Program-made: the position numbers and the translations under genes
Origin: Hymenobacter elongatus
Lineage (GTDB): Bacteria; Bacteroidota; Bacteroidia; Cytophagales; Hymenobacteraceae
DNA length: 64,000 bases
Assembly (NCBI RefSeq): GCF_004745955.1
Contig: NZ_SRLD01000025.1
Span: 1-64,000, forward strand
Direction: 5' to 3'
Part shown: positions 1 to 64,000 of the stretch, one piece after another
Numbering within the stretch: position 1 is the stretch's first letter
How the letters are laid out: each line of letters begins with the position of its first letter
The notes under the pieces: generated by a model
What the model saw: only the letters and a program-made list of their open reading frames with translations
The model's database searches: none
Told to the model about the DNA's origin: nothing

Positions 1-110
1 AGGCGCGGGCGAAAGCAGGTGGCGTAACTGGCCACGTAGGCCTCCACTTTTTTTCAGTAATCGGCAAGTCCATTCCCTGAATTTATGCCCTTGCTCCCTA
101 CCGCACAACC
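1..110. other. Left window edge, no gene supported
   Basis: No convincing coding region. On the minus strand a short open frame of about 16 codons begins with GTG near position 49 and runs off the window edge. It follows directly after an in-frame stop and could be the start of a gene lying to the left, but it is too short to judge. Confidence 0.3.
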
Positions 111-114
111 TGCC

Positions 115-487
115 AAAGTAGAGGTAAAAGTGAAGCAAAAGTAACTGTGAAGCTGTTTAGAAAGAAAAATAGAACGTCATGTCGACCGACGGGAGACATC
201 TCGCGTGCCATAGTAGATGATTCCTGTGGCAACGTCAGCACGCGAGATGTCTCCTCTCTGCTTGATGCGCAGAATAGTCGACATGACGTCTTAGCATGTT
301 TCGAGCGACTTTCTAAACAGCTCCTGTAGCAAAAAAGGCGGTCATGCTCATCTGGCGTCCGCGCAGTCGAAGCATCTCTCCCGCTTCGCTGAACAGTGCT
401 GACGTAGCGGGAGAGATGCTTCGACTGCGCGGACGCCAGATGAGCATGATGGTCCAAATTCAGTACGCTTACTTCTGCACGACTACT
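115..487. mobile_element. MITE-like element, family C, interrupted by a second element
   Basis: The left part (115-148) and right part (328-487) are together nearly the same as the uninterrupted element at 52716-52878. Both end in AATTCAGTACGCTTACTTCT followed by GC[AG]CGA[CT]TACT, and both carry GCAAAAGTAAC[TC]GTAGCAAAAAAG on the left. The core is an imperfect palindrome of the family A type (CATCTGGCGTCCGCGCAG... and its complement) at about 350-445. The element is split by the insertion at 149-324. It has no coding capacity. The exact left boundary is uncertain. Confidence 0.7.
149..324. mobile_element. MITE-like element nested in family C, TSD TGT
   Basis: A 176-bp palindromic element with terminal inverted repeats GAAGCTGTTTAGAAAG (149-164) and CTTTCTAAACAGCTCC (309-324). 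It is flanked by TGT at 146-148 and 325-327. Removing it with one TGT restores the sequence seen at 52727-52748, where the same family C element carries CGT at the target site, so the insertion can be read directly. The inner palindrome contains GAGACATCTCGCGTGC and its near complement. Confidence 0.8.
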
Positions 488-513
488 GAACCATATCCTG
501 CCAAGCACACAAA

Positions 514-554
514 AGCGGGTCGTTTCAAATGGTAACCACTTGAAACGACCCGCT
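514..554 (-). terminator. Hairpin terminator
   Basis: Perfect 15-bp stem AGCGGGTCGTTTCAA / TTGAAACGACCCGCT with an 11-nt loop. On the minus strand it is followed by TTTT. It lies about 30 bp past the stop of the minus-strand gene at 587-850 and fits as its intrinsic terminator. Confidence 0.65.
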
Positions 555-586
555 GGCACTATGATTTGAGCCCGGCTATCCTAGCG

Positions 587-850
587 CTAAGCAGCTTGCT
601 GCTGGTCCGCTGTTGGAAACAAGGGTAAAACCGGCGTTGAAAAGGTAGCGTCGCCGGTCAGCACCACGCGCGTATCATCGGCGTGGCGGCGCAGGGCGCG
701 CATCAACAGATATTTGTATTTTTCCGCATCAGCCAGTGCCGACTCAATAGCCTGCACGGCGTCGGTATAGGCTACCACTTCCTGCAGTTCCCGGCGTGGG
801 CGACGAGCTTCAAAAACGTGACTCTCCAGGTATTCAACGGGTCTTTTCAT
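587..850 (-). CDS. Small hypothetical protein
   Basis: 87 residues, ATG start. It begins MKRPVEYLESHVFEA and is rich in charged and helical residues (RRPRRELQEVV, ALADAEKYKYLLMRALRR), which suggests a small soluble helical protein. There is no signal peptide, membrane segment or recognised motif. It stands alone with its own downstream hairpin at 514-554, and the region upstream (851-950) is free for a promoter. I do not recognise the family. Codon usage is like that of its neighbours, so a real gene is likely, but its function is unknown. Confidence 0.55.
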   Translation of the reverse strand: MKRPVEYLESHVFEARRPRRELQEVVAYTDAVQAIESALADAEKYKYLLMRALRRHADDTRVVLTGDATFSTPVLPLFPTADQQQAA

Positions 851-958
851 AGTCGTGGGCAGCTAGATAATGGTGAGTTTTGCAGCTGTATTAGTAACCA
901 AAAAACCACTAGTATCATTCCCTGGAATCCCTACAAAAAATAAGATTCTTACCTTACT

Positions 959-1963
959 TCAGTCTTTGATTTTCAACACGATTTTGCCGAATTGCTGGCC
1001 CTGCTCCATACGCCGCATGGCGGCCTCACCGTCGGCCAGCGCAAAGACCTGATCGACGACCGGAACCAGCTGATGCTGCTCGAACAGGCGCACCATAGCC
1101 GCGAAATCCTGTTCGGTACCCATCGTGGAGCCCAGAATAGACAGCTGCTTCCAGAACACTTTGGCGGGGGGCACTTGCGCAATGGGGCCGAGCGTGCCGC
1201 CGTAGAAAACGATGCGCCCGCCCGGCGCGGCGGCATCCAGCAACGCCTCAAACCCCGGGCCTGCCGCGCTATCGATGATAACGTCGAAGCCACCGCCGGC
1301 CTGCTTCACGAGCTCTGAGGCCCATTTTTCGTCTTTATAATTGGCACCGCCCATGGCTCCTAACTGTTGGGCGCGCGTAATTTTTTCGGCCGAGCCCGAC
1401 GTTACCCATACCTCTGCGCCACTGGCTACGGCCATTTGCAGGGCCAATAGAGCCACGCCCCCGCCGATACCGGTTATCAGCACCCGCTCGCCGGCTTGCA
1501 GGCCCGCCCGCGTGAAAGCGGCCCGGTAGGCCGTGACGCCGCCCAAGGGCAGAGCGGCGGCTTGCTCGAAGGAAAGATGCGCGGGCAAAGGCCGCACGTA
1601 TTGAGCCGGCACGCTTACGTACTCGGCGAAAGCACCCTGGTTGGGCAACCCCAGAATAGTGAAGCTTTTGGCCTGGGCGTTCGGGTTGTCGCCCCAACTA
1701 TGGCCGGGATTAATAACGACGGCCTGACCACGCAACGCCTCATCAGCGCCCTCGCCCAAGGCCGTAACCACGCCAGCGCCGTCGGAGCCCAGGATGCAGG
1801 GGAAGCGCAGGCCCGCATATTGCCCCTTCTGAATCCAAACGTCGCGGTGGTTGAGGGCCGCCGCGTGCAGCTGCACCAGCACTTCGCCGGGGCCGGGGGT
1901 AGGCGTAGGTACATCCTGAAGACGGAGCGGCTCATTGATGCCGTCGAGTTGGAGTGCTTGCAT
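959..1963 (-). CDS. NAD(P)-dependent quinone oxidoreductase / MDR alcohol dehydrogenase-like
   Basis: Medium-chain dehydrogenase/reductase of about 334 residues. The start MQALQLDG is chosen over an ATG 33 bp upstream because the family begins this way and the extension is a hydrophobic non-homologous stretch. The N-terminal GroES-like domain covers residues 1-130 with LNHRDVW at 37-43. The Rossmann domain has TGIGGGV at 164-170, which binds the nucleotide. The usual GHE zinc-ligand motif is replaced by LGSDGAG (58-64), so the enzyme is likely a zinc-independent NAD(P)H:quinone reductase or enoyl reductase-like protein; the substrate cannot be told. The DCC protein gene lies 120 bp upstream on the same strand and might share a transcript. 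Confidence 0.85.
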   Translation of the reverse strand: MQALQLDGINEPLRLQDVPTPTPGPGEVLVQLHAAALNHRDVWIQKGQYAGLRFPCILGSDGAGVVTALGEGADEALRGQAVVINPGHSWGDNPNAQAKSFTILGLPNQGAFAEYVSVPAQYVRPLPAHLSFEQAAALPLGGVTAYRAAFTRAGLQAGERVLITGIGGGVALLALQMAVASGAEVWVTSGSAEKITRAQQLGAMGGANYKDEKWASELVKQAGGGFDVIIDSAAGPGFEALLDAAAPGGRIVFYGGTLGPIAQVPPAKVFWKQLSILGSTMGTEQDFAAMVRLFEQHQLVPVVDQVFALADGEAAMRRMEQGQQFGKIVLKIKD

Positions 1964-2085
1964 AAGCGAGGGGAGAAAGATGAAGGAAAGGAACACGGCT
2001 CAGCCGCCGGTCGGAATCAACCGGGGGAAGCAGGACTGGTTGACGGCAGGAAATTATCAAGCGGCAGCTAAAGCGCCAAAAGCGG

Positions 2086-2496
2086 TTACGCCAGAAAGCG
2101 CTGCCGCAGCTCGGGAGTTGGCAGCATGCAGGCTTCACGCTGGCCAAACCACTGGTAGCGGTGCCGGGCCACAAAACGGTAGGTAGCATCACGCAGGAAC
2201 CTGGGAACCAGGATAAAGGCGTAGAGCAACGGCCAGGCGCTGCCCAGCTGCCGGGCGATGCGCAATACAGCAGTAGAATGGGTAAATACCTGATTTTGCT
2301 CGACCAGTATTACTGTTTCGGGGCCGGTGGGACCGAGCGTGATGCCATGCTGGGCCAGCAGCGCCTGGCCGGCGGCTGATTGCAGGGAAGCAAAGCGAAA
2401 ACGCCCCGTAGTATCGCGCTCAATAACGAATTGAACGAATCCATTGCAGAGGTTGCACACCCCATCAAAGAGAATAGTAGCGGCTGGTGCAGACAT
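2086..2496 (-). CDS. DCC-family thiol-disulfide oxidoreductase-like protein (DUF393)
   Basis: 136 residues from MSAPAATILFDG. The open frame extends 44 codons further upstream, but that part does not look like the family. The N-terminal motif ILFDGVCNLCNG (residues 8-19) carries the D-x-x-C-x-x-C signature that names the DCC (DUF393) family. The rest, including RFASLQSAAG and a C-terminal RYRWF-like region (RHRYQWFG), fits as well. Family members are thioredoxin-like proteins of poorly known redox function, often next to membrane or oxidoreductase genes. Length is typical. It is followed by the quinone oxidoreductase gene on the same strand. Confidence 0.85.
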   Translation of the reverse strand: MSAPAATILFDGVCNLCNGFVQFVIERDTTGRFRFASLQSAAGQALLAQHGITLGPTGPETVILVEQNQVFTHSTAVLRIARQLGSAWPLLYAFILVPRFLRDATYRFVARHRYQWFGQREACMLPTPELRQRFLA

Positions 2497-2499
2497 AAG

Positions 2500-3129
2500 A
2501 ATAAAAACGAAGTGGTACTGATAACAACGTAACCGACCAAAAGTAAGACAACTCCGCACAAACTCTACGTGGACCCCGAGTACTATCAGTTCGGTTTGGG
2601 AATTGTCGGGCCTGATCAGGCAGGACACAAACGGGTTGTTTAATGCCTCATAAATAAGCTCTTACCCTCTACTGATTCGGATTTCCTAGCATCTTATCAC
2701 GCCCAGGAAGCCGTCAGGAACAGCTTCGGGTGCCGGCCTGGGTGTATGGTACCTATTGCCGGAGAAACCTACGGGATAGTACGTCCGGATTTATTCGACA
2801 AAATCAGTATTTATTCATATAAAAAATATAGTTAATCCTGTGGAGCTTACCGTATAGCATTTACCAAAACTGTTCTTCTCACTTTTTACTGTTGATAGGA
2901 CCTTTACACATAGGCGTGCTCACCTCAACAATTTAGCGCGGAGAGAAGGGCTGCTTAAGCAGAGCTGGCCCATAACTACAGCATCCTGAACAGCACACGA
3001 CTGGCCTCCTTGCCTTTTGCAGCCGACGGGGCTTCTGCATCAGTCCGATTCTGATCCAAACTCCGCGCGCTAGCAACTACAGCTCTTTTGTTTTGCCTTC
3101 TTTTCACCTTTCACTCTACTCCTACCACT
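2500..3129. other. Intergenic region between divergent genes
   Basis: About 630 bp with no supported gene. The part around 2790-2880 is AT-rich (a run of A/T at 2816-2832). The region separates the minus-strand DCC gene from the plus-strand lipoprotein gene and must carry both promoters. I could not assign a specific box with confidence. Confidence 0.5.
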
Positions 3130-3807
3130 ATGAAAAAGCAACCCTTTGTTTCCTGGACTCTGCTACTGGCTGCTGCCCTGATGGCCGGCAACCTAGCCAT
3201 GACGGGCTGTAATGCCAGCAAAACCGGCATGAGTGATTCGATGAGCGGCTCGACCAGCGGCTCGACTCCGACCAACTCCGATATGGGCGGCTCGACCAGT
3301 GGCACCGGCACCGATATGAACAGCACCACCAGCGGCACCACTACCACCGGCACCACGTCGGGCACGACCAGCGGAGCCACCACCACCGGCACCTACGGCA
3401 CTACTGCCGGCTCTACTTCCGGCTCCATGACCAGCGGCACGACTTCGGGTATGGACGGCACTACCAGCGGCTCCATGACGACCTCGGGCTCAACCACGAG
3501 CAGCACGTCAGGTTCCATGACCAATGGCAGCACGTCAGGTTCCATGACCAGTGGCACCACGTCGGGGAGCATGACCAGCGGTACGACGTCCGGCACCATG
3601 ACCTCGGGCTCGATGACCAGTGGCACCACGTCAGGCACCACCGCGGGCACCACGACCAGCGCTACTACTTCAGGCAGCACCACCAGCCCTAAGCGTAGCA
3701 CCACCAGTGGCAGTACCACGTCGGGCCGCACCACCTCGGGTACTACCTCAGGCCGCACGACTTCCGGCACCACATCGGGCAGCACCAGCGGCTCCACCAC
3801 CCGCTAG
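3130..3807 (+). CDS. Low-complexity Thr/Ser/Gly-rich lipoprotein
   Basis: 225 residues from MKKQPFVSW. The first 25 residues are a lipoprotein signal (hydrophobic core LLLAAALMAGNLAM, lipobox MTGC with the acylated Cys followed by NASK). Everything after it is a degenerate tandem repeat of TSG, TTSG, GSMTSG and GTTSGT units until the C terminus STSGSTTR. No globular domain is visible. Such an uncharged, flexible, hydroxyl-rich chain anchored to a membrane could act as a surface spacer or a target for O-glycosylation, which is inference only. The repeat-rich DNA makes length changes by slippage likely. It lies 116 bp ahead of the HTTM gene on the same strand. Confidence 0.8.
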   Translation: MKKQPFVSWTLLLAAALMAGNLAMTGCNASKTGMSDSMSGSTSGSTPTNSDMGGSTSGTGTDMNSTTSGTTTTGTTSGTTSGATTTGTYGTTAGSTSGSMTSGTTSGMDGTTSGSMTTSGSTTSSTSGSMTNGSTSGSMTSGTTSGSMTSGTTSGTMTSGSMTSGTTSGTTAGTTTSATTSGSTTSPKRSTTSGSTTSGRTTSGTTSGRTTSGTTSGSTSGSTTR

Positions 3808-3923
3808 CGACTAGCGGCGTCTAAAGCAGGCGCTATTGCGTAAGGGCGAAAAGGCCTACCACTTATCCAGTGGCGCGCTTTTTCGCCTTTCCTTTTTCAC
3901 TTCCACCGTTGGCGTGGCAGTCT

Positions 3924-5489
3924 ATGCCCCGTATCCTCTCTTTCCTCCGCCGTCCGTTCATACTCGATCTGCGCGCCCTCGCCTTGCTGCGAATGGGCGT
4001 GGCAGCCGTTATTCTGCTCGATATCGGCATTCGTGCCACCGACCTGGAGGCCCATTATTCCAATCTGGGGGTGCTGCCGCTGCATGTACTCTATCAGTTT
4101 GGCTGGAACCCGTACCAGTTTTCGCTGCACGCGGCCAGCGGCTTGTGGGAAGTGCAAGCCATTCTTTTTGGGCTGGAGGCGGTGGCAGCCACGGCGCTGC
4201 TGCTAGGCTACCAAACCCGGCTGGCAACCCTGGCAACCTGGATTCTGCTGGTATCGGTGCAGAACCGCAACCCGCTCATTGGCCAGGGCGGCGACGATCT
4301 GCTGCGGATGCTGCTGTTCTGGGCGTTGTTTCTGCCGTGGGGCCGCCTGTATTCCCTCGATGCCCGAGGCAAAGAGCTACCGGCCACGCTCACGTATTTC
4401 AGCGCAGCTACCGTCGCCTACATCGTCCAGATTGCCTTGGTATACTGGTGCACGGCCCTGCTGAAAAGTGCCCCGGAATGGACGACGGAAGGCACGGCCA
4501 TCTATTACGCCCTGAGCCTGGATCAGGTATTGATGCCCGGCGGCCGGTTGCTGTACCCGTATGGCAAACTGCTGTACTGGCTCACGTTTGCAACTTATTA
4601 TACCGAGCTGCTACTGCCATTCGTGCTTTTCATTCCGTTCCGGGTAACGTGGTGGCGGCTGCTGTTTGTGGGGGTAATGTATGGATTTCATCTCGGGATC
4701 AGCCTTACGCTATTTGTGGGCCTCTTTTTTCTGATCAACATGGCCTCGGTGCTGGGGCTGCTGCCGCCCGTGGCCCTCGATTGGCTCGACAAGCGCCTGG
4801 CGCTGGGCACCCAGCGGCTGGGACCCCGGGTAGCGGCCCGGTTTGCCCGGCTGCGACCCCACCTGGCCCGGCTGCGCGTGCCGGTGCGCGTCCGGATCGA
4901 GCACACGCTGGTACTTACCGACCAAACCCGCTTTCTGCTGTGCGGCATGCGCAATGCTGTGGTGGCGGTGCTGCTGGGCTACGTGTGCTGGTGGAATCTG
5001 GACAGCGTGAACCGGCCTTCGCTGTATATGTCGCAGCCGCTACGGTGGTTTGGCTACCTGTTTCGCGTCGATCAGCACTGGGGTATGTTTGCGCCTGCCG
5101 TCTTCAAAGATGACGGCTGGTATATCCTGGACGGCACCACCACGCGGGGCCGGCACCTGGATCTGAACCGGGACGGGCAGCAATTGAGCTACGCGAAGCC
5201 GGCTTCAGTGGTAGCGCTTTTCAAAAATGACCGGTGGCGCAAATACTCGGAAAACTACCTGTTCGTCAGCAACGAATACATGCGCCCCTACTACTGCAAC
5301 TACCTGCTGCGCATCTGGCACGAAGACCCGACGCATCCCCCGCTACGCCGCCTGGAAGTAGTGTACATGAAGGAAATATCCTTGCCCGATTACCGGATTG
5401 CCAAGCCCACACGGGAAGTATTATGCGTGTGCGAAGCTGAGCAGCCCGCGTCAGCCAATCGGAATACGCGGAATAAGTCGGGGCAGTAA
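3924..5489 (+). CDS. HTTM domain-containing membrane protein
   Basis: 521 residues from MPRILSFLRRPFILD. An upstream GTG would add 18 residues but ATG is preferred. The N-terminal 300 residues contain several membrane segments and match the HTTM (vitamin K-dependent gamma-carboxylase-like) family: ALALLRMGVAAVILLDI, then QNRNPLIGQGGDDLLRMLLFW, a highly typical segment, and further hydrophobic helices. The C-terminal part (about 350-521) is more soluble and contains a RVDQHWGMFAP segment. Bacterial HTTM proteins lack proven carboxylase activity in most cases. It stands between a lipoprotein gene and a metallo-hydrolase gene, all on the plus strand. Confidence 0.85.
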   Translation: MPRILSFLRRPFILDLRALALLRMGVAAVILLDIGIRATDLEAHYSNLGVLPLHVLYQFGWNPYQFSLHAASGLWEVQAILFGLEAVAATALLLGYQTRLATLATWILLVSVQNRNPLIGQGGDDLLRMLLFWALFLPWGRLYSLDARGKELPATLTYFSAATVAYIVQIALVYWCTALLKSAPEWTTEGTAIYYALSLDQVLMPGGRLLYPYGKLLYWLTFATYYTELLLPFVLFIPFRVTWWRLLFVGVMYGFHLGISLTLFVGLFFLINMASVLGLLPPVALDWLDKRLALGTQRLGPRVAARFARLRPHLARLRVPVRVRIEHTLVLTDQTRFLLCGMRNAVVAVLLGYVCWWNLDSVNRPSLYMSQPLRWFGYLFRVDQHWGMFAPAVFKDDGWYILDGTTTRGRHLDLNRDGQQLSYAKPASVVALFKNDRWRKYSENYLFVSNEYMRPYYCNYLLRIWHEDPTHPPLRRLEVVYMKEISLPDYRIAKPTREVLCVCEAEQPASANRNTRNKSGQ

Positions 5490-5604
5490 ATCCTGATTTT
5501 CTGTCATCCTACCGGCGCGGAATGCGTAGTTCTACTTGCCTGGCTCCGGCCGCTACGCCGGTTGCCAATGGTTTTTTCTACCTCCCACCTCACGCTTCGC
5601 TTGT

Positions 5605-6621
5605 ATGCTAAAGACCGCAAACCGCGCCAATACGCCCGCGCTTCAGGCCGTGGTGCCCGGAGTATGGGGGTTGCGCAACGTATTCGTCAATCTGTACTTC
5701 GTGCGGGATACCTCTTCCCCACTCGAGCCCTGGGTGCTGATTGACGCGGGCCTGCCGGGCTCCGCCGAGAAGATAAAGCACAACGCTGAAGCCATTTTTG
5801 GACCGAATAATCCGCCGTCTGCTATTGTGCTCACCCACGGCCACTTCGACCATATCGGGGGCCTCAAAACCCTGGCCGAGGAGTGGAACGTGCCCGTGTA
5901 TGCCCATCCGCTGGAGTTGCCATACCTCACGGGCCGCTCGTCGTATCCGCCACCCGACCCCACGGTGGGCGGCGGCGCACTGGCTACCATGTCGTTTTTG
6001 TATCCCAAGAAGCCGATTGACTTAGGCTCCCGGGTGCGGCCGCTACCGCTCAATGGCACCGTGCCCTTTCTCTCGGAGTGGCGCTGGATACACACGCCGG
6101 GCCACACGCCGGGCCACGTTGCCTTTTTCCGCGAATATGACCGCACACTACTTTCCGGCGACGCCTTCGTGACCGTGCAGCAGGAGTCGGGAATGGCCGT
6201 GTGGGAGCAGCGCCAGGAAGTGCACGGCCCACCGGCCTACTTCACCCCCGATTGGCAGCAGGCGCGGGCTTCGGTAGAAAAGCTGGCGGCCCTGGAGCCT
6301 CAGATTGCAGCTTCCGGCCACGGCATTCCGATGCACGGCGAAAAGCTGCGCCAGCAGTTGCACGCGCTGGCTACGCACTTCAACCAGCAGGCCGTGCCCG
6401 CGCAGGGCCGCTACGTAGGCCACCCCGCCGTGGCCGATGAAACCGGCGTGGTGTCAGTCCCGCCGCTTGCCGAGAGCCCTTTGCCAAAATGGGTCATCGG
6501 GGCGGCGCTGGCGGGAGGCATTGGCTATCTGCTGCTGCGCGACAAGAAAAAATATGCTCAGGGCGGCCACACGCACGCCGAGCGCTATGCCCGTGAGCAC
6601 CGGGATTCGTACGAGTTTTAG
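5605..6621 (+). CDS. MBL-fold metallo-hydrolase
   Basis: 338 residues from MLKTANRANTPALQ. The metallo-beta-lactamase signature THGHFDHIGG is at residues 77-86, with HTPGHTPGHVAF and SGDAFVTVQ further on giving the remaining metal ligands, and ASGHGIPMHG near the end of the domain. This is the glyoxalase II/lactonase-like shape of a zinc hydrolase; the substrate is unknown. The C terminus has one predicted membrane helix (WVIGAALAGGIGYLLL) followed by a charged His-rich tail, so it is probably membrane-attached with the catalytic domain N-terminal. This tail is unusual for the family. The stop codon TAG overlaps a sequence (GAGCGTGGTT) that resembles the ends of the short repeats described elsewhere. 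Confidence 0.85.
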   Translation: MLKTANRANTPALQAVVPGVWGLRNVFVNLYFVRDTSSPLEPWVLIDAGLPGSAEKIKHNAEAIFGPNNPPSAIVLTHGHFDHIGGLKTLAEEWNVPVYAHPLELPYLTGRSSYPPPDPTVGGGALATMSFLYPKKPIDLGSRVRPLPLNGTVPFLSEWRWIHTPGHTPGHVAFFREYDRTLLSGDAFVTVQQESGMAVWEQRQEVHGPPAYFTPDWQQARASVEKLAALEPQIAASGHGIPMHGEKLRQQLHALATHFNQQAVPAQGRYVGHPAVADETGVVSVPPLAESPLPKWVIGAALAGGIGYLLLRDKKKYAQGGHTHAERYAREHRDSYEF

Positions 6622-6693
6622 AGCGTGGTTAAAGAACGTGCTGTCGGCAGTTGCTTTGCAACCCGATAGTTACATTGGCTCCACTGGCAATAG

Positions 6694-6841
6694 GAAGCTG
6701 TTTGAGTTAGCAAAAAAATCCTGAGACGGTCATGCTGAGCTTGTCGAAGCATCTCTACCGCTTCGTTGAACGGCCCCTACAAAGCGGTAGAGATGCTTCG
6801 AAAAGCTCAGCATGACCGTTTTTAATAACTCAAACAGCTTC
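6694..6841. mobile_element. MITE-like palindromic element
   Basis: 148 bp with terminal inverted repeats GAAGCTGTTTGAGTTA and TAACTCAAACAGCTTC. The flanks are TAG and TAA, which may be a slightly decayed 3-bp target duplication. The core is family A: GTCATGCTGAGCTTGTCGAA with its complement around a short spacer. The right end overlaps the last codons and stop of the minus-strand gene at 6830-7525. Confidence 0.75.
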
Positions 6842-7525
6842 TAAGTCACAATACCAGAAGCCGACTTCGCCCGCACCGTCGGGGGCTGGGTACGTGCGGC
6901 GAACTACTTCGCCTCGCTCGAAAGCAATAGGCTGGCGAAAATAGGGTGCCTCGAACACGAAGCTGTGGTATTCCCCATTTTCCCCGCAGGGGTCGACGCC
7001 AGCGGGCAGGTCGCGCAGAAATTCTTCGTCCAGCAGTCGGCCACAGAAGCTGGCGTCGAGGTACTGCTCTTTCACGCAGACCACCACGGCCCGGAAGCCC
7101 AACGCCAGGAATTCCCGCAGAATATCGGGGCTGGTGCGCTGCCATAGCGGAAATACTGCCTGCATCCCGATGCGGGCCAGCTGCTGCTCGCGGTAGGCGC
7201 GTAAATCAGCCAGGAAAATATCACCAAACAGAGCATGATGCATACCCTGGGCCTGCAAGGGGGCCAACGCGGCGCGCATTAGGTGCTCGTATTCAGCCAT
7301 GTCGGGCGCGGCCGGCAATTCCAGCTTGGTGAGCGGCAGGCTGAGCTGCCGGGCCTGGGCTTCGAGTAGGGCCACCCGCACGCCGTGCATAGACACGCGC
7401 TGGTAATGGGCATTGACGCTGGTAAGCAGATGCCGCACCTCGTAGCGCGGGTCGTGCAGGGCGTGGTAGAGCGCCAGGGCTGAATCTTTGCCCCCGCTCC
7501 AGTTCATCAGGGCTGGAATTGACAT
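6830..7525 (-). CDS. Dph6-related ATP pyrophosphatase (diphthine-ammonia ligase family)
   Basis: 231 residues. The N-terminal PP-loop motif SGGKDS (10-15) is the ATP-pyrophosphatase signature. NAHYQRVSMHGV, AEYEHLMRAAL, FGDIFLADLRAYRE and the C-terminal DPCGENGEYHSFVF are characteristic of the DUF71/Dph6 family. In archaea and eukaryotes the family amidates diphthine, but bacteria have no diphthamide, so the bacterial member likely amidates or adenylates another substrate; this is unknown. The last four codons and the TGA stop are formed by the terminal repeat of the adjacent element (6694-6841), so the original C terminus has probably been changed. It is a single gene with no partner. Confidence 0.85.
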   Translation of the reverse strand: MSIPALMNWSGGKDSALALYHALHDPRYEVRHLLTSVNAHYQRVSMHGVRVALLEAQARQLSLPLTKLELPAAPDMAEYEHLMRAALAPLQAQGMHHALFGDIFLADLRAYREQQLARIGMQAVFPLWQRTSPDILREFLALGFRAVVVCVKEQYLDASFCGRLLDEEFLRDLPAGVDPCGENGEYHSFVFEAPYFRQPIAFERGEVVRRTYPAPDGAGEVGFWYCDLEAV

Positions 7526-7689
7526 GCGGCAAAGCTACGGGTTCGGGGGGAGCGGCGGTATTTCCGGCCCCTCACCTTTTCGCCTGGTTGCCAGCGCCGC
7601 CAACAAGCTGCCCGGTCCGTTAGCTACCAAAGCCCGGTTTGCCGTATAGGGCGTATCAACCCCCATACTGCACTCCAAATCCCTACCCT

Positions 7690-8073
7690 ATGAAACTCAC
7701 TCAGCGCTTTGTGCTGACTGCCGTGCTGGCCACCGCAGCTTCCCTAACGGCCTGCGACCGGAGCCGTACCCCCGGCGAAGACCGGCAGAATATCAACGAC
7801 TTTTCGTCGGCCCCGCCCGCCCGCACCATCGAGACGGACATGGACAGCGTCAACAACCAGCAAAACGTGCAGCCCCCATCAGGCAAAGGCTCCGCTCCCG
7901 ACCAGATGCAGTCGGCTGATAACGGGCTGAATGCCGCTACCGGCACCAACACGGTTGGCACCACGGCGTCGGATGCGGGTGCGACCCGCACGGTGGAGAA
8001 AACAACCCAGGTCAAGGGCAAGGATGCCGCCCAGACTCCCAGCAGTTCCGTACCGCCGCCATCGGTGAAGTAG
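7690..8073 (+). CDS. Hypothetical lipoprotein
   Basis: 127 residues from MKLTQRFVLTAVLA. A lipoprotein signal peptide ends in SLTAC with the acyl-accepting Cys at about residue 22. The mature part is hydrophilic, rich in Ser, Thr, Asn, Asp and Pro, without predicted structure (for example TGTNTVGTTASDAGATRT). It resembles the low-complexity lipoprotein at 3130-3807 in style but is shorter and less repetitive. Function is unknown. A hairpin at 8204-8245 may end its transcript. Confidence 0.75.
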   Translation: MKLTQRFVLTAVLATAASLTACDRSRTPGEDRQNINDFSSAPPARTIETDMDSVNNQQNVQPPSGKGSAPDQMQSADNGLNAATGTNTVGTTASDAGATRTVEKTTQVKGKDAAQTPSSSVPPPSVK

Positions 8074-8115
8074 GCAGTAGCCAATACTACTTGCTACAAT
8101 CCCTCAGCGCCCTTA

Positions 8116-8216
8116 GAGCAGGTTTGGGATTTTGGTTTTCGTCTCATGCTTGATCTGGCGTCCGCTTGTCGAAGCATGAAGGAATCAACTTATTTAAAAA
8201 TTTCCCAACAGCGCCC
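8116..8216. mobile_element. Short MITE-like element, family F, TSD TTA
   Basis: 101 bp with ends GAGCAGGTTTGGGATTT and, on the other side, AATTTCCCAACAGCGCCC, flanked by TTA at 8113-8115 and 8217-8219. Inside it holds CATGCTTGATCTGGCGTCC and CTTGTCGAAGCATGA. A second copy of nearly the same length is at 52880-52981, also flanked by TTA. Confidence 0.65.
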
Positions 8217-8245
8217 TTATCAGATGATTAGGGGCGCTGTTGGGG
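8204..8245. terminator. Hairpin between convergent genes
   Basis: Stem CCCAACAGCGCCC / GGGCGCTGTTGGG around a 14-nt loop, between the convergent genes ending at 8073 and 8286. It overlaps the right end of the short element at 8116-8216, which may have contributed half of the stem. Confidence 0.5.
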
Positions 8246-8285
8246 CTTTAGGAATACTTAAGAATAGCCTGAGTAGCCCGAAAAA

Positions 8286-8807
8286 CTAGCCAGCCCGACG
8301 CCGAGAGATGAAGGCGTCGCGCCGGCCCCCGGCTTCCGTAATCTTGCTGGCAGCCTTGCTGCTGCTGAGCACCAGGGCATCCTCGGCCACGGCCCACGCC
8401 GTATCGGGCAGCTGGGTTTGCGCGCCCAGCTCTTTGCGCAGATAAAAGCTGCCGTAGGTGCCCGCTATGGCCGCCAGGCCGCCGAGCAAGCTGCCGCCCA
8501 GCCAGGCCCGGCGCTTCGACTTATATACCATAGCACCCATCAGGGCTCCCGACACTATGCGGCCCAGCAACACGGGCGGCGCAATTCGGTCGGGCATACC
8601 GGGCAGCTTGTCCGCCACCAGCTCGCCCGCCGCCATCACCTTCAGGCTCGTCGCCGCCACGGTGGACTGCAGCAGCCGGAACGGGGAAACAGCCAGCGCC
8701 GCCGACTGCTGCCGGGAGAAGGAATGACTCAGAAAAGCCAGCGGAGTCATGCTGCGCAGCCCGGCGAGAGTGCCCAAGCTGAGGGTTTGCCAAAAAGGAG
8801 TTGCCAT
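8286..8807 (-). CDS. DUF4126 family membrane protein
   Basis: 173 residues, starting MATPFWQTLSLGTLAG. The N-terminal GLRSMTPLAFLS is the typical opening of DUF4126 proteins. Hydrophobic glycine-rich segments follow (GRIVSGALMGAMVY, WLGGSLLGGLAAIAGTYG), giving about three to four membrane helices, and the C terminus is soluble. This is a family of small inner-membrane proteins of unknown role. It is a single gene, 90 bp downstream of the flavin reductase start on the opposite side of a short promoter gap. Confidence 0.8.
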   Translation of the reverse strand: MATPFWQTLSLGTLAGLRSMTPLAFLSHSFSRQQSAALAVSPFRLLQSTVAATSLKVMAAGELVADKLPGMPDRIAPPVLLGRIVSGALMGAMVYKSKRRAWLGGSLLGGLAAIAGTYGSFYLRKELGAQTQLPDTAWAVAEDALVLSSSKAASKITEAGGRRDAFISRRRAG

Positions 8808-8897
8808 ACAAAAGGAATATCGGGCGAAAGAAGTACTGCGAAACTTCTTAAACGCACGGCGCGCCCCGGCGTTGGCCGCTGGCTACCTTTCGGCCCT

Positions 8898-9527
8898 TTA
8901 TTGCGGCTGCGGACCCTGACCGGGCCGGGCGTAGGCAAAGGAAGCCAGCGGCGCTACCTGATGGTAGCCGTCGAGGCCGGAAATGCACACGTCGCCGGCG
9001 GCCTGCAGGTCCAGCGTGCCATCGGCGCGCAGCACTTCAGTGGGCAGGTAAATATGCTCAACAGTGCCTACCAGCAGCACGGTGCCGTTATGAATCGGCA
9101 GTTCCTCGCGCAGCCGCAGCCCCATGCTGATGCGACTCTCCGCTACATATGGCGCGGGGAAATCGTCGCGGTAGACGGGGGTGAAGCCGCAATGCTCAAA
9201 CTCGGACTCCTCGCGCCCGAACTCAGCCGACGTGTAGTGGGCCGCCGCTACGAACTCAGCGTGTACATGGTTGATGGTGTAGCAGCCCGTAGCCTTGATG
9301 TTCTCATAGGTATGGCGCGGCACGGTAGCGGGCCGCGTGACGATGCCCAGCACTGCCGGAGCCGAGCCCAAGTGAATTACGGAGCTGAAAATAGCCAGAT
9401 TGGTAGTGCCGGTTGCCGAGGCTGTACCGATGAGGTTGGCGGGCTTGTAGCCCGTAATGGAGTTGATCAGGTTGAGGCGAAATATCTTTTCAAAGCTGGC
9501 AATATCGGTGGCGGTCAGGTGCTGCAT
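8898..9527 (-). CDS. Flavin reductase family protein
   Basis: 209 residues from MQHLTATDIASFEK. A longer open frame upstream is not family-like. NLINSITGYKPANLIGTAS, NLAIFSSVIHLGSAPAVLG and IVTRPATVPRHTYENI are the FMN-binding strands and loops of the flavin reductase-like split-barrel fold. It probably reduces or carries FMN/FAD, or belongs to the related flavoprotein oxidoreductases. There is no partner monooxygenase nearby. Length fits the family. Confidence 0.85.
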   Translation of the reverse strand: MQHLTATDIASFEKIFRLNLINSITGYKPANLIGTASATGTTNLAIFSSVIHLGSAPAVLGIVTRPATVPRHTYENIKATGCYTINHVHAEFVAAAHYTSAEFGREESEFEHCGFTPVYRDDFPAPYVAESRISMGLRLREELPIHNGTVLLVGTVEHIYLPTEVLRADGTLDLQAAGDVCISGLDGYHQVAPLASFAYARPGQGPQPQ

Positions 9528-9770
9528 GGTAGAGGCTGGGTTTGGTGCAAGGACCGGAAACGGCGCTTTTTGTTCAGTACCGGCGCTTCGGAGCCGACGC
9601 AAGCGGTGCTGTTGAGTGAATTGAGGCCAAGAGTTGACGCGCGTCCGAGAGCTTAGCGTACGTGTTACCCTGCTGATTCCCTCACTGCCGTTCGCACTAC
9701 TGCCTCTTTCCCAACTGGTAGGTTCAGTCGAAAAAGAGGCAGCAGCGACAAGGCGGGCCGGTGAGCAGCT

Positions 9771-11552
9771 TTACTTTTGGGCGGCGGCCCAAGCATCCAT
9801 TTTGCGCTCCAGCACGGCCAGCGGCATGATGCCATCTTTCAGAAACTCGTCGTGGAAGGCGCGCAGGCTGAATTTGGCACCCAGCTGCTTTTTGTATTTG
9901 TCGCGCAGCTCCTGAATCTTGAGCTGGCCGATTTTATACGACAGCGCCTGCCCCGGAATGGCCATGTAGCGCTCAATCTCAGCCGTCGATTTCTGCTCGT
10001 TGATGGCCTCGTTATCCATCATATACTTAATGGCTTGTTCGCGGGTCAGACCTTTGGTGTTCATACCCACATCCACTACCAGACGAATGGCGCGGTGAAT
10101 CTCGTTGCTGAGCGCGCCCATGTACTGGTACGGGTCGGTGTAGACGCCCAGCTCTTTGCCCAGGCTTTCGGTATACAGCGCCCAGCCTTCGCTGCTGGCA
10201 CTATAGCCACCGAAACGCCGGAATTTGGGCAGGGCGGTATTTTCCTGCTGCAAGGAAATGTGGAAGTGATGCCCCGGAATGGCTTCGTGCAAAAACAGCG
10301 ACTCCATGCCCGGCGTCGTGAACTTGGCGGCATCCAGAATAGGCACGTAGAAAATGCCGGGGCGCGAGCCGTCGGCAGCGGCGCGGTTGTACTCGGCCGA
10401 GGCCGAAGCGGCGCGGAAAGCCTCCGTCTGACGGATTTCGAACGCACTCTTGGGCATCAGGCTAAAGTACTTCGGCAGCGCGGGCGCAATGCGGGCCTGA
10501 ATGCCCCGGTAGGCCGTCAGCACTTCTTCCGCCGACTTGTAGGGCATGAACTTCGGGTCCGTTTTCATGTACGCAAAAAAGGCCGGTAAATCGCCCTTGA
10601 AGCCCACCTGCGTTTTGACCCGCTCCATTTCCGCCCGAATGCGCTTCACCTCGCTCAGGCCCGTCTGGTAGATTTCGGCCGGCGTTTTGTCGGTCGTCGT
10701 CCAGAGCTTGGTGTAGTAGGCATACAGCGCCGGGCCGCCCGGCACATCGGCCAGGCCAGTGGTAGTACGGGCCTGGGGCAGGTATTCGTTCTGCAGGAAG
10801 TCGCCCAGCTTTTTGTAGGTCGGCCCGATATCCGTCAGGATGAGCTGCTGGTAGGCAGCGGTGAGGCGCTGGCGCTCGGCGGCCGAAATGCCGGCCGGCA
10901 GCTTGTTGATGGGACCGTAGAAAACACTCTTCGTGGCATCGCTCACCACCAGCGCCTGGGCCTGCGGAATCATCTTCAGCACCAGCGCTTTGGGCAGCAC
11001 TACCCCGGCTTTGGCCCCGCGCCGGAAGTTGCTGATGGCCGAGTCGGCCCATACCGGAAACCGCTTGGCCCGCAGCAGCCAGTTGTCGTAGTCCTGCACC
11101 GTTTTGAAGGGCTGCGCGCCCTGGCCGGAGCCCAGCTGCACGAAGGAAATCGGCAGGCCCCAGAACTGCTTAAAGGGCGTCATCCAGGTGTTGAGCTTCA
11201 GGCCGCTCAGCTCCGTCTGGAGCTTATACTGGAAGATATCGTAGCTGATCTTGTCGGTGTCGGAGAGCTGGTTGCGGTTGAAGCCGTTCAGCTTGCCCAG
11301 ATAGCCCTGATAGAAGGCCCGCAGCGAGTCGCGGTACACCTGGGTTTGATCGTTGGGCAGCTGGTCGTTGTAGCGGTTGTCGCCCTGCGACGTGGCGCTC
11401 AGCGGAAACAGCCGGTTGTTTTTTTCCCAATAGGCGTCAAATAGGGCGGCCAGGCGCTGGTCGTTGTCGGCGGGCGGCGGGCTGGGCACCGACGCGGTGA
11501 AGGAAGACAGCAGCGCGCATACGGCCACGCCGGTCAGGAAAGCTTTTCTCAT
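9771..11552 (-). CDS. DUF885 family metallopeptidase-like secreted protein
   Basis: 593 residues with an N-terminal Sec signal (MRKAFLTGVAVCALLSSFTA). The mature protein matches DUF885: GDNRYNDQLPNDQTQVYRDS near the start, and LFLHEAIPGHHFHISLQQE at about residue 418-436. The HEAIPGHH motif resembles a zinc-peptidase active site (HExxx-H-type) and is the hallmark of the family, which is distantly similar to M1/M2/M32-like zincin peptidases. It is predicted to be periplasmic. A close paralogue lies at 12924-14801 on the same strand; the two share long stretches such as YMGALSNEIHRAIRLVVDVG, so they arose by duplication. This copy has a plain signal peptide while the other is a lipoprotein. Confidence 0.85.
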   Translation of the reverse strand: MRKAFLTGVAVCALLSSFTASVPSPPPADNDQRLAALFDAYWEKNNRLFPLSATSQGDNRYNDQLPNDQTQVYRDSLRAFYQGYLGKLNGFNRNQLSDTDKISYDIFQYKLQTELSGLKLNTWMTPFKQFWGLPISFVQLGSGQGAQPFKTVQDYDNWLLRAKRFPVWADSAISNFRRGAKAGVVLPKALVLKMIPQAQALVVSDATKSVFYGPINKLPAGISAAERQRLTAAYQQLILTDIGPTYKKLGDFLQNEYLPQARTTTGLADVPGGPALYAYYTKLWTTTDKTPAEIYQTGLSEVKRIRAEMERVKTQVGFKGDLPAFFAYMKTDPKFMPYKSAEEVLTAYRGIQARIAPALPKYFSLMPKSAFEIRQTEAFRAASASAEYNRAAADGSRPGIFYVPILDAAKFTTPGMESLFLHEAIPGHHFHISLQQENTALPKFRRFGGYSASSEGWALYTESLGKELGVYTDPYQYMGALSNEIHRAIRLVVDVGMNTKGLTREQAIKYMMDNEAINEQKSTAEIERYMAIPGQALSYKIGQLKIQELRDKYKKQLGAKFSLRAFHDEFLKDGIMPLAVLERKMDAWAAAQK

Positions 11553-12215
11553 GAAACTACGGAAAATTTACTCCAAGATAGGCCCTGAACGGCCTTTCCG
11601 CTAGTGTTTCAGATTTCTATTCGCCGGCCGTCGGCCGCACTTCCCGCGCGGGCACACCAGCAAGCCGCCGCCACCTTGGGCGAGTTGGGACACTGCTAAA
11701 AACGGTAGTGCTATTCTGCTTGCTCCAAGCTGCGTGGACAGTGACCGAAATACAACACATTTCAGGTCGGCGAAGCTAAAAATCGCGGCTCTACACCCAT
11801 ACACCACTTTGATGACGGCTCTAGGAAGACGCTAAAACCCAATAAAACGATAGGGCTTTGTGCATTTGGGGAATTAGAAATCCGTCCGGCCCAAAACTAA
11901 TGCCTGGATTTTAATAAAGATCATTAATAACTACAAATGTTCAGCGTTGCTGGTCTTGCCCGAACAAATGCTATAGCGGTTTCGTGAACGGTGGAACCCG
12001 GCTGATGTAGAGACGCGTATTCGCGTCTCATCGTTCGTGCCGCCTGCCCGGTTTCGTTCAACGACGAGACGCGAATACGCGTCTCTACATCGGGTGTCTA
12101 CGGTTTGCGAAACCGCTATAGGACATAAAAAAATGTTGATTATTACAACTTCCTACCCCAATTACACAAAACCCCTTGTTGCCTGCTGGCGTTTTTTGTC
12201 ACACAAGGCAAAATG
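11553..12215. repeat. Intergenic region with palindromic element
   Basis: No supported gene. The stretch up to 11960 holds nothing I can name. At 11971-12121 there is an element with inverted ends CTATAGCGGTTTCG / CGAAACCGCTATAG. Its inner family B palindrome (GATGTAGAGACGCGTATTCG and complement) is at about 12004-12092. It could form a long hairpin in RNA. Confidence 0.65.
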
Positions 12216-12638
12216 TTAATTGTCAAGTCTGTTGTCTCTTCCATAAATAATTGCAGTTCCTTTTCGGGTTGTCGCAAGTTGACTTAGTTCTCTTTGGAAG
12301 TTGTCAATTGAACTTGGCTCAACAATAATTTCAAGTTTCAATTTGTCTTTTTCCTCGTGTCTAAATTCAGTCGCTACGTTATCTTCTAAATTAATTTCAA
12401 CTCCAATGTGCCATGTATTGTCAATGTAATAAAAATTCATAAAAAAGTAAGCATACCCATCTTTAACACCTGCCTCGTAAAGCAATTTTTTATTTTCTTT
12501 CGGAAAGTCAATAAGTTTCTGTGCAAAATCAAATAAGGATTCTGTTGTGTCATATATTTCTGTTGCCCCAAAATAGCGACCATTTGATGCTTTCACTTTA
12601 AGCTCAAACATATCTTCATCTTTCCAAACTATTTGCAA
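12216..12638 (-). CDS. AT-rich orphan hypothetical protein (possible immunity-like)
   Basis: 140 residues, in sharp contrast to its neighbours in base composition (AT-rich, Asn/Lys/Ile/Phe codons ending in A or T). It begins MQIVWKDEDMFELKVK; MFELKVK is an alternative start. Alternating strands with a helix (TTESLFDFAQKLIDF), then FYYIDNTWHIGVEINL and a C-terminal SSIDNFQRELSQLA, remind me of small WapI/DUF6228-type immunity-like proteins, but I cannot confirm this. It sits between two DUF885 paralogues. A 10-bp inverted repeat TGTTGCCTGC (12177-12186) and GCAGGCAACA (12720-12729) encloses it. Horizontal transfer is likely. Confidence 0.6.
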   Translation of the reverse strand: MQIVWKDEDMFELKVKASNGRYFGATEIYDTTESLFDFAQKLIDFPKENKKLLYEAGVKDGYAYFFMNFYYIDNTWHIGVEINLEDNVATEFRHEEKDKLKLEIIVEPSSIDNFQRELSQLATTRKGTAIIYGRDNRLDN

Positions 12639-12859
12639 TTATAAAAATGATTTCAGTCTTTCGTTGTCCATATAGTTTCGTTAGAATCTCTTTGAGTTTT
12701 GAAGTATCGCTGTGTGCTTGCAGGCAACATCATGCTTGCCGAAGTATTACTACCGCAGTATCCGCTCTATCCCATGGCACGCGAGATGCGGCGGCGCTCT
12801 GAATATTGAGAGCAGTAGAATCTGAACCCCGCGCCTAGGTCCGGTGCGGCAAGGCCTTA

Positions 12860-12900
12860 CACACAACAAGGGAAGCCGAGTCGGCTTCCCTTGTTGTGTG
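12860..12900 (-). terminator. Strong hairpin terminator
   Basis: Perfect 20-bp inverted repeat CACACAACAAGGGAAGCCGA / TCGGCTTCCCTTGTTGTGTG with one central base, 24 bp past the stop of the DUF885 gene on the minus strand. There is no long T-run, but its place and strength fit a terminator. Confidence 0.65.
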
Positions 12901-12923
12901 GTGATGCGCTGTATGCGCGGGGC

Positions 12924-14801
12924 TTACTTCTGCTGCGTGGCCCAGCTGTCCATTTTGCTTTCCAGCACCGACAGCGGCATGACGCCGTCTTTCAGCAGCT
13001 CGTCATGAAAATTACTGAGGTTGAAATGCTCCCCGTTCTGGCGCGGATATTTTTCCCGCAGCACGCCCGAAGCGCCGGCTCCCAGCTCCTTGGCATATTT
13101 CTCGCGCAGCTCCCGAATTTTCAGCGCCCCTACTTTGTAGGATAGCGCCTGTCCCGGAATGGCCATATACCGCTCAATTTCGGCGGTAGCGCCCTGCTCG
13201 TTGATGGCTTCGTTGTCCATCATGTACTTGATGGCCTGCTCGCGGGTCATGTTTTTGGTGTGCATGCCCACATCCACTACCAGACGAATGGCGCGGTGAA
13301 TCTCGTCGCCCAGCGCGCCCATGTACTGGTACGGGTCGGTGTAGAGACCCAGCTCTTTGCCCAGACTTTCAGTGTACAGGGCCCAGCCTTCGCCCATCGC
13401 GCCATACCAGGCAAAGCGGCGGAACTTGGGCAGACTTTCGTTTTCCTGTTGCAGCGAAATCTGGTAGTGGTGGCCCGGAATAGCCTCGTGCAAAAACAGC
13501 GACTCCATGCCCGAAGTCGTGTTGAAGGTGGCCGCATCCAGAATTGGGATGTAGAAAATGCCGGGGCGCGAGCCGTCCGGGGTGCCCTGGTTGTACTCGG
13601 CCGAGGCGGAGGCGGCGCGGAAGGCTTCGGTTTGACGAATTTCGAAGCCGGTTTTGGGCGTCCGTCCGAACATCTTTTTCAGGTTCGGGTCGATGCGGGT
13701 TTGGATCTTTTTGAACGCCCCGATTACCTCACCCGGCGTTTTATACGGCATAAACTTCGGGTCCGTCTTCAGGTACTGGAAGAAGGCCGGCAAGTCGCCC
13801 TTGAAGCCGGCCTGGGCTTTCACCCGCTCCATTTCCGTCCGGATGCGCTTCACCTCATTCAGGCCCGTCTGGTAGATTTCGGCCGGCGTTTTGTCGGTCG
13901 TCGTCCATTGTTTTACCAGGTGCGCATACTGGGCCGCGCCGGTAGGCAGGGCGCTACTACCGGTAGTGGCGCGGGTTTTGGGCAGGTATTCGTTCTGCAG
14001 GAAATCGGCGAGCTTCTTATAGGTGGGTGCCAAATCCCGCGAAATAGCCTGCTTGTACGCTGTCGTCAGGCGCTGCTTGTCGGCGGCAGCCATATCCTTG
14101 GGAAACAAAGTAACCGGCCCGTAGAACAGGCTCTTGGCGGGGTCAGTCACAACCAAATCCCGCATCTGCGGAATCATCTTCTCGACGAGCGTTTTGGGCA
14201 GCACCACGCCGTCTTTCATGCCCCGCCGGAAATTGCTGATAGCCGAGTCGGCCCACACCGGGAAGCCGTGGACGCGGCTCAGCCAGTTGTCGTAGTCCTT
14301 GGCCGTCAGTAGCGGCTGCGCGCCCTGGCCCGATCCAAACTGGCCCAGCGCAATAGGCAAGCCGCCAAACTGGGTGAAGGGAATCCGCCAGTCGCCCGGA
14401 TACGAGTCGCCCACAACGATATTCAGCTTCAGGCCATCGAGCCGCGTTTGCAGATCGTAGCGAAAAATATCGTAGCTGATCTTGTCATTTTCGGAGAGCT
14501 GGCCCCGGTCGAACGTACCGAGCTGGGTGAGGTAGCGCTGGTAAAAGTCCTGGAGCGAGTCGCGGAAAGCCTTGGTCTGGTCGTTGGGCAGTTGGTCGTT
14601 GTAGCGGTTGTCGCCCTGCATGGTAGTGCTCAGCGGAAACAGCTTGGCCTGCTCTTCCCAATAGTTGGCAAACAGGGTGGCCAGGTCTTTCACGTCGGCG
14701 GCAGCGCCGGTTTCGGTGGCCGGGTTGTCGGTGGTTTTCTGCTGGTTGCAGGCAGCCAGCAGCGAGCAGGCCAGCAGGCCGCCCAAAGCAAGTTTTTTCA
14801 T
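12924..14801 (-). CDS. DUF885 family metallopeptidase-like lipoprotein
   Basis: 625 residues. The N terminus is a lipoprotein signal (MKKLALGGLLACSLLAACNQ, lipobox LLAAC). The rest is the DUF885 fold with GDNRYNDQLPNDQTKAFRDS and LFLHEAIPGHHYQISLQQEN at about residues 434-453, the presumed zinc site. Compared with the paralogue at 9771-11552 it has about 16 extra residues near the C terminus (around ASGVLREKYPRQNGEH) and a different N-terminal targeting signal. One copy may thus act free in the periplasm and the other at a membrane. The substrate is unknown. A 20-bp-stem hairpin follows the stop. Confidence 0.85.
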   Translation of the reverse strand: MKKLALGGLLACSLLAACNQQKTTDNPATETGAAADVKDLATLFANYWEEQAKLFPLSTTMQGDNRYNDQLPNDQTKAFRDSLQDFYQRYLTQLGTFDRGQLSENDKISYDIFRYDLQTRLDGLKLNIVVGDSYPGDWRIPFTQFGGLPIALGQFGSGQGAQPLLTAKDYDNWLSRVHGFPVWADSAISNFRRGMKDGVVLPKTLVEKMIPQMRDLVVTDPAKSLFYGPVTLFPKDMAAADKQRLTTAYKQAISRDLAPTYKKLADFLQNEYLPKTRATTGSSALPTGAAQYAHLVKQWTTTDKTPAEIYQTGLNEVKRIRTEMERVKAQAGFKGDLPAFFQYLKTDPKFMPYKTPGEVIGAFKKIQTRIDPNLKKMFGRTPKTGFEIRQTEAFRAASASAEYNQGTPDGSRPGIFYIPILDAATFNTTSGMESLFLHEAIPGHHYQISLQQENESLPKFRRFAWYGAMGEGWALYTESLGKELGLYTDPYQYMGALGDEIHRAIRLVVDVGMHTKNMTREQAIKYMMDNEAINEQGATAEIERYMAIPGQALSYKVGALKIRELREKYAKELGAGASGVLREKYPRQNGEHFNLSNFHDELLKDGVMPLSVLESKMDSWATQQK

Positions 14802-14990
14802 TCGGAGAGCATGTGTGTGGTTGGGCCGGGAAGGTAAAGCGTTTGGCCGAATAAGACGCCAACACGGCCATGAAGCTGCGCCGGTAGTATCCCTGGGCCT
14901 GAGTTACTCATGCTTATGCTGCCCTTTTTCGCAGGCAGCACTACAAGCGAAACTCAACAGAAACGAGAGCAGGTGTGAGAGTTTGCAAAA

Positions 14991-15012
14991 GAAGCTGTTT
15001 AGGAAGTCGGTT
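14991..15012. repeat. Solitary terminal repeat upstream of the MarR-GNAT gene
   Basis: GAAGCTGTTTAGGAAGTCGG plus TT. The complement of nearly the same 22 bases (21 of 22 match) is at 16420-16441, so the MarR-GNAT gene lies between inverted copies. No target duplication is visible (AAA against AAT). Confidence 0.6.
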
Positions 15013-15071
15013 GTGTCCTACCTACTCAGGTAGGATACGCCGCCAACATGCTCTACACCACAAATTGCATT

Positions 15072-15085
15072 TGTAAGTACTTACA
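15072..15085. promoter_or_regulatory. Palindromic operator for MarR-type regulator
   Basis: Perfect 14-bp palindrome TGTAAGTACTTACA ending 8 bases ahead of the ATG at 15094. The position is ideal for autorepression by the MarR domain of the downstream gene. A second palindrome TCCTACCT-ACTC-AGGTAGGA lies at 15016-15035. Confidence 0.6.
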
Positions 15086-15093
15086 CTTGCGGC

Positions 15094-16044
15094 ATGGACT
15101 TCTTCGAACAACTTGGCCCAGCGGCTTTGGGGAGCCGCTTGCGCCGGCTCAGCGACACCATGACGGGGCAGGCTACGGCCGTGTATGCGCTCTACCACCT
15201 TTCTTTCGAGCCCCGGTGGTTTCCGGTTTTTTACACAGTAGCAACCCAGCCCGCGCTGCATGTGGGCGAAATTGCCGACCGCATCGGCCACACGCACGCC
15301 GCCGTCAGCCAGGTACTTAAGGAGTTGGTGAAGCACGAGTTAGTGAGCGTGCAGCGCGGTGAGGCCGACCAGCGGCGCAGCATCGTGGCCCTCACGCCGA
15401 AGGGCACGGAGCTGTGGCCCGCGCTCCAGCAGCAGGCCGCTGATGTGCGCCAAGCCACCGAAGTGCTGCTGGCCGAAACCCGGCACAATCTCTGGCTGGC
15501 TATCGGAGAAATGGAATATGCCCTGTCGCGCGGCACGTTGGCCAGCCGGGTGAAAGCCATCCGCGACCAGCGCCTGACTGGAGCCGTGCGGCTGCTGGAC
15601 TACACACCGCCGCACCAGCCCGATTTTAAGCGCCTGAACGCGGAGTGGATTGAGCGCTACTTCCGGCTGGAAGAAGCCGATTTAAACGCCCTTGACCATC
15701 CGGACGAGTACATCCTGGCGCGCGGCGGGCACATTCTGCTGGCCGAATACGGCGGGCAAATCGTGGGAACCTGCGCCCTGATCAAAATGAGCGACGGGGC
15801 CTACGAGTTAGCCAAGATGGCCGTGGCACCGACGGCGCAAGGTCTAGGCATCGGCTTGCGGCTGGGCGAGGCGGCGGTTGCCAAAGCACGCGCTTTGGGA
15901 GGGCAGCGCCTCTACCTGGAAAGTAATACCAAGCTGGGCCCGGCGCTCAACCTCTACCACAAGTTGGGGTTCCGCAAAACTATTTCGGGCCCGCCTTCAC
16001 CGTATACGCGGTGCAATATCCAAATGGAACTGCTGCTGACGTAG
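15094..16044 (+). CDS. MarR-type helix-turn-helix / GNAT acetyltransferase fusion
   Basis: 316 residues. The N-terminal half (about 1-140) is a winged-helix MarR domain: LHVGEIADRIGHTHAAVSQV is the DNA-reading helix-turn-helix and RGEADQRRSIVALTPKG the wing. The C-terminal half (about 165-316) is a GNAT N-acetyltransferase with the acetyl-CoA loop VAPTAQGLGIGLRLGEAA and the C-terminal NLYHKLGFRKT. The architecture is known in bacteria; the acetylated substrate is not. A perfect palindrome just upstream suggests autoregulation. The gene lies between inverted copies of a MITE terminal repeat (14991-15012, 16420-16441). Confidence 0.88.
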   Translation: MDFFEQLGPAALGSRLRRLSDTMTGQATAVYALYHLSFEPRWFPVFYTVATQPALHVGEIADRIGHTHAAVSQVLKELVKHELVSVQRGEADQRRSIVALTPKGTELWPALQQQAADVRQATEVLLAETRHNLWLAIGEMEYALSRGTLASRVKAIRDQRLTGAVRLLDYTPPHQPDFKRLNAEWIERYFRLEEADLNALDHPDEYILARGGHILLAEYGGQIVGTCALIKMSDGAYELAKMAVAPTAQGLGIGLRLGEAAVAKARALGGQRLYLESNTKLGPALNLYHKLGFRKTISGPPSPYTRCNIQMELLLT

Positions 16045-16441
16045 GCTGTGCGGACAGCAAGTACTCAAGTGAAGAGAACGGGCCATGCTGTGCTTATTGA
16101 AGCACCTCGCGTGCCACACTGCTCATATACCCTTGCGGTAGAGACCCTTCGGCTACGCAGATGCCAGATCAGGCATGACACGAAACCGACTTCTTATAGC
16201 GGTTTCACGAACGATGTACTGGCCTACGAAGTAGCGCGAACTTTGTAATTCGCGTCCCCGCGCCAAAGGACCGTTCTAGGCTGTGTGGACGGTAAAAAAA
16301 TAGATGCTTCGGCAAGCGGACGCCAGATCAAGCATGACGTTCTTTCTGTTTACTGTCCACACAGCCTAGGATGCGAACTACAAAGTTCGCGCTACTATCC
16401 GCACGTACACCGTTCGTAAAACCGACTTCTTAAACAGCTTC
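16045..16441. mobile_element. Composite of nested palindromic elements
   Basis: Several short elements are stacked here. The outermost right end AACCGACTTCTTAAACAGCT is at 16420-16439. Inside it lies a pair TAGCGGTTTCACGAACG / CGTTCGTAAAACCG, the same family as 11971-12121. ACTTCTTA occurs on both sides of that pair. Within it is a palindrome AGTAGCGCGAACTTTGTA / TACAAAGTTCGCGCTACT. This in turn is split by an element with ends GGCTGTGTGGAC (16279) and GTCCACACAGCC (to 16366). No gene is supported. Confidence 0.6.
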
Positions 16442-16550
16442 AATACTTGGAGCTTGCGGCGGCTTCTTCCCTCTTTTCCCTTTTTTCGGCCAACTCTGGC
16501 AGCCCAGTGGAGTTATATACCCCAACCACTCATCACAACCACCTATCCGA

Positions 16551-17267
16551 ATGGAATCAATAGCCGGTAAGACTGCCCTGGTGACGGGCGCGGGCAAAGG
16601 AATTGGCCGCGCCGTAGCGCTGGCTTTGGCGCAGGAAGGCGTGCAGGTAGCGCTGCTGGCCCGCAACGAAGGTCAGCTCCGCACGGTGGCGCAGGAAATT
16701 GAAGCGCTGGGCGGCAAAGCCGTAGTGGTAGCCGCCGACGTAGCCGACCGCGCCGCCGTGGAGGCAGCCGTGGCGCAGGTGCTCAGCTCGCTCGGCTCCA
16801 TCGATATTCTCATCAACAACGCCGGCATCGGCACCTTCGCCAAGCTCGTCGATATGGACCCAGCCGAGTGGGAGCATATCATTCAGGTGAACCTGATGGG
16901 CACCTACTACACCACCCGCGCCGTGCTGCCCCAAATGCTGGCGCGCCAGAGCGGTGACATCATCAACATTGCCTCTACCGCCGGCCAGCGCGGGGCCGCC
17001 ACCACCAGCGCCTACAGCGCCTCCAAATTTGCTATTCTGGGCCTCACCGAGTCGCTGATGCAGGAGGTGCGCAAGCAGAACATCCGCGTATCGGCCCTCA
17101 CGCCCAGCACCGTGGCTACCGAATTGGCCATCAGCAACAACCTCACCGACGGCAACCCCGACAAGGTGATGCAGCCCGAGGATCTGGCAGAGTTCATCGT
17201 GTCGCAGCTGAAGCTCAACCGCCGCATCTTCATCAAAGAAGCCGGCATGTGGAGCACCAATCCGTAA
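16551..17267 (+). CDS. SDR family oxidoreductase, 3-ketoacyl-ACP reductase-like
   Basis: 238 residues, classical short-chain dehydrogenase. The cofactor loop TGAGKGIG is at 12-19, NNAG at about 88-91, the catalytic Ser in [10 protein letters not shown], and YSASK with Tyr/Lys at about 154/158. The Rossmann fold covers the whole length. The Asp/Arg pattern after the second strand (LLARNEGQL) suggests NADPH preference. It is FabG-like but lies alone, so an individual sugar, ketone or acyl substrate remains open. The 3' flank has a family A palindrome that may end transcription. Confidence 0.88.
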
Positions 17268-17344
17268 CCGGATTGGTATGAGAATACCAGAACGTCGGGT
17301 CGCCATGACGTTCTGGTTGCAGCTGCGTTTTACAGCACACACTT

Positions 17345-17494
17345 GTTCCTGAATCAGAAATGACATAAAAAAGAACGTCATGCTGAGCTTGTCGAAGCAT
17401 CTCTACCGCTTCGTCGGACTGCTCAAACGAAGCGGTAGAGATGCTTCGACAAGCTCAGCATGACGTTCTTTTTTCGTTTCGCTTTATTCAGGAG
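17345..17494. mobile_element. Family A palindromic element
   Basis: Core at 17367-17474: AAAAAAGAACGTCATGCTGA on the left and its exact complement on the right, with CTTGTCGAAGCATCTCTACC inside. Weak outer inverted repeats TCCTGAAT / ATTCAGGA lie at 17347 and 17493. The long stem ends in a T-run on both strands, so it could also act as a bidirectional terminator for the SDR gene. Confidence 0.7.
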
Positions 17495-17549
17495 CCAGTC
17501 TCATATACAAAGGCCCTGGAAGATGCTTCCTTGTCCTTACCCAAAACTC

Positions 17550-17585
17550 AAAAGTCCTTCCAGCCATGTGGCCGGAAGGACTTTT
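17550..17585. terminator. Hairpin with T-run
   Basis: AAAAGTCCTTCC..GCC-ATGT-GGC.GGAAGGACTTTT, a strong stem with a 4-nt loop and U-run, typical of an intrinsic terminator. It lies within a larger inverted repeat with AAAGGCCCT/GGGGCCTTT and CCTTACCCAAA/TTTGGGTAAGG arms at 17512-17714. It is between the convergent genes ending at 17267 and 17742. Confidence 0.6.
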
Positions 17586-17741
17586 CTGCGTGGTTGCCTC
17601 ACTGTTCTCCTTCCTTTTTAGGTTACTTCAGCCTGCGAAAAGGCCCCATACATCACTTCTGAGAAGCCCGAAAAAGATTTGGGTAAGGAAAAGAAAGATG
17701 CTTCCGGGGCCTTTTATATGCTGTAAGAATCAGCTGGGCTA

Positions 17742-19043
17742 CTAGCGTATGATCCGCCCGTTTTTGTCGAGGCGAACGTCAGGCTTGGGCGCGGCCTTGG
17801 GCACCATCGTCCCAAAGGCCCCCTTCTTCTCGAAGGACTGAATAACCTCTTCTTCCACCGGGGTGCGCTTCACCACCGGGTTATTGGCCCAGAACTCGGC
17901 GTCGTACTTGATGCTCTTGATGGCCTGCAAGTCCCGGTCTTCCACACTGACGCGGGCATAGGGAATGCTGGTGGGCGTGGTGCTGGTGTCATAGAAAAAG
18001 GTGAACGACGACACGGTGAGCGGCGTGGCCGATTTGCCGGGCGTCGTCAGCTCAGCGGCCAGATTCACCTTCAGGAATTCGAGCGGGGCTACGTCATCGG
18101 TGTCGCTGTTCTGAAACGACATTTCGATATCGAGCTTGGTGTTGCGAAATTTCTGGTTGAGGTTGGAGGTCGTGGCCGTGAAGTTGGGCGTACTCATGCG
18201 GTAGCGCACCACTTTGTAGCTGTCCACATCAATCCAGATGGTGCCCTGGGAGCGGTATTTGGTCAGCTCAGGCCGGGTTTCGAAGTCAATTTCGGCAATG
18301 CCGCCCTTGGTGCTGTCGGGGCCGGCTACCACGCCTTTCAGCTCCAACAGGTAGTTTTTCACGGCGTTGGGACTCAGCAGCGCCAACGATTTGAGCGTGT
18401 CGGCTTTAGCATCATACAAGCCGTAGGACTTGGTGTAGAGCGAGAAGTTGCTGAAGCTGGTGATGCTTTGTTTGGCGGCATAGCGTCCCTGGGCAATAGC
18501 GGTGCCCTCGATCCGCGAGTTGGTGGATTTCACATCCCACACGACTTCCTGCAGCTCCGTCGGCTCGCCGCCGATGCGCGTGGTTTGGCGATAAAAGGCT
18601 TTGCCGTAGAATTTCCGGCCGTAGTTGCGCTGCATCTGGCGGAAGGCGCGGTCGACGAGGCGAAAGGCGTAGCTGCCCACTTTCACTTCGGGCAGCGTGA
18701 TGGTGGCCGAAGCCAGGGCAATGCGCAAGGGCTCGGCGGCGCTGCTCACCCGCACCGTGTCGCGCACGTGGCCCAGCTCCGAAACCAGCAGCGTGATGGG
18801 CAGCCGGCCCACTTTCAGGGTAAACTCGCCTTCCACGTTGGTAGTCGTGCCCAGTGTAGTGCCGGGCACCGACACGCTGGCGAACGGCAGCGCCGCGTTG
18901 GTTTCCTTATCCAGCACCACCCCTCGCAGTTGCTGGGCCCAAGCCGCAGGGCTGCTCAGAAATAAGACCACCACCAGGGCCCACACAGGCAGCCACGCAC
19001 GAGAAGGCGAAAGAAATTGAAAAGCAGAGCGCAAAGCAGCCAT
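17742..19043 (-). CDS. Carboxypeptidase-regulatory-like domain outer-surface protein
   Basis: 433 residues. The N-terminal signal/anchor ends in LSSPAAWAQ. A CarboxypepD_reg-like beta-sandwich follows (about 38-115): GVVLDKETNAALPFASVSVP and GTTTNVEGEFTLKV are typical. The C-terminal 300 residues resemble the DUF5686-type or outer-membrane-associated region seen in Bacteroidota: YAFRLVDRAFRQMQRNYGRK and further strand-rich sequence. There is no T9SS tail. It is probably exported and associated with the outer membrane; no enzymatic activity is suggested. Divergent from the PhoD-like gene at 19220. Confidence 0.75.
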   Translation of the reverse strand: MAALRSAFQFLSPSRAWLPVWALVVVLFLSSPAAWAQQLRGVVLDKETNAALPFASVSVPGTTLGTTTNVEGEFTLKVGRLPITLLVSELGHVRDTVRVSSAAEPLRIALASATITLPEVKVGSYAFRLVDRAFRQMQRNYGRKFYGKAFYRQTTRIGGEPTELQEVVWDVKSTNSRIEGTAIAQGRYAAKQSITSFSNFSLYTKSYGLYDAKADTLKSLALLSPNAVKNYLLELKGVVAGPDSTKGGIAEIDFETRPELTKYRSQGTIWIDVDSYKVVRYRMSTPNFTATTSNLNQKFRNTKLDIEMSFQNSDTDDVAPLEFLKVNLAAELTTPGKSATPLTVSSFTFFYDTSTTPTSIPYARVSVEDRDLQAIKSIKYDAEFWANNPVVKRTPVEEEVIQSFEKKGAFGTMVPKAAPKPDVRLDKNGRIIR

Positions 19044-19219
19044 AAGCAGGAGTTAGAGAACGATAAGCGGATCAGTACAACGCCCGAAGCGCTGCCACTG
19101 GTACGCGGCTCTGCAAAAGTAAGACCGCTCTGGCTCTGAAGAGGAAAGTTTTCGGAGTGGGTTTTTCTCTTAACATACACTTCACAGCGGCGTGGCTTCC
19201 CAATCCGCATCTTTACAGC

Positions 19220-20230
19220 ATGAAAAAGCCCTTGTCCTTTCTTACCGGCCTGGTTTTGCTGCTGGCCAACCCGGCAGTAGCACAAAAAAACCGGGAGTTG
19301 ACCATTGCCTTCGGCTCCTGCAACAAGATCGACCTGCCCCAGCCGCTCTGGCCCGTTATTGCCCGCGACAAACCCCAGGTCTGGATCTGGCTCGGCGACA
19401 ACGTGTATGGCGATACCAACGACATGCAGGTGCTCAAGCAGAAATACGATACGCAGCTGGTCCTGCCCGGCTACCAGCAGTTCCGCAAAGACGTGCCTAC
19501 CATCATCGGCACCTGGGACGACCACGACTATGGCCGCAACGACGCGGGCAAGGAATATCCTTTCAAGAAGGAAAGTCAGCAGCTGGCCCTCGACTTTTTG
19601 CAGGAGCCCAAAGACAGCCCCCGCCGGCGGCAGGAAGGCATTTACGCGGCTTATACCTACATGGCAGGCACCAAAAAGGTCAAGGTGATTCTGCTCGATG
19701 ACCGCTACCACCAGGACGAGCTGCGGCGCGGCCCCGACCGGGCCTACCTGCAAAACCCCACCGGCGACATTCTGGGCGAAGCCCAGTGGCAGTGGCTACA
19801 GCAGCAACTCACCGGCTCCGATGCCGACGTCCACATCCTAGGCTCAGGCATCCAGTTTTTGCCCCAGCAGCACCCCTACGAGAAATGGGCCAACTTCCCC
19901 ACCGCCCGCCAGCGCCTGCTCGACCTGCTGATTTCGAGCCAGGCCAAGGGCGTGCTGCTCGTCAGCGGCGACCGGCACATTGGCGAAATGTCGAAAATAA
20001 CGCTGGCGGGCCAGACGCGGCCCATCTACGAAATCACCTCCAGCGGCCTCACCCACGTTGACCCGCGCATTGTCGAGGAGCCCAACCAGTACCGGGTTGG
20101 TCCCCGCGTCAATCAGCAGCACTACGGCCTGCTGCGCTTCCGCCAGCAGGGCAAAAAGCTACTGGTTACGGCCACGCTCAAGGGCGAGGGCAACAAGGTA
20201 TTTCACTCGGAGGAAATCGAAGTGAAATAG
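19220..20230 (+). CDS. PhoD-like alkaline phosphatase / phosphodiesterase
   Basis: 336 residues from MKKPLSFLTGLV, with signal peptide cut after NPAVAQ. The metallophosphoesterase motifs are IAFGSCNKID (about 29-38), WLGDNVYGD, TWDDHDYGRND and SGDRHIGEMS. This is the compact PhoD-like family, with the metal-binding Asp, His and Asn residues in place. It is likely a periplasmic phosphodiesterase or phosphatase; the true substrate is unknown. A longer start 63 bp upstream would mask the signal peptide and is not used. The GH3 fusion gene follows 117 bp later on the same strand. Confidence 0.88.
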   Translation: MKKPLSFLTGLVLLLANPAVAQKNRELTIAFGSCNKIDLPQPLWPVIARDKPQVWIWLGDNVYGDTNDMQVLKQKYDTQLVLPGYQQFRKDVPTIIGTWDDHDYGRNDAGKEYPFKKESQQLALDFLQEPKDSPRRRQEGIYAAYTYMAGTKKVKVILLDDRYHQDELRRGPDRAYLQNPTGDILGEAQWQWLQQQLTGSDADVHILGSGIQFLPQQHPYEKWANFPTARQRLLDLLISSQAKGVLLVSGDRHIGEMSKITLAGQTRPIYEITSSGLTHVDPRIVEEPNQYRVGPRVNQQHYGLLRFRQQGKKLLVTATLKGEGNKVFHSEEIEVK

Positions 20231-20346
20231 CGCGGCGCTCCGCCGAAGCAGCGGCCAGGTGGAACCTCACCCTTACCCTACCCTCTTCGCTGTTCGGTTC
20301 CGCTTATATTCGCAGCCTGGCCTTCACCTAACTGCTGCGACTTATT

Positions 20347-23655
<3,309 letters not shown>

Positions 23656-23718
23656 GCTCGTTTGTCTTGGCGAACGAAACACTCCGGCCGCCGAAAGGGG
23701 CTGAGCTTTCCGACGCGA

Positions 23719-23752
23719 AAAGCCCTTTTCTACACCTGTAGGAAAGGGCTTT
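23719..23752 (+). terminator. Hairpin terminator
   Basis: AAGCCCTTTTCTACA-CCTG-TAGGAAAGGGCTT: a strong stem 64 bp past the stop of the GH3 fusion. The trailing T-run is short. Confidence 0.6.
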
Positions 23753-23865
23753 GTGGTACAAGCACGGGCCCGTGCTACGCAGAGCACGGATTGCTGCGCT
23801 TCGCTCGTAATGACGGATAAAAACCCTAGCTTACTTCCCTGTCAAACCCCCATCAGCAGAGAAGC

Positions 23866-25491
23866 ATGCTAGGACTAATGATGAACGAGCCCCTGCGCAT
23901 TGCCGGGCTTCTGGAACATGCCGCCAAGTGGCACTCCACCACCGAAATCGTGTCGCGCCTGACGGAGGGCGGCATTCACCGCTACACCTATCATGCCGCC
24001 CACCAGCGGGCCAAGCAGCTGGCCAATGTACTCACGGAGCTGGGCGTGCAAAACGGCGACCGAATCGGGACGCTGGCCTGGAACAACCACCGCCACTTCG
24101 AGCTGTACTACGGCGTGTCGGGCATCGGGGCAGTGTGTCACACCATCAATCCCCGGCTGTTTCCCGAGCAGCTGGTGTATATTATTAACCACGCCGCCGA
24201 CCGGTTTCTGTTTTTCGATCTGACGTTTCTGCCGCTGGTGGAAAAGCTGGCCCCGCTCTGCCCCAAGGTGGAAGCCTGGGTGCTGATGACCGACCGCGCC
24301 CACATGCCCACGGCCAGCGCCCTGCCCGATATCCGGTGCTACGAAGACCTGCTGGCCGCCCACAGCGCCGAGTTTACGTGGCCCGACTTCGACGAAAATA
24401 CGGCCTCGTCGCTCTGCTACACTTCCGGCACCACCGACCAGCCCAAGGGCGTGCTCTACTCCCACCGCTCCACGGTGCTGCACAGCTACGCCGCCGGCCT
24501 GCCCGACTGCTTCAACTGCTCGGCCCGCGACGTAATTTTGCCCGTCGTGCCCATGTTCCACGTCAACGCCTGGGGCATTCCGTACCTGGCTCCCCTAATT
24601 GGCTGCAAGCTGGTGCTGCCCGGTCCGGGCCTCGATGCGGCCAGTCTGTTTGAGCTTTTCGAGCAGGAACACGTCACCTTCAGCGCCGGCGTGCCCACTA
24701 TCTGGTTTGGGCTGCTCACGTTTATGCGGGAGAAAAAAGCCCGCTTCAGCACGCTCAAGCAGATGATTGTGGGCGGCGCATCGTGCCCGCCGGCCCTGCT
24801 CAAAGCCTTCGACGATGAGCTGGGCGTGCACATCCGCCACGCCTGGGGCATGAGCGAAACCTCGCCGCTGGGCACCGTCAATTCCTCCAAGTCCAGCCAG
24901 CTTAGCCTGAGCCCCGATGAGCAGTTTGCCATCAGCACCAAGCAGGGTCGCTCCATCTTTGGCATCGACATGAAAATAGTAGACGACCACGACCAGGAGC
25001 TGCCCCACGACGGCGTGGCCTTCGGCGACCTGCTCGTGCGCGGCCCATTTGTGGCGGGCGGCTACTACGAGTCCGACAACCGCAGCCAGTTTACCGCCGA
25101 CGGCTGGTTCCGGACCGGCGATGTGGCCACCATCGACCCCGAAGGCTTCATGAACATCACCGACCGCTCGAAGGACGTCATCAAGTCGGGCGGCGAGTGG
25201 ATTTCCAGCATCGACCTCGAAAACCTGGCCATTGCCCACCCCAGCATTGCCGAGGCGGCCGTCATCGGGCTGCCCCACCCCAAATGGAGCGAGCGGCCCT
25301 TGCTGGTGGTAGTGCGCAAACCCGACACCGAAGTCAGCCAAGAGGAGCTGCTGCTGTTTTTCGACGGCAAAGTAGCCAGCTGGTGGAAGCCCGACGCGGT
25401 GGAATTTGTGGAGCAGTTGCCCCATACGGCCACCGGCAAGCTGCTCAAAACCAAGCTCCGCCAGGATTTCGCGGGCTACGAGTTTCCGTAG
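23866..25491 (+). CDS. Long-chain fatty acid/acyl-CoA synthetase (AMP-binding)
   Basis: 541 residues; MLGLMMNEP has three possible ATGs within six codons. The AMP-binding signature is [16 protein letters not shown] (about 185-200), with MSETSP as the adenylate site, [16 protein letters not shown] as the hinge region and [10 protein letters not shown] containing the catalytic C-terminal Lys. Length and motifs fit the class that activates medium- to long-chain fatty acids with ATP and CoA. It is cytoplasmic or membrane-attached. No beta-oxidation partner lies nearby. A bidirectional terminator follows. Confidence 0.9.
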
Positions 25492-25507
25492 CAGCGGCCC
25501 AGCAGAA

Positions 25508-25563
25508 CCCACAAAAAGGGTCGGGGTCCCGCGTAAGCGAGGTCCCGACCCTTTTTTGTGGGT
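25508..25563. terminator. Bidirectional terminator
   Basis: ACCCACAAAAAGGGTCGGG...CCCGACCCTTTTTTGTGGGT: perfect arms with A- and T-runs on both sides, between the convergent genes ending at 25491 and 25596. Confidence 0.85.
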
Positions 25564-25595
25564 AGCGGTGGCAGCGGTAAAAGCGGCGCGACGCC

Positions 25596-26093
25596 TTATT
25601 CCTCCTGGGATTTCATTTTGGCTTCAATGGTGCGCTGCAGCTCCGGCAGGTTTTCCTGCACCCGGCGCTGGCCCAGCTCCATGCCCGCCTGCATCAGCAC
25701 CGACTGCTTCCCCACGAATTTCTGGCCGACCGGAGTTTCGTAGAACTTGGTTAGCTCCTTCAGTTCTTTCTCCGTGAACTCAGTAGCATACAGGCTGATC
25801 ATGTCCTCTTTCAGCGAGGCCCAGCTCATATATTTAGCCGTGAAAGCCCGCATTTCGGGTTCCAGACTTTTTATTTCCGGGCGCTGCTTTATCTGCATCG
25901 TCATCATCTGATCCACGGCCGCGTCGAGCGTTTTTTCTACCTGCATCGTGCTCAAAAATACGGCGGCGGCTTTGCGCTGCGCCGGGGTGCCCGTAGAGGC
26001 CGAGGCGGTAGCGGTAGTCGATTGGGCCTGCACGGCCGGGGCAGTCAGCCACAAGCCGGCCGCCAGAACAAAGAAGAAAGTACGCACGGACAC
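25596..26093 (-). CDS. DUF2059 domain secreted protein
   Basis: 165 residues; start is GTG (MSVRTFFFV). A Sec signal ends at PAVQAQ. A short Ser/Thr/Ala linker is followed by the DUF2059 region: MQVEKTLDAAVDQMMTMQIK, then LYATEFTEKELKELTKFYETPVGQKFV, which is the family's typical segment. All-helical, periplasmic; function in the family is unknown. Single gene, convergent with the acyl-CoA ligase. Confidence 0.85.
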   Translation of the reverse strand: MSVRTFFFVLAAGLWLTAPAVQAQSTTATASASTGTPAQRKAAAVFLSTMQVEKTLDAAVDQMMTMQIKQRPEIKSLEPEMRAFTAKYMSWASLKEDMISLYATEFTEKELKELTKFYETPVGQKFVGKQSVLMQAGMELGQRRVQENLPELQRTIEAKMKSQEE

Positions 26094-26498
26094 GAAGTAG
26101 AAGAACGAGGCCCCGGCATAGAAATGCCCGGTGCCGCGCCCCGGATGAAACGTAAAATAGCCTGCCTGTCAGTGGCGCAGCAGGGAAACAAGGGTAAGAC
26201 ACCTGTTGCCGCTGAAAGAGTCCCGGCGCGGGAATCACAGCTGTCTGTTGCAAGGTACGGCCTCAACCGCTATTGTATTCCAGGCGTTGTGGTATTCCTT
26301 CATACTAGCCAGCGGCCCCGCGAAAAACACCTAGTCGCGTCGGGCAGTATTCCTACTGGTTGCCCATCAGATCTGCTGCGCAAAGTCGAAGCATCTCTAC
26401 TGCTTTGCTTAGGGCTTTTCAACGAAGTGGTAGAGATGCGTCGGCAAGCGGACGCCAGGTGAGCAGGACGTGCTGAGTTGATTACACCGACTTCCTAA

Positions 26499-26812
26499 GA
26501 GGCTGTTTGAGTTAGCAAAAATCTGTCATTGTGATGTAGAGACGCATGGTTGCGTCTCGTCGCTTGCGCCTCAAGGCCAGGTTTTGTTCAACGATGAGAC
26601 GCAACTATGCGTCTCTACATCATTCCTGATACTGAAGCTGTTTAGAAAGTCAAAAGAACGTCATGCTGAGCTTGTCGAAGCATCTCTACCGCTTCGTAGG
26701 TGCCGTTCAAAGAAGCGGTAGAGATGCTTCGACAAGCTCAGCATGACGTGCTGATTACAGTTGGCGACTTTCTAAACAACTTCACTTAAAAAAAACCAAC
26801 TCAAACAGCCTC
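26499..26812. mobile_element. MITE-like element carrying a second element, TSD TAA
   Basis: Ends GAGGCTGTTTGAGTT (26499-26513) and AACTCAAACAGCCTC (26798-26812), flanked by TAA at 26496-26498 and 26813-26815. The left part holds a family B palindrome, GATGTAGAGACGCATGGTTG and complement (about 26535-26622). The right part is occupied by another complete element (26634-26783). The target itself, ACCGACTTCC-TAA-ACAG after rejoining, looks like the terminal repeat of yet another element. Confidence 0.8.
26634..26783. mobile_element. MITE-like element, family A core, TSD ACT
   Basis: 150 bp with ends GAAGCTGTTTAGAAAGTC and GACTTTCTAAACAACTTC and ACT at 26631-26633 and 26784-26786. The inner palindrome is family A (AACGTCATGCTGAGCTTGTC... 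complement). It lies wholly within 26499-26812. Confidence 0.8.
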
Positions 26813-26855
26813 TAAACAGATGCAGCGCCTGAAATCACCTTTTCCAAGTCTTGGC

Positions 26856-28052
26856 TCAGACTTTCAGAAAGATGCGCCGCTCATACATCACCCACAACAC
26901 GGCCAGCCAGATGAGCACGCAGGCCGTGGCACCGGCCAGTGAGGCCAGGTACGGATCGGGGAAGTAGGGCACGAACAGCAGATCGACCAGCCGCTGTTTC
27001 AGGCTGATGGTGCCCGCCCCGGTCGGATTAGCGACCTGCCACATATTCAGGCCCCGGGCAATGAGGCTGGACAGGAAAAAGACGGTAATGGCATTGACGC
27101 CGAAAACGACGAAGGCCGTGGTGCCGCGCCGATAACCGCGCACGTCGCAGAGCCAGTAGAGGGCGGCCAGGACGCCAGCGGCGATGCCACCGGTGTAGAG
27201 CACGTAGGAGCTGGTCCACAGGTTCTTGTTCAGCGGCAGCCAGCTGCTCCAGAACAAGCCTAGCAGCAGAGTCGCCCCGCCCGCCACCAACAGCCAGGCC
27301 ACTTTGGCAGCGGCGGCTGGGCCGGCCGCGCGCAGGCCGCGCCCCGCCAACAGGCCCATGAGGCCGGTGCCCACGGCCGGCAGCGTGCCCAGCAGGCCTT
27401 CTGGGTCCCATGTTTTGCTGATTTTCCAGAGGTGTGCTTCGCCCAGCAGCAGCCGGTCGAGCCAGGCCCCGAGGTTGGTGGCAGGCTCCAGGTTGGCCGG
27501 CCCGAAACCAGGCACGGGCACCAGCTGGAGCAGCACATTGTAGCCAACCAGCACCACGGCCAACACCCAAGCCTGCTGCCGCCAGGTGGTTTTAACAAAC
27601 AACACTCCACACACCAGAAAGACCAGCGCAATACGCGCCAGCACGCCCGGAATCCGGACCGTGGCGAAGTCCCACTGCAAAAACAGGGACGCAAACAGGC
27701 CCAATCCAAACAGTACCACCGAGCGGCGCAGCACCCGCCCAAGCAGCGCCCCGTGCTGGCTATAGTCGCGGCGGGCAGTATCGAGTCCATACACAATGGA
27801 AACGCCCATTATGAACAGAAAAAAGGGAAATATGAGGTCGGCGGGGGTGCAGCCGTGCCACTCGGCATGGGCCAGCGGCGCGTAGATATGGCCCCAGTCG
27901 CCGGGATTGTTCACCAGAATCATAGCCATAACCGTCAGCCCCCGGAACACATCCAAGGACACCAGACGCGGCGGCGGGGCGGGCATGGCAGCGGGGCCGG
28001 TGGCGGAGAGCAGAGCCGACGTGGGACGGGCAGTGGGCAGAGAGCTGGGCAT
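26856..28052 (-). CDS. HGSNAT/DUF5009-type multi-pass acyltransferase
   Basis: 398 residues from MPSSLPTARPTS; a 29-codon extension upstream is possible but overlaps the divergent promoter. RLVSLDVFRGLTVMAMILVNNPG is the family opening (a His-free variant of the heparan-alpha-glucosaminide N-acetyltransferase catalytic domain), followed by PADLIFPFFLFIMG and about ten membrane helices. In Bacteroidota such proteins are annotated DUF5009 and are thought to move acyl groups across the inner membrane onto glycans. No sugar-utilisation partner adjoins it. It is divergent from the Fur-family gene. Confidence 0.85.
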   Translation of the reverse strand: MPSSLPTARPTSALLSATGPAAMPAPPPRLVSLDVFRGLTVMAMILVNNPGDWGHIYAPLAHAEWHGCTPADLIFPFFLFIMGVSIVYGLDTARRDYSQHGALLGRVLRRSVVLFGLGLFASLFLQWDFATVRIPGVLARIALVFLVCGVLFVKTTWRQQAWVLAVVLVGYNVLLQLVPVPGFGPANLEPATNLGAWLDRLLLGEAHLWKISKTWDPEGLLGTLPAVGTGLMGLLAGRGLRAAGPAAAAKVAWLLVAGGATLLLGLFWSSWLPLNKNLWTSSYVLYTGGIAAGVLAALYWLCDVRGYRRGTTAFVVFGVNAITVFFLSSLIARGLNMWQVANPTGAGTISLKQRLVDLLFVPYFPDPYLASLAGATACVLIWLAVLWVMYERRIFLKV

Positions 28053-28214
28053 GCGGGATGGGGAGTAGCGGGCGGCGGCGGCGACCTGGGCGAAGATACC
28101 GAAAGCCGCCGGGTACGGCGCTGAAAGACGCAGACTCACTTTTCGGCCGTGCGCTTGTTAGTACCTGAATTTTCGGTTCGGCGGCGGCTCGCGCGCGCTT
28201 CGGTGCCAACCTCG

Positions 28215-28222
28215 TACTTTTG
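28215..28222 (+). promoter_or_regulatory. Candidate -7 promoter box of the Fur-family gene
   Basis: TACTTTTG matches the Bacteroidota TAnnTTTG box. It ends only 8 bases before the ATG at 28231, so a transcript from it would be almost leaderless. A clear TTTG -33 box is not visible, so this is tentative. Confidence 0.35.
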
Positions 28223-28230
28223 GCTTCCTG

Positions 28231-28659
28231 ATGGCAACTCCCGACCATATTTCGCTGACCCTCGCCCGCCACGGGCTGCGCCACACGCCCATGCGGCGGG
28301 CCGTGCTGGACGTGCTGTTCAGCAAGTCGTTTGCTCTCTCCAGCAACGATATTGAGCAGGCCCTGGAAGCCGATTCCGACCGTATCACACTCTACCGCAC
28401 GCTACGCACTTTCGAACAGAAAGGCGTTATTCACCGGGTGCTCGACAGCTCCGACGTCATTCGGTTCGCGGCCTGCTCGGTGGCCTGCACCGAGCAGGCC
28501 CACGCCGACGACCATGTACATTTCAAATGCTCGGCCTGTGAGCGGACGTATTGCCTCACCCAGGTGGCTATTCCGGCCGTGCAGCTGCCCGGTGGCTTTC
28601 GGGCCACCCACCGCGACTATCTGATGTCGGGCGTGTGCCAGCAGTGCCACGCTGAGTAA
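28231..28659 (+). CDS. Fur-family transcriptional regulator
   Basis: 142 residues. The N-terminal winged helix has RHTPMRRAVLDVLF and SSNDIEQALEADSDRITLYR, which contains the recognition helix. The C-terminal domain has the metal-site segment DDHVHFKCSACERTYCL and closes with GVCQQCHAE, giving two CxxC pairs for structural zinc. The fold fits Fur/Zur/PerR; the specificity cannot be told from sequence, but the compact form with both CxxC pairs is common in Zur-like proteins. It may also control the divergent acyltransferase. A terminator follows at 28730-28761. Confidence 0.9.
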   Translation: MATPDHISLTLARHGLRHTPMRRAVLDVLFSKSFALSSNDIEQALEADSDRITLYRTLRTFEQKGVIHRVLDSSDVIRFAACSVACTEQAHADDHVHFKCSACERTYCLTQVAIPAVQLPGGFRATHRDYLMSGVCQQCHAE

Positions 28660-28729
28660 GCGCAGGTCGGCAACCTGCGGCGGCAGCCGAAACTCGGGAA
28701 GCGGTTAGGCGACTCTTCGAGTACACCCA

Positions 28730-28761
28730 AAAGGCCCGACTGGAACTCCAGCCGGGCCTTT
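28730..28761 (+). terminator. Hairpin terminator of the Fur-family gene
   Basis: AAAGGCCCG-CTGGA-AC-TCCAG-CGGGCCTTT followed by T-rich sequence, 70 bp past the stop. Confidence 0.75.
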
Positions 28762-28768
28762 CTCACTT

Positions 28769-28816
28769 TCTGTCTCTGTCTCTGTCTCTGTCTCTGTCTC
28801 TGTCTCTGTCTCTGTC
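28769..28816. repeat. Hexanucleotide microsatellite (TCTGTC)8
   Basis: Eight exact copies of TCTGTC in tandem, between the Fur-family terminator and the SusD remnant. Copy number is likely to vary by slippage. It is not within a gene. Confidence 0.9.
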
Positions 28817-28833
28817 TCTCTGCGACTCCCCAG

Positions 28834-29154
28834 CTACCGATACTCCCGATTCTGAAGAATTGCGCCCTTGTTGGTAATGGCGTCGAGCTGGCGCTGCGGA
28901 ATAGGCCGCACCGTATGGTAGTCCTGAATGCTGGCTCCGGCCTCGGGGTTGTTGGCCCGCACGCGCTCCACCAGCTTCTTGGTGTGCTTCAAATCAAACC
29001 AGCGCAGCTGCCCACCGGCTAGCTCCCGGGCGCGCTCATCCAGCATAAAGTCCAGGGTGACGGCTTCGGCCGCCACCAGATACGGATCGGCCAAGTGGAT
29101 AACGTAGGCGTCGCGGGCTCTCTGGGCCTCGTTCAGGGTGGGCCGGGTTAAAGC
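28834..29154 (-). pseudogene. RagB/SusD C-terminal remnant
   Basis: About 107 codons remain open from TRPTLNEAQRARDAYV to the stop after GAILQNREYR. The string LDERARELAGGQLRWFDLKH followed by IQDYHTVRPIPQRQLDA is the unmistakable C terminus of SusD-like glycan-binding outer-membrane lipoproteins (normally about 500 residues). Upstream the frame ends at a TGA near 29170 within unrelated sequence, so the first 400 residues, including the signal peptide, and the SusC partner are gone. No start codon fits. It is the relic of a polysaccharide-utilisation locus. Confidence 0.85.
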
Positions 29155-29260
29155 ATGACGCTCTGTTGCTCACTTGTTCATACTTCTTGCCCCAAGTTGC
29201 GTGGCAGAACAGGAACCTCAGCGGGATGATATAGTAGCAGCAGCGGCCGGAAAATGCACG

Positions 29261-29301
29261 AAAAAGCCCCAGCGGGGCAAGACGTGCTGCCCCGCTGGGG
29301 C
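29261..29301 (-). terminator. Hairpin terminator, minus strand
   Basis: Perfect 14-bp stem GCCCCAGCGGGGCA / TGCCCCGCTGGGGC with TTTTT on the minus strand. It lies about 300 bp past the stop of the glycosyl hydrolase gene at 29603, separated from it by the element at 29331-29480. Confidence 0.65.
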
Positions 29302-29330
29302 GTTGACAACGGCAGGCCAGCTTTGTACTA

Positions 29331-29480
29331 GGGTGTGTTTGAAAAGTCCAGAACAGTCATGCTGAGCTTGTCGAAACATCTCTACCGCCACAGTATATGA
29401 GTTTACTAGTGCGGTAGAGATGCTTCGACAAGCTCAGCATGGGCGCCGTTTTGCCAAAAATAGAGTTTCCAGACACAGCC
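29331..29480. mobile_element. MITE-like element with family A core
   Basis: 150 bp. Ends GGGTGTGTTTGAAAAGTCCA and (complement of right end) GGCTGTGTCTGGAAACTCTA, about 70 percent alike. The same five bases TACTA stand on both sides (29326-29330, 29481-29485). The core has GTCATGCTGAGCTTGTCGAA with its complement and CATCTCTACCGC / GCGGTAGAGATG arms. Confidence 0.7.
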
Positions 29481-29602
29481 TACTAGGCTGCCCCGCTGGA
29501 GCTACGCTATCAGTTCCGCCATTTGGGTTTCTTAGTGTCGCGAAGCGCGCCTACTTACCACTGCGGCCGGTTGAACAGGACGCCACACCCTAACCGCCAC
29601 CG

Positions 29603-31366
29603 CTACCGCCGCCCAAACAGGCGGGCGAAGAAACCGCGCTTCCTGGTCTTCGTTTTGATTTTAACTTTCGTTACGGCAGCCGTTTCGGACTGCACTACGG
29701 CCGGGCGCGGCGTGGGCACGGGCCGGGCCGCCGCCACGGGCGGAGCCAGCACCACAGGCGCGGGCAACGGAGCCTGCGCCACCACAATTTCGGCCACTTT
29801 GCCCTGCGTGCTCACCCGGACCGGGGTACTTTCATTGTGCAGCCGGTCGACGGCCGTGATGTAGTAGGCATAGTCGGTGCCGGGCACGGCGCTGGTATCG
29901 ACCAGCACCGAACTGCCTCCCGCGTGGCTCTGCACCAGGGCCAGAATATTGCGCGGGTCGTCGGGCGTGGGCGTTTGGCCTTTGCTGAAGCGGTAGACCA
30001 CGAAGTAGCGGGCCAGGTCGCCATCGGCGGCCACGGGACCAGGCTGCCAGGTGAGCGTAATGGCGGGCGTGGCACGGGTCATCACGACGTTTTGGGCCGG
30101 GCGGGGCGGCACGGCATCCAGCCAGGGCATGGTCGGTATCAGGGCCGGGTAGCGGAACAGGTTTTGCCGCAGCGAGTCGCGGGTGTGCAGCGGGTTCGAC
30201 ATCAGCGAGCGGGCACTGAAAAACACGCTGCCGCTTACGTCGGTGGGGTACGAGCGGTTGAGACGCACTTGGCGGGGCAGCTCACGCGGGTTGCGCCAGG
30301 TGGTGTCGGAGCGGGTATTTTCCAGCATCCGGTACGCTCCCTGCCCAATATAGAGGTGGCGGCCAAAGTGGTTGCGTGTCCACCATTCGAGCAGCGTAGC
30401 GTAGGGCACCAGCTTAAAATTGGTGCTCCAGTAGAGTTGGGGCACGATGTAGTCAATCCAGCCTTCCTGCAGCCACAGGCGCGAGTCGGCGTAGAGGTTG
30501 GCGTAGCTCGGCTGGCCGGCGCGGGTGTTGGAGCCCTCCGGGTGCGCCGACTGGTTCATCCAAACCCCAAAAGGCGAGATGCCGAACTTCACCCAGCGCT
30601 TGGTGCCCTGAATCGTGTCGTGGAGGCCCGCAATCAGCTGGTTCACGTTCTGCCGCCGCCAGTCGGCCAGGGGCAGATTATCGGGGTTGAATTGCTGAAA
30701 GGCCAGCTCGTCGTGAATTTTCTGGTTGGGCTCCGGATACGGGTAAAAATAGTCGTCGAAATGTACGCCATCAATATCGTAGCGCTGCACCACATCCAGA
30801 ATAACCTGGGTGATGTAGCTGCGCACCGCCGGCAGGCCGGGATTGAAGAGCAGCTTACCGGAATAGCGCAGAAACCACTCGGGATGCCGCTTGAAAGGGT
30901 GAGTGGGAGCCAGTCGGCGCGTCACGGAGTCGAGAGAAGCGCGGTACGGGTTGAACCAGGCGTGAAACTCCATTCCCCGGGCGTGGGCTTCCTCAATCAG
31001 AAAGGGCAACGGGTCGTAGCCGGGGCTGGGGGCTTTGCCCTGCTGGCCGGTCAGCCACTTGCTCCAGGGCTCCAGGTCGCTCTGGTAAAAGGCATCAGCG
31101 GCGGGCCTGATCTGCACGAACACGGCGTTGATGCCATTGCGCTGCTGCACATCCAGAATGCGGCGGTATTCGCGGCGCTGCTGCTCAGCCGTGAGCGTGC
31201 GGCTGCTGGGCCAGTCAATGTTTTCTACCGTCGCAATCCAGACGCCGCGCAGCTCCCGCTTGGGTGGGCCGTCCTGCGCCACCGTGGCCGGGCTACAGGC
31301 CAGCAGCAAAAACAGCGAGAAAATCCAAAAACACGCGAGGCACCCAGCCGGAAATAATCGAGACAT
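29603..31366 (-). CDS. Family 10-like glycosyl hydrolase (GHL10/YngK type)
   Basis: 587 residues from MSRLFPAGCL, with a signal peptide or lipoprotein signal (FLLLACSPATVAQ; a Cys is in place for a lipobox LLAC). The barrel shows KRELRGVWIATVENIDWPSS, GINAVFVQIRPAADAFYQSD, GMEFHAWFNPYRAS, FNPGLPAVRSYITQV and DGVHFDDYFYPYPEP, which define the GHL10 (formerly DUF187) family that acts on cell-wall-like glycans. A fibronectin-like region follows (about 430-520), then a basic tail (KIKTKTRKRGFFARLFGRR). Exported. Its terminator has been separated by a MITE insertion. Confidence 0.88.
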   Translation of the reverse strand: MSRLFPAGCLACFWIFSLFLLLACSPATVAQDGPPKRELRGVWIATVENIDWPSSRTLTAEQQRREYRRILDVQQRNGINAVFVQIRPAADAFYQSDLEPWSKWLTGQQGKAPSPGYDPLPFLIEEAHARGMEFHAWFNPYRASLDSVTRRLAPTHPFKRHPEWFLRYSGKLLFNPGLPAVRSYITQVILDVVQRYDIDGVHFDDYFYPYPEPNQKIHDELAFQQFNPDNLPLADWRRQNVNQLIAGLHDTIQGTKRWVKFGISPFGVWMNQSAHPEGSNTRAGQPSYANLYADSRLWLQEGWIDYIVPQLYWSTNFKLVPYATLLEWWTRNHFGRHLYIGQGAYRMLENTRSDTTWRNPRELPRQVRLNRSYPTDVSGSVFFSARSLMSNPLHTRDSLRQNLFRYPALIPTMPWLDAVPPRPAQNVVMTRATPAITLTWQPGPVAADGDLARYFVVYRFSKGQTPTPDDPRNILALVQSHAGGSSVLVDTSAVPGTDYAYYITAVDRLHNESTPVRVSTQGKVAEIVVAQAPLPAPVVLAPPVAAARPVPTPRPAVVQSETAAVTKVKIKTKTRKRGFFARLFGRR

Positions 31367-31475
31367 CAGCACAGAAACGGAGAAAACGCCGGCAAATTAC
31401 GCAGTCGCCCGGCGGCATTCACCGCTGGCCGCCCAAAATCCGTTTTCACGCCTGCTTTTACCACTCTATAAACTG

Positions 31476-31518
31476 CACGATGCCGCCCCAAGGCTTAGCT
31501 CCTTAGGGCGGCATCGTG
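31476..31518 (-). terminator. Hairpin after the small acidic gene
   Basis: Stem CACGATGCCGCCC / GGGCGGCATCGTG plus inner AAGG/CCTT, about 37 bp past the stop at 31555. There is no T-run, so a terminator role is likely but not certain. Confidence 0.5.
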
Positions 31519-31554
31519 TACAACGGCTCCGCTTGGGGCCGTCATGGGTGTTTG

Positions 31555-31842
31555 CTAGTTCGCCGGGTTGCTGCCGTCGCCGGCATCGTCGCTACCGCCT
31601 TCCATGCCGTTGGTCTGGCTGGCGTCGCCGTACTCGCCCCGAATACCGTCGCCGTTGCCCATATTGCTTTGGGTGCTGGTAGTAGCGGTATTTTTAGGAG
31701 TATCCTTTTCCTGTTGGGCCCGCTGCGCAGGTGCTTGCGCCTCGTTTTCCGAGGTGCCGTTCTGGCCGGAATTGGTTGTGCTTGCGGGGGTAGCGCCGCT
31801 GTCTTCGGAAGTGGTGTCGGGGGTGTTGGGGTGGTTTGCCAT
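31555..31842 (-). CDS. Small hydrophilic low-complexity protein
   Basis: 95 residues from MANHPNTPDTTSEDSG. Rich in Asn, Asp, Gly, Ser, Thr and Gln, lacking hydrophobic residues, hence predicted to be disordered. There is no signal peptide. It contains AQRAQQEKDTPKNTATT and ends GDGSNPAN. Such proteins are common in Hymenobacter-type genomes and have been likened to stress or desiccation-related hydrophilins, but I cannot assign a function. It has its own hairpin downstream. Confidence 0.6.
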   Translation of the reverse strand: MANHPNTPDTTSEDSGATPASTTNSGQNGTSENEAQAPAQRAQQEKDTPKNTATTSTQSNMGNGDGIRGEYGDASQTNGMEGGSDDAGDGSNPAN

Positions 31843-32015
31843 AGCAGAGAAAAGAGGAAATGGATGAGCTACTACAAAAAAGATTTTCGCAGCCAGGGGC
31901 TACGCGGTAGTCTATACGCCGGGCGGGCAGCCTTGTTGACGCAAGGCCATCATTTTACCCCACCTTTTTCCCAACTTACGGGCCGATTACTACCCAACGC
32001 TATTCTGCTTTTTCC

Positions 32016-32882
32016 GTGTCTGAGGCTTCTTCTCCCGCTGATTTCCTACTTTCCAAAACGGATGCCGAGCTGCTATTCCTGGCCCAGAACCCCGATTTCT
32101 ACCATGCTGACCTCGTGGCGGCAGCCGGGCGCGAGCTACGGCGGCGCGGCGTAGCTCGCGCCGCCGAGCCGCCGGCCGCTTATTACCAAGACGAGGATGA
32201 GGCCCCGGCCCGCAACTGGCGCATGCCGGCCGTGGGCATTGGCCTGCTGGCGTTGGCCGCAATCCTGTACTTCTGGCCTACCGGTACCAAAAACTGGCAA
32301 AACAAGCAAGGTCCCGTCGCTCAACGGGAGCTGGTAGCCGTCCAGACGCACGTGTTTCCCACCTTCGATTCGCTGACCGCCACCCAGCTTCACCAAATGC
32401 CCCGCACGCTGCCCGCCGCCGAGCGCACCGATACCACCGCCCAGCGTAAATTCCTGCTGTTGGCGCGCCGGTTCTGGGAAGCCGAAAACCAGACCGACTA
32501 CCTCTGCCACGAGGTGCAGGCAGCCCGCATCGACTCCACATTTCCCGGTCAGGTCGATATCACGCTCGACAAATGGAAGCGGCTGACCAGCGCGCTGGTG
32601 TACGACCACAAGCTGCAGCCCGCCATGACCGCGCGGGTGGAGCTGATGCGCCACGCGGCCGTGGTGCGGCGCGAAACCCTGGCCGCCATGAAAAACCAGT
32701 ACCTCTACGGTCAGCCGCCCCTCGACCGGAGTCTGCTCTATCTGAATGACTCGGTGATGGTGCTGCGCCAAACCCTACTGGGGGTGCCTGCCTCCCAGCG
32801 GCTACGCCCCCGGCAGGAGCAGCAGAAGCGCATTGATGCCGAAAGGGCGCGGCAGGCTATCCAAGATCTGCCACAAGTGTAG
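32016..32882 (+). CDS. Membrane-anchored protein with N-terminal module shared with the rhomboid protein
   Basis: 288 residues; GTG start at 32016 (MSEASSPADF). Residues 8-46 contain KTDAELLFLAQNPDFYHAD and AAAGRELRRRGV, nearly the same pattern as the N terminus of the next gene. After a linker, one membrane segment (about 70-88, VGIGLLALAAILYFWP) leads into a helical, probably periplasmic domain (about 100-288) without a motif I recognise. Starting at a GTG with no Shine-Dalgarno is usual here. The shared module and the 66-bp gap to the rhomboid gene suggest a common transcript and perhaps a shared partner. Confidence 0.7.
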   Translation: MSEASSPADFLLSKTDAELLFLAQNPDFYHADLVAAAGRELRRRGVARAAEPPAAYYQDEDEAPARNWRMPAVGIGLLALAAILYFWPTGTKNWQNKQGPVAQRELVAVQTHVFPTFDSLTATQLHQMPRTLPAAERTDTTAQRKFLLLARRFWEAENQTDYLCHEVQAARIDSTFPGQVDITLDKWKRLTSALVYDHKLQPAMTARVELMRHAAVVRRETLAAMKNQYLYGQPPLDRSLLYLNDSVMVLRQTLLGVPASQRLRPRQEQQKRIDAERARQAIQDLPQV

Positions 32883-32948
32883 CGCGTAGGCTGGGGCCTG
32901 CTTTTTGAGGGCGGCACAGGGTAGGTCTCACGGTGCTTTTTCTCTAGT

Positions 32949-33800
32949 ATGGCTGCCAATTCTAGTCTTGCCGAGCTGTTTGCCCAAAAATCAGATGCCG
33001 AGTTGCTGTATATGGCCCAGAATGCCCCACGCTACCCGCCCGCCCTGGGCGCGGCGGCCGTGCGTGAGCTACAGCAGCGCGGCCTCGTCCCGACGGTGCC
33101 AGCCGCGCCGCGCGCCACCGACAATCTGCCGGCACCTGCCCCCGACGAGCCTTGGCACTACCTGGCCCTCGATACCCTACGGCGGCTTCTGAGGCCCTCC
33201 GCCGCCTATTTTGCTACTCCCCTGCTACTGACGCTGAACGTCCTTGTATTTGGCCTGATGGTAGCAGCCGGAGCGGATATATTTCATCCGCAGTCGGCCA
33301 TATTAGTAGCCTGGGGCTCTAACTTTTCGCCCCTCACGCTGCCCGGGCAGCCGTGGCGGCTGCTTACCAGCTGCTTTCTGCACGGCGGCCTGGCCCACTT
33401 ACTGCTCAATGCGCTGGCGCTGCTGTTTCTGGGGCGGCTTACCGAGTCATGGCTGGGGCCGGGCCGGGTGCTGCTTTTCTACCTGCTGAGTGGCGTGGGC
33501 GGCAGCCTGGCCAGCCTGTGGTGGCACGCGGCGGGCGTGAATTCGGTGGGAGCTTCCGGGGCTATTTTCGGACTTTATGGCTTACTGCTAGCGGTGGCTC
33601 TGACGGGGGCCGTACCCCTGAGTCGGCAGCAGCGCTACAGTCTGCTCTGGCTGGTGCTGCTGCTAGTGCCGAGCCAGCTCCAGGCCGGCTTGCAGGGCAC
33701 GGGCACCACCGACAACGCGGCGCATATCGGGGGCCTGCTCACGGGCTGGGGGCTGGGGCTACTCTACGCGGTGTGGCGTCAACTCCTCAAAACAAAGTAG
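32949..33800 (+). CDS. Rhomboid family intramembrane serine protease
   Basis: 283 residues. After the N-terminal module (residues 7-45, KSDAELLYMAQN and AAAVRELQQRGL) comes a six-helix rhomboid core. Motifs: WRLLTSCFLHGGLAHLLLNA (HGG and the L-x-N region), the catalytic Ser in VGASGAIFGLYG at about 203, and the catalytic His in AAHIGGLLTGWGLG at about 259. It cleaves membrane-spanning substrates within the bilayer; none is known here. The N-terminal extension shared with the upstream gene is unusual for the family. Confidence 0.9.
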   Translation: MAANSSLAELFAQKSDAELLYMAQNAPRYPPALGAAAVRELQQRGLVPTVPAAPRATDNLPAPAPDEPWHYLALDTLRRLLRPSAAYFATPLLLTLNVLVFGLMVAAGADIFHPQSAILVAWGSNFSPLTLPGQPWRLLTSCFLHGGLAHLLLNALALLFLGRLTESWLGPGRVLLFYLLSGVGGSLASLWWHAAGVNSVGASGAIFGLYGLLLAVALTGAVPLSRQQRYSLLWLVLLLVPSQLQAGLQGTGTTDNAAHIGGLLTGWGLGLLYAVWRQLLKTK

Positions 33801-33818
33801 CATCGCCCAAAGATGTGA

Positions 33819-33850
33819 TTGTATTTGGCAGGCACTACGTCGTATCTTTG
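33819..33850 (+). promoter_or_regulatory. Candidate promoter of the T9SS cargo gene
   Basis: ATTG (33818-33821), a 21-base spacer, then TATCTTTG (33843-33850), close to the Bacteroidota TTTG-N19-21-TAnnTTTG pattern. It would give a leader of about 55-60 bases to the ATG at 33915. Confidence 0.45.
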
Positions 33851-33914
33851 GGACCGGCAGCTGGACTCAACAGCTGCTCTAACGCTTTGTCTCTCACCTT
33901 TTTTTCTACTGGCC

Positions 33915-34844
33915 ATGAGAAAGACAATTTTACTTATTTGCCTAGCCGCTATCAGCAGCATGATGACCGTTTCGGCGGCCCTGGCGCAGGCGCTACCCAA
34001 CGGCACACTCGAAACCTGGGAAACGCGCGGCTTCAGCCAGACCCCGACCGGCTGGTTTACCCTCAACGATGTAACCCAGGCAGCGGTGCCGGGGTTTCCC
34101 TTCCCAATCAATACCACTACCCGCACCACCGACAAGCACGGGGGAAACTTCGCGGCCCGGCTCCAGAACGAGAATAATGCTCTGCTGGGGCCGCTTCCGG
34201 GCTTGTTGGGGATTGGCGGCACCATCAATATCAATTCCGGCACGCTGGGTGGCATTCCGTTCGCCAGCCGCCCCGCCCGCCTGGAGTTCTACTACAAGCT
34301 GACTGGCAGCAATGCGGCGAATGACTCGGCAGCCGTGCAAGTGATTCTGACGAAAACAGTGAACGGTCAGCAAACGCTGGTAGCTGAGGGGGGCCTGGTG
34401 CTGCTGCCGACCGGTAGCTATTCGCTGAGCACCGTGCCGTTGCAGTATGCCTCGGCCATTGCCCCCGATTCGATCCAGATTATTTTCCTGTCGAGCACCC
34501 GCACTGAGTCCCTGGCCAATACGGCCCTGTATATCGACGACGTACGCATGACCGGCACCGTGACCTCGACGCTCGACGCAACGCGCAATGCCGCCGTAAC
34601 GGTGTACCCGAACCCCAGCACCGACGGGCTGTTTACGCTCGCCACAATGCAGGAGGCCAGCTGGGCCCGCGCCGCCTATACCGTATCGGATGTGACAGGC
34701 CGCGTGGTACTGCGGCAGGCAGCGGCTCCGGCCAACGCCCGCGGCCCGCGCGCCGTAGATTTGCGGGGCCATCGGGCCGGCGTGTATACCTTGCGCCTCG
34801 ATACGTCTGAAGGCCCGATAGTACACAAACTCCTGATTCCGTGA
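33915..34844 (+). CDS. Secreted protein with T9SS type A sorting domain
   Basis: 309 residues from MRKTILLICLAAISS, signal peptide ending at SAALAQ. The central part (about 25-225) is a jelly-roll-like carbohydrate-binding shape: LPNGTLETWETRG, RPARLEFYYKLTGS and a closing ALYIDDVRMTG resemble PCMD/CBM-type domains. The C-terminal 80 residues carry VTVYPNPSTDGLFTL and GVYTLRLDTSEG, the type A signal for the type IX secretion system. The stop TGA overlaps the GTG start of the next gene, so the two are translated together. Confidence 0.88.
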   Translation: MRKTILLICLAAISSMMTVSAALAQALPNGTLETWETRGFSQTPTGWFTLNDVTQAAVPGFPFPINTTTRTTDKHGGNFAARLQNENNALLGPLPGLLGIGGTININSGTLGGIPFASRPARLEFYYKLTGSNAANDSAAVQVILTKTVNGQQTLVAEGGLVLLPTGSYSLSTVPLQYASAIAPDSIQIIFLSSTRTESLANTALYIDDVRMTGTVTSTLDATRNAAVTVYPNPSTDGLFTLATMQEASWARAAYTVSDVTGRVVLRQAAAPANARGPRAVDLRGHRAGVYTLRLDTSEGPIVHKLLIP

Positions 34845-35926
34845 CCGAACCCACTCCTTTCACCGGTGATTCCGCTGAGCGCCCTTCGCGCTGGCGCCGC
34901 TTTTCGGCCGCCGCGCGCAGGGCGGCTTCGCTTCCGGTGCAGGGCATCGACTACCTCTACCAAACCGGGCAGGCCTACCGGCATTTCACCCTGCCTATTC
35001 TGAATGGCGCTATCGGCGACCAGCTGGCCGCCCGCCAGGATGCCCGGGCTATTCAGATGAGTTTCCGCCAGCTTGGGGCCGATATTGCGGTGCCCGAGCT
35101 TCACCTCACCGGCCCGCCGCTCACGACTGTCGTGTTTCTGCACGGCCTGATGGGCGACGAGATGATCTGGCAGGCCGGCACGCCCGATACGCCGCGCTAT
35201 GGCCCGCTGCTGCAGCGCGAAGCAGGGGTGCGCTGCCTGTATCTGCGCTTCAATAGCGGCCTGCACATTTCCCAGAATGGGCAGCTGCTTTCTGGCTTGC
35301 TTACCGAGCTGCTGGCCACGCACGCGGAGTCCGTTGGGGAACTGGTACTCGTCGGGCACTCCATGGGTGGGCTGGTGATTCGGAGCGCCGGCTACTACGG
35401 CACGCATACCACCGCCGGTGTGGCTCCTGCCGCCACCTGGATTGGCCGGTTGCGGTCCATATTTCTATTGGGCGTGCCCAACGACGGCTCGTTTCTGGAG
35501 CAGAACAGCCACCTTACTTCCGTGATGCTGCGCAAGCTGAACGTGGCCCCGACCCGCTTTCTGAGCAAAGCCATGGACCAGCGCAGCAATGGCATCAAGG
35601 ATTTGCGCTACGCAATTCTGGTCGACCAAGACTGGCAGAGCCCCTATGCCGACGATGTGCTGATGCCGCCCCGCACGGTGGTGCCGCCGCTGCCGGGCGT
35701 ACCCTACCACGTACTCGTAGGCTCGCTGCTCAAAACCGCCAACTCAGCACTCCACCACTATTTCGGCGACGGGCTGGTGGGAGCTGGCAGCGCCGTCGGC
35801 CGAATCTTCGCCGACCCGGCTCTGCCACCAGAGGCCCAGGTGCACACCCGCGTATTCGCCCAGCAGAGCCACGCCGGTCTGCTCTCGAATCCGGAGGTAT
35901 ATCAGTACCTGCGCGAGCATTTGTAA
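34841..35926 (+). CDS. Alpha/beta hydrolase (PGAP1/lipase-like)
   Basis: 361 residues with GTG start sharing the GTGA overlap with the upstream stop. The core has VVFLHGLMGDEMIW (oxyanion-hole strand) and the nucleophile elbow VGHSMGGLV with Ser at about 174. The catalytic Asp and His lie further C-terminal (AQQSHAGLLSNPEVY). No signal peptide, so it is probably cytoplasmic. Overlap with the T9SS gene indicates coupling, though how a cytoplasmic esterase would serve a secreted protein is unclear. The substrate is unknown. A T-tailed terminator follows at 35945-35986. Confidence 0.82.
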   Translation: MTEPTPFTGDSAERPSRWRRFSAAARRAASLPVQGIDYLYQTGQAYRHFTLPILNGAIGDQLAARQDARAIQMSFRQLGADIAVPELHLTGPPLTTVVFLHGLMGDEMIWQAGTPDTPRYGPLLQREAGVRCLYLRFNSGLHISQNGQLLSGLLTELLATHAESVGELVLVGHSMGGLVIRSAGYYGTHTTAGVAPAATWIGRLRSIFLLGVPNDGSFLEQNSHLTSVMLRKLNVAPTRFLSKAMDQRSNGIKDLRYAILVDQDWQSPYADDVLMPPRTVVPPLPGVPYHVLVGSLLKTANSALHHYFGDGLVGAGSAVGRIFADPALPPEAQVHTRVFAQQSHAGLLSNPEVYQYLREHL

Positions 35927-35944
35927 GCCAGTAGCAACAGCCGG

Positions 35945-35986
35945 ACAAAAAATAACCCAGCCAATGCAGGGCCGGGTTATTTTTTA
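35945..35986 (+). terminator. Intrinsic terminator
   Basis: AAAAAATAACCC-rich arm, GC stem and GGGTTATTTTTT, directly after the hydrolase gene. Confidence 0.8.
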
Positions 35987-36458
35987 TATAAATAAAAATA
36001 AAGCAAATAACTGATACTAAAATAAAGCAATAATCTAATAAAATATAAATAGCTATAATCTCTTCTTGCTTAAATCAAATCCTCTCTCTTATGACAAGAA
36101 ATAAAATAACATACTTTCAGTCTATATCCGATTCCTAAATAACAGCTACGCCCACTGATTTGGACTACCTTACTGCGATTCTGATGATATAAAATTACTG
36201 CCTTTGATGGTCGAAAGTAAATATATTACACCAACTCCCGCTTGCGAAGGACAAACCCTGGGTTAGGCACGTCATAGCTGCTTGCAGTGCTCTATAACAT
36301 TATTTCAGCCGCTCAGCCACACGAAAATCATCAACTCAAACACGTTTCAATCAGACCACTACCCACCATCATTCTACTACTAAAAGAACGACCAGTAGTT
36401 ACAAGCTACTCACCACTACAAACAACTATTGCCAACGATGCACACGCTCTGAAATCCC
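35987..36458. other. AT-rich gap without a recognised gene
   Basis: About 470 bp, markedly AT-rich in its first 250 bases (for example AATAAAAATAAAGCAAATAA), enclosed by two terminators that point toward it. No convincing ORF. The 11-mer TATTACACCAA at 36224-36234 recurs at 37717-37727 beyond the next gene. It may hold a small RNA, or be debris of transferred DNA. Confidence 0.4.
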
Positions 36459-36496
36459 AAAAGGCCAGCCCTGCTTGCGCCAGGCTGGCCTTTTTG
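36459..36496. terminator. Intrinsic terminator of the beta-prism lipoprotein gene
   Basis: AAAGGCCAGCC-CTG-CTTGCGC-CAG-GCTGGCCTTTTT, 72 bp past the stop at 36569 on the minus strand, and able to work in both directions. Confidence 0.7.
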
Positions 36497-36568
36497 TAGA
36501 ATATCTAATTCAATAAAATAAGTATTAACTCGTAATGATGAATTGAATAAGAATAGAATAATCAATGA

Positions 36569-37567
36569 TTAACGACGCTTGTAGCAGAAATACACATAGT
36601 CGCCACCGGCACCTTTGTTCAAATCAACACCCTGGCCATTGGAGGCATCTACTTTAACCCAGCCGGCTGGCGGTGCCACGCTGCTGCTCGAGCCGTACAG
36701 TACTCCCACTTCAATGGGGTTGCCATCACGCGCATCTTTCGACTGGTAGCCGTAGATATATTCGCCGCCCGCGCCGTCGTTCAGATCGGGCTGCTTCCAG
36801 CCGCCTAAGCCATTAGGAGCCCAAGTGGGGAAAGTGAAACCGGGCCAGGAGTAGAATGCGCCACCGCTGCTGTATGCCTGCGACCAGATAGCGCGTACCG
36901 GCCCTACTACTTGCCGGCCATTACAAGTATTGAAGCTGCCGTTCATGCAGTAGTTATCCCATTCCGAGCCTTTCTGCACTTTGCTGGGATTGCGGGTGAA
37001 AGTCAGATAGATGTACTGGCCACCGGACCCGCGGTTGAGGTCCACATCAATTTTGGTGTAGCCATCCAGCGGGCCATCCCCCCCTTTGGTGATTTTGAGG
37101 TCATAAATATGGCCAGCCGGATTATCGGAGCCCGAATAAGCCGCTACGTTTTCGCTGCTGATGAAACCTTGGTAGGGCGCGCTGCCGCCGCCACCATAGC
37201 TGCCGCCATCAACAGGCTCCTCGGGCAGCATCAGGTGCTGCTCGCTGCCAAAGCCGAAGGCAGTAAAGCTCTTCAGGTCGCGGCGCTGCACATCGAACTT
37301 AGGACGGTGCTGGCGCGGGCTCACACCGTCGCTGGGCACGATGGTGCCATCCTTTACGTACTGGCCTTCGGGGTCGACCAGGGTACCTAAGCGTACATCA
37401 TTTACAAACTTTCCCCAAGCGGCGCGAGCCTGAGAAATGGAAGAGCTGGCTTGGTTGTCTTTGCCCGGCGTCACATCCTGCAGCTCATCTTTACTGCAGC
37501 TCGACAGAGCCATAACACTAGCACCGAGAAACAAAGCAGACAGCTTGAAACGTACTGGAAATTTCAT
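36569..37567 (-). CDS. Lipoprotein with three MABP-like beta-prism repeats
   Basis: 332 residues. Lipoprotein signal MKFPVRFKLSALFLGASVMA with lipobox LSSC. The C-terminal 200 residues repeat a motif three times: DLNRGSGGQYIYLTF, DLNDGAGGEYIYGY and DLNKGAGGDYVYFCYKR. The D-L-N-x-G-x-G-G-x-Y-I/V-Y pattern is that of the MABP/Vps62-like beta-prism, known from eukaryotic ESCRT-associated proteins and some perforin-like or insecticidal bacterial proteins. A membrane- or glycan-binding role outside the cell is plausible but inferred. The middle has a glycine-rich segment (GGSYGGGGSAPYQG). Flanked by its own terminator and a 290-bp upstream region. Confidence 0.75.
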   Translation of the reverse strand: MKFPVRFKLSALFLGASVMALSSCSKDELQDVTPGKDNQASSSISQARAAWGKFVNDVRLGTLVDPEGQYVKDGTIVPSDGVSPRQHRPKFDVQRRDLKSFTAFGFGSEQHLMLPEEPVDGGSYGGGGSAPYQGFISSENVAAYSGSDNPAGHIYDLKITKGGDGPLDGYTKIDVDLNRGSGGQYIYLTFTRNPSKVQKGSEWDNYCMNGSFNTCNGRQVVGPVRAIWSQAYSSGGAFYSWPGFTFPTWAPNGLGGWKQPDLNDGAGGEYIYGYQSKDARDGNPIEVGVLYGSSSSVAPPAGWVKVDASNGQGVDLNKGAGGDYVYFCYKRR

Positions 37568-37807
37568 AAAACGATAATAAAGGGAAGGTGTGAAAAAAAA
37601 AGAAACAGAGTTGAAATTTGTAGAACAGCTTTACCAGCTAAGCCAATGTAGAAACCTCTTATCTGGCTGCCGTTGGATGATACAAACGTACCTATAGCTC
37701 TCGCTGAGTTATAATTTATTACACCAATCCACCTTTTAGCAGGATAAACTCCAGGTTTGGGCAGTAGCTAAAATCCCATCTCAGCCCGGAAGCAAAAGGC
37801 ACAAAAA

Positions 37808-37837
37808 GCCCCGCTGCCAGAGATATGACAGCGGGGC
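37808..37837 (-). terminator. Intrinsic terminator of the GH31 gene
   Basis: GCCCCGCTG-loop-CAGCGGGGC with TTTTT on the minus strand, about 25 bp past the stop at 37862. Confidence 0.75.
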
Positions 37838-37861
37838 CTCAACTGAAATAATCCAAATCCC

Positions 37862-40312
37862 TTATCCGACCTGCACTGGCGCAGCCATAAGCGTGACGGT
37901 GGCAAATGCGCTGGACACTACTAACTCACTCAAAGCAAAGCCCATATCCAAATCAGTTGTGGTAAGCGCCACTGCTTCCCCATCAACGGTGGCATGGGCC
38001 GCGCCGAAGCTCAGCCCGTGCAACACGACGCGGTAGGTAGCGAAGGAAGGCTGGTAGTCGCCCTCAATGGCTTGCGTCACGGTCAGGGCGGTGGCGGTGC
38101 CCGTCACGGTGAAGTGGCGCGTGGTGCTGTGGCCTGCCTGGTAGCCGTAGCCATCGCCCCCATCGTCATACACGACGCTCGTTTCGGTGCCCTCCTTATA
38201 ATAGACGTGCAAGGTTAGCTCTTCCACCTTTTTCTCGCCCACATACTGCATCAGCGGGTACATCGGCAGCACGGCGCCGGCCTTCACGAACAGCGGAATC
38301 CGGTCGAGCGGGGCGCTGGCCCACACTTCGGCTCCACCGGCCTTGGGCTCGTCGGTCCAGTAGTAGAACCAGTCGCCGCGGGGCAGGTACATCCAGCGGC
38401 CATCGGCCCCGGCCTGCGTGATGGGGCACACCAGCAGATGGTCGCCGAGGCTGAACTCGGCCATACGCAGGTAGGTTTCGGTGTCGTTCTGGTCGAGGAA
38501 CGTGAGCGGGCGCAGCATGGGCGTACCCTGCTGCACATACTGCCAGAATGTGGTATACATATACGGCAGCAGGCGGTAGCGTAGCTCAATAAAGCCGCGG
38601 GCTAGGTCGAGGTACTGCTCGCCGAAGCTCCAGGGCTCCTGGTCGCCGTGGTCGCCGCTGGAGTGGGTGCGGAAGAATGGATGAAAGGCCGCCAGCGCCA
38701 CCCAGCGCACGTACAGCTCGCCGTCGGGCGTGTCGATGAAGCCGCCCACATCGGAGCCGATGAAGCTGAAGCCCGAGATGCTCAGGCGCTGGCACTGAAT
38801 GTTGGCCAGCCAGAGGTGCTCCCAGCTAGCGATGTTGTCGCCGGTCCAGGCCGAAGAGTAGCGCTGGCCCCCGGCGTAGGTGCTGCGCGTGATGGTAAAG
38901 GGCCGGTTGGGGTAGCTGAACTGCTTGACGCCCGCCGCCGTGGCCCGCGCCATCTGCATGCCGTAGATGTTGTGCGCCTTTTTGTGGGAAGCCGAATGGC
39001 CATCGTAGCTGAAGCGCACGTCGTCGGGAAAAGTACCCCGCTCGAACACGGCCGGCTCGTTCATGTCGTTCCAGACGCCACGCACGCCATCTTCCTGAAT
39101 CAGACCTTTGAACAAGCCCGCCCACCATTCGCGCACGTCGGGGCGGGTGTAGTCGGGGAAGTTGCAGAGGCCGGGCCACACCGAGCCGCGCATCAGGGGG
39201 CCATCGGCGCGGTGGCAGAAGTAGTCGTTGGCCAGCGCTTCGGTATACACGCTGTAGTTGGGGTCAATCTTGATGCCGGGGTCGATGATGACAACGGTTT
39301 TGAAGCCTTCATCGGCCAGCTCCCGCACCATTTTTTTCGGGTCGGGAAAGTGGGTGGGGTTCCAGGTGAAGCACCGGTAGCCATCCATGTAGTCGATGTC
39401 CAGGTAGAGCGCGTCGCAGGGGATTTTCCGGTCGCGGAAGCCTTTGGCAATTTCGCGGAAGTTGCTTTCCGGAAAGTAGCTCCACTTGCACTGGTGGTAG
39501 CCCAGCGCCCACATGGGCGGTAGCTCGGGCGGGCAGGTCAGGCGCGTGTATTCCTGGGTTACCTCCGTCAGCGTAGGGCCGTAGATGAAGTAGTAGTTCA
39601 TCTCGCCGCCCATGGCCCAAAAGCTGGTGACGTCGGCGCGCTCGGCGGCAAAATCGAAAAACGACTTAAACGTGTTGTCGAAGAAAATTCCGTGGGCAAT
39701 TTTCTGCTGCAGCTCCAGATAGAACGGGATGTTCTTGTAGAGCGGGTCCGAACCTTTGATGTAGCCGTAGGTATCGGTGCCCCAGTTGCTGAAGCGCTTG
39801 CCGCGCAGGTTCATGTTGTCGGGCTTGTCGCCGAGGCCGTAGTAATGCACGCCACTTTGCACCTGCTTGCTCATCTTCACGATGTCGTTGCCGGTTTCAT
39901 CGTCGTGCTCCCAGTGGAAGCCTTTCTCGTCGGAGCTGAGCACGTTGCCGGAGCGGTCGAGCACGCGCACGTACATCGTTTCCTTGGCGATGGTGCAAAT
40001 CAGGCGGTCGGTGGTGATGCGGTAGTGGTCGGGCTTTTCGCGAAACTCCAGGAAATCGACCGGCTGCCGGGGCTGGTCGGCGGGCACGGCATAGCTGAAG
40101 TCGGCGGCAAAACCCACTTCGGTAGCGTAGCGAAAGCGCAGAACTTTATCGGTAATGACCTGCACGCTGAGTTGCACGCCATTGGCACAGGTAAGCAGAA
40201 AATCGGTGTGGTGCTGCACGCAGGAAGTCACCGGGCCGGGAAAGAACTCCTGCTTCCCCCGCGCGGCCAGGTCGTTGACCATGTAGTTATTTTCCTGAGT
40301 CGTATCGGCCAT
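37862..40312 (-). CDS. Glycoside hydrolase family 31 alpha-glucosidase
   Basis: 816 residues from MADTTQENNYMVND; 35 more upstream codons are open but non-homologous. There is no signal peptide, so it is cytoplasmic. The GH31 barrel has LYLDIDYMDGYRCFTWNP, GVWNDMNEPAVF with the catalytic Asp at about 415, and WTGDNIASWEHLW with the acid/base Asp at about 491, followed by WVALAAFHPFFRTHSSGD. A C-terminal beta domain (DUF5110-like) closes the chain. It likely releases glucose from maltose-type or other alpha-glucosides. It is near GlgB, a second GH31 and a GH13 enzyme, and divergent from the half glycosyltransferase gene. Confidence 0.9.
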   Translation of the reverse strand: MADTTQENNYMVNDLAARGKQEFFPGPVTSCVQHHTDFLLTCANGVQLSVQVITDKVLRFRYATEVGFAADFSYAVPADQPRQPVDFLEFREKPDHYRITTDRLICTIAKETMYVRVLDRSGNVLSSDEKGFHWEHDDETGNDIVKMSKQVQSGVHYYGLGDKPDNMNLRGKRFSNWGTDTYGYIKGSDPLYKNIPFYLELQQKIAHGIFFDNTFKSFFDFAAERADVTSFWAMGGEMNYYFIYGPTLTEVTQEYTRLTCPPELPPMWALGYHQCKWSYFPESNFREIAKGFRDRKIPCDALYLDIDYMDGYRCFTWNPTHFPDPKKMVRELADEGFKTVVIIDPGIKIDPNYSVYTEALANDYFCHRADGPLMRGSVWPGLCNFPDYTRPDVREWWAGLFKGLIQEDGVRGVWNDMNEPAVFERGTFPDDVRFSYDGHSASHKKAHNIYGMQMARATAAGVKQFSYPNRPFTITRSTYAGGQRYSSAWTGDNIASWEHLWLANIQCQRLSISGFSFIGSDVGGFIDTPDGELYVRWVALAAFHPFFRTHSSGDHGDQEPWSFGEQYLDLARGFIELRYRLLPYMYTTFWQYVQQGTPMLRPLTFLDQNDTETYLRMAEFSLGDHLLVCPITQAGADGRWMYLPRGDWFYYWTDEPKAGGAEVWASAPLDRIPLFVKAGAVLPMYPLMQYVGEKKVEELTLHVYYKEGTETSVVYDDGGDGYGYQAGHSTTRHFTVTGTATALTVTQAIEGDYQPSFATYRVVLHGLSFGAAHATVDGEAVALTTTDLDMGFALSELVVSSAFATVTLMAAPVQVG

Positions 40313-40504
40313 CGGTGTGTGGAGGAAGAAGTGGGAGCAAAAAAAATCCGGCGAGGCCGGAAGCGCAACAATTAAGCCTGCAATGTAAAAACGATTCCCG
40401 CGAATTTTGCCTAACATTAGCCTTCAAAAGCCTGAAACCCTTTTTCAGGCCTCTGGTAGCGCTTTTTCTTCTGCTTCTCTTTTCGTCGTTATTACCTCAT
40501 TGTT

Positions 40505-41506
40505 ATGGAAAGTCATCCTCTCAACGTGTTACTGCTGGGCTGGGATGATTCAGCACCAAGCCCCGAATTGGGGGCTGCCCCCACGCTGGAAGTATCGCGC
40601 CGCCTGGCCGCCCACACGCCAGTATCGGTTATCGTGCCGCGCTTGCCGGAGTCGGCTCAGCTCACGGCCACCGACCACGTTATCAGCCTCAATACCCTGA
40701 GCGCGGAGCAACTTGCGGCGGCCGCCACCCTATCGACGGCTTTGCCGGGCTCGTGGCAGGCTCCGGCGGCTCCGTATGCCGGCGCCAGCGCTCAATCATC
40801 GGCCGCAGTTGCCGCCGCCGCCGCCGCAGTGCCTGCCCCGCCTGTGGCGCCGCCCGTAGCTAGCCGTGCCGCCGTGCTGCGCTCGAAGGCCACTACCGCC
40901 GACGCGACAACGCAAACCCTGCTGGACCGGGACGAATTTGCCGAAGCCACCACCGAAATCGGCCCCGACGAAGCCGCCGCCCTCAGCCAACCGCAAAACG
41001 ACCTGACGCTGGCCCCGGACGTGCCGGCTACCGCTACGAGCAGTTCTATGCCACCTTCGCCGGCGGCTTTGGCCGCCCACACATCTTTCGCCCAGGCGTT
41101 GCAGTCGTTGGATGAGAGTGGGGAGGGCGACCTGAATTTCCGGGTTATTCAGTACGCCCGGTTTGCTATGCCCCTGGCGCTTAGTCAGCCGTTTGGCGTA
41201 ATTTACGCCGCGGCATGGCCCGCGTGGCTGGCGGCCCTCGAAATTCGCCAGCTCACGGGCCGGCCGCTGGTGCTGCACGTGCAGTCGCTGGCCGCCGACC
41301 GTGACTCGCCCGCCGACCGGGGCTGGATTCTGGAGCTGGAACGCCTGGCGCTGCGCCGTGCCGACCTGGTGCTGGCCGACACTGAGGTGCTGGCCCAGCG
41401 CTTGGTTGATTTTTACTCACTTTCCGCCACCCGAATCCGGGTGGTTACGGCCGCCGATACCACGGCTATTCACGAGGCGCTGGCTACCGTTACGCCCCGT
41501 GTGTAG
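40505..41506 (+). CDS. Half-size glycosyltransferase-like protein (GT4/GT5 N-terminal fold)
   Basis: 333 residues. Residues 1-80 (VLLLGWDDSAP, LGAAPTLEVSRRLAAHTP) look like the first strands of a starch/glycogen synthase-like GT-B fold. A long Ala/Pro-rich linker (about 85-200) follows. Residues 215-333 hold FGVIYAAAWPAWLAALEI, GRPLVLHVQSLAADRDSP and ADLVLADTEVLAQRL, typical of the GT4 N-terminal domain. The C-terminal half that binds the sugar nucleotide (the E-x7-E region) is absent, yet the frame ends normally and another gene follows 36 bp later. It may be regulatory or need a partner. Neighbours concern alpha-glucan metabolism. Confidence 0.65.
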   Translation: MESHPLNVLLLGWDDSAPSPELGAAPTLEVSRRLAAHTPVSVIVPRLPESAQLTATDHVISLNTLSAEQLAAAATLSTALPGSWQAPAAPYAGASAQSSAAVAAAAAAVPAPPVAPPVASRAAVLRSKATTADATTQTLLDRDEFAEATTEIGPDEAAALSQPQNDLTLAPDVPATATSSSMPPSPAALAAHTSFAQALQSLDESGEGDLNFRVIQYARFAMPLALSQPFGVIYAAAWPAWLAALEIRQLTGRPLVLHVQSLAADRDSPADRGWILELERLALRRADLVLADTEVLAQRLVDFYSLSATRIRVVTAADTTAIHEALATVTPRV

Positions 41507-41542
41507 CGCTGCTTGACGCTTTTCCTACGCTTTCCCTTTCTC

Positions 41543-42016
41543 ATGTCCGATTCTTTTGAACAACGCTTCGAGGCGACTCTCGAACTCGATGGCACCGATG
41601 GCGGCGTCCAGCTGCTGATGCCTTTTAACCCCGCCGAAACCTTCCAGCAGAAGCCGCCTTTTCACGTGCGCGGCACCATCGACGGCTTCCCGTTTCGCCT
41701 GACGCTGGAGCTGAATAAGGACGGTGAATACATGCTGCCGGTGGGCAAGCAAATTCGCCGGGCCATTGATAAAACCTGGGGCCTGGCCGTGGATATCGTG
41801 CTGCAGCTCGACACCGAAGAGGCCTCGTTTGAATTGCCCCAGGACCTGGAGCGCGCCTTGTCGCAGGCGGGCTACCGGCCCAAATTCGACCAGCTGCCCT
41901 ACCCCTACCGCCGCGAGTACGTGCAGTGGATAGAGCGGGCCAAGAAGCCCGAAACCCGCATGCGCCGCATCAAGGAATCCATCGAGCTGATTAGTGCCGG
42001 CAAGAAGCTGGAATAG
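41543..42016 (+). CDS. YdeI/DUF1905-type protein
   Basis: 157 residues from MSDSFEQRFEATLELDG. The N-terminal half is a DUF1905-like beta-barrel (FHVRGTIDGFPFRLTLELNK and GEYMLPVGKQIRRAI). The C-terminal half carries the YdeI/OmpD-associated segment (FDQLPYPYRREYVQWIERAK and KPETRMRRIKESIELI). Function is unclear in this family. It lies 36 bp behind the half glycosyltransferase gene and is probably cotranscribed. Length is normal. Confidence 0.85.
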   Translation: MSDSFEQRFEATLELDGTDGGVQLLMPFNPAETFQQKPPFHVRGTIDGFPFRLTLELNKDGEYMLPVGKQIRRAIDKTWGLAVDIVLQLDTEEASFELPQDLERALSQAGYRPKFDQLPYPYRREYVQWIERAKKPETRMRRIKESIELISAGKKLE

Positions 42017-42165
42017 CGTTCTGTTTCAACGAAGCGGTAGAGATGCTTCGTTGAAAAAGCTCGACAGGACGAAAGTGAGGTTTTTAGCAACTCTCAAACA
42101 CGCACTAAAAGGCTATCCGAATAGGGCGTCATGCTTATTTAGCCTATTTGGATAGGCTTTAAACA
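42016..42165. repeat. Decayed palindromic element
   Basis: CAACGAAGCGGTAGAGATGCTTCGTTG is a hairpin built of family A pieces at about 42027-42053. Further on AGCCTATTTGGATAGGCT (42141-42158) is a second hairpin; a related AGCCTATTCAAATAGG is at 50105-50120. Element ends cannot be fixed. Confidence 0.5.
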
Positions 42166-42167
42166 TA

Positions 42168-42219
42168 AACGGACAGAAGTCTGGCCTCCCCCACGCCGGG
42201 AGCCAAACTTCTGTCCGTT
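42168..42219 (-). terminator. Hairpin terminator of glgB
   Basis: 13-bp stem AACGGACAGAAGT / ACTTCTGTCCGTT with inner GGC/GCC pairs, 19 bp past the stop on the minus strand. Confidence 0.7.
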
Positions 42220-42237
42220 CATTATTGCTGCCAGAGC

Positions 42238-44277
42238 CTACACCCTCGCCAGTACCAAAGCCGTGCGGTTCGTCACGTACAAGCTCAGCTTGCTGACCTC
42301 GTCTTCCTGGAACGTCTCGTAGCTCAACGTGTCGTCTACGCGCTGGAAGCCGCCGAATTCGGCCGAGTCGGAGGTGAGGATGATGCGGTAGCGGCCGGGC
42401 TGCGGCACGAAGAAGCGGTAGTCGGCGATGCTGGCCGTGACGTGGAAGTTGAACAGGAAGATCAGGCCGGCGCGCTCAAAAATCAGGACCTGGTTGGTGT
42501 TGTCTTCGTTCAGCTTTTGGGCCGGGGCGGCGGCCAGCAGGCGGCGCTGCCGGGCTGTAGTCACCATAGCCTTGTCGAAAGCCTGCAAAAACTGGAACTT
42601 GAGGGTGGGATTATCGGCTAGTGACCATTGCCGGCGGGCGTGCTGGTAGCTCCAGTTATTGCCTTCCCGTGGGAAGTCGACCCACTCGGGGTGGCCAAAC
42701 TCGTTGCCGATGAAGTTCAGGTAGGCCTCACCGCCCAAAGCCAGCGTCAGGAGCCGGATGAGCTTGTGCAGGGCCAGCCCCCGCGCCACGATGTCGCTGG
42801 GGTCGTCCCGGTGCATACGGTCGTAGATGGCCGCATCGAGCAGCCAGTGGGCCAGGGTTTTGTCGCCTACCAGTGCCTGGTCGTGGCTTTCGGCGTAGGC
42901 CAGGGTTTTCTCGCCCACCCGACGATTGGTGAGCGTGTACCACAGCTCGCCCAGATTCCATTCTTCGTCGCGCTTGTGCTTGAGCAGCTTGATCCAGTAG
43001 TCGGGAATGCCCATGGCCAGGCGGTAGTCGAAACCGATGCCTCCTTCGGCTAGGGGTCGGCACAGGCCGGGCATGCCACTCATATCTTCGGCAATGAGCA
43101 GCGCGCCTTTTTTTAGCTCGTGCACCAGCGTAGTGGCCAGCTGCAGATAGAGCACGGCATCCTCATCGACTTCGGGGCCGAAATACTGGTCGTAGCCGCC
43201 AAAGGCCACGCCCTCGCCGTGGTGCTGGTAGAGCATGCTCGTCACGCCGTCGAAGCGGAAGCCGTCGAAGTGGAATTCTTCGAGCCAGTAGCGCAGGTTG
43301 CTCAGCAGGAACTGCTGCACCTCGGGCTTGCTGTAGTCGAAGAGCTTGGAATCCCAGCCGGGATGGTTGCCGCGCGCGCCCTGGTGGAAGTACTGGCCGC
43401 CGGAGCCATCGAAATTGGCTAAGCCCTCGGCTTCGTTTTTTACGGCGTGCGAGTGCACCACGTCGAGCAGCACGGCAATGCCCCGGTTGTGGGCTTCGTT
43501 TATGAGGTGCTTCAGGTCCTCGGGCGTACCAAACCGGGAGGAAGGCGCGAAAAAATTGGCGACGTGGTAGCCGAAAGAGCCATAGTAGGGGTGCTCCATA
43601 ATGGCCATCAGCTGAATGCAGTTGTAGCCCAGGGCCTGCACGCGGGGCAGCACGCTGGCGGCAAATTCGAGGTAGGTACCCAAGCGGTGCTCCTCGGTAG
43701 CCATGCCTACGTGGCACTCATAAATGAAGGGTTCCCGCACGTAGTTCTGCACGCGGAATTTCTGGTCGGTCCAGGCGTAGGGCAGCTCGGGCCGCCACAC
43801 CTGACCGGCAAAGTCCTTGGTCTGCTCGTCCTGCACGGCCCGGCGCAGCGTGGCCGGCAGCCGGTCGTGGCCGCCCGCGCTGGTCACGACGTGCACTTTA
43901 AAGCGGCTGCCATGGCGAAGGGCATCTTTGTGGTGCTTATCGGGCAAAAACACTTCCCACACGCCGCTTTCGGTTTTCTGCAGCGGTGTCGCGCCCCGGT
44001 CCCAGCCATTGAAGTCCCCGATTAAAGACAAGGCCTGGGCCGCCGGAGCCCACTCCCGAAACCAGTAGCCGCGCCGCCGCCCGTCGTAGTTGAGCCCCAG
44101 CTGCTGATGGGCCGTGGCAAACTTCGCCAGGGAGCCGTAGCGGCTGGTAATTTCGGCGAGGCGCTGCTGCAGGCGCTGCTGCCGGGCCACGAGCACGGGT
44201 TCGTAGGGGGCCAGCCAGGAGTCGTGCTGCACCAGGGACAAGGAAGAAGCGGCAACGGCCGGCGAGGAAGTATCCAT
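42238..44277 (-). CDS. glgB: 1,4-alpha-glucan branching enzyme
   Basis: 679 residues starting MDTSSPAVAASSLS. A CBM48 domain covers about 60-165 (GYWFREWAPAAQALSLIGDF, GVWEVFLPD), then the GH13 barrel: MAIMEHPYYGSFGYHVANFF, LLDVVHSHAVKNEAEG, FDGFRFDGVTSMLY with the nucleophile Asp at about 343, LIAEDMSG with the acid/base Glu at about 396, and YAESHDQALVGDK with the transition-state Asp. It forms alpha-1,6 branches in glycogen. It resembles the eukaryote-like GlgB form in Bacteroidota (about 670 residues). The other glycogen genes (glgA, glgC, glgP) are not in the window. Confidence 0.93.
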   Translation of the reverse strand: MDTSSPAVAASSLSLVQHDSWLAPYEPVLVARQQRLQQRLAEITSRYGSLAKFATAHQQLGLNYDGRRRGYWFREWAPAAQALSLIGDFNGWDRGATPLQKTESGVWEVFLPDKHHKDALRHGSRFKVHVVTSAGGHDRLPATLRRAVQDEQTKDFAGQVWRPELPYAWTDQKFRVQNYVREPFIYECHVGMATEEHRLGTYLEFAASVLPRVQALGYNCIQLMAIMEHPYYGSFGYHVANFFAPSSRFGTPEDLKHLINEAHNRGIAVLLDVVHSHAVKNEAEGLANFDGSGGQYFHQGARGNHPGWDSKLFDYSKPEVQQFLLSNLRYWLEEFHFDGFRFDGVTSMLYQHHGEGVAFGGYDQYFGPEVDEDAVLYLQLATTLVHELKKGALLIAEDMSGMPGLCRPLAEGGIGFDYRLAMGIPDYWIKLLKHKRDEEWNLGELWYTLTNRRVGEKTLAYAESHDQALVGDKTLAHWLLDAAIYDRMHRDDPSDIVARGLALHKLIRLLTLALGGEAYLNFIGNEFGHPEWVDFPREGNNWSYQHARRQWSLADNPTLKFQFLQAFDKAMVTTARQRRLLAAAPAQKLNEDNTNQVLIFERAGLIFLFNFHVTASIADYRFFVPQPGRYRIILTSDSAEFGGFQRVDDTLSYETFQEDEVSKLSLYVTNRTALVLARV

Positions 44278-44429
44278 AGCAACGAGGGGTTTGGGCCAAA
44301 ACTACAATTCCTGACGCAGTGCGCAGGCGGTGCAAGGTAGCATTACGCGGAGCCGATTGTACTAACAGGATTTCGTCTGCTTTTTCCGGTGCTGCTGCCG
44401 CATCGGCGGCTCGTGCTTATCTTCACCGT

Positions 44430-46163
44430 ATGAATTCACGCCTTCCGCTTCTGGCCCTGGCCTCGCTGCTCTCCTGCACTACCGCCTCTTCGCCTACTGC
44501 CAGCTCCACCGCTGCTGCTGCCGCTGCCGACGCTACGCTGGGTGTTACGGCGGCCCAGGCCATGGTTGTGTCGGCGCATCCGGAGGCTTCGCGCATCGGG
44601 CTGGAGATTCTGCGCAAAGGCGGCAATGCCTACGACGCGGCTGTAGCAGTACAGTTTGCGCTGGCCGTAGCGCTGCCCGTAGCCGGCAACATCGGCGGCG
44701 GCGGCTTTCTGCTGTACCGGGGCCGCAACGGCCAGGAAGGCGCCCTCGACTTTCGGGAAACCGCACCCGCTGCCGCCTCGCGCGACATGTACCTCGACGC
44801 GCAAGGCAACGTGGCTGACGGCCTGAGCACGGCCGGCCACTTGGCCGTGGGCGTGCCCGGCACTGTGGCCGGCATGGAAGCGTTGCACAAAAAGCTGGGC
44901 AAGCTCTCCTGGGCCGACGTGGTGCAGCCCGCCGTAGCCCTGGCCACCCGTGGCCTGGCCCTCACGGCCAAAGAAGCTACGGGTCTGAACGCCAATCGGG
45001 CCGTTTTCCTGAAGTACAACCCACAGAAGCCGCTGGCTTACCTGGCCGCCAACGACGGGACCTGGCAGCCCGGCGACACGATTCGCTACCCCGAGCTGGC
45101 CCAGACGCTGGCCCGCGTCCGGGACCAGGGCCGCGCCGGGTTTTACGAAGGCCGCACCGCCGACTTACTCGCGGCCGAAATGCAGCGCGGCCGGGGCCTT
45201 ATCACCAAGCAGGACCTGCAGAACTACCAGCCCAAGTGGCGCACGCCGCTGCACGGGCAATACCGGGGCTACGAGGTAACAACCTTTCCGCCGCCCAGCA
45301 GCGGCGGCGTGGCGCTGCTCCAGATGCTCCAGATGCTGGAGCCCTATAACTTGCGGCAGGCCGGCTGGCACTCGCCCACCGGCGTGCACCTCATTACGGA
45401 GGCCGAGCGACGCGTGTACGCCGACCGGGCTACCTACCTCGGCGACCCGGATTTTGGCCGGGTACCGATGACACAGCTGCTGGAGAAATCCTACAACCGG
45501 CAGCGCATGACCACCACCCGGGCCCACCGCGCCACGCCCAGCCGCAACCTCACGGCTGGCCCCAACCTGCCCGCCTACGAAAGCGACCAGACCACCCACT
45601 ACAGTATTGTCGACGCGCAAGGGAATGCCGTGAGCTGCACCACCACGCTCAACGGCTCGTATGGCAGCAAAGTAGTGGTGGCCGGGGCAGGCTTTCTACT
45701 CAATAATGAAATGGACGACTTTTCGGCCAAAGCCGGTACGCCGAATGCTTACGGCCTGGTGGGCGGGCGGGCCAATGCCATTGCGCCCGGCAAGCGCATG
45801 CTTTCGTCGATGACGCCCGCTATTCTGACCAAAAACGGCAAGCTCCAGCTGGTGGTCGGTACGCCGGGCGGCAGCACCATCATCACCAGCGTGCTCCAAA
45901 CCATTCTGCACGTGCTCGATTACGACATGAGCCTGCAGCAAGCCGTGGCGGCGCCGCGCTTGCACCACCAGTGGCTTCCCGACCAGATTGACGCCGAAAA
46001 AGACGCTCTGACGCCCGCCGTGGCCGACTCCCTGCGCCAGCGCGGCTACACCATCCATCCGCGCGGAGCCTGGGGCCGCGTCGATGCTATTCGGGTGCTG
46101 CCCGATGGCCGCCTGGAAGGCGGGGCCGACCCACGCGGCGACGATACGGCAGTGGGGTATTGA
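44430..46163 (+). CDS. ggt: Gamma-glutamyltransferase
   Basis: 577 residues from [16 protein letters not shown], a lipoprotein-like signal (LLSC) followed by a Ser/Ala/Thr stretch. The large subunit holds [20 protein letters not shown] and [13 protein letters not shown], which are typical. Autocleavage should occur before the nucleophile Thr of [19 protein letters not shown] (about residue 388). [10 protein letters not shown] and [19 protein letters not shown] follow. It cleaves glutathione and transfers the gamma-glutamyl group in the periplasm or at the outer membrane. It is divergent from glgB but likely unrelated to it. Confidence 0.92.
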
Positions 46164-46294
46164 TAGCGGACAGCCAGAAACCCTACAGGGACGTGGATGC
46201 AAAGCTGAGTTCGAATAGCCGGCTGCGCTGCGCGGAAGACATCCTTCGCCTCAGCCACCCGACTATTCACCTTTGCTGCGGTAAAAGGTCTGGA

Positions 46295-46412
46295 CGTACG
46301 TTCCCTCATCTGGCGTCCGCGCAGCGGAAGCACATTTACCGCCCAATACATGAGGTTACTACTGCGGTAGAAATGCTTCGGCAAGCAAATGCCAGATCAG
46401 ACATGACAACTG
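46295..46412. repeat. Decayed palindromic element
   Basis: CTCATCTGGCGTCCGCGCAG and ATGCCAGATCAGACATGAC form the outer arms, and TTTACCGCC / GCGGTAGAAATGC the inner arms, around a spacer with ATACATGAGGTTACTA. It is a variant of family A with decayed arms. Confidence 0.55.
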
Positions 46413-46432
46413 GCAGAGGTGCCAGTAAAGTC

Positions 46433-46486
46433 CCGACAAAAAAAGAGCGGCGGCCTAGGATGCAGGCCGCCGCTCTTTTTTGTCGG
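46433..46486. terminator. Bidirectional terminator
   Basis: CCGAC-A7-GAGCGGCGGCCT and AGGCCGCCGCTC-T6-GTCGG form a long stem with A/T-runs on both sides, between the convergent genes ending at 46163 and 46501. Confidence 0.85.
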
Positions 46487-46500
46487 TGAAAGCAGAGAAT

Positions 46501-46884
46501 CTACGATACTTTCAAATTGCCGGAGGCCATGATCAGGAGCTGGCCCAGGTGGCGCAGCTGGTCGCCGAGGCCGTTGTGCAGATGGTTGCCGGCTACCTCG
46601 TGGGTGTTGCTGGCGGCTTTGGAGGATTGCTCGCCCAGGCGCTGCAGCAATGTGCTGGTGCCGACCCGGTCGCCGGCCTGGATGTAGCTTTTGAGCTGGT
46701 TCAGCTCGCCGGCAACCGTATCCAGCACGGCGATGCCCGAATTCTGCAGCTGCGGAGCCCAGCTGTCGATGATAGGAACAAGGCCGCTGGGGTCGTGGGC
46801 AAACGTGTGGTTGTTGAACAGGTCGCCCAGCGAGAGGTTGGTCGAATAGAGGTGGTCGTTGAGGTTGGTGGAGGAAAGGGCCAT
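46501..46884 (-). CDS. Hypothetical protein
   Basis: 127 residues starting MALSSTNLNDHLYS. Soluble, mainly helical; contains GDLFNNHTFAHDPSGLVPII, TLLQRLGEQSSKAASNTHEV and HNGLGDQLRHLGQLL. It has no signal peptide, Cys or known motif. It has a promoter-sized gap upstream and a strong terminator downstream, and its codon use is like that of neighbours, so I consider it real. I do not recognise the family. Confidence 0.6.
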   Translation of the reverse strand: MALSSTNLNDHLYSTNLSLGDLFNNHTFAHDPSGLVPIIDSWAPQLQNSGIAVLDTVAGELNQLKSYIQAGDRVGTSTLLQRLGEQSSKAASNTHEVAGNHLHNGLGDQLRHLGQLLIMASGNLKVS

Positions 46885-47007
46885 AGCGGTAGGAAGTAAG
46901 GGTGTAGCGGGTATCTACGGTTGGGCCGGGCGAGTCGTTGCTGGCAGCGTTAGCCTTGCACTTGCCAACGCAGTATCTTGGCGGCCTCATTCCGCACTGC
47001 TTCTTCT

Positions 47008-50000
47008 ATGCTTCCATCCTTCCGTCGCCTGCTGCCGCTGCTGTGGCTGTCCGTGGCTACTCTTCCGGCCCTGGCCCAGCGGGCTGGCGGCGGCCCACCC
47101 ACCCAGGACCCATTTGTCCGCCAGCAAGCACCAGCCCCCACGCGCGGCATCGGCAGCTACAAGGGCCATTCGTATGCGGGTGGTATCCTGACCATCCGGA
47201 GCACTACCGGGGGCACTGTGCGCGTGCAGCCGTGGGCCGAGGGCGTGGTGCGGGTGGAGTATTTTCCGGTCGGGCAGCCCGTGCGGGATATTGCCTCGGT
47301 GAGCGTGGTGCAGCCGGCCTACATTGTCGACAATCCCGGGCGGCTCAACCGCAAGCTGGAGCCCTACCTGAACAACGTGCAGCCCGACCGCAGCCTGGTA
47401 CGCAACCAGCCCGCCGCCCTGGTGTGGCCTCTGGTTACGAATACGGCGCTGGATTACGTAGTCCGGATCGACAAAAAAACCTTGCGGGTGAGCTACGAAT
47501 ACCGGGGCCAGCCCGTAGTGACAGAAGCCGGCGGCGTATTTCAGCAGCTGGCGGCGGGCGACGCGCCAGGCGGCATGGGCGTTTCGTTTCGCCTCGCCCC
47601 GGGCGAGCATCTCTACGGCACCGGCTCCCGCGCCCTGCCCCTCGACCGGCGCGGCCGCAAGCTCACGCTCTACAACGAAGCCCACTACAGCTACCAGAAT
47701 GGCGAGCCGACGCTGAACGTGAGCCTGCCCACGGTAGTGAGCAGCCGGGGCTACATGCTATTTTTTGATAACCATACGGCCGGCACGCTCGACTTGGGCG
47801 CCACCAGCCCGAACACGCTCGAATACCGGGGAGAAGGCCTGGAAAGCCTGGCCTATTTTATCGTGGCCGGTACTTCATACGCCGAAATCCTGGACCGCTA
47901 TACTACTCTGACGGGCAAGCAGCCCCTGCCGCCACGCTGGGGCATGGGCCTGATTCAGAGCCGCTTTGGCTACAAAACCGAACAGGAAATGTACCAGGTA
48001 GCCGGCCGCATGCGCCGCGCCGGCTTCCCGCTCGATGGCCTCGTGCTCGACCTGTACTGGTTTGGCGGCACCACCCGGCAGGGCGACTTCCGCTGGGTAC
48101 CCGAGTTTCCGGACCCGGCCCGCATGATGCGCCGCCTCGACTCGACGGGCATCAAAACTATCCTGATTTCGGAGCCTTACGTGATGCGCACTTCTCGCAA
48201 CGACGAGCTGGTACGCACGCAGGGCCTGGTGGGGCGCGGGCTGGATGGCCAGCCCTACACGGTCGAATCGTTCTGGGCCGGCCCGGCCACGCTCGTCGAT
48301 ATGTTTCGGCCCAAAGCCCGGCAATGGATGTGGCAACAGTACGACCGGCTGAAACAGGACGGCGTAGGCGGCTGGTGGAGCGACCTGGGCGAGCCCGAAA
48401 ACCAGCCCGCCGATATGGTATACGACCTGGGCCCCACCCGCCGCATTCACAACGCCTACGGGCAGGCCTGGGCCGCTATTCTCAGCGAGGGCTACGCCCG
48501 GCAGTATCCGCAGGAGCGGCTGTTCAATCTGTCGCGCTCGGGCTGGGCGGGCATGCAGCGCAACAGCGTGTTTCCGTGGTCAGGCGACGTGAACCGCTCG
48601 TGGGCGGGATTTCAGGCCCAGGTGCCCATTATGCTGAGCATGGGGCTGGGCGGCGTGGGCTACATGCACTCCGACGCGGGCGGCTTTTGTGCCGGGCCCG
48701 TCGATGCCGAGCTGTACACGCGCTGGCTTCAGATGGCCAGCCTCGGCCCTATTCTGCGCCCGCACGGCGAAGGCGTGCCCCCCGAGCCGTATTGGTACCC
48801 TGAGCCCTACCAAAGCATCGTGCGCGACTACACGCATTTGCGCTACCAGCTGCTGCCCTACCTCTACACCCTGGCCTGGGAAAACAGCCAGACCGGCACG
48901 CCGCTGGCGCGCCCCATGAACTACGGCGAAACCCGCCTCGATCCGCAATCCTTGCACCCACTACTTTCGGAAGAGGAAAAGGAACAGGTGACAGCCGAAG
49001 ACGCCAAGCCCGTGCCGACCTGGAACTGGAACACCCGAGCCTCCAGCACCTGGGGCCAGGCCCGCCTGCAGCAACGACAGCAACAGACCTTCGCGGAGCA
49101 AAACGCGGCGCCACTCACCAACGTCAACGACCAGTATCTGCTGGGGCCCAACCTGCTGGTGGCCCCGGTGCAGCAGCCCGGCCAGCGGCGACGCAATGTG
49201 GTGCTGCCAGCCGGCCGCTGGGTTGATTTCTATTCCCACCAAACGTTCAGTGGCAGCCAAACCGTAGGCATTGCCGCGCCATTGGCCCACATTCCGCTGC
49301 TGGTGCGGGCCGGCGCTTTTCTGCCCATGGCTCCCTACGTGGCTACCACCGCCCGCTACCGCACCGATACGCTCAACGTGCGCTACTACGCCGATGCAAC
49401 AGTGCCCGAGTCGAGCTTCACGCTGTATGACGACGACGGAAAATCGGCCCAGGCTCTCCGGAACGAACAGTTTGAGCTGATTTCCTTTACCGGCAAGGTG
49501 CGCAGCGGGCAGGCTGATATTGGGGTGAGTGTGAGCGGCCACGCCTACCCTACCGGCCCGGCGCGGCGCACCATCAACCTGGAAGTGCCACGCGTAGCGG
49601 CCGCGCCTACCGCCGTGCTGCTGAATGGGCAAGCTACACCGGCCACCGACTGGCAGTACGACGCCCTGCGCCAAACGCTGCGGCTGCGTTTCGAGCTCGA
49701 TAAAAAACCTATGGCGGTTTCTATCCGGGGGCTACAGCTCAACCAAGCACTGGCGACGACCTCGGCACCGGAGCAGCTGACGCTGGAGGCGCCCAGCAAC
49801 CGCACCTTCGGCGGCAGCACCGAGCTGCGCTATTCGCTACACGCGCCGGGCCAGTATCCGCTGCTTATCCGCAACAGCCTGGGCGAAGTCGTGCGCACGT
49901 TTGCGGCTACCGCGCAAGCGGCGGGCTCCTATTCCGTGGCCTGGGACGGGGCCGATGCCAGCGGCCAGCAGCTCCCCAACGGCGTATACACGGCCGAAAT

Positions 50001-50040
50001 GCAAGGCCAGCACCAGCGCCTGGTGCTGCTGCGCGACTAA
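47008..50040 (+). CDS. Secreted glycoside hydrolase family 31 enzyme with FlgD-like C terminus
   Basis: 1010 residues from MLPSFRRLLPLLW, signal peptide ending at LPALAQ. The N-terminal beta domain is followed by the barrel: LPPRWGMGLIQSRFGYKTEQ, FPLDGLVLDLYWFGG, GVGGWWSDLGEPENQP with the nucleophile Asp near 458, and PWSGDVNRSW with the acid/base Asp near 526. A DUF5110-like domain (YYADATVPESSFTLYDDDG) comes next. The last 85 residues (GEVVRTFAATAQAAGSYSV and GVYTAEMQGQHQR) are a FlgD-like Ig domain, which in Bacteroidota often serves as a T9SS-like or surface-retention tail. Substrates may be alpha-glucans or xyloglucan fragments. It is unlike the cytoplasmic GH31 at 37862. Confidence 0.9.
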   Translation: MLPSFRRLLPLLWLSVATLPALAQRAGGGPPTQDPFVRQQAPAPTRGIGSYKGHSYAGGILTIRSTTGGTVRVQPWAEGVVRVEYFPVGQPVRDIASVSVVQPAYIVDNPGRLNRKLEPYLNNVQPDRSLVRNQPAALVWPLVTNTALDYVVRIDKKTLRVSYEYRGQPVVTEAGGVFQQLAAGDAPGGMGVSFRLAPGEHLYGTGSRALPLDRRGRKLTLYNEAHYSYQNGEPTLNVSLPTVVSSRGYMLFFDNHTAGTLDLGATSPNTLEYRGEGLESLAYFIVAGTSYAEILDRYTTLTGKQPLPPRWGMGLIQSRFGYKTEQEMYQVAGRMRRAGFPLDGLVLDLYWFGGTTRQGDFRWVPEFPDPARMMRRLDSTGIKTILISEPYVMRTSRNDELVRTQGLVGRGLDGQPYTVESFWAGPATLVDMFRPKARQWMWQQYDRLKQDGVGGWWSDLGEPENQPADMVYDLGPTRRIHNAYGQAWAAILSEGYARQYPQERLFNLSRSGWAGMQRNSVFPWSGDVNRSWAGFQAQVPIMLSMGLGGVGYMHSDAGGFCAGPVDAELYTRWLQMASLGPILRPHGEGVPPEPYWYPEPYQSIVRDYTHLRYQLLPYLYTLAWENSQTGTPLARPMNYGETRLDPQSLHPLLSEEEKEQVTAEDAKPVPTWNWNTRASSTWGQARLQQRQQQTFAEQNAAPLTNVNDQYLLGPNLLVAPVQQPGQRRRNVVLPAGRWVDFYSHQTFSGSQTVGIAAPLAHIPLLVRAGAFLPMAPYVATTARYRTDTLNVRYYADATVPESSFTLYDDDGKSAQALRNEQFELISFTGKVRSGQADIGVSVSGHAYPTGPARRTINLEVPRVAAAPTAVLLNGQATPATDWQYDALRQTLRLRFELDKKPMAVSIRGLQLNQALATTSAPEQLTLEAPSNRTFGGSTELRYSLHAPGQYPLLIRNSLGEVVRTFAATAQAAGSYSVAWDGADASGQQLPNGVYTAEMQGQHQRLVLLRD

Positions 50041-50057
50041 GAGCCGCTCCGAACAGG

Positions 50058-50105
50058 AAAAAAGAACGTCATGCTTCGACTTCGCTCAGCATGACGTTCT
50101 TTTTT
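50058..50105 (+). terminator. Short family A hairpin acting as terminator
   Basis: AAAAAAGAACGTCATG and CATGACGTTCTTTTTT flank a 16-nt centre built of CTTCGACTTCGCTCAG. It stands 18 bp past the GH31 stop and ends in T6. The sequence is the same as the outer arms of the 17367-17474 element, so a repeat seems to serve as the gene's terminator. Confidence 0.7.
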
Positions 50106-50256
50106 AGCCTATTCAAATAGGTTTTAAGCAGCAGTTGGGAATTTTACGGCACACCTGATTCCGCCCTGCCTGCTCTGGCGTCCGCGCAGCCGAAGCTTCT
50201 CTACCGCCAGAACACAAGACTACCGTGGCACGCGAGCTTCGTCGGCCTCTGCTTTA

Positions 50257-50414
50257 GTAGCTGTTTGCGGTAGTTTCTGGAGTCATCCAAACGATGTAGA
50301 GACGCATAGTTGCGTCTCGTCGTTGAATGGTGCGGGCGAATCGTTCAACGACGAGACGCAAGTATGCGTCTCTACATCGTTCTGAGCGCTTTAAATGCCA
50401 GCTCAAACAGCTCC
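50257..50414. mobile_element. MITE-like element with family B core
   Basis: Ends GTAGCTGTTTGCGG and GCTCAAACAGCTCC, flanks TTA and TAA. The core has GATGTAGAGACGCATAGTTG / CAAGTATGCGTCTCTACATC with GTCTCGTCGTTGAA / TTCAACGACGAGAC arms (about 50293-50389). The preceding 50160-50250 contains scraps of family A (CTGGCGTCCGCGCAGCCGAA). Confidence 0.65.
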
Positions 50415-50475
50415 TAAGGCGCAGAAAGCTCGGAATGACGTTTTAGTAACGGCCTTTATCATTTTCAGCCACGGC

Positions 50476-51291
50476 CTAGTTAGCCAGCAGAGCCAGGTCC
50501 TGGAGAATCTGCTCGGCAATGGCTTGGCGGCCGGTCATGAATTTCTCGTCGGCGGGCTTGCCGTCTTTGGGTTCGGCATTCAGGGCAAACAGGTACACGT
50601 TGCCGCCCTGTTCGAGCCAGCCCACAAACCAGCCGTTGGTGAGCTTGGCCCGCTGCGTCCAGGCAGTGGTCCCGTAAAGCTTCCACTGAGGCGTAGTTTT
50701 GAGCAGGAATAATTCTTTGGTCAGGGCTTGGTTGCGAGGCGCAGGCGGCAATTTCTCGGCGTAGAGGTGGCGCAGAAAATTCACCATCTGAAACTGCGAG
50801 ATGCGCGAAACGCCGCCCATCCAGAACGTGTGCAGGGCCTCGGGCGTCACGACCATCTGCCCGAATTTGAGCTTGAAAAGCTGCTGCTGGTAGCGCTGCA
50901 CGCCTATTTCCTGGGCTACTTGCTGCATGCAGGGCAGGCAGGATTGTCGCAGCGCCTGGGGCAAGGTCAAATCCTGATTCCAGGCTTCGTTTTCGCGCTT
51001 CACCTGGTCCCAGCGGAAGGTGTGGCGGGCACTGGGAATGGCACCGGTTTCCAACCCGATAAGCGTATTGGGAATATCGAAGGTGGCCCCCGGCGAAAAG
51101 CCTTGGTTGCAGCGGGCCATGTCGTAGGCCGTGAAGCGGTTGGCTTTCTGGTCGTAGAGCAGAAAAGAGCCCCGCAGGCCGTAGCTGTCGAAGTATTTCT
51201 TGAAGTCCCGCTCGTTGAGTACCTGGGCGCTGGCGCTAAGGCTGGCACCGAGCCCGACGAGTAGAAAGAGAAATAGGGCCGAAAAACGCAT
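50476..51291 (-). CDS. Catalytically dead class D beta-lactamase homologue
   Basis: 271 residues from MRFSALFLFLLVG, signal peptide ending at SASAQ. The fold is clearly that of OXA enzymes: YDQKANRFTAYD, FSPGATFDIPNTLIGLETG, then SCLPCMQQVAQEIGVQRYQQ, FWMGGVSRISQFQMVNFLRH and GWFVGWLEQGGNVYLFALN. But the catalytic SxxK is ATFD (A69, D72), the SxV motif is SCL, and the KTG motif reads GTT. Serine acylation is therefore impossible. It may have become a binding or scaffolding protein in the periplasm, or be decaying, though the full-length frame argues against recent loss. No blaR/blaI partner adjoins. Confidence 0.85.
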   Translation of the reverse strand: MRFSALFLFLLVGLGASLSASAQVLNERDFKKYFDSYGLRGSFLLYDQKANRFTAYDMARCNQGFSPGATFDIPNTLIGLETGAIPSARHTFRWDQVKRENEAWNQDLTLPQALRQSCLPCMQQVAQEIGVQRYQQQLFKLKFGQMVVTPEALHTFWMGGVSRISQFQMVNFLRHLYAEKLPPAPRNQALTKELFLLKTTPQWKLYGTTAWTQRAKLTNGWFVGWLEQGGNVYLFALNAEPKDGKPADEKFMTGRQAIAEQILQDLALLAN

Positions 51292-51727
51292 CAGGCTAGC
51301 AGCTGGGAAGTGGAACGACGGGAGAAGGCGCGCTTCGGCAAGCTCTGTGCCTAAACGGGAAAAATACCAATCGGAGCGAAAAGATAATGGAATCGGCACC
51401 GTTCAACCGGCAGCTAGGCCGCTTACGAGCCGGGTTGCATCTTTGCCGTGCGGGGCCAGCTTTGTCGGCTGCTGGCCAGCGCCTCGCTACCACCACGGGA
51501 TGTGCGTAGTATTGTACGCGGCATGCTTCGGCCACTGGACACTAGCGCAGGAACCCCAAACCGGTGCTGTTACCAGCCCCTCAAGCGACAGACTTAGGTG
51601 ATTCATCGGTCACGAAGCGAACTACCGCGCCACCCCCAAAACCAATTTTAGCGGGACACAGTAGTACGCTCCCGTGGGGCTACGGCCCCGAGAACTGCTG
51701 CCTGTTTTCCACACTTTTGCAACGCTA

Positions 51728-52696
51728 ATGACCTCTCACCGCACGCTGGGCCACTCCGGCCTACAGATTGCACCGCTCGTATTGGGCGGCAATGTATTCG
51801 GCTGGACGGCCGACCAAGCCACTTCTTTCCGCATCCTCGACGCCTTTGTGGCTGGCGGCGGCAATGCCATCGACACCGCCGACGGCTACTCGGTGTGGGT
51901 GCCCGGGCATGTAGGCGGCGAATCGGAAACCATCATCGGCCACTGGCTCCGGCAGCGCGGCCGCCGCGACGATGTCGTAATTGCCACCAAAGTGGGCTGG
52001 GAAGTGAATGCTAAGAATAAGGGCTTGGCCAAAGACTACATCATCCGGGCCGTGGAAGGCTCGCTCAAGCGCCTCCAGACCGATTATATCGACCTGTATC
52101 AGTCCCACAAGGACGACCCGACGGTGCCGGTGACCGAAACGCTGGAAGCCTACGACCAGCTGGTGCGCGCCGGCAAAGTGCGGGTTATCGGAGCCTCCAA
52201 CTTCACGGCCCAGCGCCTGCGCGAATCGTTGGAGGCCAGCGCGCAGCACGGCTTGCCGCGCTACGAAACGCTGCAGCCGCTGTATAACCTCTACGACCGC
52301 GCCGATTTTGAGCAGAATTTGCTACCGCTGGTGCAGGAGCAACATATCGGCGTGATTCCCTACTACGGGCTGGCGGCAGGTTTTCTTACCGGCAAATACC
52401 GCTCGGCGGCCGACCTGCAGAAAAGCGCCCGGGGCGGCGGCGTAGGCCAGAAATACCTCAATGAAAAAGGCCTGCGCATTCTGGCCGCCCTCGATGCCGT
52501 AGCGGCCCGCCAGCAAGCAACGCCCGCCCAGGTAGCCCTGGCCTGGATTATTGCCCAGCCCGGCCTGACGGCTCCTATAGCCAGCGCCACCAGCCCCGAC
52601 CAGGTAGTGGAGCTGCTGCAAGCCGCCGAGCTGCAGCTCAGCCCCGACGACCTGGCGCAGCTGGCCCAGGCTGGCACCGGAGAAGCACAGAGTTAG
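51728..52696 (+). CDS. Aldo/keto reductase
   Basis: 322 residues from MTSHRTLGHSGLQIAP. The (beta/alpha)8 barrel has LVLGGNVFGWTAD, NAIDTADGYSVW (catalytic Asp and Tyr), VVIATKVGWEVN (catalytic Lys), IDLYQSHKDD (His) and IGASNFTAQRLRE. The NADP site near the C terminus includes TAPIASATSPDQVVELL. It resembles the YajO/AKR11-12 type of general aldehyde reductase. It is a single gene; a family C element follows 19 bp after the stop. CACTTTTG 8 bases ahead of the ATG may be a promoter box. Confidence 0.9.
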   Translation: MTSHRTLGHSGLQIAPLVLGGNVFGWTADQATSFRILDAFVAGGGNAIDTADGYSVWVPGHVGGESETIIGHWLRQRGRRDDVVIATKVGWEVNAKNKGLAKDYIIRAVEGSLKRLQTDYIDLYQSHKDDPTVPVTETLEAYDQLVRAGKVRVIGASNFTAQRLRESLEASAQHGLPRYETLQPLYNLYDRADFEQNLLPLVQEQHIGVIPYYGLAAGFLTGKYRSAADLQKSARGGGVGQKYLNEKGLRILAALDAVAARQQATPAQVALAWIIAQPGLTAPIASATSPDQVVELLQAAELQLSPDDLAQLAQAGTGEAQS

Positions 52697-52715
52697 GCGG
52701 CAGTCGATGTAGCTC

Positions 52716-52878
52716 AAGTACTCAAGCAAAAGTAACCGTAGCAAAAAAGACGGTCATGCTGAGCTTGTCGAAGCATCTCTACCGCTACGTCAGCACTGTT
52801 CAGCGAAGCGGTAGAGATGCTTCGGCAAGCTCAGCATGACGTTCTAAATTCAGTACGCTTACTTCTGCGCGATTACTT
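52716..52878. mobile_element. MITE-like element, family C, uninterrupted copy
   Basis: 163 bp with inverted ends AAGTACTCAAGCAAAAGTAA and (complement of right end) AAGTAATCGCGCAGAAGTAA. The family A palindrome inside has CGGTCATGCTGAGCTTGTCG and its complement. The copy at 115-487 is the same element carrying an insertion; this copy shows the empty site (CGT at 52737-52739). Confidence 0.8.
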
Positions 52879-52879
52879 A

Positions 52880-52981
52880 GACGGTGTTTGGGATTTATCA
52901 AAAACGCCGATTTCGTTTCATGCTTCATCTGGCGTCCACTTGCCGAAGCATGACGCGAAAAATAAAAACCCAAACACGTTC
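52880..52981. mobile_element. Short MITE-like element, family F, TSD TTA
   Basis: 102 bp, ends GACGGTGTTTGGGATTT and AAAAACCCAAACACGTTC, flanked by TTA at 52877-52879 and 52982-52984. Contains CATGCTTCATCTGGCGTCCA and CTTGCCGAAGCATGA. It is the sister of 8116-8216 and inserted into the last bases of the family C copy. Confidence 0.7.
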
Positions 52982-53152
52982 TTAATCTGATGGCCGCTTA
53001 CTGACCTACTACAAACCCGGTTAGCGGTAGCTTCAGAACTAACCGCGTACCAGTAAGTCAGCCAAAAACAGTGACTTGAGTAGCCGTCCACGATTTCTGT
53101 TCGTAGAAAAACGGGCGAGCCACCATTTGTCCGACTTGTGCTTTACGCTCCT

Positions 53153-53566
53153 ATGCCCAGAATCGAATCCTCTGCTCTTGCTTTTGTGGCCCTGCGCTGC
53201 CCGCGCTGCCACGAGGGGCCGCTGTTCACGCACCCAGCCCTGAGCTTTAAGTTTGCCCGCATGCCCGACAACTGCCCCATCTGCGGGCAGGCCTACGAAC
53301 CCGAACCGGGTTTTTACTGGGGTGCCATGTTCGTCAGCTACGGGTTTTCCGTCGCTATTTTTGCCATCAGCGGGGTGCTGTGCTACTACCTGCTCGGCGA
53401 CCCAGCCGTGTGGGTGTATGTGCTGACGGTAGCCGTTGCCAGCTTCGCGCTCATGCCGCTGGTGTTCCGCTACTCCCGGGCTATTATGCTGTATTTGTTT
53501 GGTGGCGTGAGCTATAAGCCGGACGCGCCCCGCAAAAGTCCCCTGGAACAGCCTTCGGCCTCCTGA
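53153..53566 (+). CDS. DUF983 family membrane protein
   Basis: 137 residues from MPRIESSALAFVALRC. The N-terminal zinc-ribbon-like pair CPRCHEGPLF and CPICGQAYEPEPGFYWG is the DUF983 signature. Two to three membrane helices follow (GAMFVSYGFSVAIFAISGVL, VYVLTVAVASFALMPLVF). The family is small and widely spread in Bacteroidota and Alphaproteobacteria; function is unknown. It has a T-tailed terminator at 53602-53639. Confidence 0.88.
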   Translation: MPRIESSALAFVALRCPRCHEGPLFTHPALSFKFARMPDNCPICGQAYEPEPGFYWGAMFVSYGFSVAIFAISGVLCYYLLGDPAVWVYVLTVAVASFALMPLVFRYSRAIMLYLFGGVSYKPDAPRKSPLEQPSAS

Positions 53567-53601
53567 GTATCACAGGCTCGAACCAGCACAACCACCTCTG
53601 C

Positions 53602-53639
53602 AAGGCCAGACGTTCGCCCCGCCGGACTCTGGCCTTTTT
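53602..53639 (+). terminator. Intrinsic terminator
   Basis: AAGGCCAGA-loop-TCTGGCCTTTTTG, 35 bp past the DUF983 stop. Confidence 0.75.
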
Positions 53640-53686
53640 GCGGCACCAAGCTGGGCTGTTTCGCGCGAAAAATCGGTACTTAGTCT

Positions 53687-55129
53687 ATGCTTCATCGTCT
53701 TCTACTCGCCGGGACCAGTGCCGTACTGGCGCTGACAACAGCCTGCTCTTCCTCATCGTCGGACGGCAGCGCGGCGCCGTGCGCCACTGTGCCGCCGGCC
53801 TACATCGTCAGGCATCCGGAGTGGGCCCGCAACGCCAGCATCTACGAGGTAAATATCCGTCAGTATACTCCTGAGGGAACATTCAAGGCTTTCGAGCAAC
53901 AGCTGCCGCGCCTGCAGAAAATGGGCGTGGGCATTCTCTGGCTCATGCCAGTGCAGCCCATTGGCCGACAACACCGCAAGGGTAAGCTCGGCAGCGCCTA
54001 CTCCATTCGCGACTACCGGGCCGTGAACCCCGATATGGGCACGATGGACGACCTGAAGCATCTGGTGGCCGAGGCCCACACGCTGGGCATGCACGTGATT
54101 CTGGACTGGGTGGCCAACCACACCGCCTGGGACAATCAGTTGGCCGTAGCGCACCCCGACTGGTTCACCAAAGACGCCGCCGGCCGGTTTCGCCCGCCCG
54201 TAGCCGACTGGCAGGACGTTATTGACCTCGACTACAGCAAGCCCGAACTACAGCGGTATATGCGCGAAAGCATGGCTTTCTGGGTGCGCGAGGCCGATTT
54301 CGATGGCTTCCGCTGCGATGTGGCCGGGCTGGTGCCCACGCCTTTCTGGGAGCAAACCCGGCGGGAGCTGGAGCAGATCAAGCCGGTATTTATGCTGGCG
54401 GAGTGGGACGAGCTGTTTCCGCCGACGTTCCTGAAGCCCGGCGAATTTGACCCCAACACGCACTTGCTGGAAAGAGCCTTCGACATGACCTACGGCCTGC
54501 GCCTGCACGACGTGCTCGACAGCGTGGCCCGCCACCAGCGCCCCGCCCACGACCTAAATACCTACCTGGCCCGGGAACGGCGGCGGTACCCGCCCAGCGT
54601 GTACCTGATGAACTTCACCACCAGCCACGACATCAACGCCTGGGACGGCAGCGAGTATGAGCGCCTGGGCCCCAACGTGCGCCCCATGGCCGTGCTGGCC
54701 GCCCTGCTGCCCGGCATGCCCATGGTATACAGCGGCCAGGAATCCGCCCTGAAAAAGCGGCTCGCCTTCTTCGAAAAGGATACAATAAACTGGGGCAACT
54801 ACCCGCTGGAAGACTTTTACACCAAGCTGCTTACTCTCAAAAAGCACAACCAGGCCCTGCTCAACGGTGACGTGTGCAGCCAGTTTCGGGCGCTGCCCGC
54901 CGCCGATTCCAGCGACGTGTACGCCTTTTTGCGCCGCAAGAACAACGCGGCCGTGCTGGTGGCCGTGAATGTGGCCGACAAGCCCCGGCAGCTACGCTTG
55001 CAGCACGTGATGGAAGGCAGCTACCGGGAGATTTTCACGGGCAGAATGCAGCGTTTGGCTACCGGTACCAAGCTAGCGCTGCCACCGCACGGGTATCAGG
55101 TGTATGAGCAAGTGACGGAGAAGCGGTAG
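53687..55129 (+). CDS. Alpha-amylase family (GH13) lipoprotein
   Basis: 480 residues. Lipoprotein signal MLHRLLLAGTSAVLALTTAC. The barrel starts ASIYEVNIRQYTPEGTFKAF; further on VILDWVANHTAWDN, FDGFRCDVAGLVP with the nucleophile Asp at about 211, MLAEWDE with the acid/base Glu at about 239, and FTTSHDINAWDG with the third Asp. A C-terminal beta domain ends the chain. The sequence is close to surface-exposed Bacteroidota alpha-amylases of the SusG kind but smaller. It likely degrades alpha-glucans at the outer membrane, in line with the secreted GH31 at 47008. Confidence 0.92.
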   Translation: MLHRLLLAGTSAVLALTTACSSSSSDGSAAPCATVPPAYIVRHPEWARNASIYEVNIRQYTPEGTFKAFEQQLPRLQKMGVGILWLMPVQPIGRQHRKGKLGSAYSIRDYRAVNPDMGTMDDLKHLVAEAHTLGMHVILDWVANHTAWDNQLAVAHPDWFTKDAAGRFRPPVADWQDVIDLDYSKPELQRYMRESMAFWVREADFDGFRCDVAGLVPTPFWEQTRRELEQIKPVFMLAEWDELFPPTFLKPGEFDPNTHLLERAFDMTYGLRLHDVLDSVARHQRPAHDLNTYLARERRRYPPSVYLMNFTTSHDINAWDGSEYERLGPNVRPMAVLAALLPGMPMVYSGQESALKKRLAFFEKDTINWGNYPLEDFYTKLLTLKKHNQALLNGDVCSQFRALPAADSSDVYAFLRRKNNAAVLVAVNVADKPRQLRLQHVMEGSYREIFTGRMQRLATGTKLALPPHGYQVYEQVTEKR

Positions 55130-55168
55130 ACGGAGCAGTATCTTTTTTGCGTCGAGCATTTTTTATTC

Positions 55169-55208
55169 TGTCGTCCTTCATCCAGCATCGCCGGATGAAG
55201 GATGACAG
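55169..55208. terminator. Hairpin between convergent genes
   Basis: CTGTCGTCCTTCATCC / GGATGAAGGATGACAG (one mismatch) between the GH13 gene and the pirin remnant, preceded by T-rich sequence. It may serve both. Confidence 0.6.
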
Positions 55209-55239
55209 ACGAGGTTTGCCGCCCCTCTTCCCCAAACCC

Positions 55240-55824
55240 CTAGTGCTGCCACTGGCCAAACTTGCCGCGCCGATAGTCGTCGTAGGCCTGCTGGATTTCC
55301 GCTTCGGTGTTCATCACGAAGGGCCCCTGGGCTACTACTGGCTCATCGAAGGGCTGGGCGTGGCCGAACAGCAGCACGGCATCGGCCGCACCGGCCTGAA
55401 TATGCAGCGAGTCGCCGTCGTTGTGAAACTCGACCAGGTGCAGCGCTTCGGCCGCCTGGCCATTGACGGTGAGAGCACCGCGAACAACGCAGAAAAAGAT
55501 GTTGTGCGCGGCGGGCACCGGTATGGTTAGCTCGCCCCCGGCCCGGAAGAAAATCGTGCTCAGCGTTACCTCCGAAAGGGTTTTGAACGCCGGCTGCTGG
55601 CCTTCCCAGGCCCCGGCAATCAGGTTGACCATTACGCAGCCTTCGTCGAGCGGGAGGCTGGGGATGTCCGGCTGCTGCAAGTCCACGTAGCGCGGCTCGG
55701 TCATTTTGAGGCGGGCGGGCAGGTTAAGCCAGAGCTGTAGAATCTCCAGGCCGCCGCCGTTTTTTTTAAATTCCGAAGACGATACTTCGGCATGAAAGTC
55801 GGTTGTTGGGGGCTGTACGCGCAT
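55240..55824 (-). pseudogene. Pirin family protein, N-terminal half missing
   Basis: 194 residues against about 280-300 for pirins. It begins MRVQPPTTDFHAEVSSSEFK and then matches the family closely: LEILQLWLNLPARLKM, PRYVDLQQPDIP and the C-terminal cupin with GHAQPFDEPVVAQGPFVMNT and YDDYRRGKFGQW. The first cupin with the H-x-H iron ligands is absent; only the following H-x-E (FHAE) remains. Only 33 bp separate its start from the YceI stop upstream, so the missing part is not nearby in another frame. Either a 5' deletion joined the remnant to YceI, or a shortened, metal-free protein is made. I favour loss of function. Confidence 0.65.
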
Positions 55825-55857
55825 CCGGCGGTGGAGGCAGAATGTTTCTCCGAACCC

Positions 55858-56427
55858 TTACCGCGCCCCAACGGAAGCGGCCTGCGCCACGATATCAAAC
55901 GCCAGCTCAAAGGTATTGCCGATGGCCTCGTCGCCCAGGTTTTGGAAGAAGCTGCTGGAATTGAACTGCACCCCAAACTGGGTACGGTCGACGCTGGCCG
56001 TGCCCTGCACGCGCAGCCGGTTGCCGACGCGCGTCACGCGCACCGGAAACCGCAACGGCCGGGTGATACCTTTCACCGTGAGCTGGCCCCGGGCCACATG
56101 ATCCGTCACGTCGCTCAGCACGAATACGGCCGTGGGAAACCGCGCCACATCAAAAAAATCGGCGTTGCGCAGGTGATTCTGCAGGTCGGCGTTGGCGTGC
56201 GCAATGGTACGCATGTCGAGCTCGAAGCGGCCGTTACGCACCGTATTAGCACCGTATTCGAGCTGGCCCTGCCGCAGCTGCACGGTGCCCGAGGGTGCCC
56301 AGGTGCCGACTTCGGCGTGGCCGGTCCAGGTGAGCCGGCTGGCGGCCGTATCGACGCGGTAGAGCACCAGCGCGGGCCGAAAAGCGAGGCTAGTGAAAGC
56401 CAGAAGAAAGAGTAACAACGTTTTCAT
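55858..56427 (-). CDS. YceI family periplasmic lipid-binding protein
   Basis: 189 residues from MKTLLLFLLAFTSLAF (signal peptide). The lipocalin-like strands read YRVDTAASRLTWTGHAEVG, GRFELDMRTIAHANAD, LRNADFFDVARFPTAVF (the family's best-conserved segment), RGQLTVKGITRPLRFPV and GTASVDRTQFGVQFNSSSFF. YceI proteins bind isoprenoid or amphipathic molecules. The 34-bp gap to the pirin remnant and 71-bp gap to the gene upstream suggest one transcript with 56499-57014. Confidence 0.9.
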   Translation of the reverse strand: MKTLLLFLLAFTSLAFRPALVLYRVDTAASRLTWTGHAEVGTWAPSGTVQLRQGQLEYGANTVRNGRFELDMRTIAHANADLQNHLRNADFFDVARFPTAVFVLSDVTDHVARGQLTVKGITRPLRFPVRVTRVGNRLRVQGTASVDRTQFGVQFNSSSFFQNLGDEAIGNTFELAFDIVAQAASVGAR

Positions 56428-56498
56428 GATACAAAAGCTGAACATTGAATTACCTGGTGAGGCGTTAAAGCGAAGAAAATCCGGGGGCTGTCGCGGGC

Positions 56499-57014
56499 CT
56501 ATTTGCCCTGCACGCTGGCTTCCGTCTCAATCAGGCCCATGCCTTTGTAGAGCTTGCCACTGTTGTCTTTGGCCAGAATATACCAGAGCGCGTCGCCGCC
56601 GTAGAGGCTTTTGGCGCTGGCCGCGTAGCGGTAGTTTTTGGCGAACGTGTAGGTCGTGCCTGGTCGCAAGCGCGCTTGCGGGCAGCCAAACAGCTCGGCA
56701 AATTCGGCGGGCGTTTCCGTCAGATTGGCCTGCCAGCCCGCCGCGCTATACCAGATAAAACTGCCGCACTCCACCACCTCCAGCTCCTGGCCCGTTTCGT
56801 TGCGCACCATCGTGCTGTGCTTCCACAGGTAGTGGCCGGGCTGGGCCACGTCGGGTTCGGGGTAGTTGGGGTTGGGGGTGTGCCAGAGCATAATGCCCAC
56901 GGGCACCCGCCGAAGCTTGTCGGGCAGCGCCCGGGTGTTGTCCGACCAGGCCGTTTGGGCCAGGAGCGGGGAGGTAGCAGCGGCGAACAGCAGCGCCAGA
57001 AGCAGATATTTCAT
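56499..57014 (-). CDS. Secreted hypothetical protein
   Basis: 171 residues from MKYLLLALLFAAATSP, signal peptide ending at LLAQ. The mature part has single-domain character with several aromatics: VGIMLWHTPNPNYPEPD, YLWKHSTMVRNETGQELEV, SFIWYSAAGWQANL and TYTFAKNYRYAASAKSL. The strand-rich pattern suggests a beta-sandwich. I do not recognise the family. It is first in a minus-strand set with YceI and the pirin remnant, so a joint role in the periplasm is possible. Confidence 0.65.
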   Translation of the reverse strand: MKYLLLALLFAAATSPLLAQTAWSDNTRALPDKLRRVPVGIMLWHTPNPNYPEPDVAQPGHYLWKHSTMVRNETGQELEVVECGSFIWYSAAGWQANLTETPAEFAELFGCPQARLRPGTTYTFAKNYRYAASAKSLYGGDALWYILAKDNSGKLYKGMGLIETEASVQGK

Positions 57015-57140
57015 AACCGTATTCTGTTGGATGAGTACGGTACAAAAGTGCCAGCGCACGCCACGCCAAGCGCCCCACCAGCGGATATGGGCCGTCCCAT
57101 ATCCGGATCTGGCACTACATCGACACCTATTTCTGCCTCA

Positions 57141-57215
57141 GAGCGTGGTTTGGAGCTTGATAGAAAAAGCTCCGCACGACCGTTTCGGCTTTTCCATTAA
57201 TTCCCCCACACGCTC
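57141..57215. mobile_element. 75-bp MITE-like element at the AraC stop codon, TSD TCA
   Basis: Ends GAGCGTGGTTTGGAGC and CCCCCACACGCTC, flanked by TCA at 57138-57140 and 57216-57218. The right TCA is the TGA stop of the minus-strand AraC gene. Inside are GAGCTTGATAGAAAAAGCTC and CACGACCGTTTCGGC. Confidence 0.65.
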
Positions 57216-58424
57216 TCATTCCCGACCGGCGACAAACTCGCTCGGGGCCACGCCGGCAAACTGCTTGAAAATCCGGTTGAAGGTGGTCTTGGAATTGAAG
57301 CCGCACTCCAGGGCAATGCCCAGCAGCGTGAGCCGGGCTGCGTCGTCGGTAGCTGTGAGGCGGCGCTGCACCTCGGCCACGCGGTAGCCATTCACCAGGT
57401 CGTTGAAGGACTTGCCGAAGCCATTGTTGACGGTGAAGGAAATCAGGCGCGGCGGCAGCCCGGTGTGGGCCGACAGCTCGGCCAGACTCAGCGTGGGGTT
57501 GCGGAACAGCTCGTCGTCCTCCAGTGCCCGCCGAATCCGCTCCCGCACGGCGGCATCTACCACGGCTGGCTCGCGCAGCGGCAGCACAGACGGCAGCAGC
57601 TGGTGGAGTTCAGCAGCACCATTCGACCCGGCTTGCGGCCAGTTGGCGGCTTGCGGCGGTACCACGGGCAGCACCGCTTCTGCTTCCGGCTGGTCGGGGG
57701 CGAAGTGCACGGCCTGCATCGTAGCTTGCCGCAACCCCACGATGCCAATCAGAAACACAACGCCGCCCAGCAGCTCGGTGGAATAGTCGTAGCGGTAGTA
57801 GAGCCCGAAAAACTCGCGCAGCACCAGCTCCACCAGCCACTGCCCGCTCACCAGGGCCAGGGCGAGGAGCAGTACGCGCAGCCACTGGAGCCGCAGCTGC
57901 GAGGTTTCGGAAAAGTGCTCGGGCAGCCAGCGCTGATAGTGCCGCAGCCGCCGCAGGCTCAGCCCCAGGTACACGATGAGCGACCCCCAGGTCCCGATAA
58001 ACTCCAGTCGGTAGGTGTAGGGCCGGTGCACCGATTGCCAGAACCAGCTCCGAAACTCGTAGGGCTCCAAACTTAGCCAGCCATACAAAGCAGCCTGAAT
58101 CAGGACCGGGGCAAAATGCCACAGGTGCCGCCGCCGGAAACGAAAATCATGGTTTATCAGAGTCTGAACGTAGAAATAGAGCAGTGGGCCGAAGGCAAAC
58201 GAGTAGTAGATCGGCTTGAAATACCACTGCGGCTTGTGGGTATAAATACCCGCCACCCGGAAAAATCCATCGAGCAGCCACAAGCCGATGGCCAGCATCA
58301 GCAGCGCCAGAAACCGGTTTGGCACCCGGTTCTGCGCCCCAAACCACAGCAGCCCCGCCGCGAAGCCAGCCTGCGCAATAACGGCGAAGAGGAGAATAGC
58401 CAGGGGCGTGAGGGTGAGCTGCAT
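57216..58424 (-). CDS. AraC-family regulator with N-terminal membrane domain
   Basis: 402 residues. Seven membrane helices fill about 1-215 (LTPLAILLFAVIAQAGFAAG, FGPLLYFYVQTLI, GSLIVYLGLSLRRL and others). A linker is followed by the AraC/XylS helix-turn-helix region (about 295-400): LSLAELSAHTGLPPRLISFT and GIALECGFNSKTTFNRIFKQ. This type senses a signal in or at the inner membrane and binds DNA directly. The target genes are unknown; the divergent small gene at 58575 is a candidate. Its stop codon lies within the target duplication of a short element. Confidence 0.88.
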   Translation of the reverse strand: MQLTLTPLAILLFAVIAQAGFAAGLLWFGAQNRVPNRFLALLMLAIGLWLLDGFFRVAGIYTHKPQWYFKPIYYSFAFGPLLYFYVQTLINHDFRFRRRHLWHFAPVLIQAALYGWLSLEPYEFRSWFWQSVHRPYTYRLEFIGTWGSLIVYLGLSLRRLRHYQRWLPEHFSETSQLRLQWLRVLLLALALVSGQWLVELVLREFFGLYYRYDYSTELLGGVVFLIGIVGLRQATMQAVHFAPDQPEAEAVLPVVPPQAANWPQAGSNGAAELHQLLPSVLPLREPAVVDAAVRERIRRALEDDELFRNPTLSLAELSAHTGLPPRLISFTVNNGFGKSFNDLVNGYRVAEVQRRLTATDDAARLTLLGIALECGFNSKTTFNRIFKQFAGVAPSEFVAGRE

Positions 58425-58574
58425 CCGGCAAAGAACAGCTTTTTCCGTTGTCCGTTTTACTGATCTTGGCTATTGCCTCATCCAAATCCTTCCCCAGTAC
58501 GTAGATGCAGCCGTGGCCCCAGGCTACGTTTCCTCCCACCATACCCGGCAGCTTTTCTGGCTGCGCCGCTCGCC

Positions 58575-58967
58575 TTGGCCCGTATCTGCTTACTTGTGCT
58601 GCTGCTGTGCAACTACCTGCTGGTAGTGGCGGCCGGCCTCGTGAACCGGCCCGAACAGTCGCGCTATTCGGCTAGCAACCCCTACGTGCACAGCTCCGAC
58701 TGCCAGCAGCGCAACTACCTGCGCCTCGACTGCTTCGACACCTGCAACGGCGACCAGAGCCATTTGCTGCGGCACGACCACCACCACGAAACGCCTCAGC
58801 ACCTGCTGAGCACGCTCAAAGCCCTGGACCTCCATTGTCTGGCCGAAACAATGGCGCTGCCGGCTCCTGCTCTCGTCGTTTCTGCTTCCCGCGTTGCCAC
58901 CACCCATCTGGTAGCAGCGCCCACTGGTTTTCAGGGCGAAGTATATTCGCCGCCCCGTCGGGGATAA
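58575..58967 (+). CDS. Small Cys/His-rich membrane-anchored protein
   Basis: 130 residues if it starts at TTG 58575; no ATG is in frame and the start is uncertain (open frame from 58473). The N-terminal hydrophobic helix LALARICLLVLLLCNYLLVV could be a signal anchor. The segment after it holds four Cys and a His cluster (SSDCQQRNYLRLDCFDTCNG, then LRHDHHHETPQH), which could bind a metal. Small proteins of this shape occur in Cytophagales near metal-efflux genes, but none is here. It is divergent from the membrane-bound AraC regulator, which may control it. Confidence 0.55.
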   Translation: MARICLLVLLLCNYLLVVAAGLVNRPEQSRYSASNPYVHSSDCQQRNYLRLDCFDTCNGDQSHLLRHDHHHETPQHLLSTLKALDLHCLAETMALPAPALVVSASRVATTHLVAAPTGFQGEVYSPPRRG

Positions 58968-59089
58968 TTCGAATGGTCGGGCCAAATTGGTCTGACGTTG
59001 TCCGGCACGTGCCGGCTGGTTTCGTTTTATTCTATTGCCCGATGCTGCCCTCGTAATCTACTACAGGCGGCCTCATTTTTCCTCGACGC

Positions 59090-59329
59090 ATGAATACCTT
59101 GTCTTCCCTGATTCGTCCGCTGGCTTCGGCTTCGGATGCGGCTTCCGTTGCGCGCCTGCCCCGGTTCGTTACCCTTTCTTCTTCGGCTGCCCAGGCCCTA
59201 CTAGTGGCCGGCCTACCCGACCCCAAGCGTGACTACCCTACGCGGGAGCAAGCGGCCAACACGGCCGCCCGGGCTCGGCTGGCGGCGCGTAGCCGCTTGG
59301 TTATTCCCAGCTCAGCCAAGCGCTTCTAG
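59090..59329 (+). CDS. Possible small hypothetical protein
   Basis: 79 residues with ATG start (MNTLSSLIRPLASASDAASV). The C-terminal part is rich in Arg and Ala (NTAARARLAARSRLVIPSS). No recognised motif or signal. Support is only the frame, its codon pattern and a strong hairpin 25 bp further on (59354-59414). It may be spurious. Confidence 0.35.
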   Translation: MNTLSSLIRPLASASDAASVARLPRFVTLSSSAAQALLVAGLPDPKRDYPTREQAANTAARARLAARSRLVIPSSAKRF

Positions 59330-59353
59330 CCACCGGATTGCCCATGCGCAGTC

Positions 59354-59414
59354 TACGATAACAGCTCCTGTTTCCGACGTCCAAAAGATGCCGGAAGCAG
59401 GAGCTGTTATCGTA
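59354..59414. terminator. Long hairpin
   Basis: 17-bp perfect stem TACGATAACAGCTCCTG / CAGGAGCTGTTATCGTA with further inner pairing TTCCG/CGGAA. There is no T-run. It may terminate the small gene before it, or be an insertion-type palindrome. Confidence 0.5.
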
Positions 59415-59630
59415 AACGGGGCCCCAGGACTCGACACCCTGTATCCTATTGAGTCCAGCCCAGACACTGCAGCCGTTGTACTAGCTGGGTAGCGCGCCGG
59501 CTGGCTCCTTTGTCCTCGGTATAGGCTTCCCTTGCCTCCGGGCACAGCCAGAGAGGTGCCGCACGGAGGCATGCCCCGAACAACGGAGGCACTGAAAATT
59601 GCGTTAAGCTAAGCTACCTAAACCCGGTGT

Positions 59631-60344
59631 ATGCTCTTAGCGGCTGATATTCAACCTTTCGACTGGCAGCGCATGCTGTGGTCCGACGATGCCCCGGTCC
59701 TGTTTTTGTTGGAAGTCGTAGTGCGTTGCGTGCTCACGTATTTTATGCTCCTCGGCATGCTGCGCATCACGGGCCGCCGTGGGGTGCGGCAGTTATCAAT
59801 TTTTGAGCTGAGCATCATCCTGGCCCTAGGCTCCGCCGCCGGCGACACCATGCTCTACCACGACACACCACTGCTGCATGCGCTGGTTGTGTTCGTGATG
59901 GTAGCAATGTTGTATGTGGCCTTCAACCGGGCCACCGAAAAGCTCCCGCGCTTCTCCGACTGGCTGGAGGGCGCGCCCGTGCTGCTGGTCGATGAAGGGC
60001 GTATTTGTATTGGGGCCTTCCGCAAGCAAAACCTGACCCAGAAAGAGCTATTCGGCGAGCTGCGGCAAGTACAAGTCGAGCACCTGGGCCAGGTGCGCCG
60101 CGCCTATATCGAAGCGACGGGTCATACCAGCGTATACTTTTATGAGAATGGGGAAGCACACCCTGGCCTGCCCATTTGGCCCGAGCGCCTGGAGCAAAAG
60201 CGCCGCCGTGTAGAAGAAGCGGGAAGCTATGCCTGCACCACCTGTGGCCACGTGCTGGAGCTTCCCCGGGGCGGCACGGCGCGCTGTCCGGAGTGTCAGG
60301 AAGACCAGTGGCTACCGGCCTGCGAGGCCAACCGAGTAGGGTAA
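59631..60344 (+). CDS. DUF421 (YetF-like) membrane protein with C-terminal zinc ribbon
   Basis: 237 residues. Three membrane helices in the first 100 residues, with LLGMLRITGRRGVRQLSIFE, the DUF421 signature (G-K/R-R...LS.FE), and ILALGSAAGDTMLYHD. The soluble DUF421 domain has GAPVLLVDEGRICIGAFRK and LTQKELFGELRQ. After a linker the last 45 residues add CTTCGHVLELP and ARCPECQEDQ, a CxxC...CxxC zinc ribbon that usual DUF421 proteins lack. The function of the family is unknown (YetF-type proteins relate to the cell envelope and spore germination in Bacillus). The serine biosynthesis fusion follows 77 bp later. Confidence 0.85.
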   Translation: MLLAADIQPFDWQRMLWSDDAPVLFLLEVVVRCVLTYFMLLGMLRITGRRGVRQLSIFELSIILALGSAAGDTMLYHDTPLLHALVVFVMVAMLYVAFNRATEKLPRFSDWLEGAPVLLVDEGRICIGAFRKQNLTQKELFGELRQVQVEHLGQVRRAYIEATGHTSVYFYENGEAHPGLPIWPERLEQKRRRVEEAGSYACTTCGHVLELPRGGTARCPECQEDQWLPACEANRVG

Positions 60345-60421
60345 ACACGGGAACAGCAAAAACGCAGGTTTACAGTTCATGGCCGGGGTAGCTGCTATTT
60401 CCGTCCGATATTACCGCCGCT

Positions 60422-62323
60422 ATGCCTCAACCAACCACGCCGCTCCCCTACCTCATCATCGACTTCGACAGCACCTTCACCCAGGTGGAAGGGCTGGATG
60501 AGCTGGCCGATATTGCCCTGCAGGGCCACCCCGACCGGGAGAGAATCGTGGGTGAAATCCGGGCCCTGACTGACGCGGGCATGAGCGGCAGTTTGAGCTT
60601 TTCGGAGTCGTTGCGGCAGCGGCTGGCCCTGCTGCCGGCCCGGCGCGAGCATCTGCCCCTGCTGGTGGCCCAGCTCAAAACCAAGGTTTCCGACAGCATC
60701 GTGCGCAACCGGGGCTTCTTCGCGCAGTTTCCGGGGCGCGTATACATCATCAGTAGCGGCTTTCGCGAGTTTATCGAGCCCGTGGTGGCCGACTTCGGCA
60801 TCGACGCCGACCACGTGCTGGCCAACACCTTCACCTTCGACGAAACCGGCCGCATCACCGGCTTCGACGCCGACAACGTGCTGAGCCGCGACGGCGGCAA
60901 AATCCTGCAGCTGCGCGAACTCGACCTGGCTGGCGACGTGTACGTGCTCGGCGACGGCTACACCGACTACCAGATGCGCGAAGCCGGGCTGGCCAACCGC
61001 TTCTACGCCTTCACCGAAAACGTCAGCCGCGCCGCCGTGGTGGCCCGCGCCGACGAAGTACTACCTTCCTTCGACGAGTTTCTCTACCAGAATAAGCTGC
61101 CCATGACCCTGAGCTACCCCAAAAACCGTATTCGCGTCCTGCTGCTCGAAAACCCCGATGCCCGCGCCGCCGAGCTGTTCCGTGCCGAAGGCTACCAGGT
61201 CGACATCGTGCCCGGCGGCCTCGACGAGGATGAGCTGATGCAGCAGATCGAGGGCGTGAGCATCCTTGGCATCCGCAGCAAAACGCAGGTCACGGCCCGC
61301 GTGCTGGAACGCGCCAACCGCCTCATTGCCGTGGGCGCGTTCTGCATCGGCACCAACCAGATTGACCTACCCGAATGCATGAAGCGCGGCGTGGCCGTGT
61401 TCAACGCACCTTTCTCCAACACCCGCTCGGTGGTAGAGCTGGCCCTGGGCGAAATCATCGTGCTGGCCCGCCGCATTCCGGAGAAAAACCCTAAGATGCA
61501 CCGGGGCGAGTGGGACAAGTCGGCGCGGGGAGCGTTTGAAATCCGGGGCAAGAAGCTCGGCATCGTCGGCTACGGCAACATCGGTTCCCAGCTCTCAGTG
61601 GTGGCCGAGGCCGTGGGCATGCAGGTGCTGTACTACGACGTGGCCGAAAAGCTCCAGCTGGGCAACGCCGTGCGCTGCCGCACCCTGGAAGAGCTGCTCC
61701 GCCAGGCCGACGTGGTGACGTTGCACGTGGATGGCCGCCAGGAAAATACCAACCTTATCGGGGCCGCCGAGCTGGCCCTGATGAAACCCGGAGCCCTGCT
61801 GCTCAACAACGCCCGCGGCCACGTAGTCGACGTATCAGCCCTGGCTGCGGCCCTGCGCAGCGGCCACCTCGGCGGGGCCGCCGTCGACGTATTTCCGCAC
61901 GAGCCCAAAACCAACGATGAAGACTTCGAAAGTGAGCTACGGGGCTTGCCCAACGTGCTGCTCACGCCCCACATCGGTGGCAGCACGGCCGAGGCCCAGC
62001 GCAACATCGCCGAGTTCGTGCCCGAGCGCATCATGCAGTACGTGAACACCGGCAACACCCAGCAGAGCGTCAACTTCCCCAATATCCAACTGCCGCTGCA
62101 GCAGGCCCATCGCCTTATTCACATTCACGCCAACGTGCCCGGCGTGCTGGCTAGCATCAACAACGTGCTAGCAGCCCACCACGTCAACATCCTGGGGCAG
62201 TACCTGAAAACCAACGAGCACATTGGCTACGTGATTACCGACATCGACAAGGAGTACGACCAGGAAGTGATTCAGGCCCTGCGCGAGGTAGAGCACACGA
62301 TTAAGTTTCGGGTTCTATATTAA
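60422..62323 (+). CDS. Phosphoserine phosphatase - D-3-phosphoglycerate dehydrogenase fusion
   Basis: 633 residues. Residues 1-215 are a HAD-IB phosphatase: IIDFDSTFT (Asp14 and Asp16), YIISSGFREFIEP and VLGDGYTDYQM, i.e. a SerB-like domain. Residues about 230-550 are a SerA-like dehydrogenase: GAFCIGTNQIDL, GKKLGIVGYGNIGSQ (NAD-binding), LLNNARGHVVDV and LLTPHIGGSTAEAQ with the catalytic His near 517. The last 75 residues form an ACT domain (HIHANVPGVLASINNVL), probably the serine sensor. It thus joins steps one and three of serine synthesis in one chain; step two (SerC) is not nearby. A 28-bp perfect hairpin follows. Confidence 0.93.
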   Translation: MPQPTTPLPYLIIDFDSTFTQVEGLDELADIALQGHPDRERIVGEIRALTDAGMSGSLSFSESLRQRLALLPARREHLPLLVAQLKTKVSDSIVRNRGFFAQFPGRVYIISSGFREFIEPVVADFGIDADHVLANTFTFDETGRITGFDADNVLSRDGGKILQLRELDLAGDVYVLGDGYTDYQMREAGLANRFYAFTENVSRAAVVARADEVLPSFDEFLYQNKLPMTLSYPKNRIRVLLLENPDARAAELFRAEGYQVDIVPGGLDEDELMQQIEGVSILGIRSKTQVTARVLERANRLIAVGAFCIGTNQIDLPECMKRGVAVFNAPFSNTRSVVELALGEIIVLARRIPEKNPKMHRGEWDKSARGAFEIRGKKLGIVGYGNIGSQLSVVAEAVGMQVLYYDVAEKLQLGNAVRCRTLEELLRQADVVTLHVDGRQENTNLIGAAELALMKPGALLLNNARGHVVDVSALAAALRSGHLGGAAVDVFPHEPKTNDEDFESELRGLPNVLLTPHIGGSTAEAQRNIAEFVPERIMQYVNTGNTQQSVNFPNIQLPLQQAHRLIHIHANVPGVLASINNVLAAHHVNILGQYLKTNEHIGYVITDIDKEYDQEVIQALREVEHTIKFRVLY

Positions 62324-62362
62324 AATCCACGTTCGGCAATCGAATAATTTCTGTTGGCCTAC

Positions 62363-62420
62363 TACCCCCAGACACAAACGGGCGGCTCCAGATGGAGCCG
62401 CCCGTTTGTGTCTGGGGGTA
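62363..62420. terminator. Perfect 28-bp hairpin between convergent genes
   Basis: Starts TACCCCCAGACACAAACGGG and its complement ends at 62420, with a two-base centre (GA at 62391-62392). It lies between the SerB-SerA gene and the PA14/ricin gene, and should stop transcription from both sides. Confidence 0.8.
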
Positions 62421-62434
62421 CAATTCCCTTGTCC

Positions 62435-64000
62435 TTAGTTGCTGCCAAGCGGGGCGGTAGGCACCGGGTCTACTTTGGGGTTGCGCAGCTGCACTTGCTC
62501 CCGGGTCGTGACGGTGCCCACGGTCATGCGCAGGTTGTAGTCGCCGGTAGGCAGGGTGGTAAAGTCCAGCGTTTGGTGGTGAGCACCGGCGGGCTGCTTG
62601 CGGTAGTCGGATACGCGCACGGGCGCGCCGTTCTGGCTATACAGCACCCAGCCCATCGGAATTTCCTCCGGCAGCTCGTAGCGCAGCTGCACCACGCCAT
62701 TGCTGGGATTGGGGTACACACTCATTTTGTTGGCTCCCACGCCCGGCCGGCTGCCAGCCATAGCAACGGGCGCCGGCTCCTGCGCCTTCACGGATTGAAA
62801 CTTCCACATCTGGGTTTCCTTGCCGCTATAGCGCCACTGCTGCAAGCTGCCGTCCACGGAGTCTTTGGCAGTGAGAGCCTTGTTGCTGTGCTTGGCCAGC
62901 AGCTTATAATAGCCCTTCTCAGTAGGCTCGATGCGCCATACCTGGTTATTACCACTATAATAAGGCCACAGGTCGAGGTCGGCCCCGTTGGATGTCGAAC
63001 TGCCCAATACCTCCAGCACCCGGTTGTTGCCCGGCACCACCAAGCGGTAATAGCCATCGGCGAGCCGCTCGACGCGCCACTGCGGGGCACTACTGGTGGC
63101 AGCGGCACCGTTGCTACCCATCGCCTCCGCCTGATAGGCGCGGCTATTGGGTCGGGAAGGGTCAACTACCTCCAGCGGCTTGCCGGTGGTGCGCGAGGTC
63201 AGCACGTATACACCGGGCTCCAGGGCAGGAATTTCGGGGGCCGGAGCTTTCTTGGCTTTGGCTTCCGCAGCCTTGGTTGCTGCTGCGGCAGTAGCGGCCG
63301 CCGTAGCGGCTGCTTTCGCAGTGGCTTTTTCGGCTTTGGCGGCGGCATTTGGGTCTACCTTAGCCACTTTGACTTCGGGCTTTTCGACGGGGGCCGCTAC
63401 CTTTGCCACCCTGGCCTTGGGCTCTACTTTGGCCTTGGCCACGACTTTCGCGGGCGCGGGCTTCGCGGCGGGGGCCGGCGCGGCCGCTACCGTCGCGGCG
63501 CTGGCTGGGTCCGGAGTGGTAGGCGAGCCGAGCGGATACAGATTTGAGGTGGGAATAACCTGAGGACCCTGCCCCGGTGGCACCCATATCATCTGAAACT
63601 GGGCGTCTCCTTCGCCAGCGGCATATTCAATCTTGATGGTGGTTTTTTCTCCCGCCGCCAACCCAACCGGGCCGCTGCCCTGGGCCCCGATTTTGTTGCC
63701 ATTGAACGTGTCGATAACCTTTTTACCGTTCACCCACACCCGCACCTCGTCGATGGTTTTGCCGATGAAGCGGTAGCTGCCGGTAGAGGGAGCGGCCACC
63801 AGGCCTTCCCACCGGATGGAAAAATTATCATCGGAGAGCTCCGGACCGGGTGCTCCTTTGCCCCAGTTGAAATTGATGGCGGCATCGACGCGCTGCTGCA
63901 GAGGCGCACCGGCCAAGCTTCCGTTGGCGAAGTAGCTGCCCGTCAAGCCGGTACCTGCTCCCTGCACGGGTGTTGTAGTCGAGACTACCCCCGGACGACC
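62435..64000 (-). CDS. PA14 / ricin-lectin secreted protein with sorting tail, 5' end beyond window
   Basis: 521 codons are visible; the frame is open to the window edge (GRPGVVSTTTPVQGAG), so the start and signal peptide lie further right. First a PA14-like domain (GLTGSYFANGSLAG, FSIRWEGLVAAPSTGSYRF, VRVWVNGKKVID). Then a linker of about 110 residues made of Ala, Lys, Pro and Val. Then a ricin-type beta-trefoil (GVYVLTSRTTGKPLEVVD, NNQVWRIEPTEKGYYKLLA, LQQWRYSGKETQMWKFQ). The end has MSVYPNPSNGVVQLRYELPE and DYNLRMTVGTVTTREQVQ, like a T9SS type A sorting region, though extended by about 20 residues. Carbohydrate binding outside the cell is likely. Confidence 0.82.
   Translation of the reverse strand, partial: GRPGVVSTTTPVQGAGTGLTGSYFANGSLAGAPLQQRVDAAINFNWGKGAPGPELSDDNFSIRWEGLVAAPSTGSYRFIGKTIDEVRVWVNGKKVIDTFNGNKIGAQGSGPVGLAAGEKTTIKIEYAAGEGDAQFQMIWVPPGQGPQVIPTSNLYPLGSPTTPDPASAATVAAAPAPAAKPAPAKVVAKAKVEPKARVAKVAAPVEKPEVKVAKVDPNAAAKAEKATAKAAATAAATAAAATKAAEAKAKKAPAPEIPALEPGVYVLTSRTTGKPLEVVDPSRPNSRAYQAEAMGSNGAAATSSAPQWRVERLADGYYRLVVPGNNRVLEVLGSSTSNGADLDLWPYYSGNNQVWRIEPTEKGYYKLLAKHSNKALTAKDSVDGSLQQWRYSGKETQMWKFQSVKAQEPAPVAMAGSRPGVGANKMSVYPNPSNGVVQLRYELPEEIPMGWVLYSQNGAPVRVSDYRKQPAGAHHQTLDFTTLPTGDYNLRMTVGTVTTREQVQLRNPKVDPVPTAPLGSN

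Follow-up and report, generated by a model that had tools for sequence, protein, structure and literature searches.

An IS5-type MITE lodged in a dispersed repeat of Hymenobacter elongatus, and a hairpin found in several transposon shells

How did a short, gene-less element come to lie within another repeat of Hymenobacter elongatus, which enzyme carried it there, and where did its interior come from? In the window, the 64,000-nt stretch of contig NZ_SRLD01000025.1 analyzed here, a 176-bp element occupies positions 149-324 of the forward strand, as judged from its sequence, its ends and the pairing of such ends genome-wide. Its 16-bp terminal inverted repeats (GAAGCTGTTTAGAAAG/GGAGCTGTTTAGAAAG) differ by one mismatch, and the sequence places a TGT immediately to the left (146-148) and to the right (325-327). 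Positions 132-345 read GAAGCAAAAGTAACTGT, then the insert, which starts GAAGCTGTTTAGAAAG and finishes CTTTCTAAACAGCTCC, and then TGTAGCAAAAAAG. The host is a family C element on the forward strand, whose outer limits lie approximately at 120 and 482, whose left arm is degraded upstream of about position 130 and whose own hairpin (GTCATGC..GAAGCATCTC) falls at 341-449. The first-pass annotation had given exactly these boundaries and the flanking TGTs within a family C repeat, and both are borne out. No Rfam match was found within positions 1-600.

A second family C copy, at 52716-52878 on the forward strand, is uninterrupted and reads TCAAGCAAAAGTAACCGTAGCAAAAAAG from position 52722. When 149-324 and one TGT are removed, the two copies (115-487 and 52716-52878) can be aligned on either side of the join, as the first-pass annotation had anticipated, with a single substitution (T/C) at the join, within the duplicated trinucleotide. 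The copy 52 kb away had been presented as the preserved empty site; it does read straight through and align across the join, but it is a paralogue and not an allele. In relatives only the neighbouring genes match, and because the flanking intergenic DNA is not conserved there, an orthologous empty site was not readable. Taken on their own, one filled and one empty copy are symmetrical, and the distant copy might instead have lost its element by precise excision, the copy at 149-324 having gained nothing. We consider this very improbable: a doubled TGT is seen in the filled copy alone, and the family C copies aligned from contigs C65, C102, C33, C71, C45 and C60 all lack the insert at the corresponding point, family C being uninterrupted in seven other aligned copies when that at 52716-52878 is included. 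Given the junction alignment and the lack of the insert in other copies, insertion into the 115-487 copy is the simple reading. That the insertion was recent, as first proposed, may be the case; the closest copy is 95% identical and the two ends differ by only one mismatch.

The element belongs to a family. Across the 4.97-Mb draft genome (137 contigs), exact GARGCTGTTTAGRAAG ends, hereafter A-type ends, occur 91 times (37 forward and 54 reverse), compared to zero for the reversed control, indicating a real family and not chance. The prediction of further copies with 3-bp duplications thus held: the 3-bp flank is identical in 27 of 48 distinct paired elements, where approximately 0.75 would be expected by chance, while the flanks match at 2 bp in 2/48 and at 4 bp in 0/48. 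The other 21 of the 48 have no exact duplication, which we attribute to decay, recombination or nesting. The duplications have no fixed sequence (ATT, TGT, AAT, ACT, AGT, GAA, GCT and others), and the closest relative of 149-324, at 60239-60412 of contig C46, is flanked by GAA. The element at 149-324 is short, has terminal inverted repeats and contains no transposase gene; the family shows a constant-length (3-bp) duplication, multiple dispersed copies and ends in common with an autonomous insertion sequence (IS), as expected of miniature inverted-repeat transposable elements (MITEs). The window holds a second such MITE on the forward strand (26634-26783, 150 bp, duplication ACT), nested in an element with a different terminal-repeat shell, shell B (26499-26812; ends GAGGCTGTTTGAGTT, duplication TAA), which also holds another palindrome. 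Whether A-type MITEs favor other elements as landing sites was also weighed, but only about four of 27 look nested (those at 149 and 26634 in the window, L002 and L015), too few to support such a preference. Three A elements of the same genome are only 65 bp long (L051 1499-1563, L164 973-1037 and L168 997-1061) and resemble shells from which the hairpin core described below has been deleted, few core bases being left.

Which transposase could have moved them? The first-pass annotation had named an IS5-type group as an example of a possible parent, and a full-length IS5-family IS of 915-938 bp with the same 16-bp ends and 3-bp duplications is indeed found in about 20 other Hymenobacter species; it was not found in the window. 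A search by end pattern recovered end pairs 932-938 bp apart in congeners (L130-L133; ends GAAGCTGTTTAGRAAG; duplications AGT, AAT, GTA and GTA) that encode transposases of 276-287 amino acids. These score above the cut-offs of PF13340 (DUF4096), PF01609 (DDE_Tnp_1) and the IS5-family model NF033580 (129-140 bits for the last, cut-off 110). By protein search across the genus, matches to the parent transposase are present in 33 of 120 genomes, including that of H. elongatus, and nearly all complete IS copies with both ends among the loci fetched from this genus-wide set have exact 3-bp duplications. The ends of most A-type MITEs of H. elongatus read GAAGCTGTTTAGAAAGTC, and the IS copies with such ends include a 915-916-bp subgroup (L393-L395). 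In one congener (G072), at least eight near-identical 915-bp IS copies lie alongside MITEs with identical ends, such that autonomous and non-autonomous forms coexist within one genome. Another (G010, L136) carries an intermediate form, a 261-bp internally deleted IS flanked by an ATT duplication, in which both ends and a portion of the transposase gene remain. Named relatives were located in Hymenobacter psoromatis and Hymenobacter sp. YIM 151858-1, in both cases on plasmids.

The genome of H. elongatus itself is different. No intact cognate transposase was found in the 137-contig draft, from which a collapsed IS could be missing; the only relative of the transposase is truncated, 49% identical and has different ends, and, with the exception of the L027 locus, none of the PF13340 loci has A-type ends. 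The family therefore looks orphaned at present, assuming that the IS was not simply missed in the draft, and its present mobility is doubtful. The lack of an autonomous IS in the same draft bears on this present mobility and not on MITE status. Two wider end pairs were rejected as the parent. The pair at 14991-16441 (GAAGCTGTTTAGGAAG / GAAGCTGTTTAAGAAG) encloses a MarR/GNAT-like gene (15094-16044) and pieces of other MITEs, with no transposase and no duplication, and is perhaps a coincidence or a rearranged passenger unit. The 1139-bp pair at L027 (131-1269, contig C114; duplication AGT) proved to be a MITE-type pair in a triple nest, the A-type ends enclosing both a shell-C element that contains a hairpin core and an IS5-family IS that is unrelated and ends in GAGCCTGTTATGGACTGG repeats.

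Based on these observations, we regard it as very likely that 149-324 is a non-autonomous IS5-family MITE that was mobilized in trans into the family C element by the transposase of the 915-938-bp IS. The DDE transposase of this IS, encoded elsewhere, would have cut the left arm of the family C repeat with a 3-bp stagger and inserted there the MITE brought from a different location; repair would then have duplicated the TGT. The cut-and-paste route and the loss of the IS from the lineage are, like the trans transposition itself, inferred from sequence comparison. The palindromic hairpin in the middle of the MITE represents a repeat family of its own rather than an IS remnant; the terminal-repeat shell probably captured it and carried it along thereafter. 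The two copies had initially been taken as proof of mobility, and this stands for the past only. Similarly, it had been argued that, with no transposase present, the element must move in trans; past movement of A-type MITEs in trans is well supported by the shared ends and duplications, and the parent is missing from the window, but the "must" goes further than these data.

MITEs moved by IS5-type enzymes are already known. MITEPsy1 of Pseudomonas syringae, an IS5-related MITE of 100 nt present in six copies, is likewise short and gene-less, has IS-like terminal repeats, is thought to be mobile in trans and has some copies within other transposons (PMC3189936). Whereas MITEPsy1 duplicates 4 nt (CTAG or YTAA) (PMC3189936), the target duplication of the Hymenobacter MITE is 3 bp long and variable in sequence, and the element is present in dozens of copies of varied length with interchangeable hairpin fillings. 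Among annotated transposases, the relatives of the parent are those of the ISBf6-like IS5-family ISs of Bacteroidota, at approximately 49% identity, from which the parent differs in its GAAGCTGTTTAGRAAG ends. We identified no named IS with these ends in a comparison made outside ISfinder, and our literature search, which lay outside most subscription journals, returned nothing on this MITE family, its parent or its hairpin. Taken alone, the insertion is a routine case of MITE biology, documented with unusual clarity and with its parent identified; the unusual part is the hairpin, which this new member of the IS5-type MITEs shares with several other shells.

As single-stranded DNA, the whole 176-bp element folds with z = -10.1, and its internal core (176-287, forward strand; GTCATGTCGACC..GAGACATCTC type) is a member of a hairpin family that starts GTCATG, finishes CATGAC and commonly has GAAC/GTTC borders. 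Such a strong hairpin in the interior, and the existence of the same type of hairpin with no recognized terminal repeats at all, could suggest that 149-324 is not an IS5 MITE but a palindrome of REP/BIME type that owes its dispersal to a Y1 (RAYT) transposase. This seems highly unlikely in view of the exact 3-bp duplications and of ends identical to those of an IS5-family IS. Moreover, the sole Y1 transposase gene of the genome (PF01797, contig C83) has no hairpin core across its 3.3-kb locus, so that the REP/RAYT arrangement of a palindrome flanking its cognate Y1 gene is not seen. That gene (L248) sits amid a different, GGCGC-rich repeat, which is possibly its own REP family. The free hairpin core, as distinct from the IS5-type MITE, may still depend on a Y1-type mechanism. 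Like REP/BIME and other dispersed bacterial palindromes, the core is extragenic and free-standing at most Hymenobacter loci examined; unlike them, it is longer (about 88 nt), shows no RAYT association and is here packaged in IS-derived shells.

To what extent the core is shared was surveyed in 800 kb of the genome, in stretches picked by coordinate only, together with the window. With shell-end assignments that tolerate four mismatches, and of which G and some others are weak, the 42 paired hairpins comprise nine with the A ends of 149-324, five with C, two with B, two with E and one each with F, G and D ends; several have differing ends or one recognized end, and eight have none. A core lies within 70 bp of A-type ends in 19 of 35 cases, even though cores with their flanks make up 1.1% of the sample. 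Overall, at least five different terminal-repeat shells hold the hairpin in this genome, some of them mixed (A/B, C/F and D/E). The shells have duplications of their own, CTAG for E and 3 bp in some B, C and F elements. Within the window, GTCATG-family cores are found in a shell-B element (6694-6841), a shell-C element with ACTTGTTCCTGAAT ends (17339-17501) and, in the form of about half a core, a shell-E element with GCTGTGTGGACAGT ends and a CTAG duplication (16280-16365). A second palindrome, GTAGAGACGCA, is common to shell A (L039) and the shell-B element at 26499-26812. Elsewhere, 80 loci were drawn from a public genome collection, almost all of them from Hymenobacter; 79 of their 90 hairpins have no shell ends, but the core turns up again inside A, D and F shells. 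In two congeners (G024 and G072), the A shell holds the hairpin version of its own species. The core was found in none of the six parent IS copies first examined; a later copy (L383) contains an eight-base piece of it.

We favor, with some reservation, the idea that MITE shells derived from several ISs, with duplications of both 3-bp and CTAG type, have repeatedly taken up a genus-wide hairpin as their filling: one cargo, many transposases. Free-existing hairpins would have been captured by several shells, and mixed ends would probably have arisen by recombination inside the shared hairpin. Alternatively, for this wider pattern only, long palindromes might have recombined with one another or been misassembled, and this, not capture, would have placed the hairpin in different shells. 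Mixed A/B, C/F and D/E shells do exist, recombination may well be their cause, and palindromes can be misjoined in short-read assemblies. This explanation is nevertheless unlikely for the pattern as a whole, given that elements with two ends of one shell type and an exact duplication do hold the core (it is contained in 19 of 48 A elements) and that shells A and F hold the same core in independent named assemblies. The interior of a MITE is usually regarded either as what is left of a single parent or as filler; under repeated capture, a palindrome family is common to the shells of several ISs, which suggests that palindromes hitch-hike on unrelated transposases. The origin of MITE interiors becomes testable here, as free and packaged copies can be compared over more than 100 genomes of one genus. 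Five records (L276, L288, L289, L319 and L327), labelled Kiritimatiellia, Nitrospinaceae, Verrucomicrobia and Thermomicrobiales, also contain the 27-base hairpin arm as an exact match, for which contamination, transfer or wide distribution are all possible explanations.
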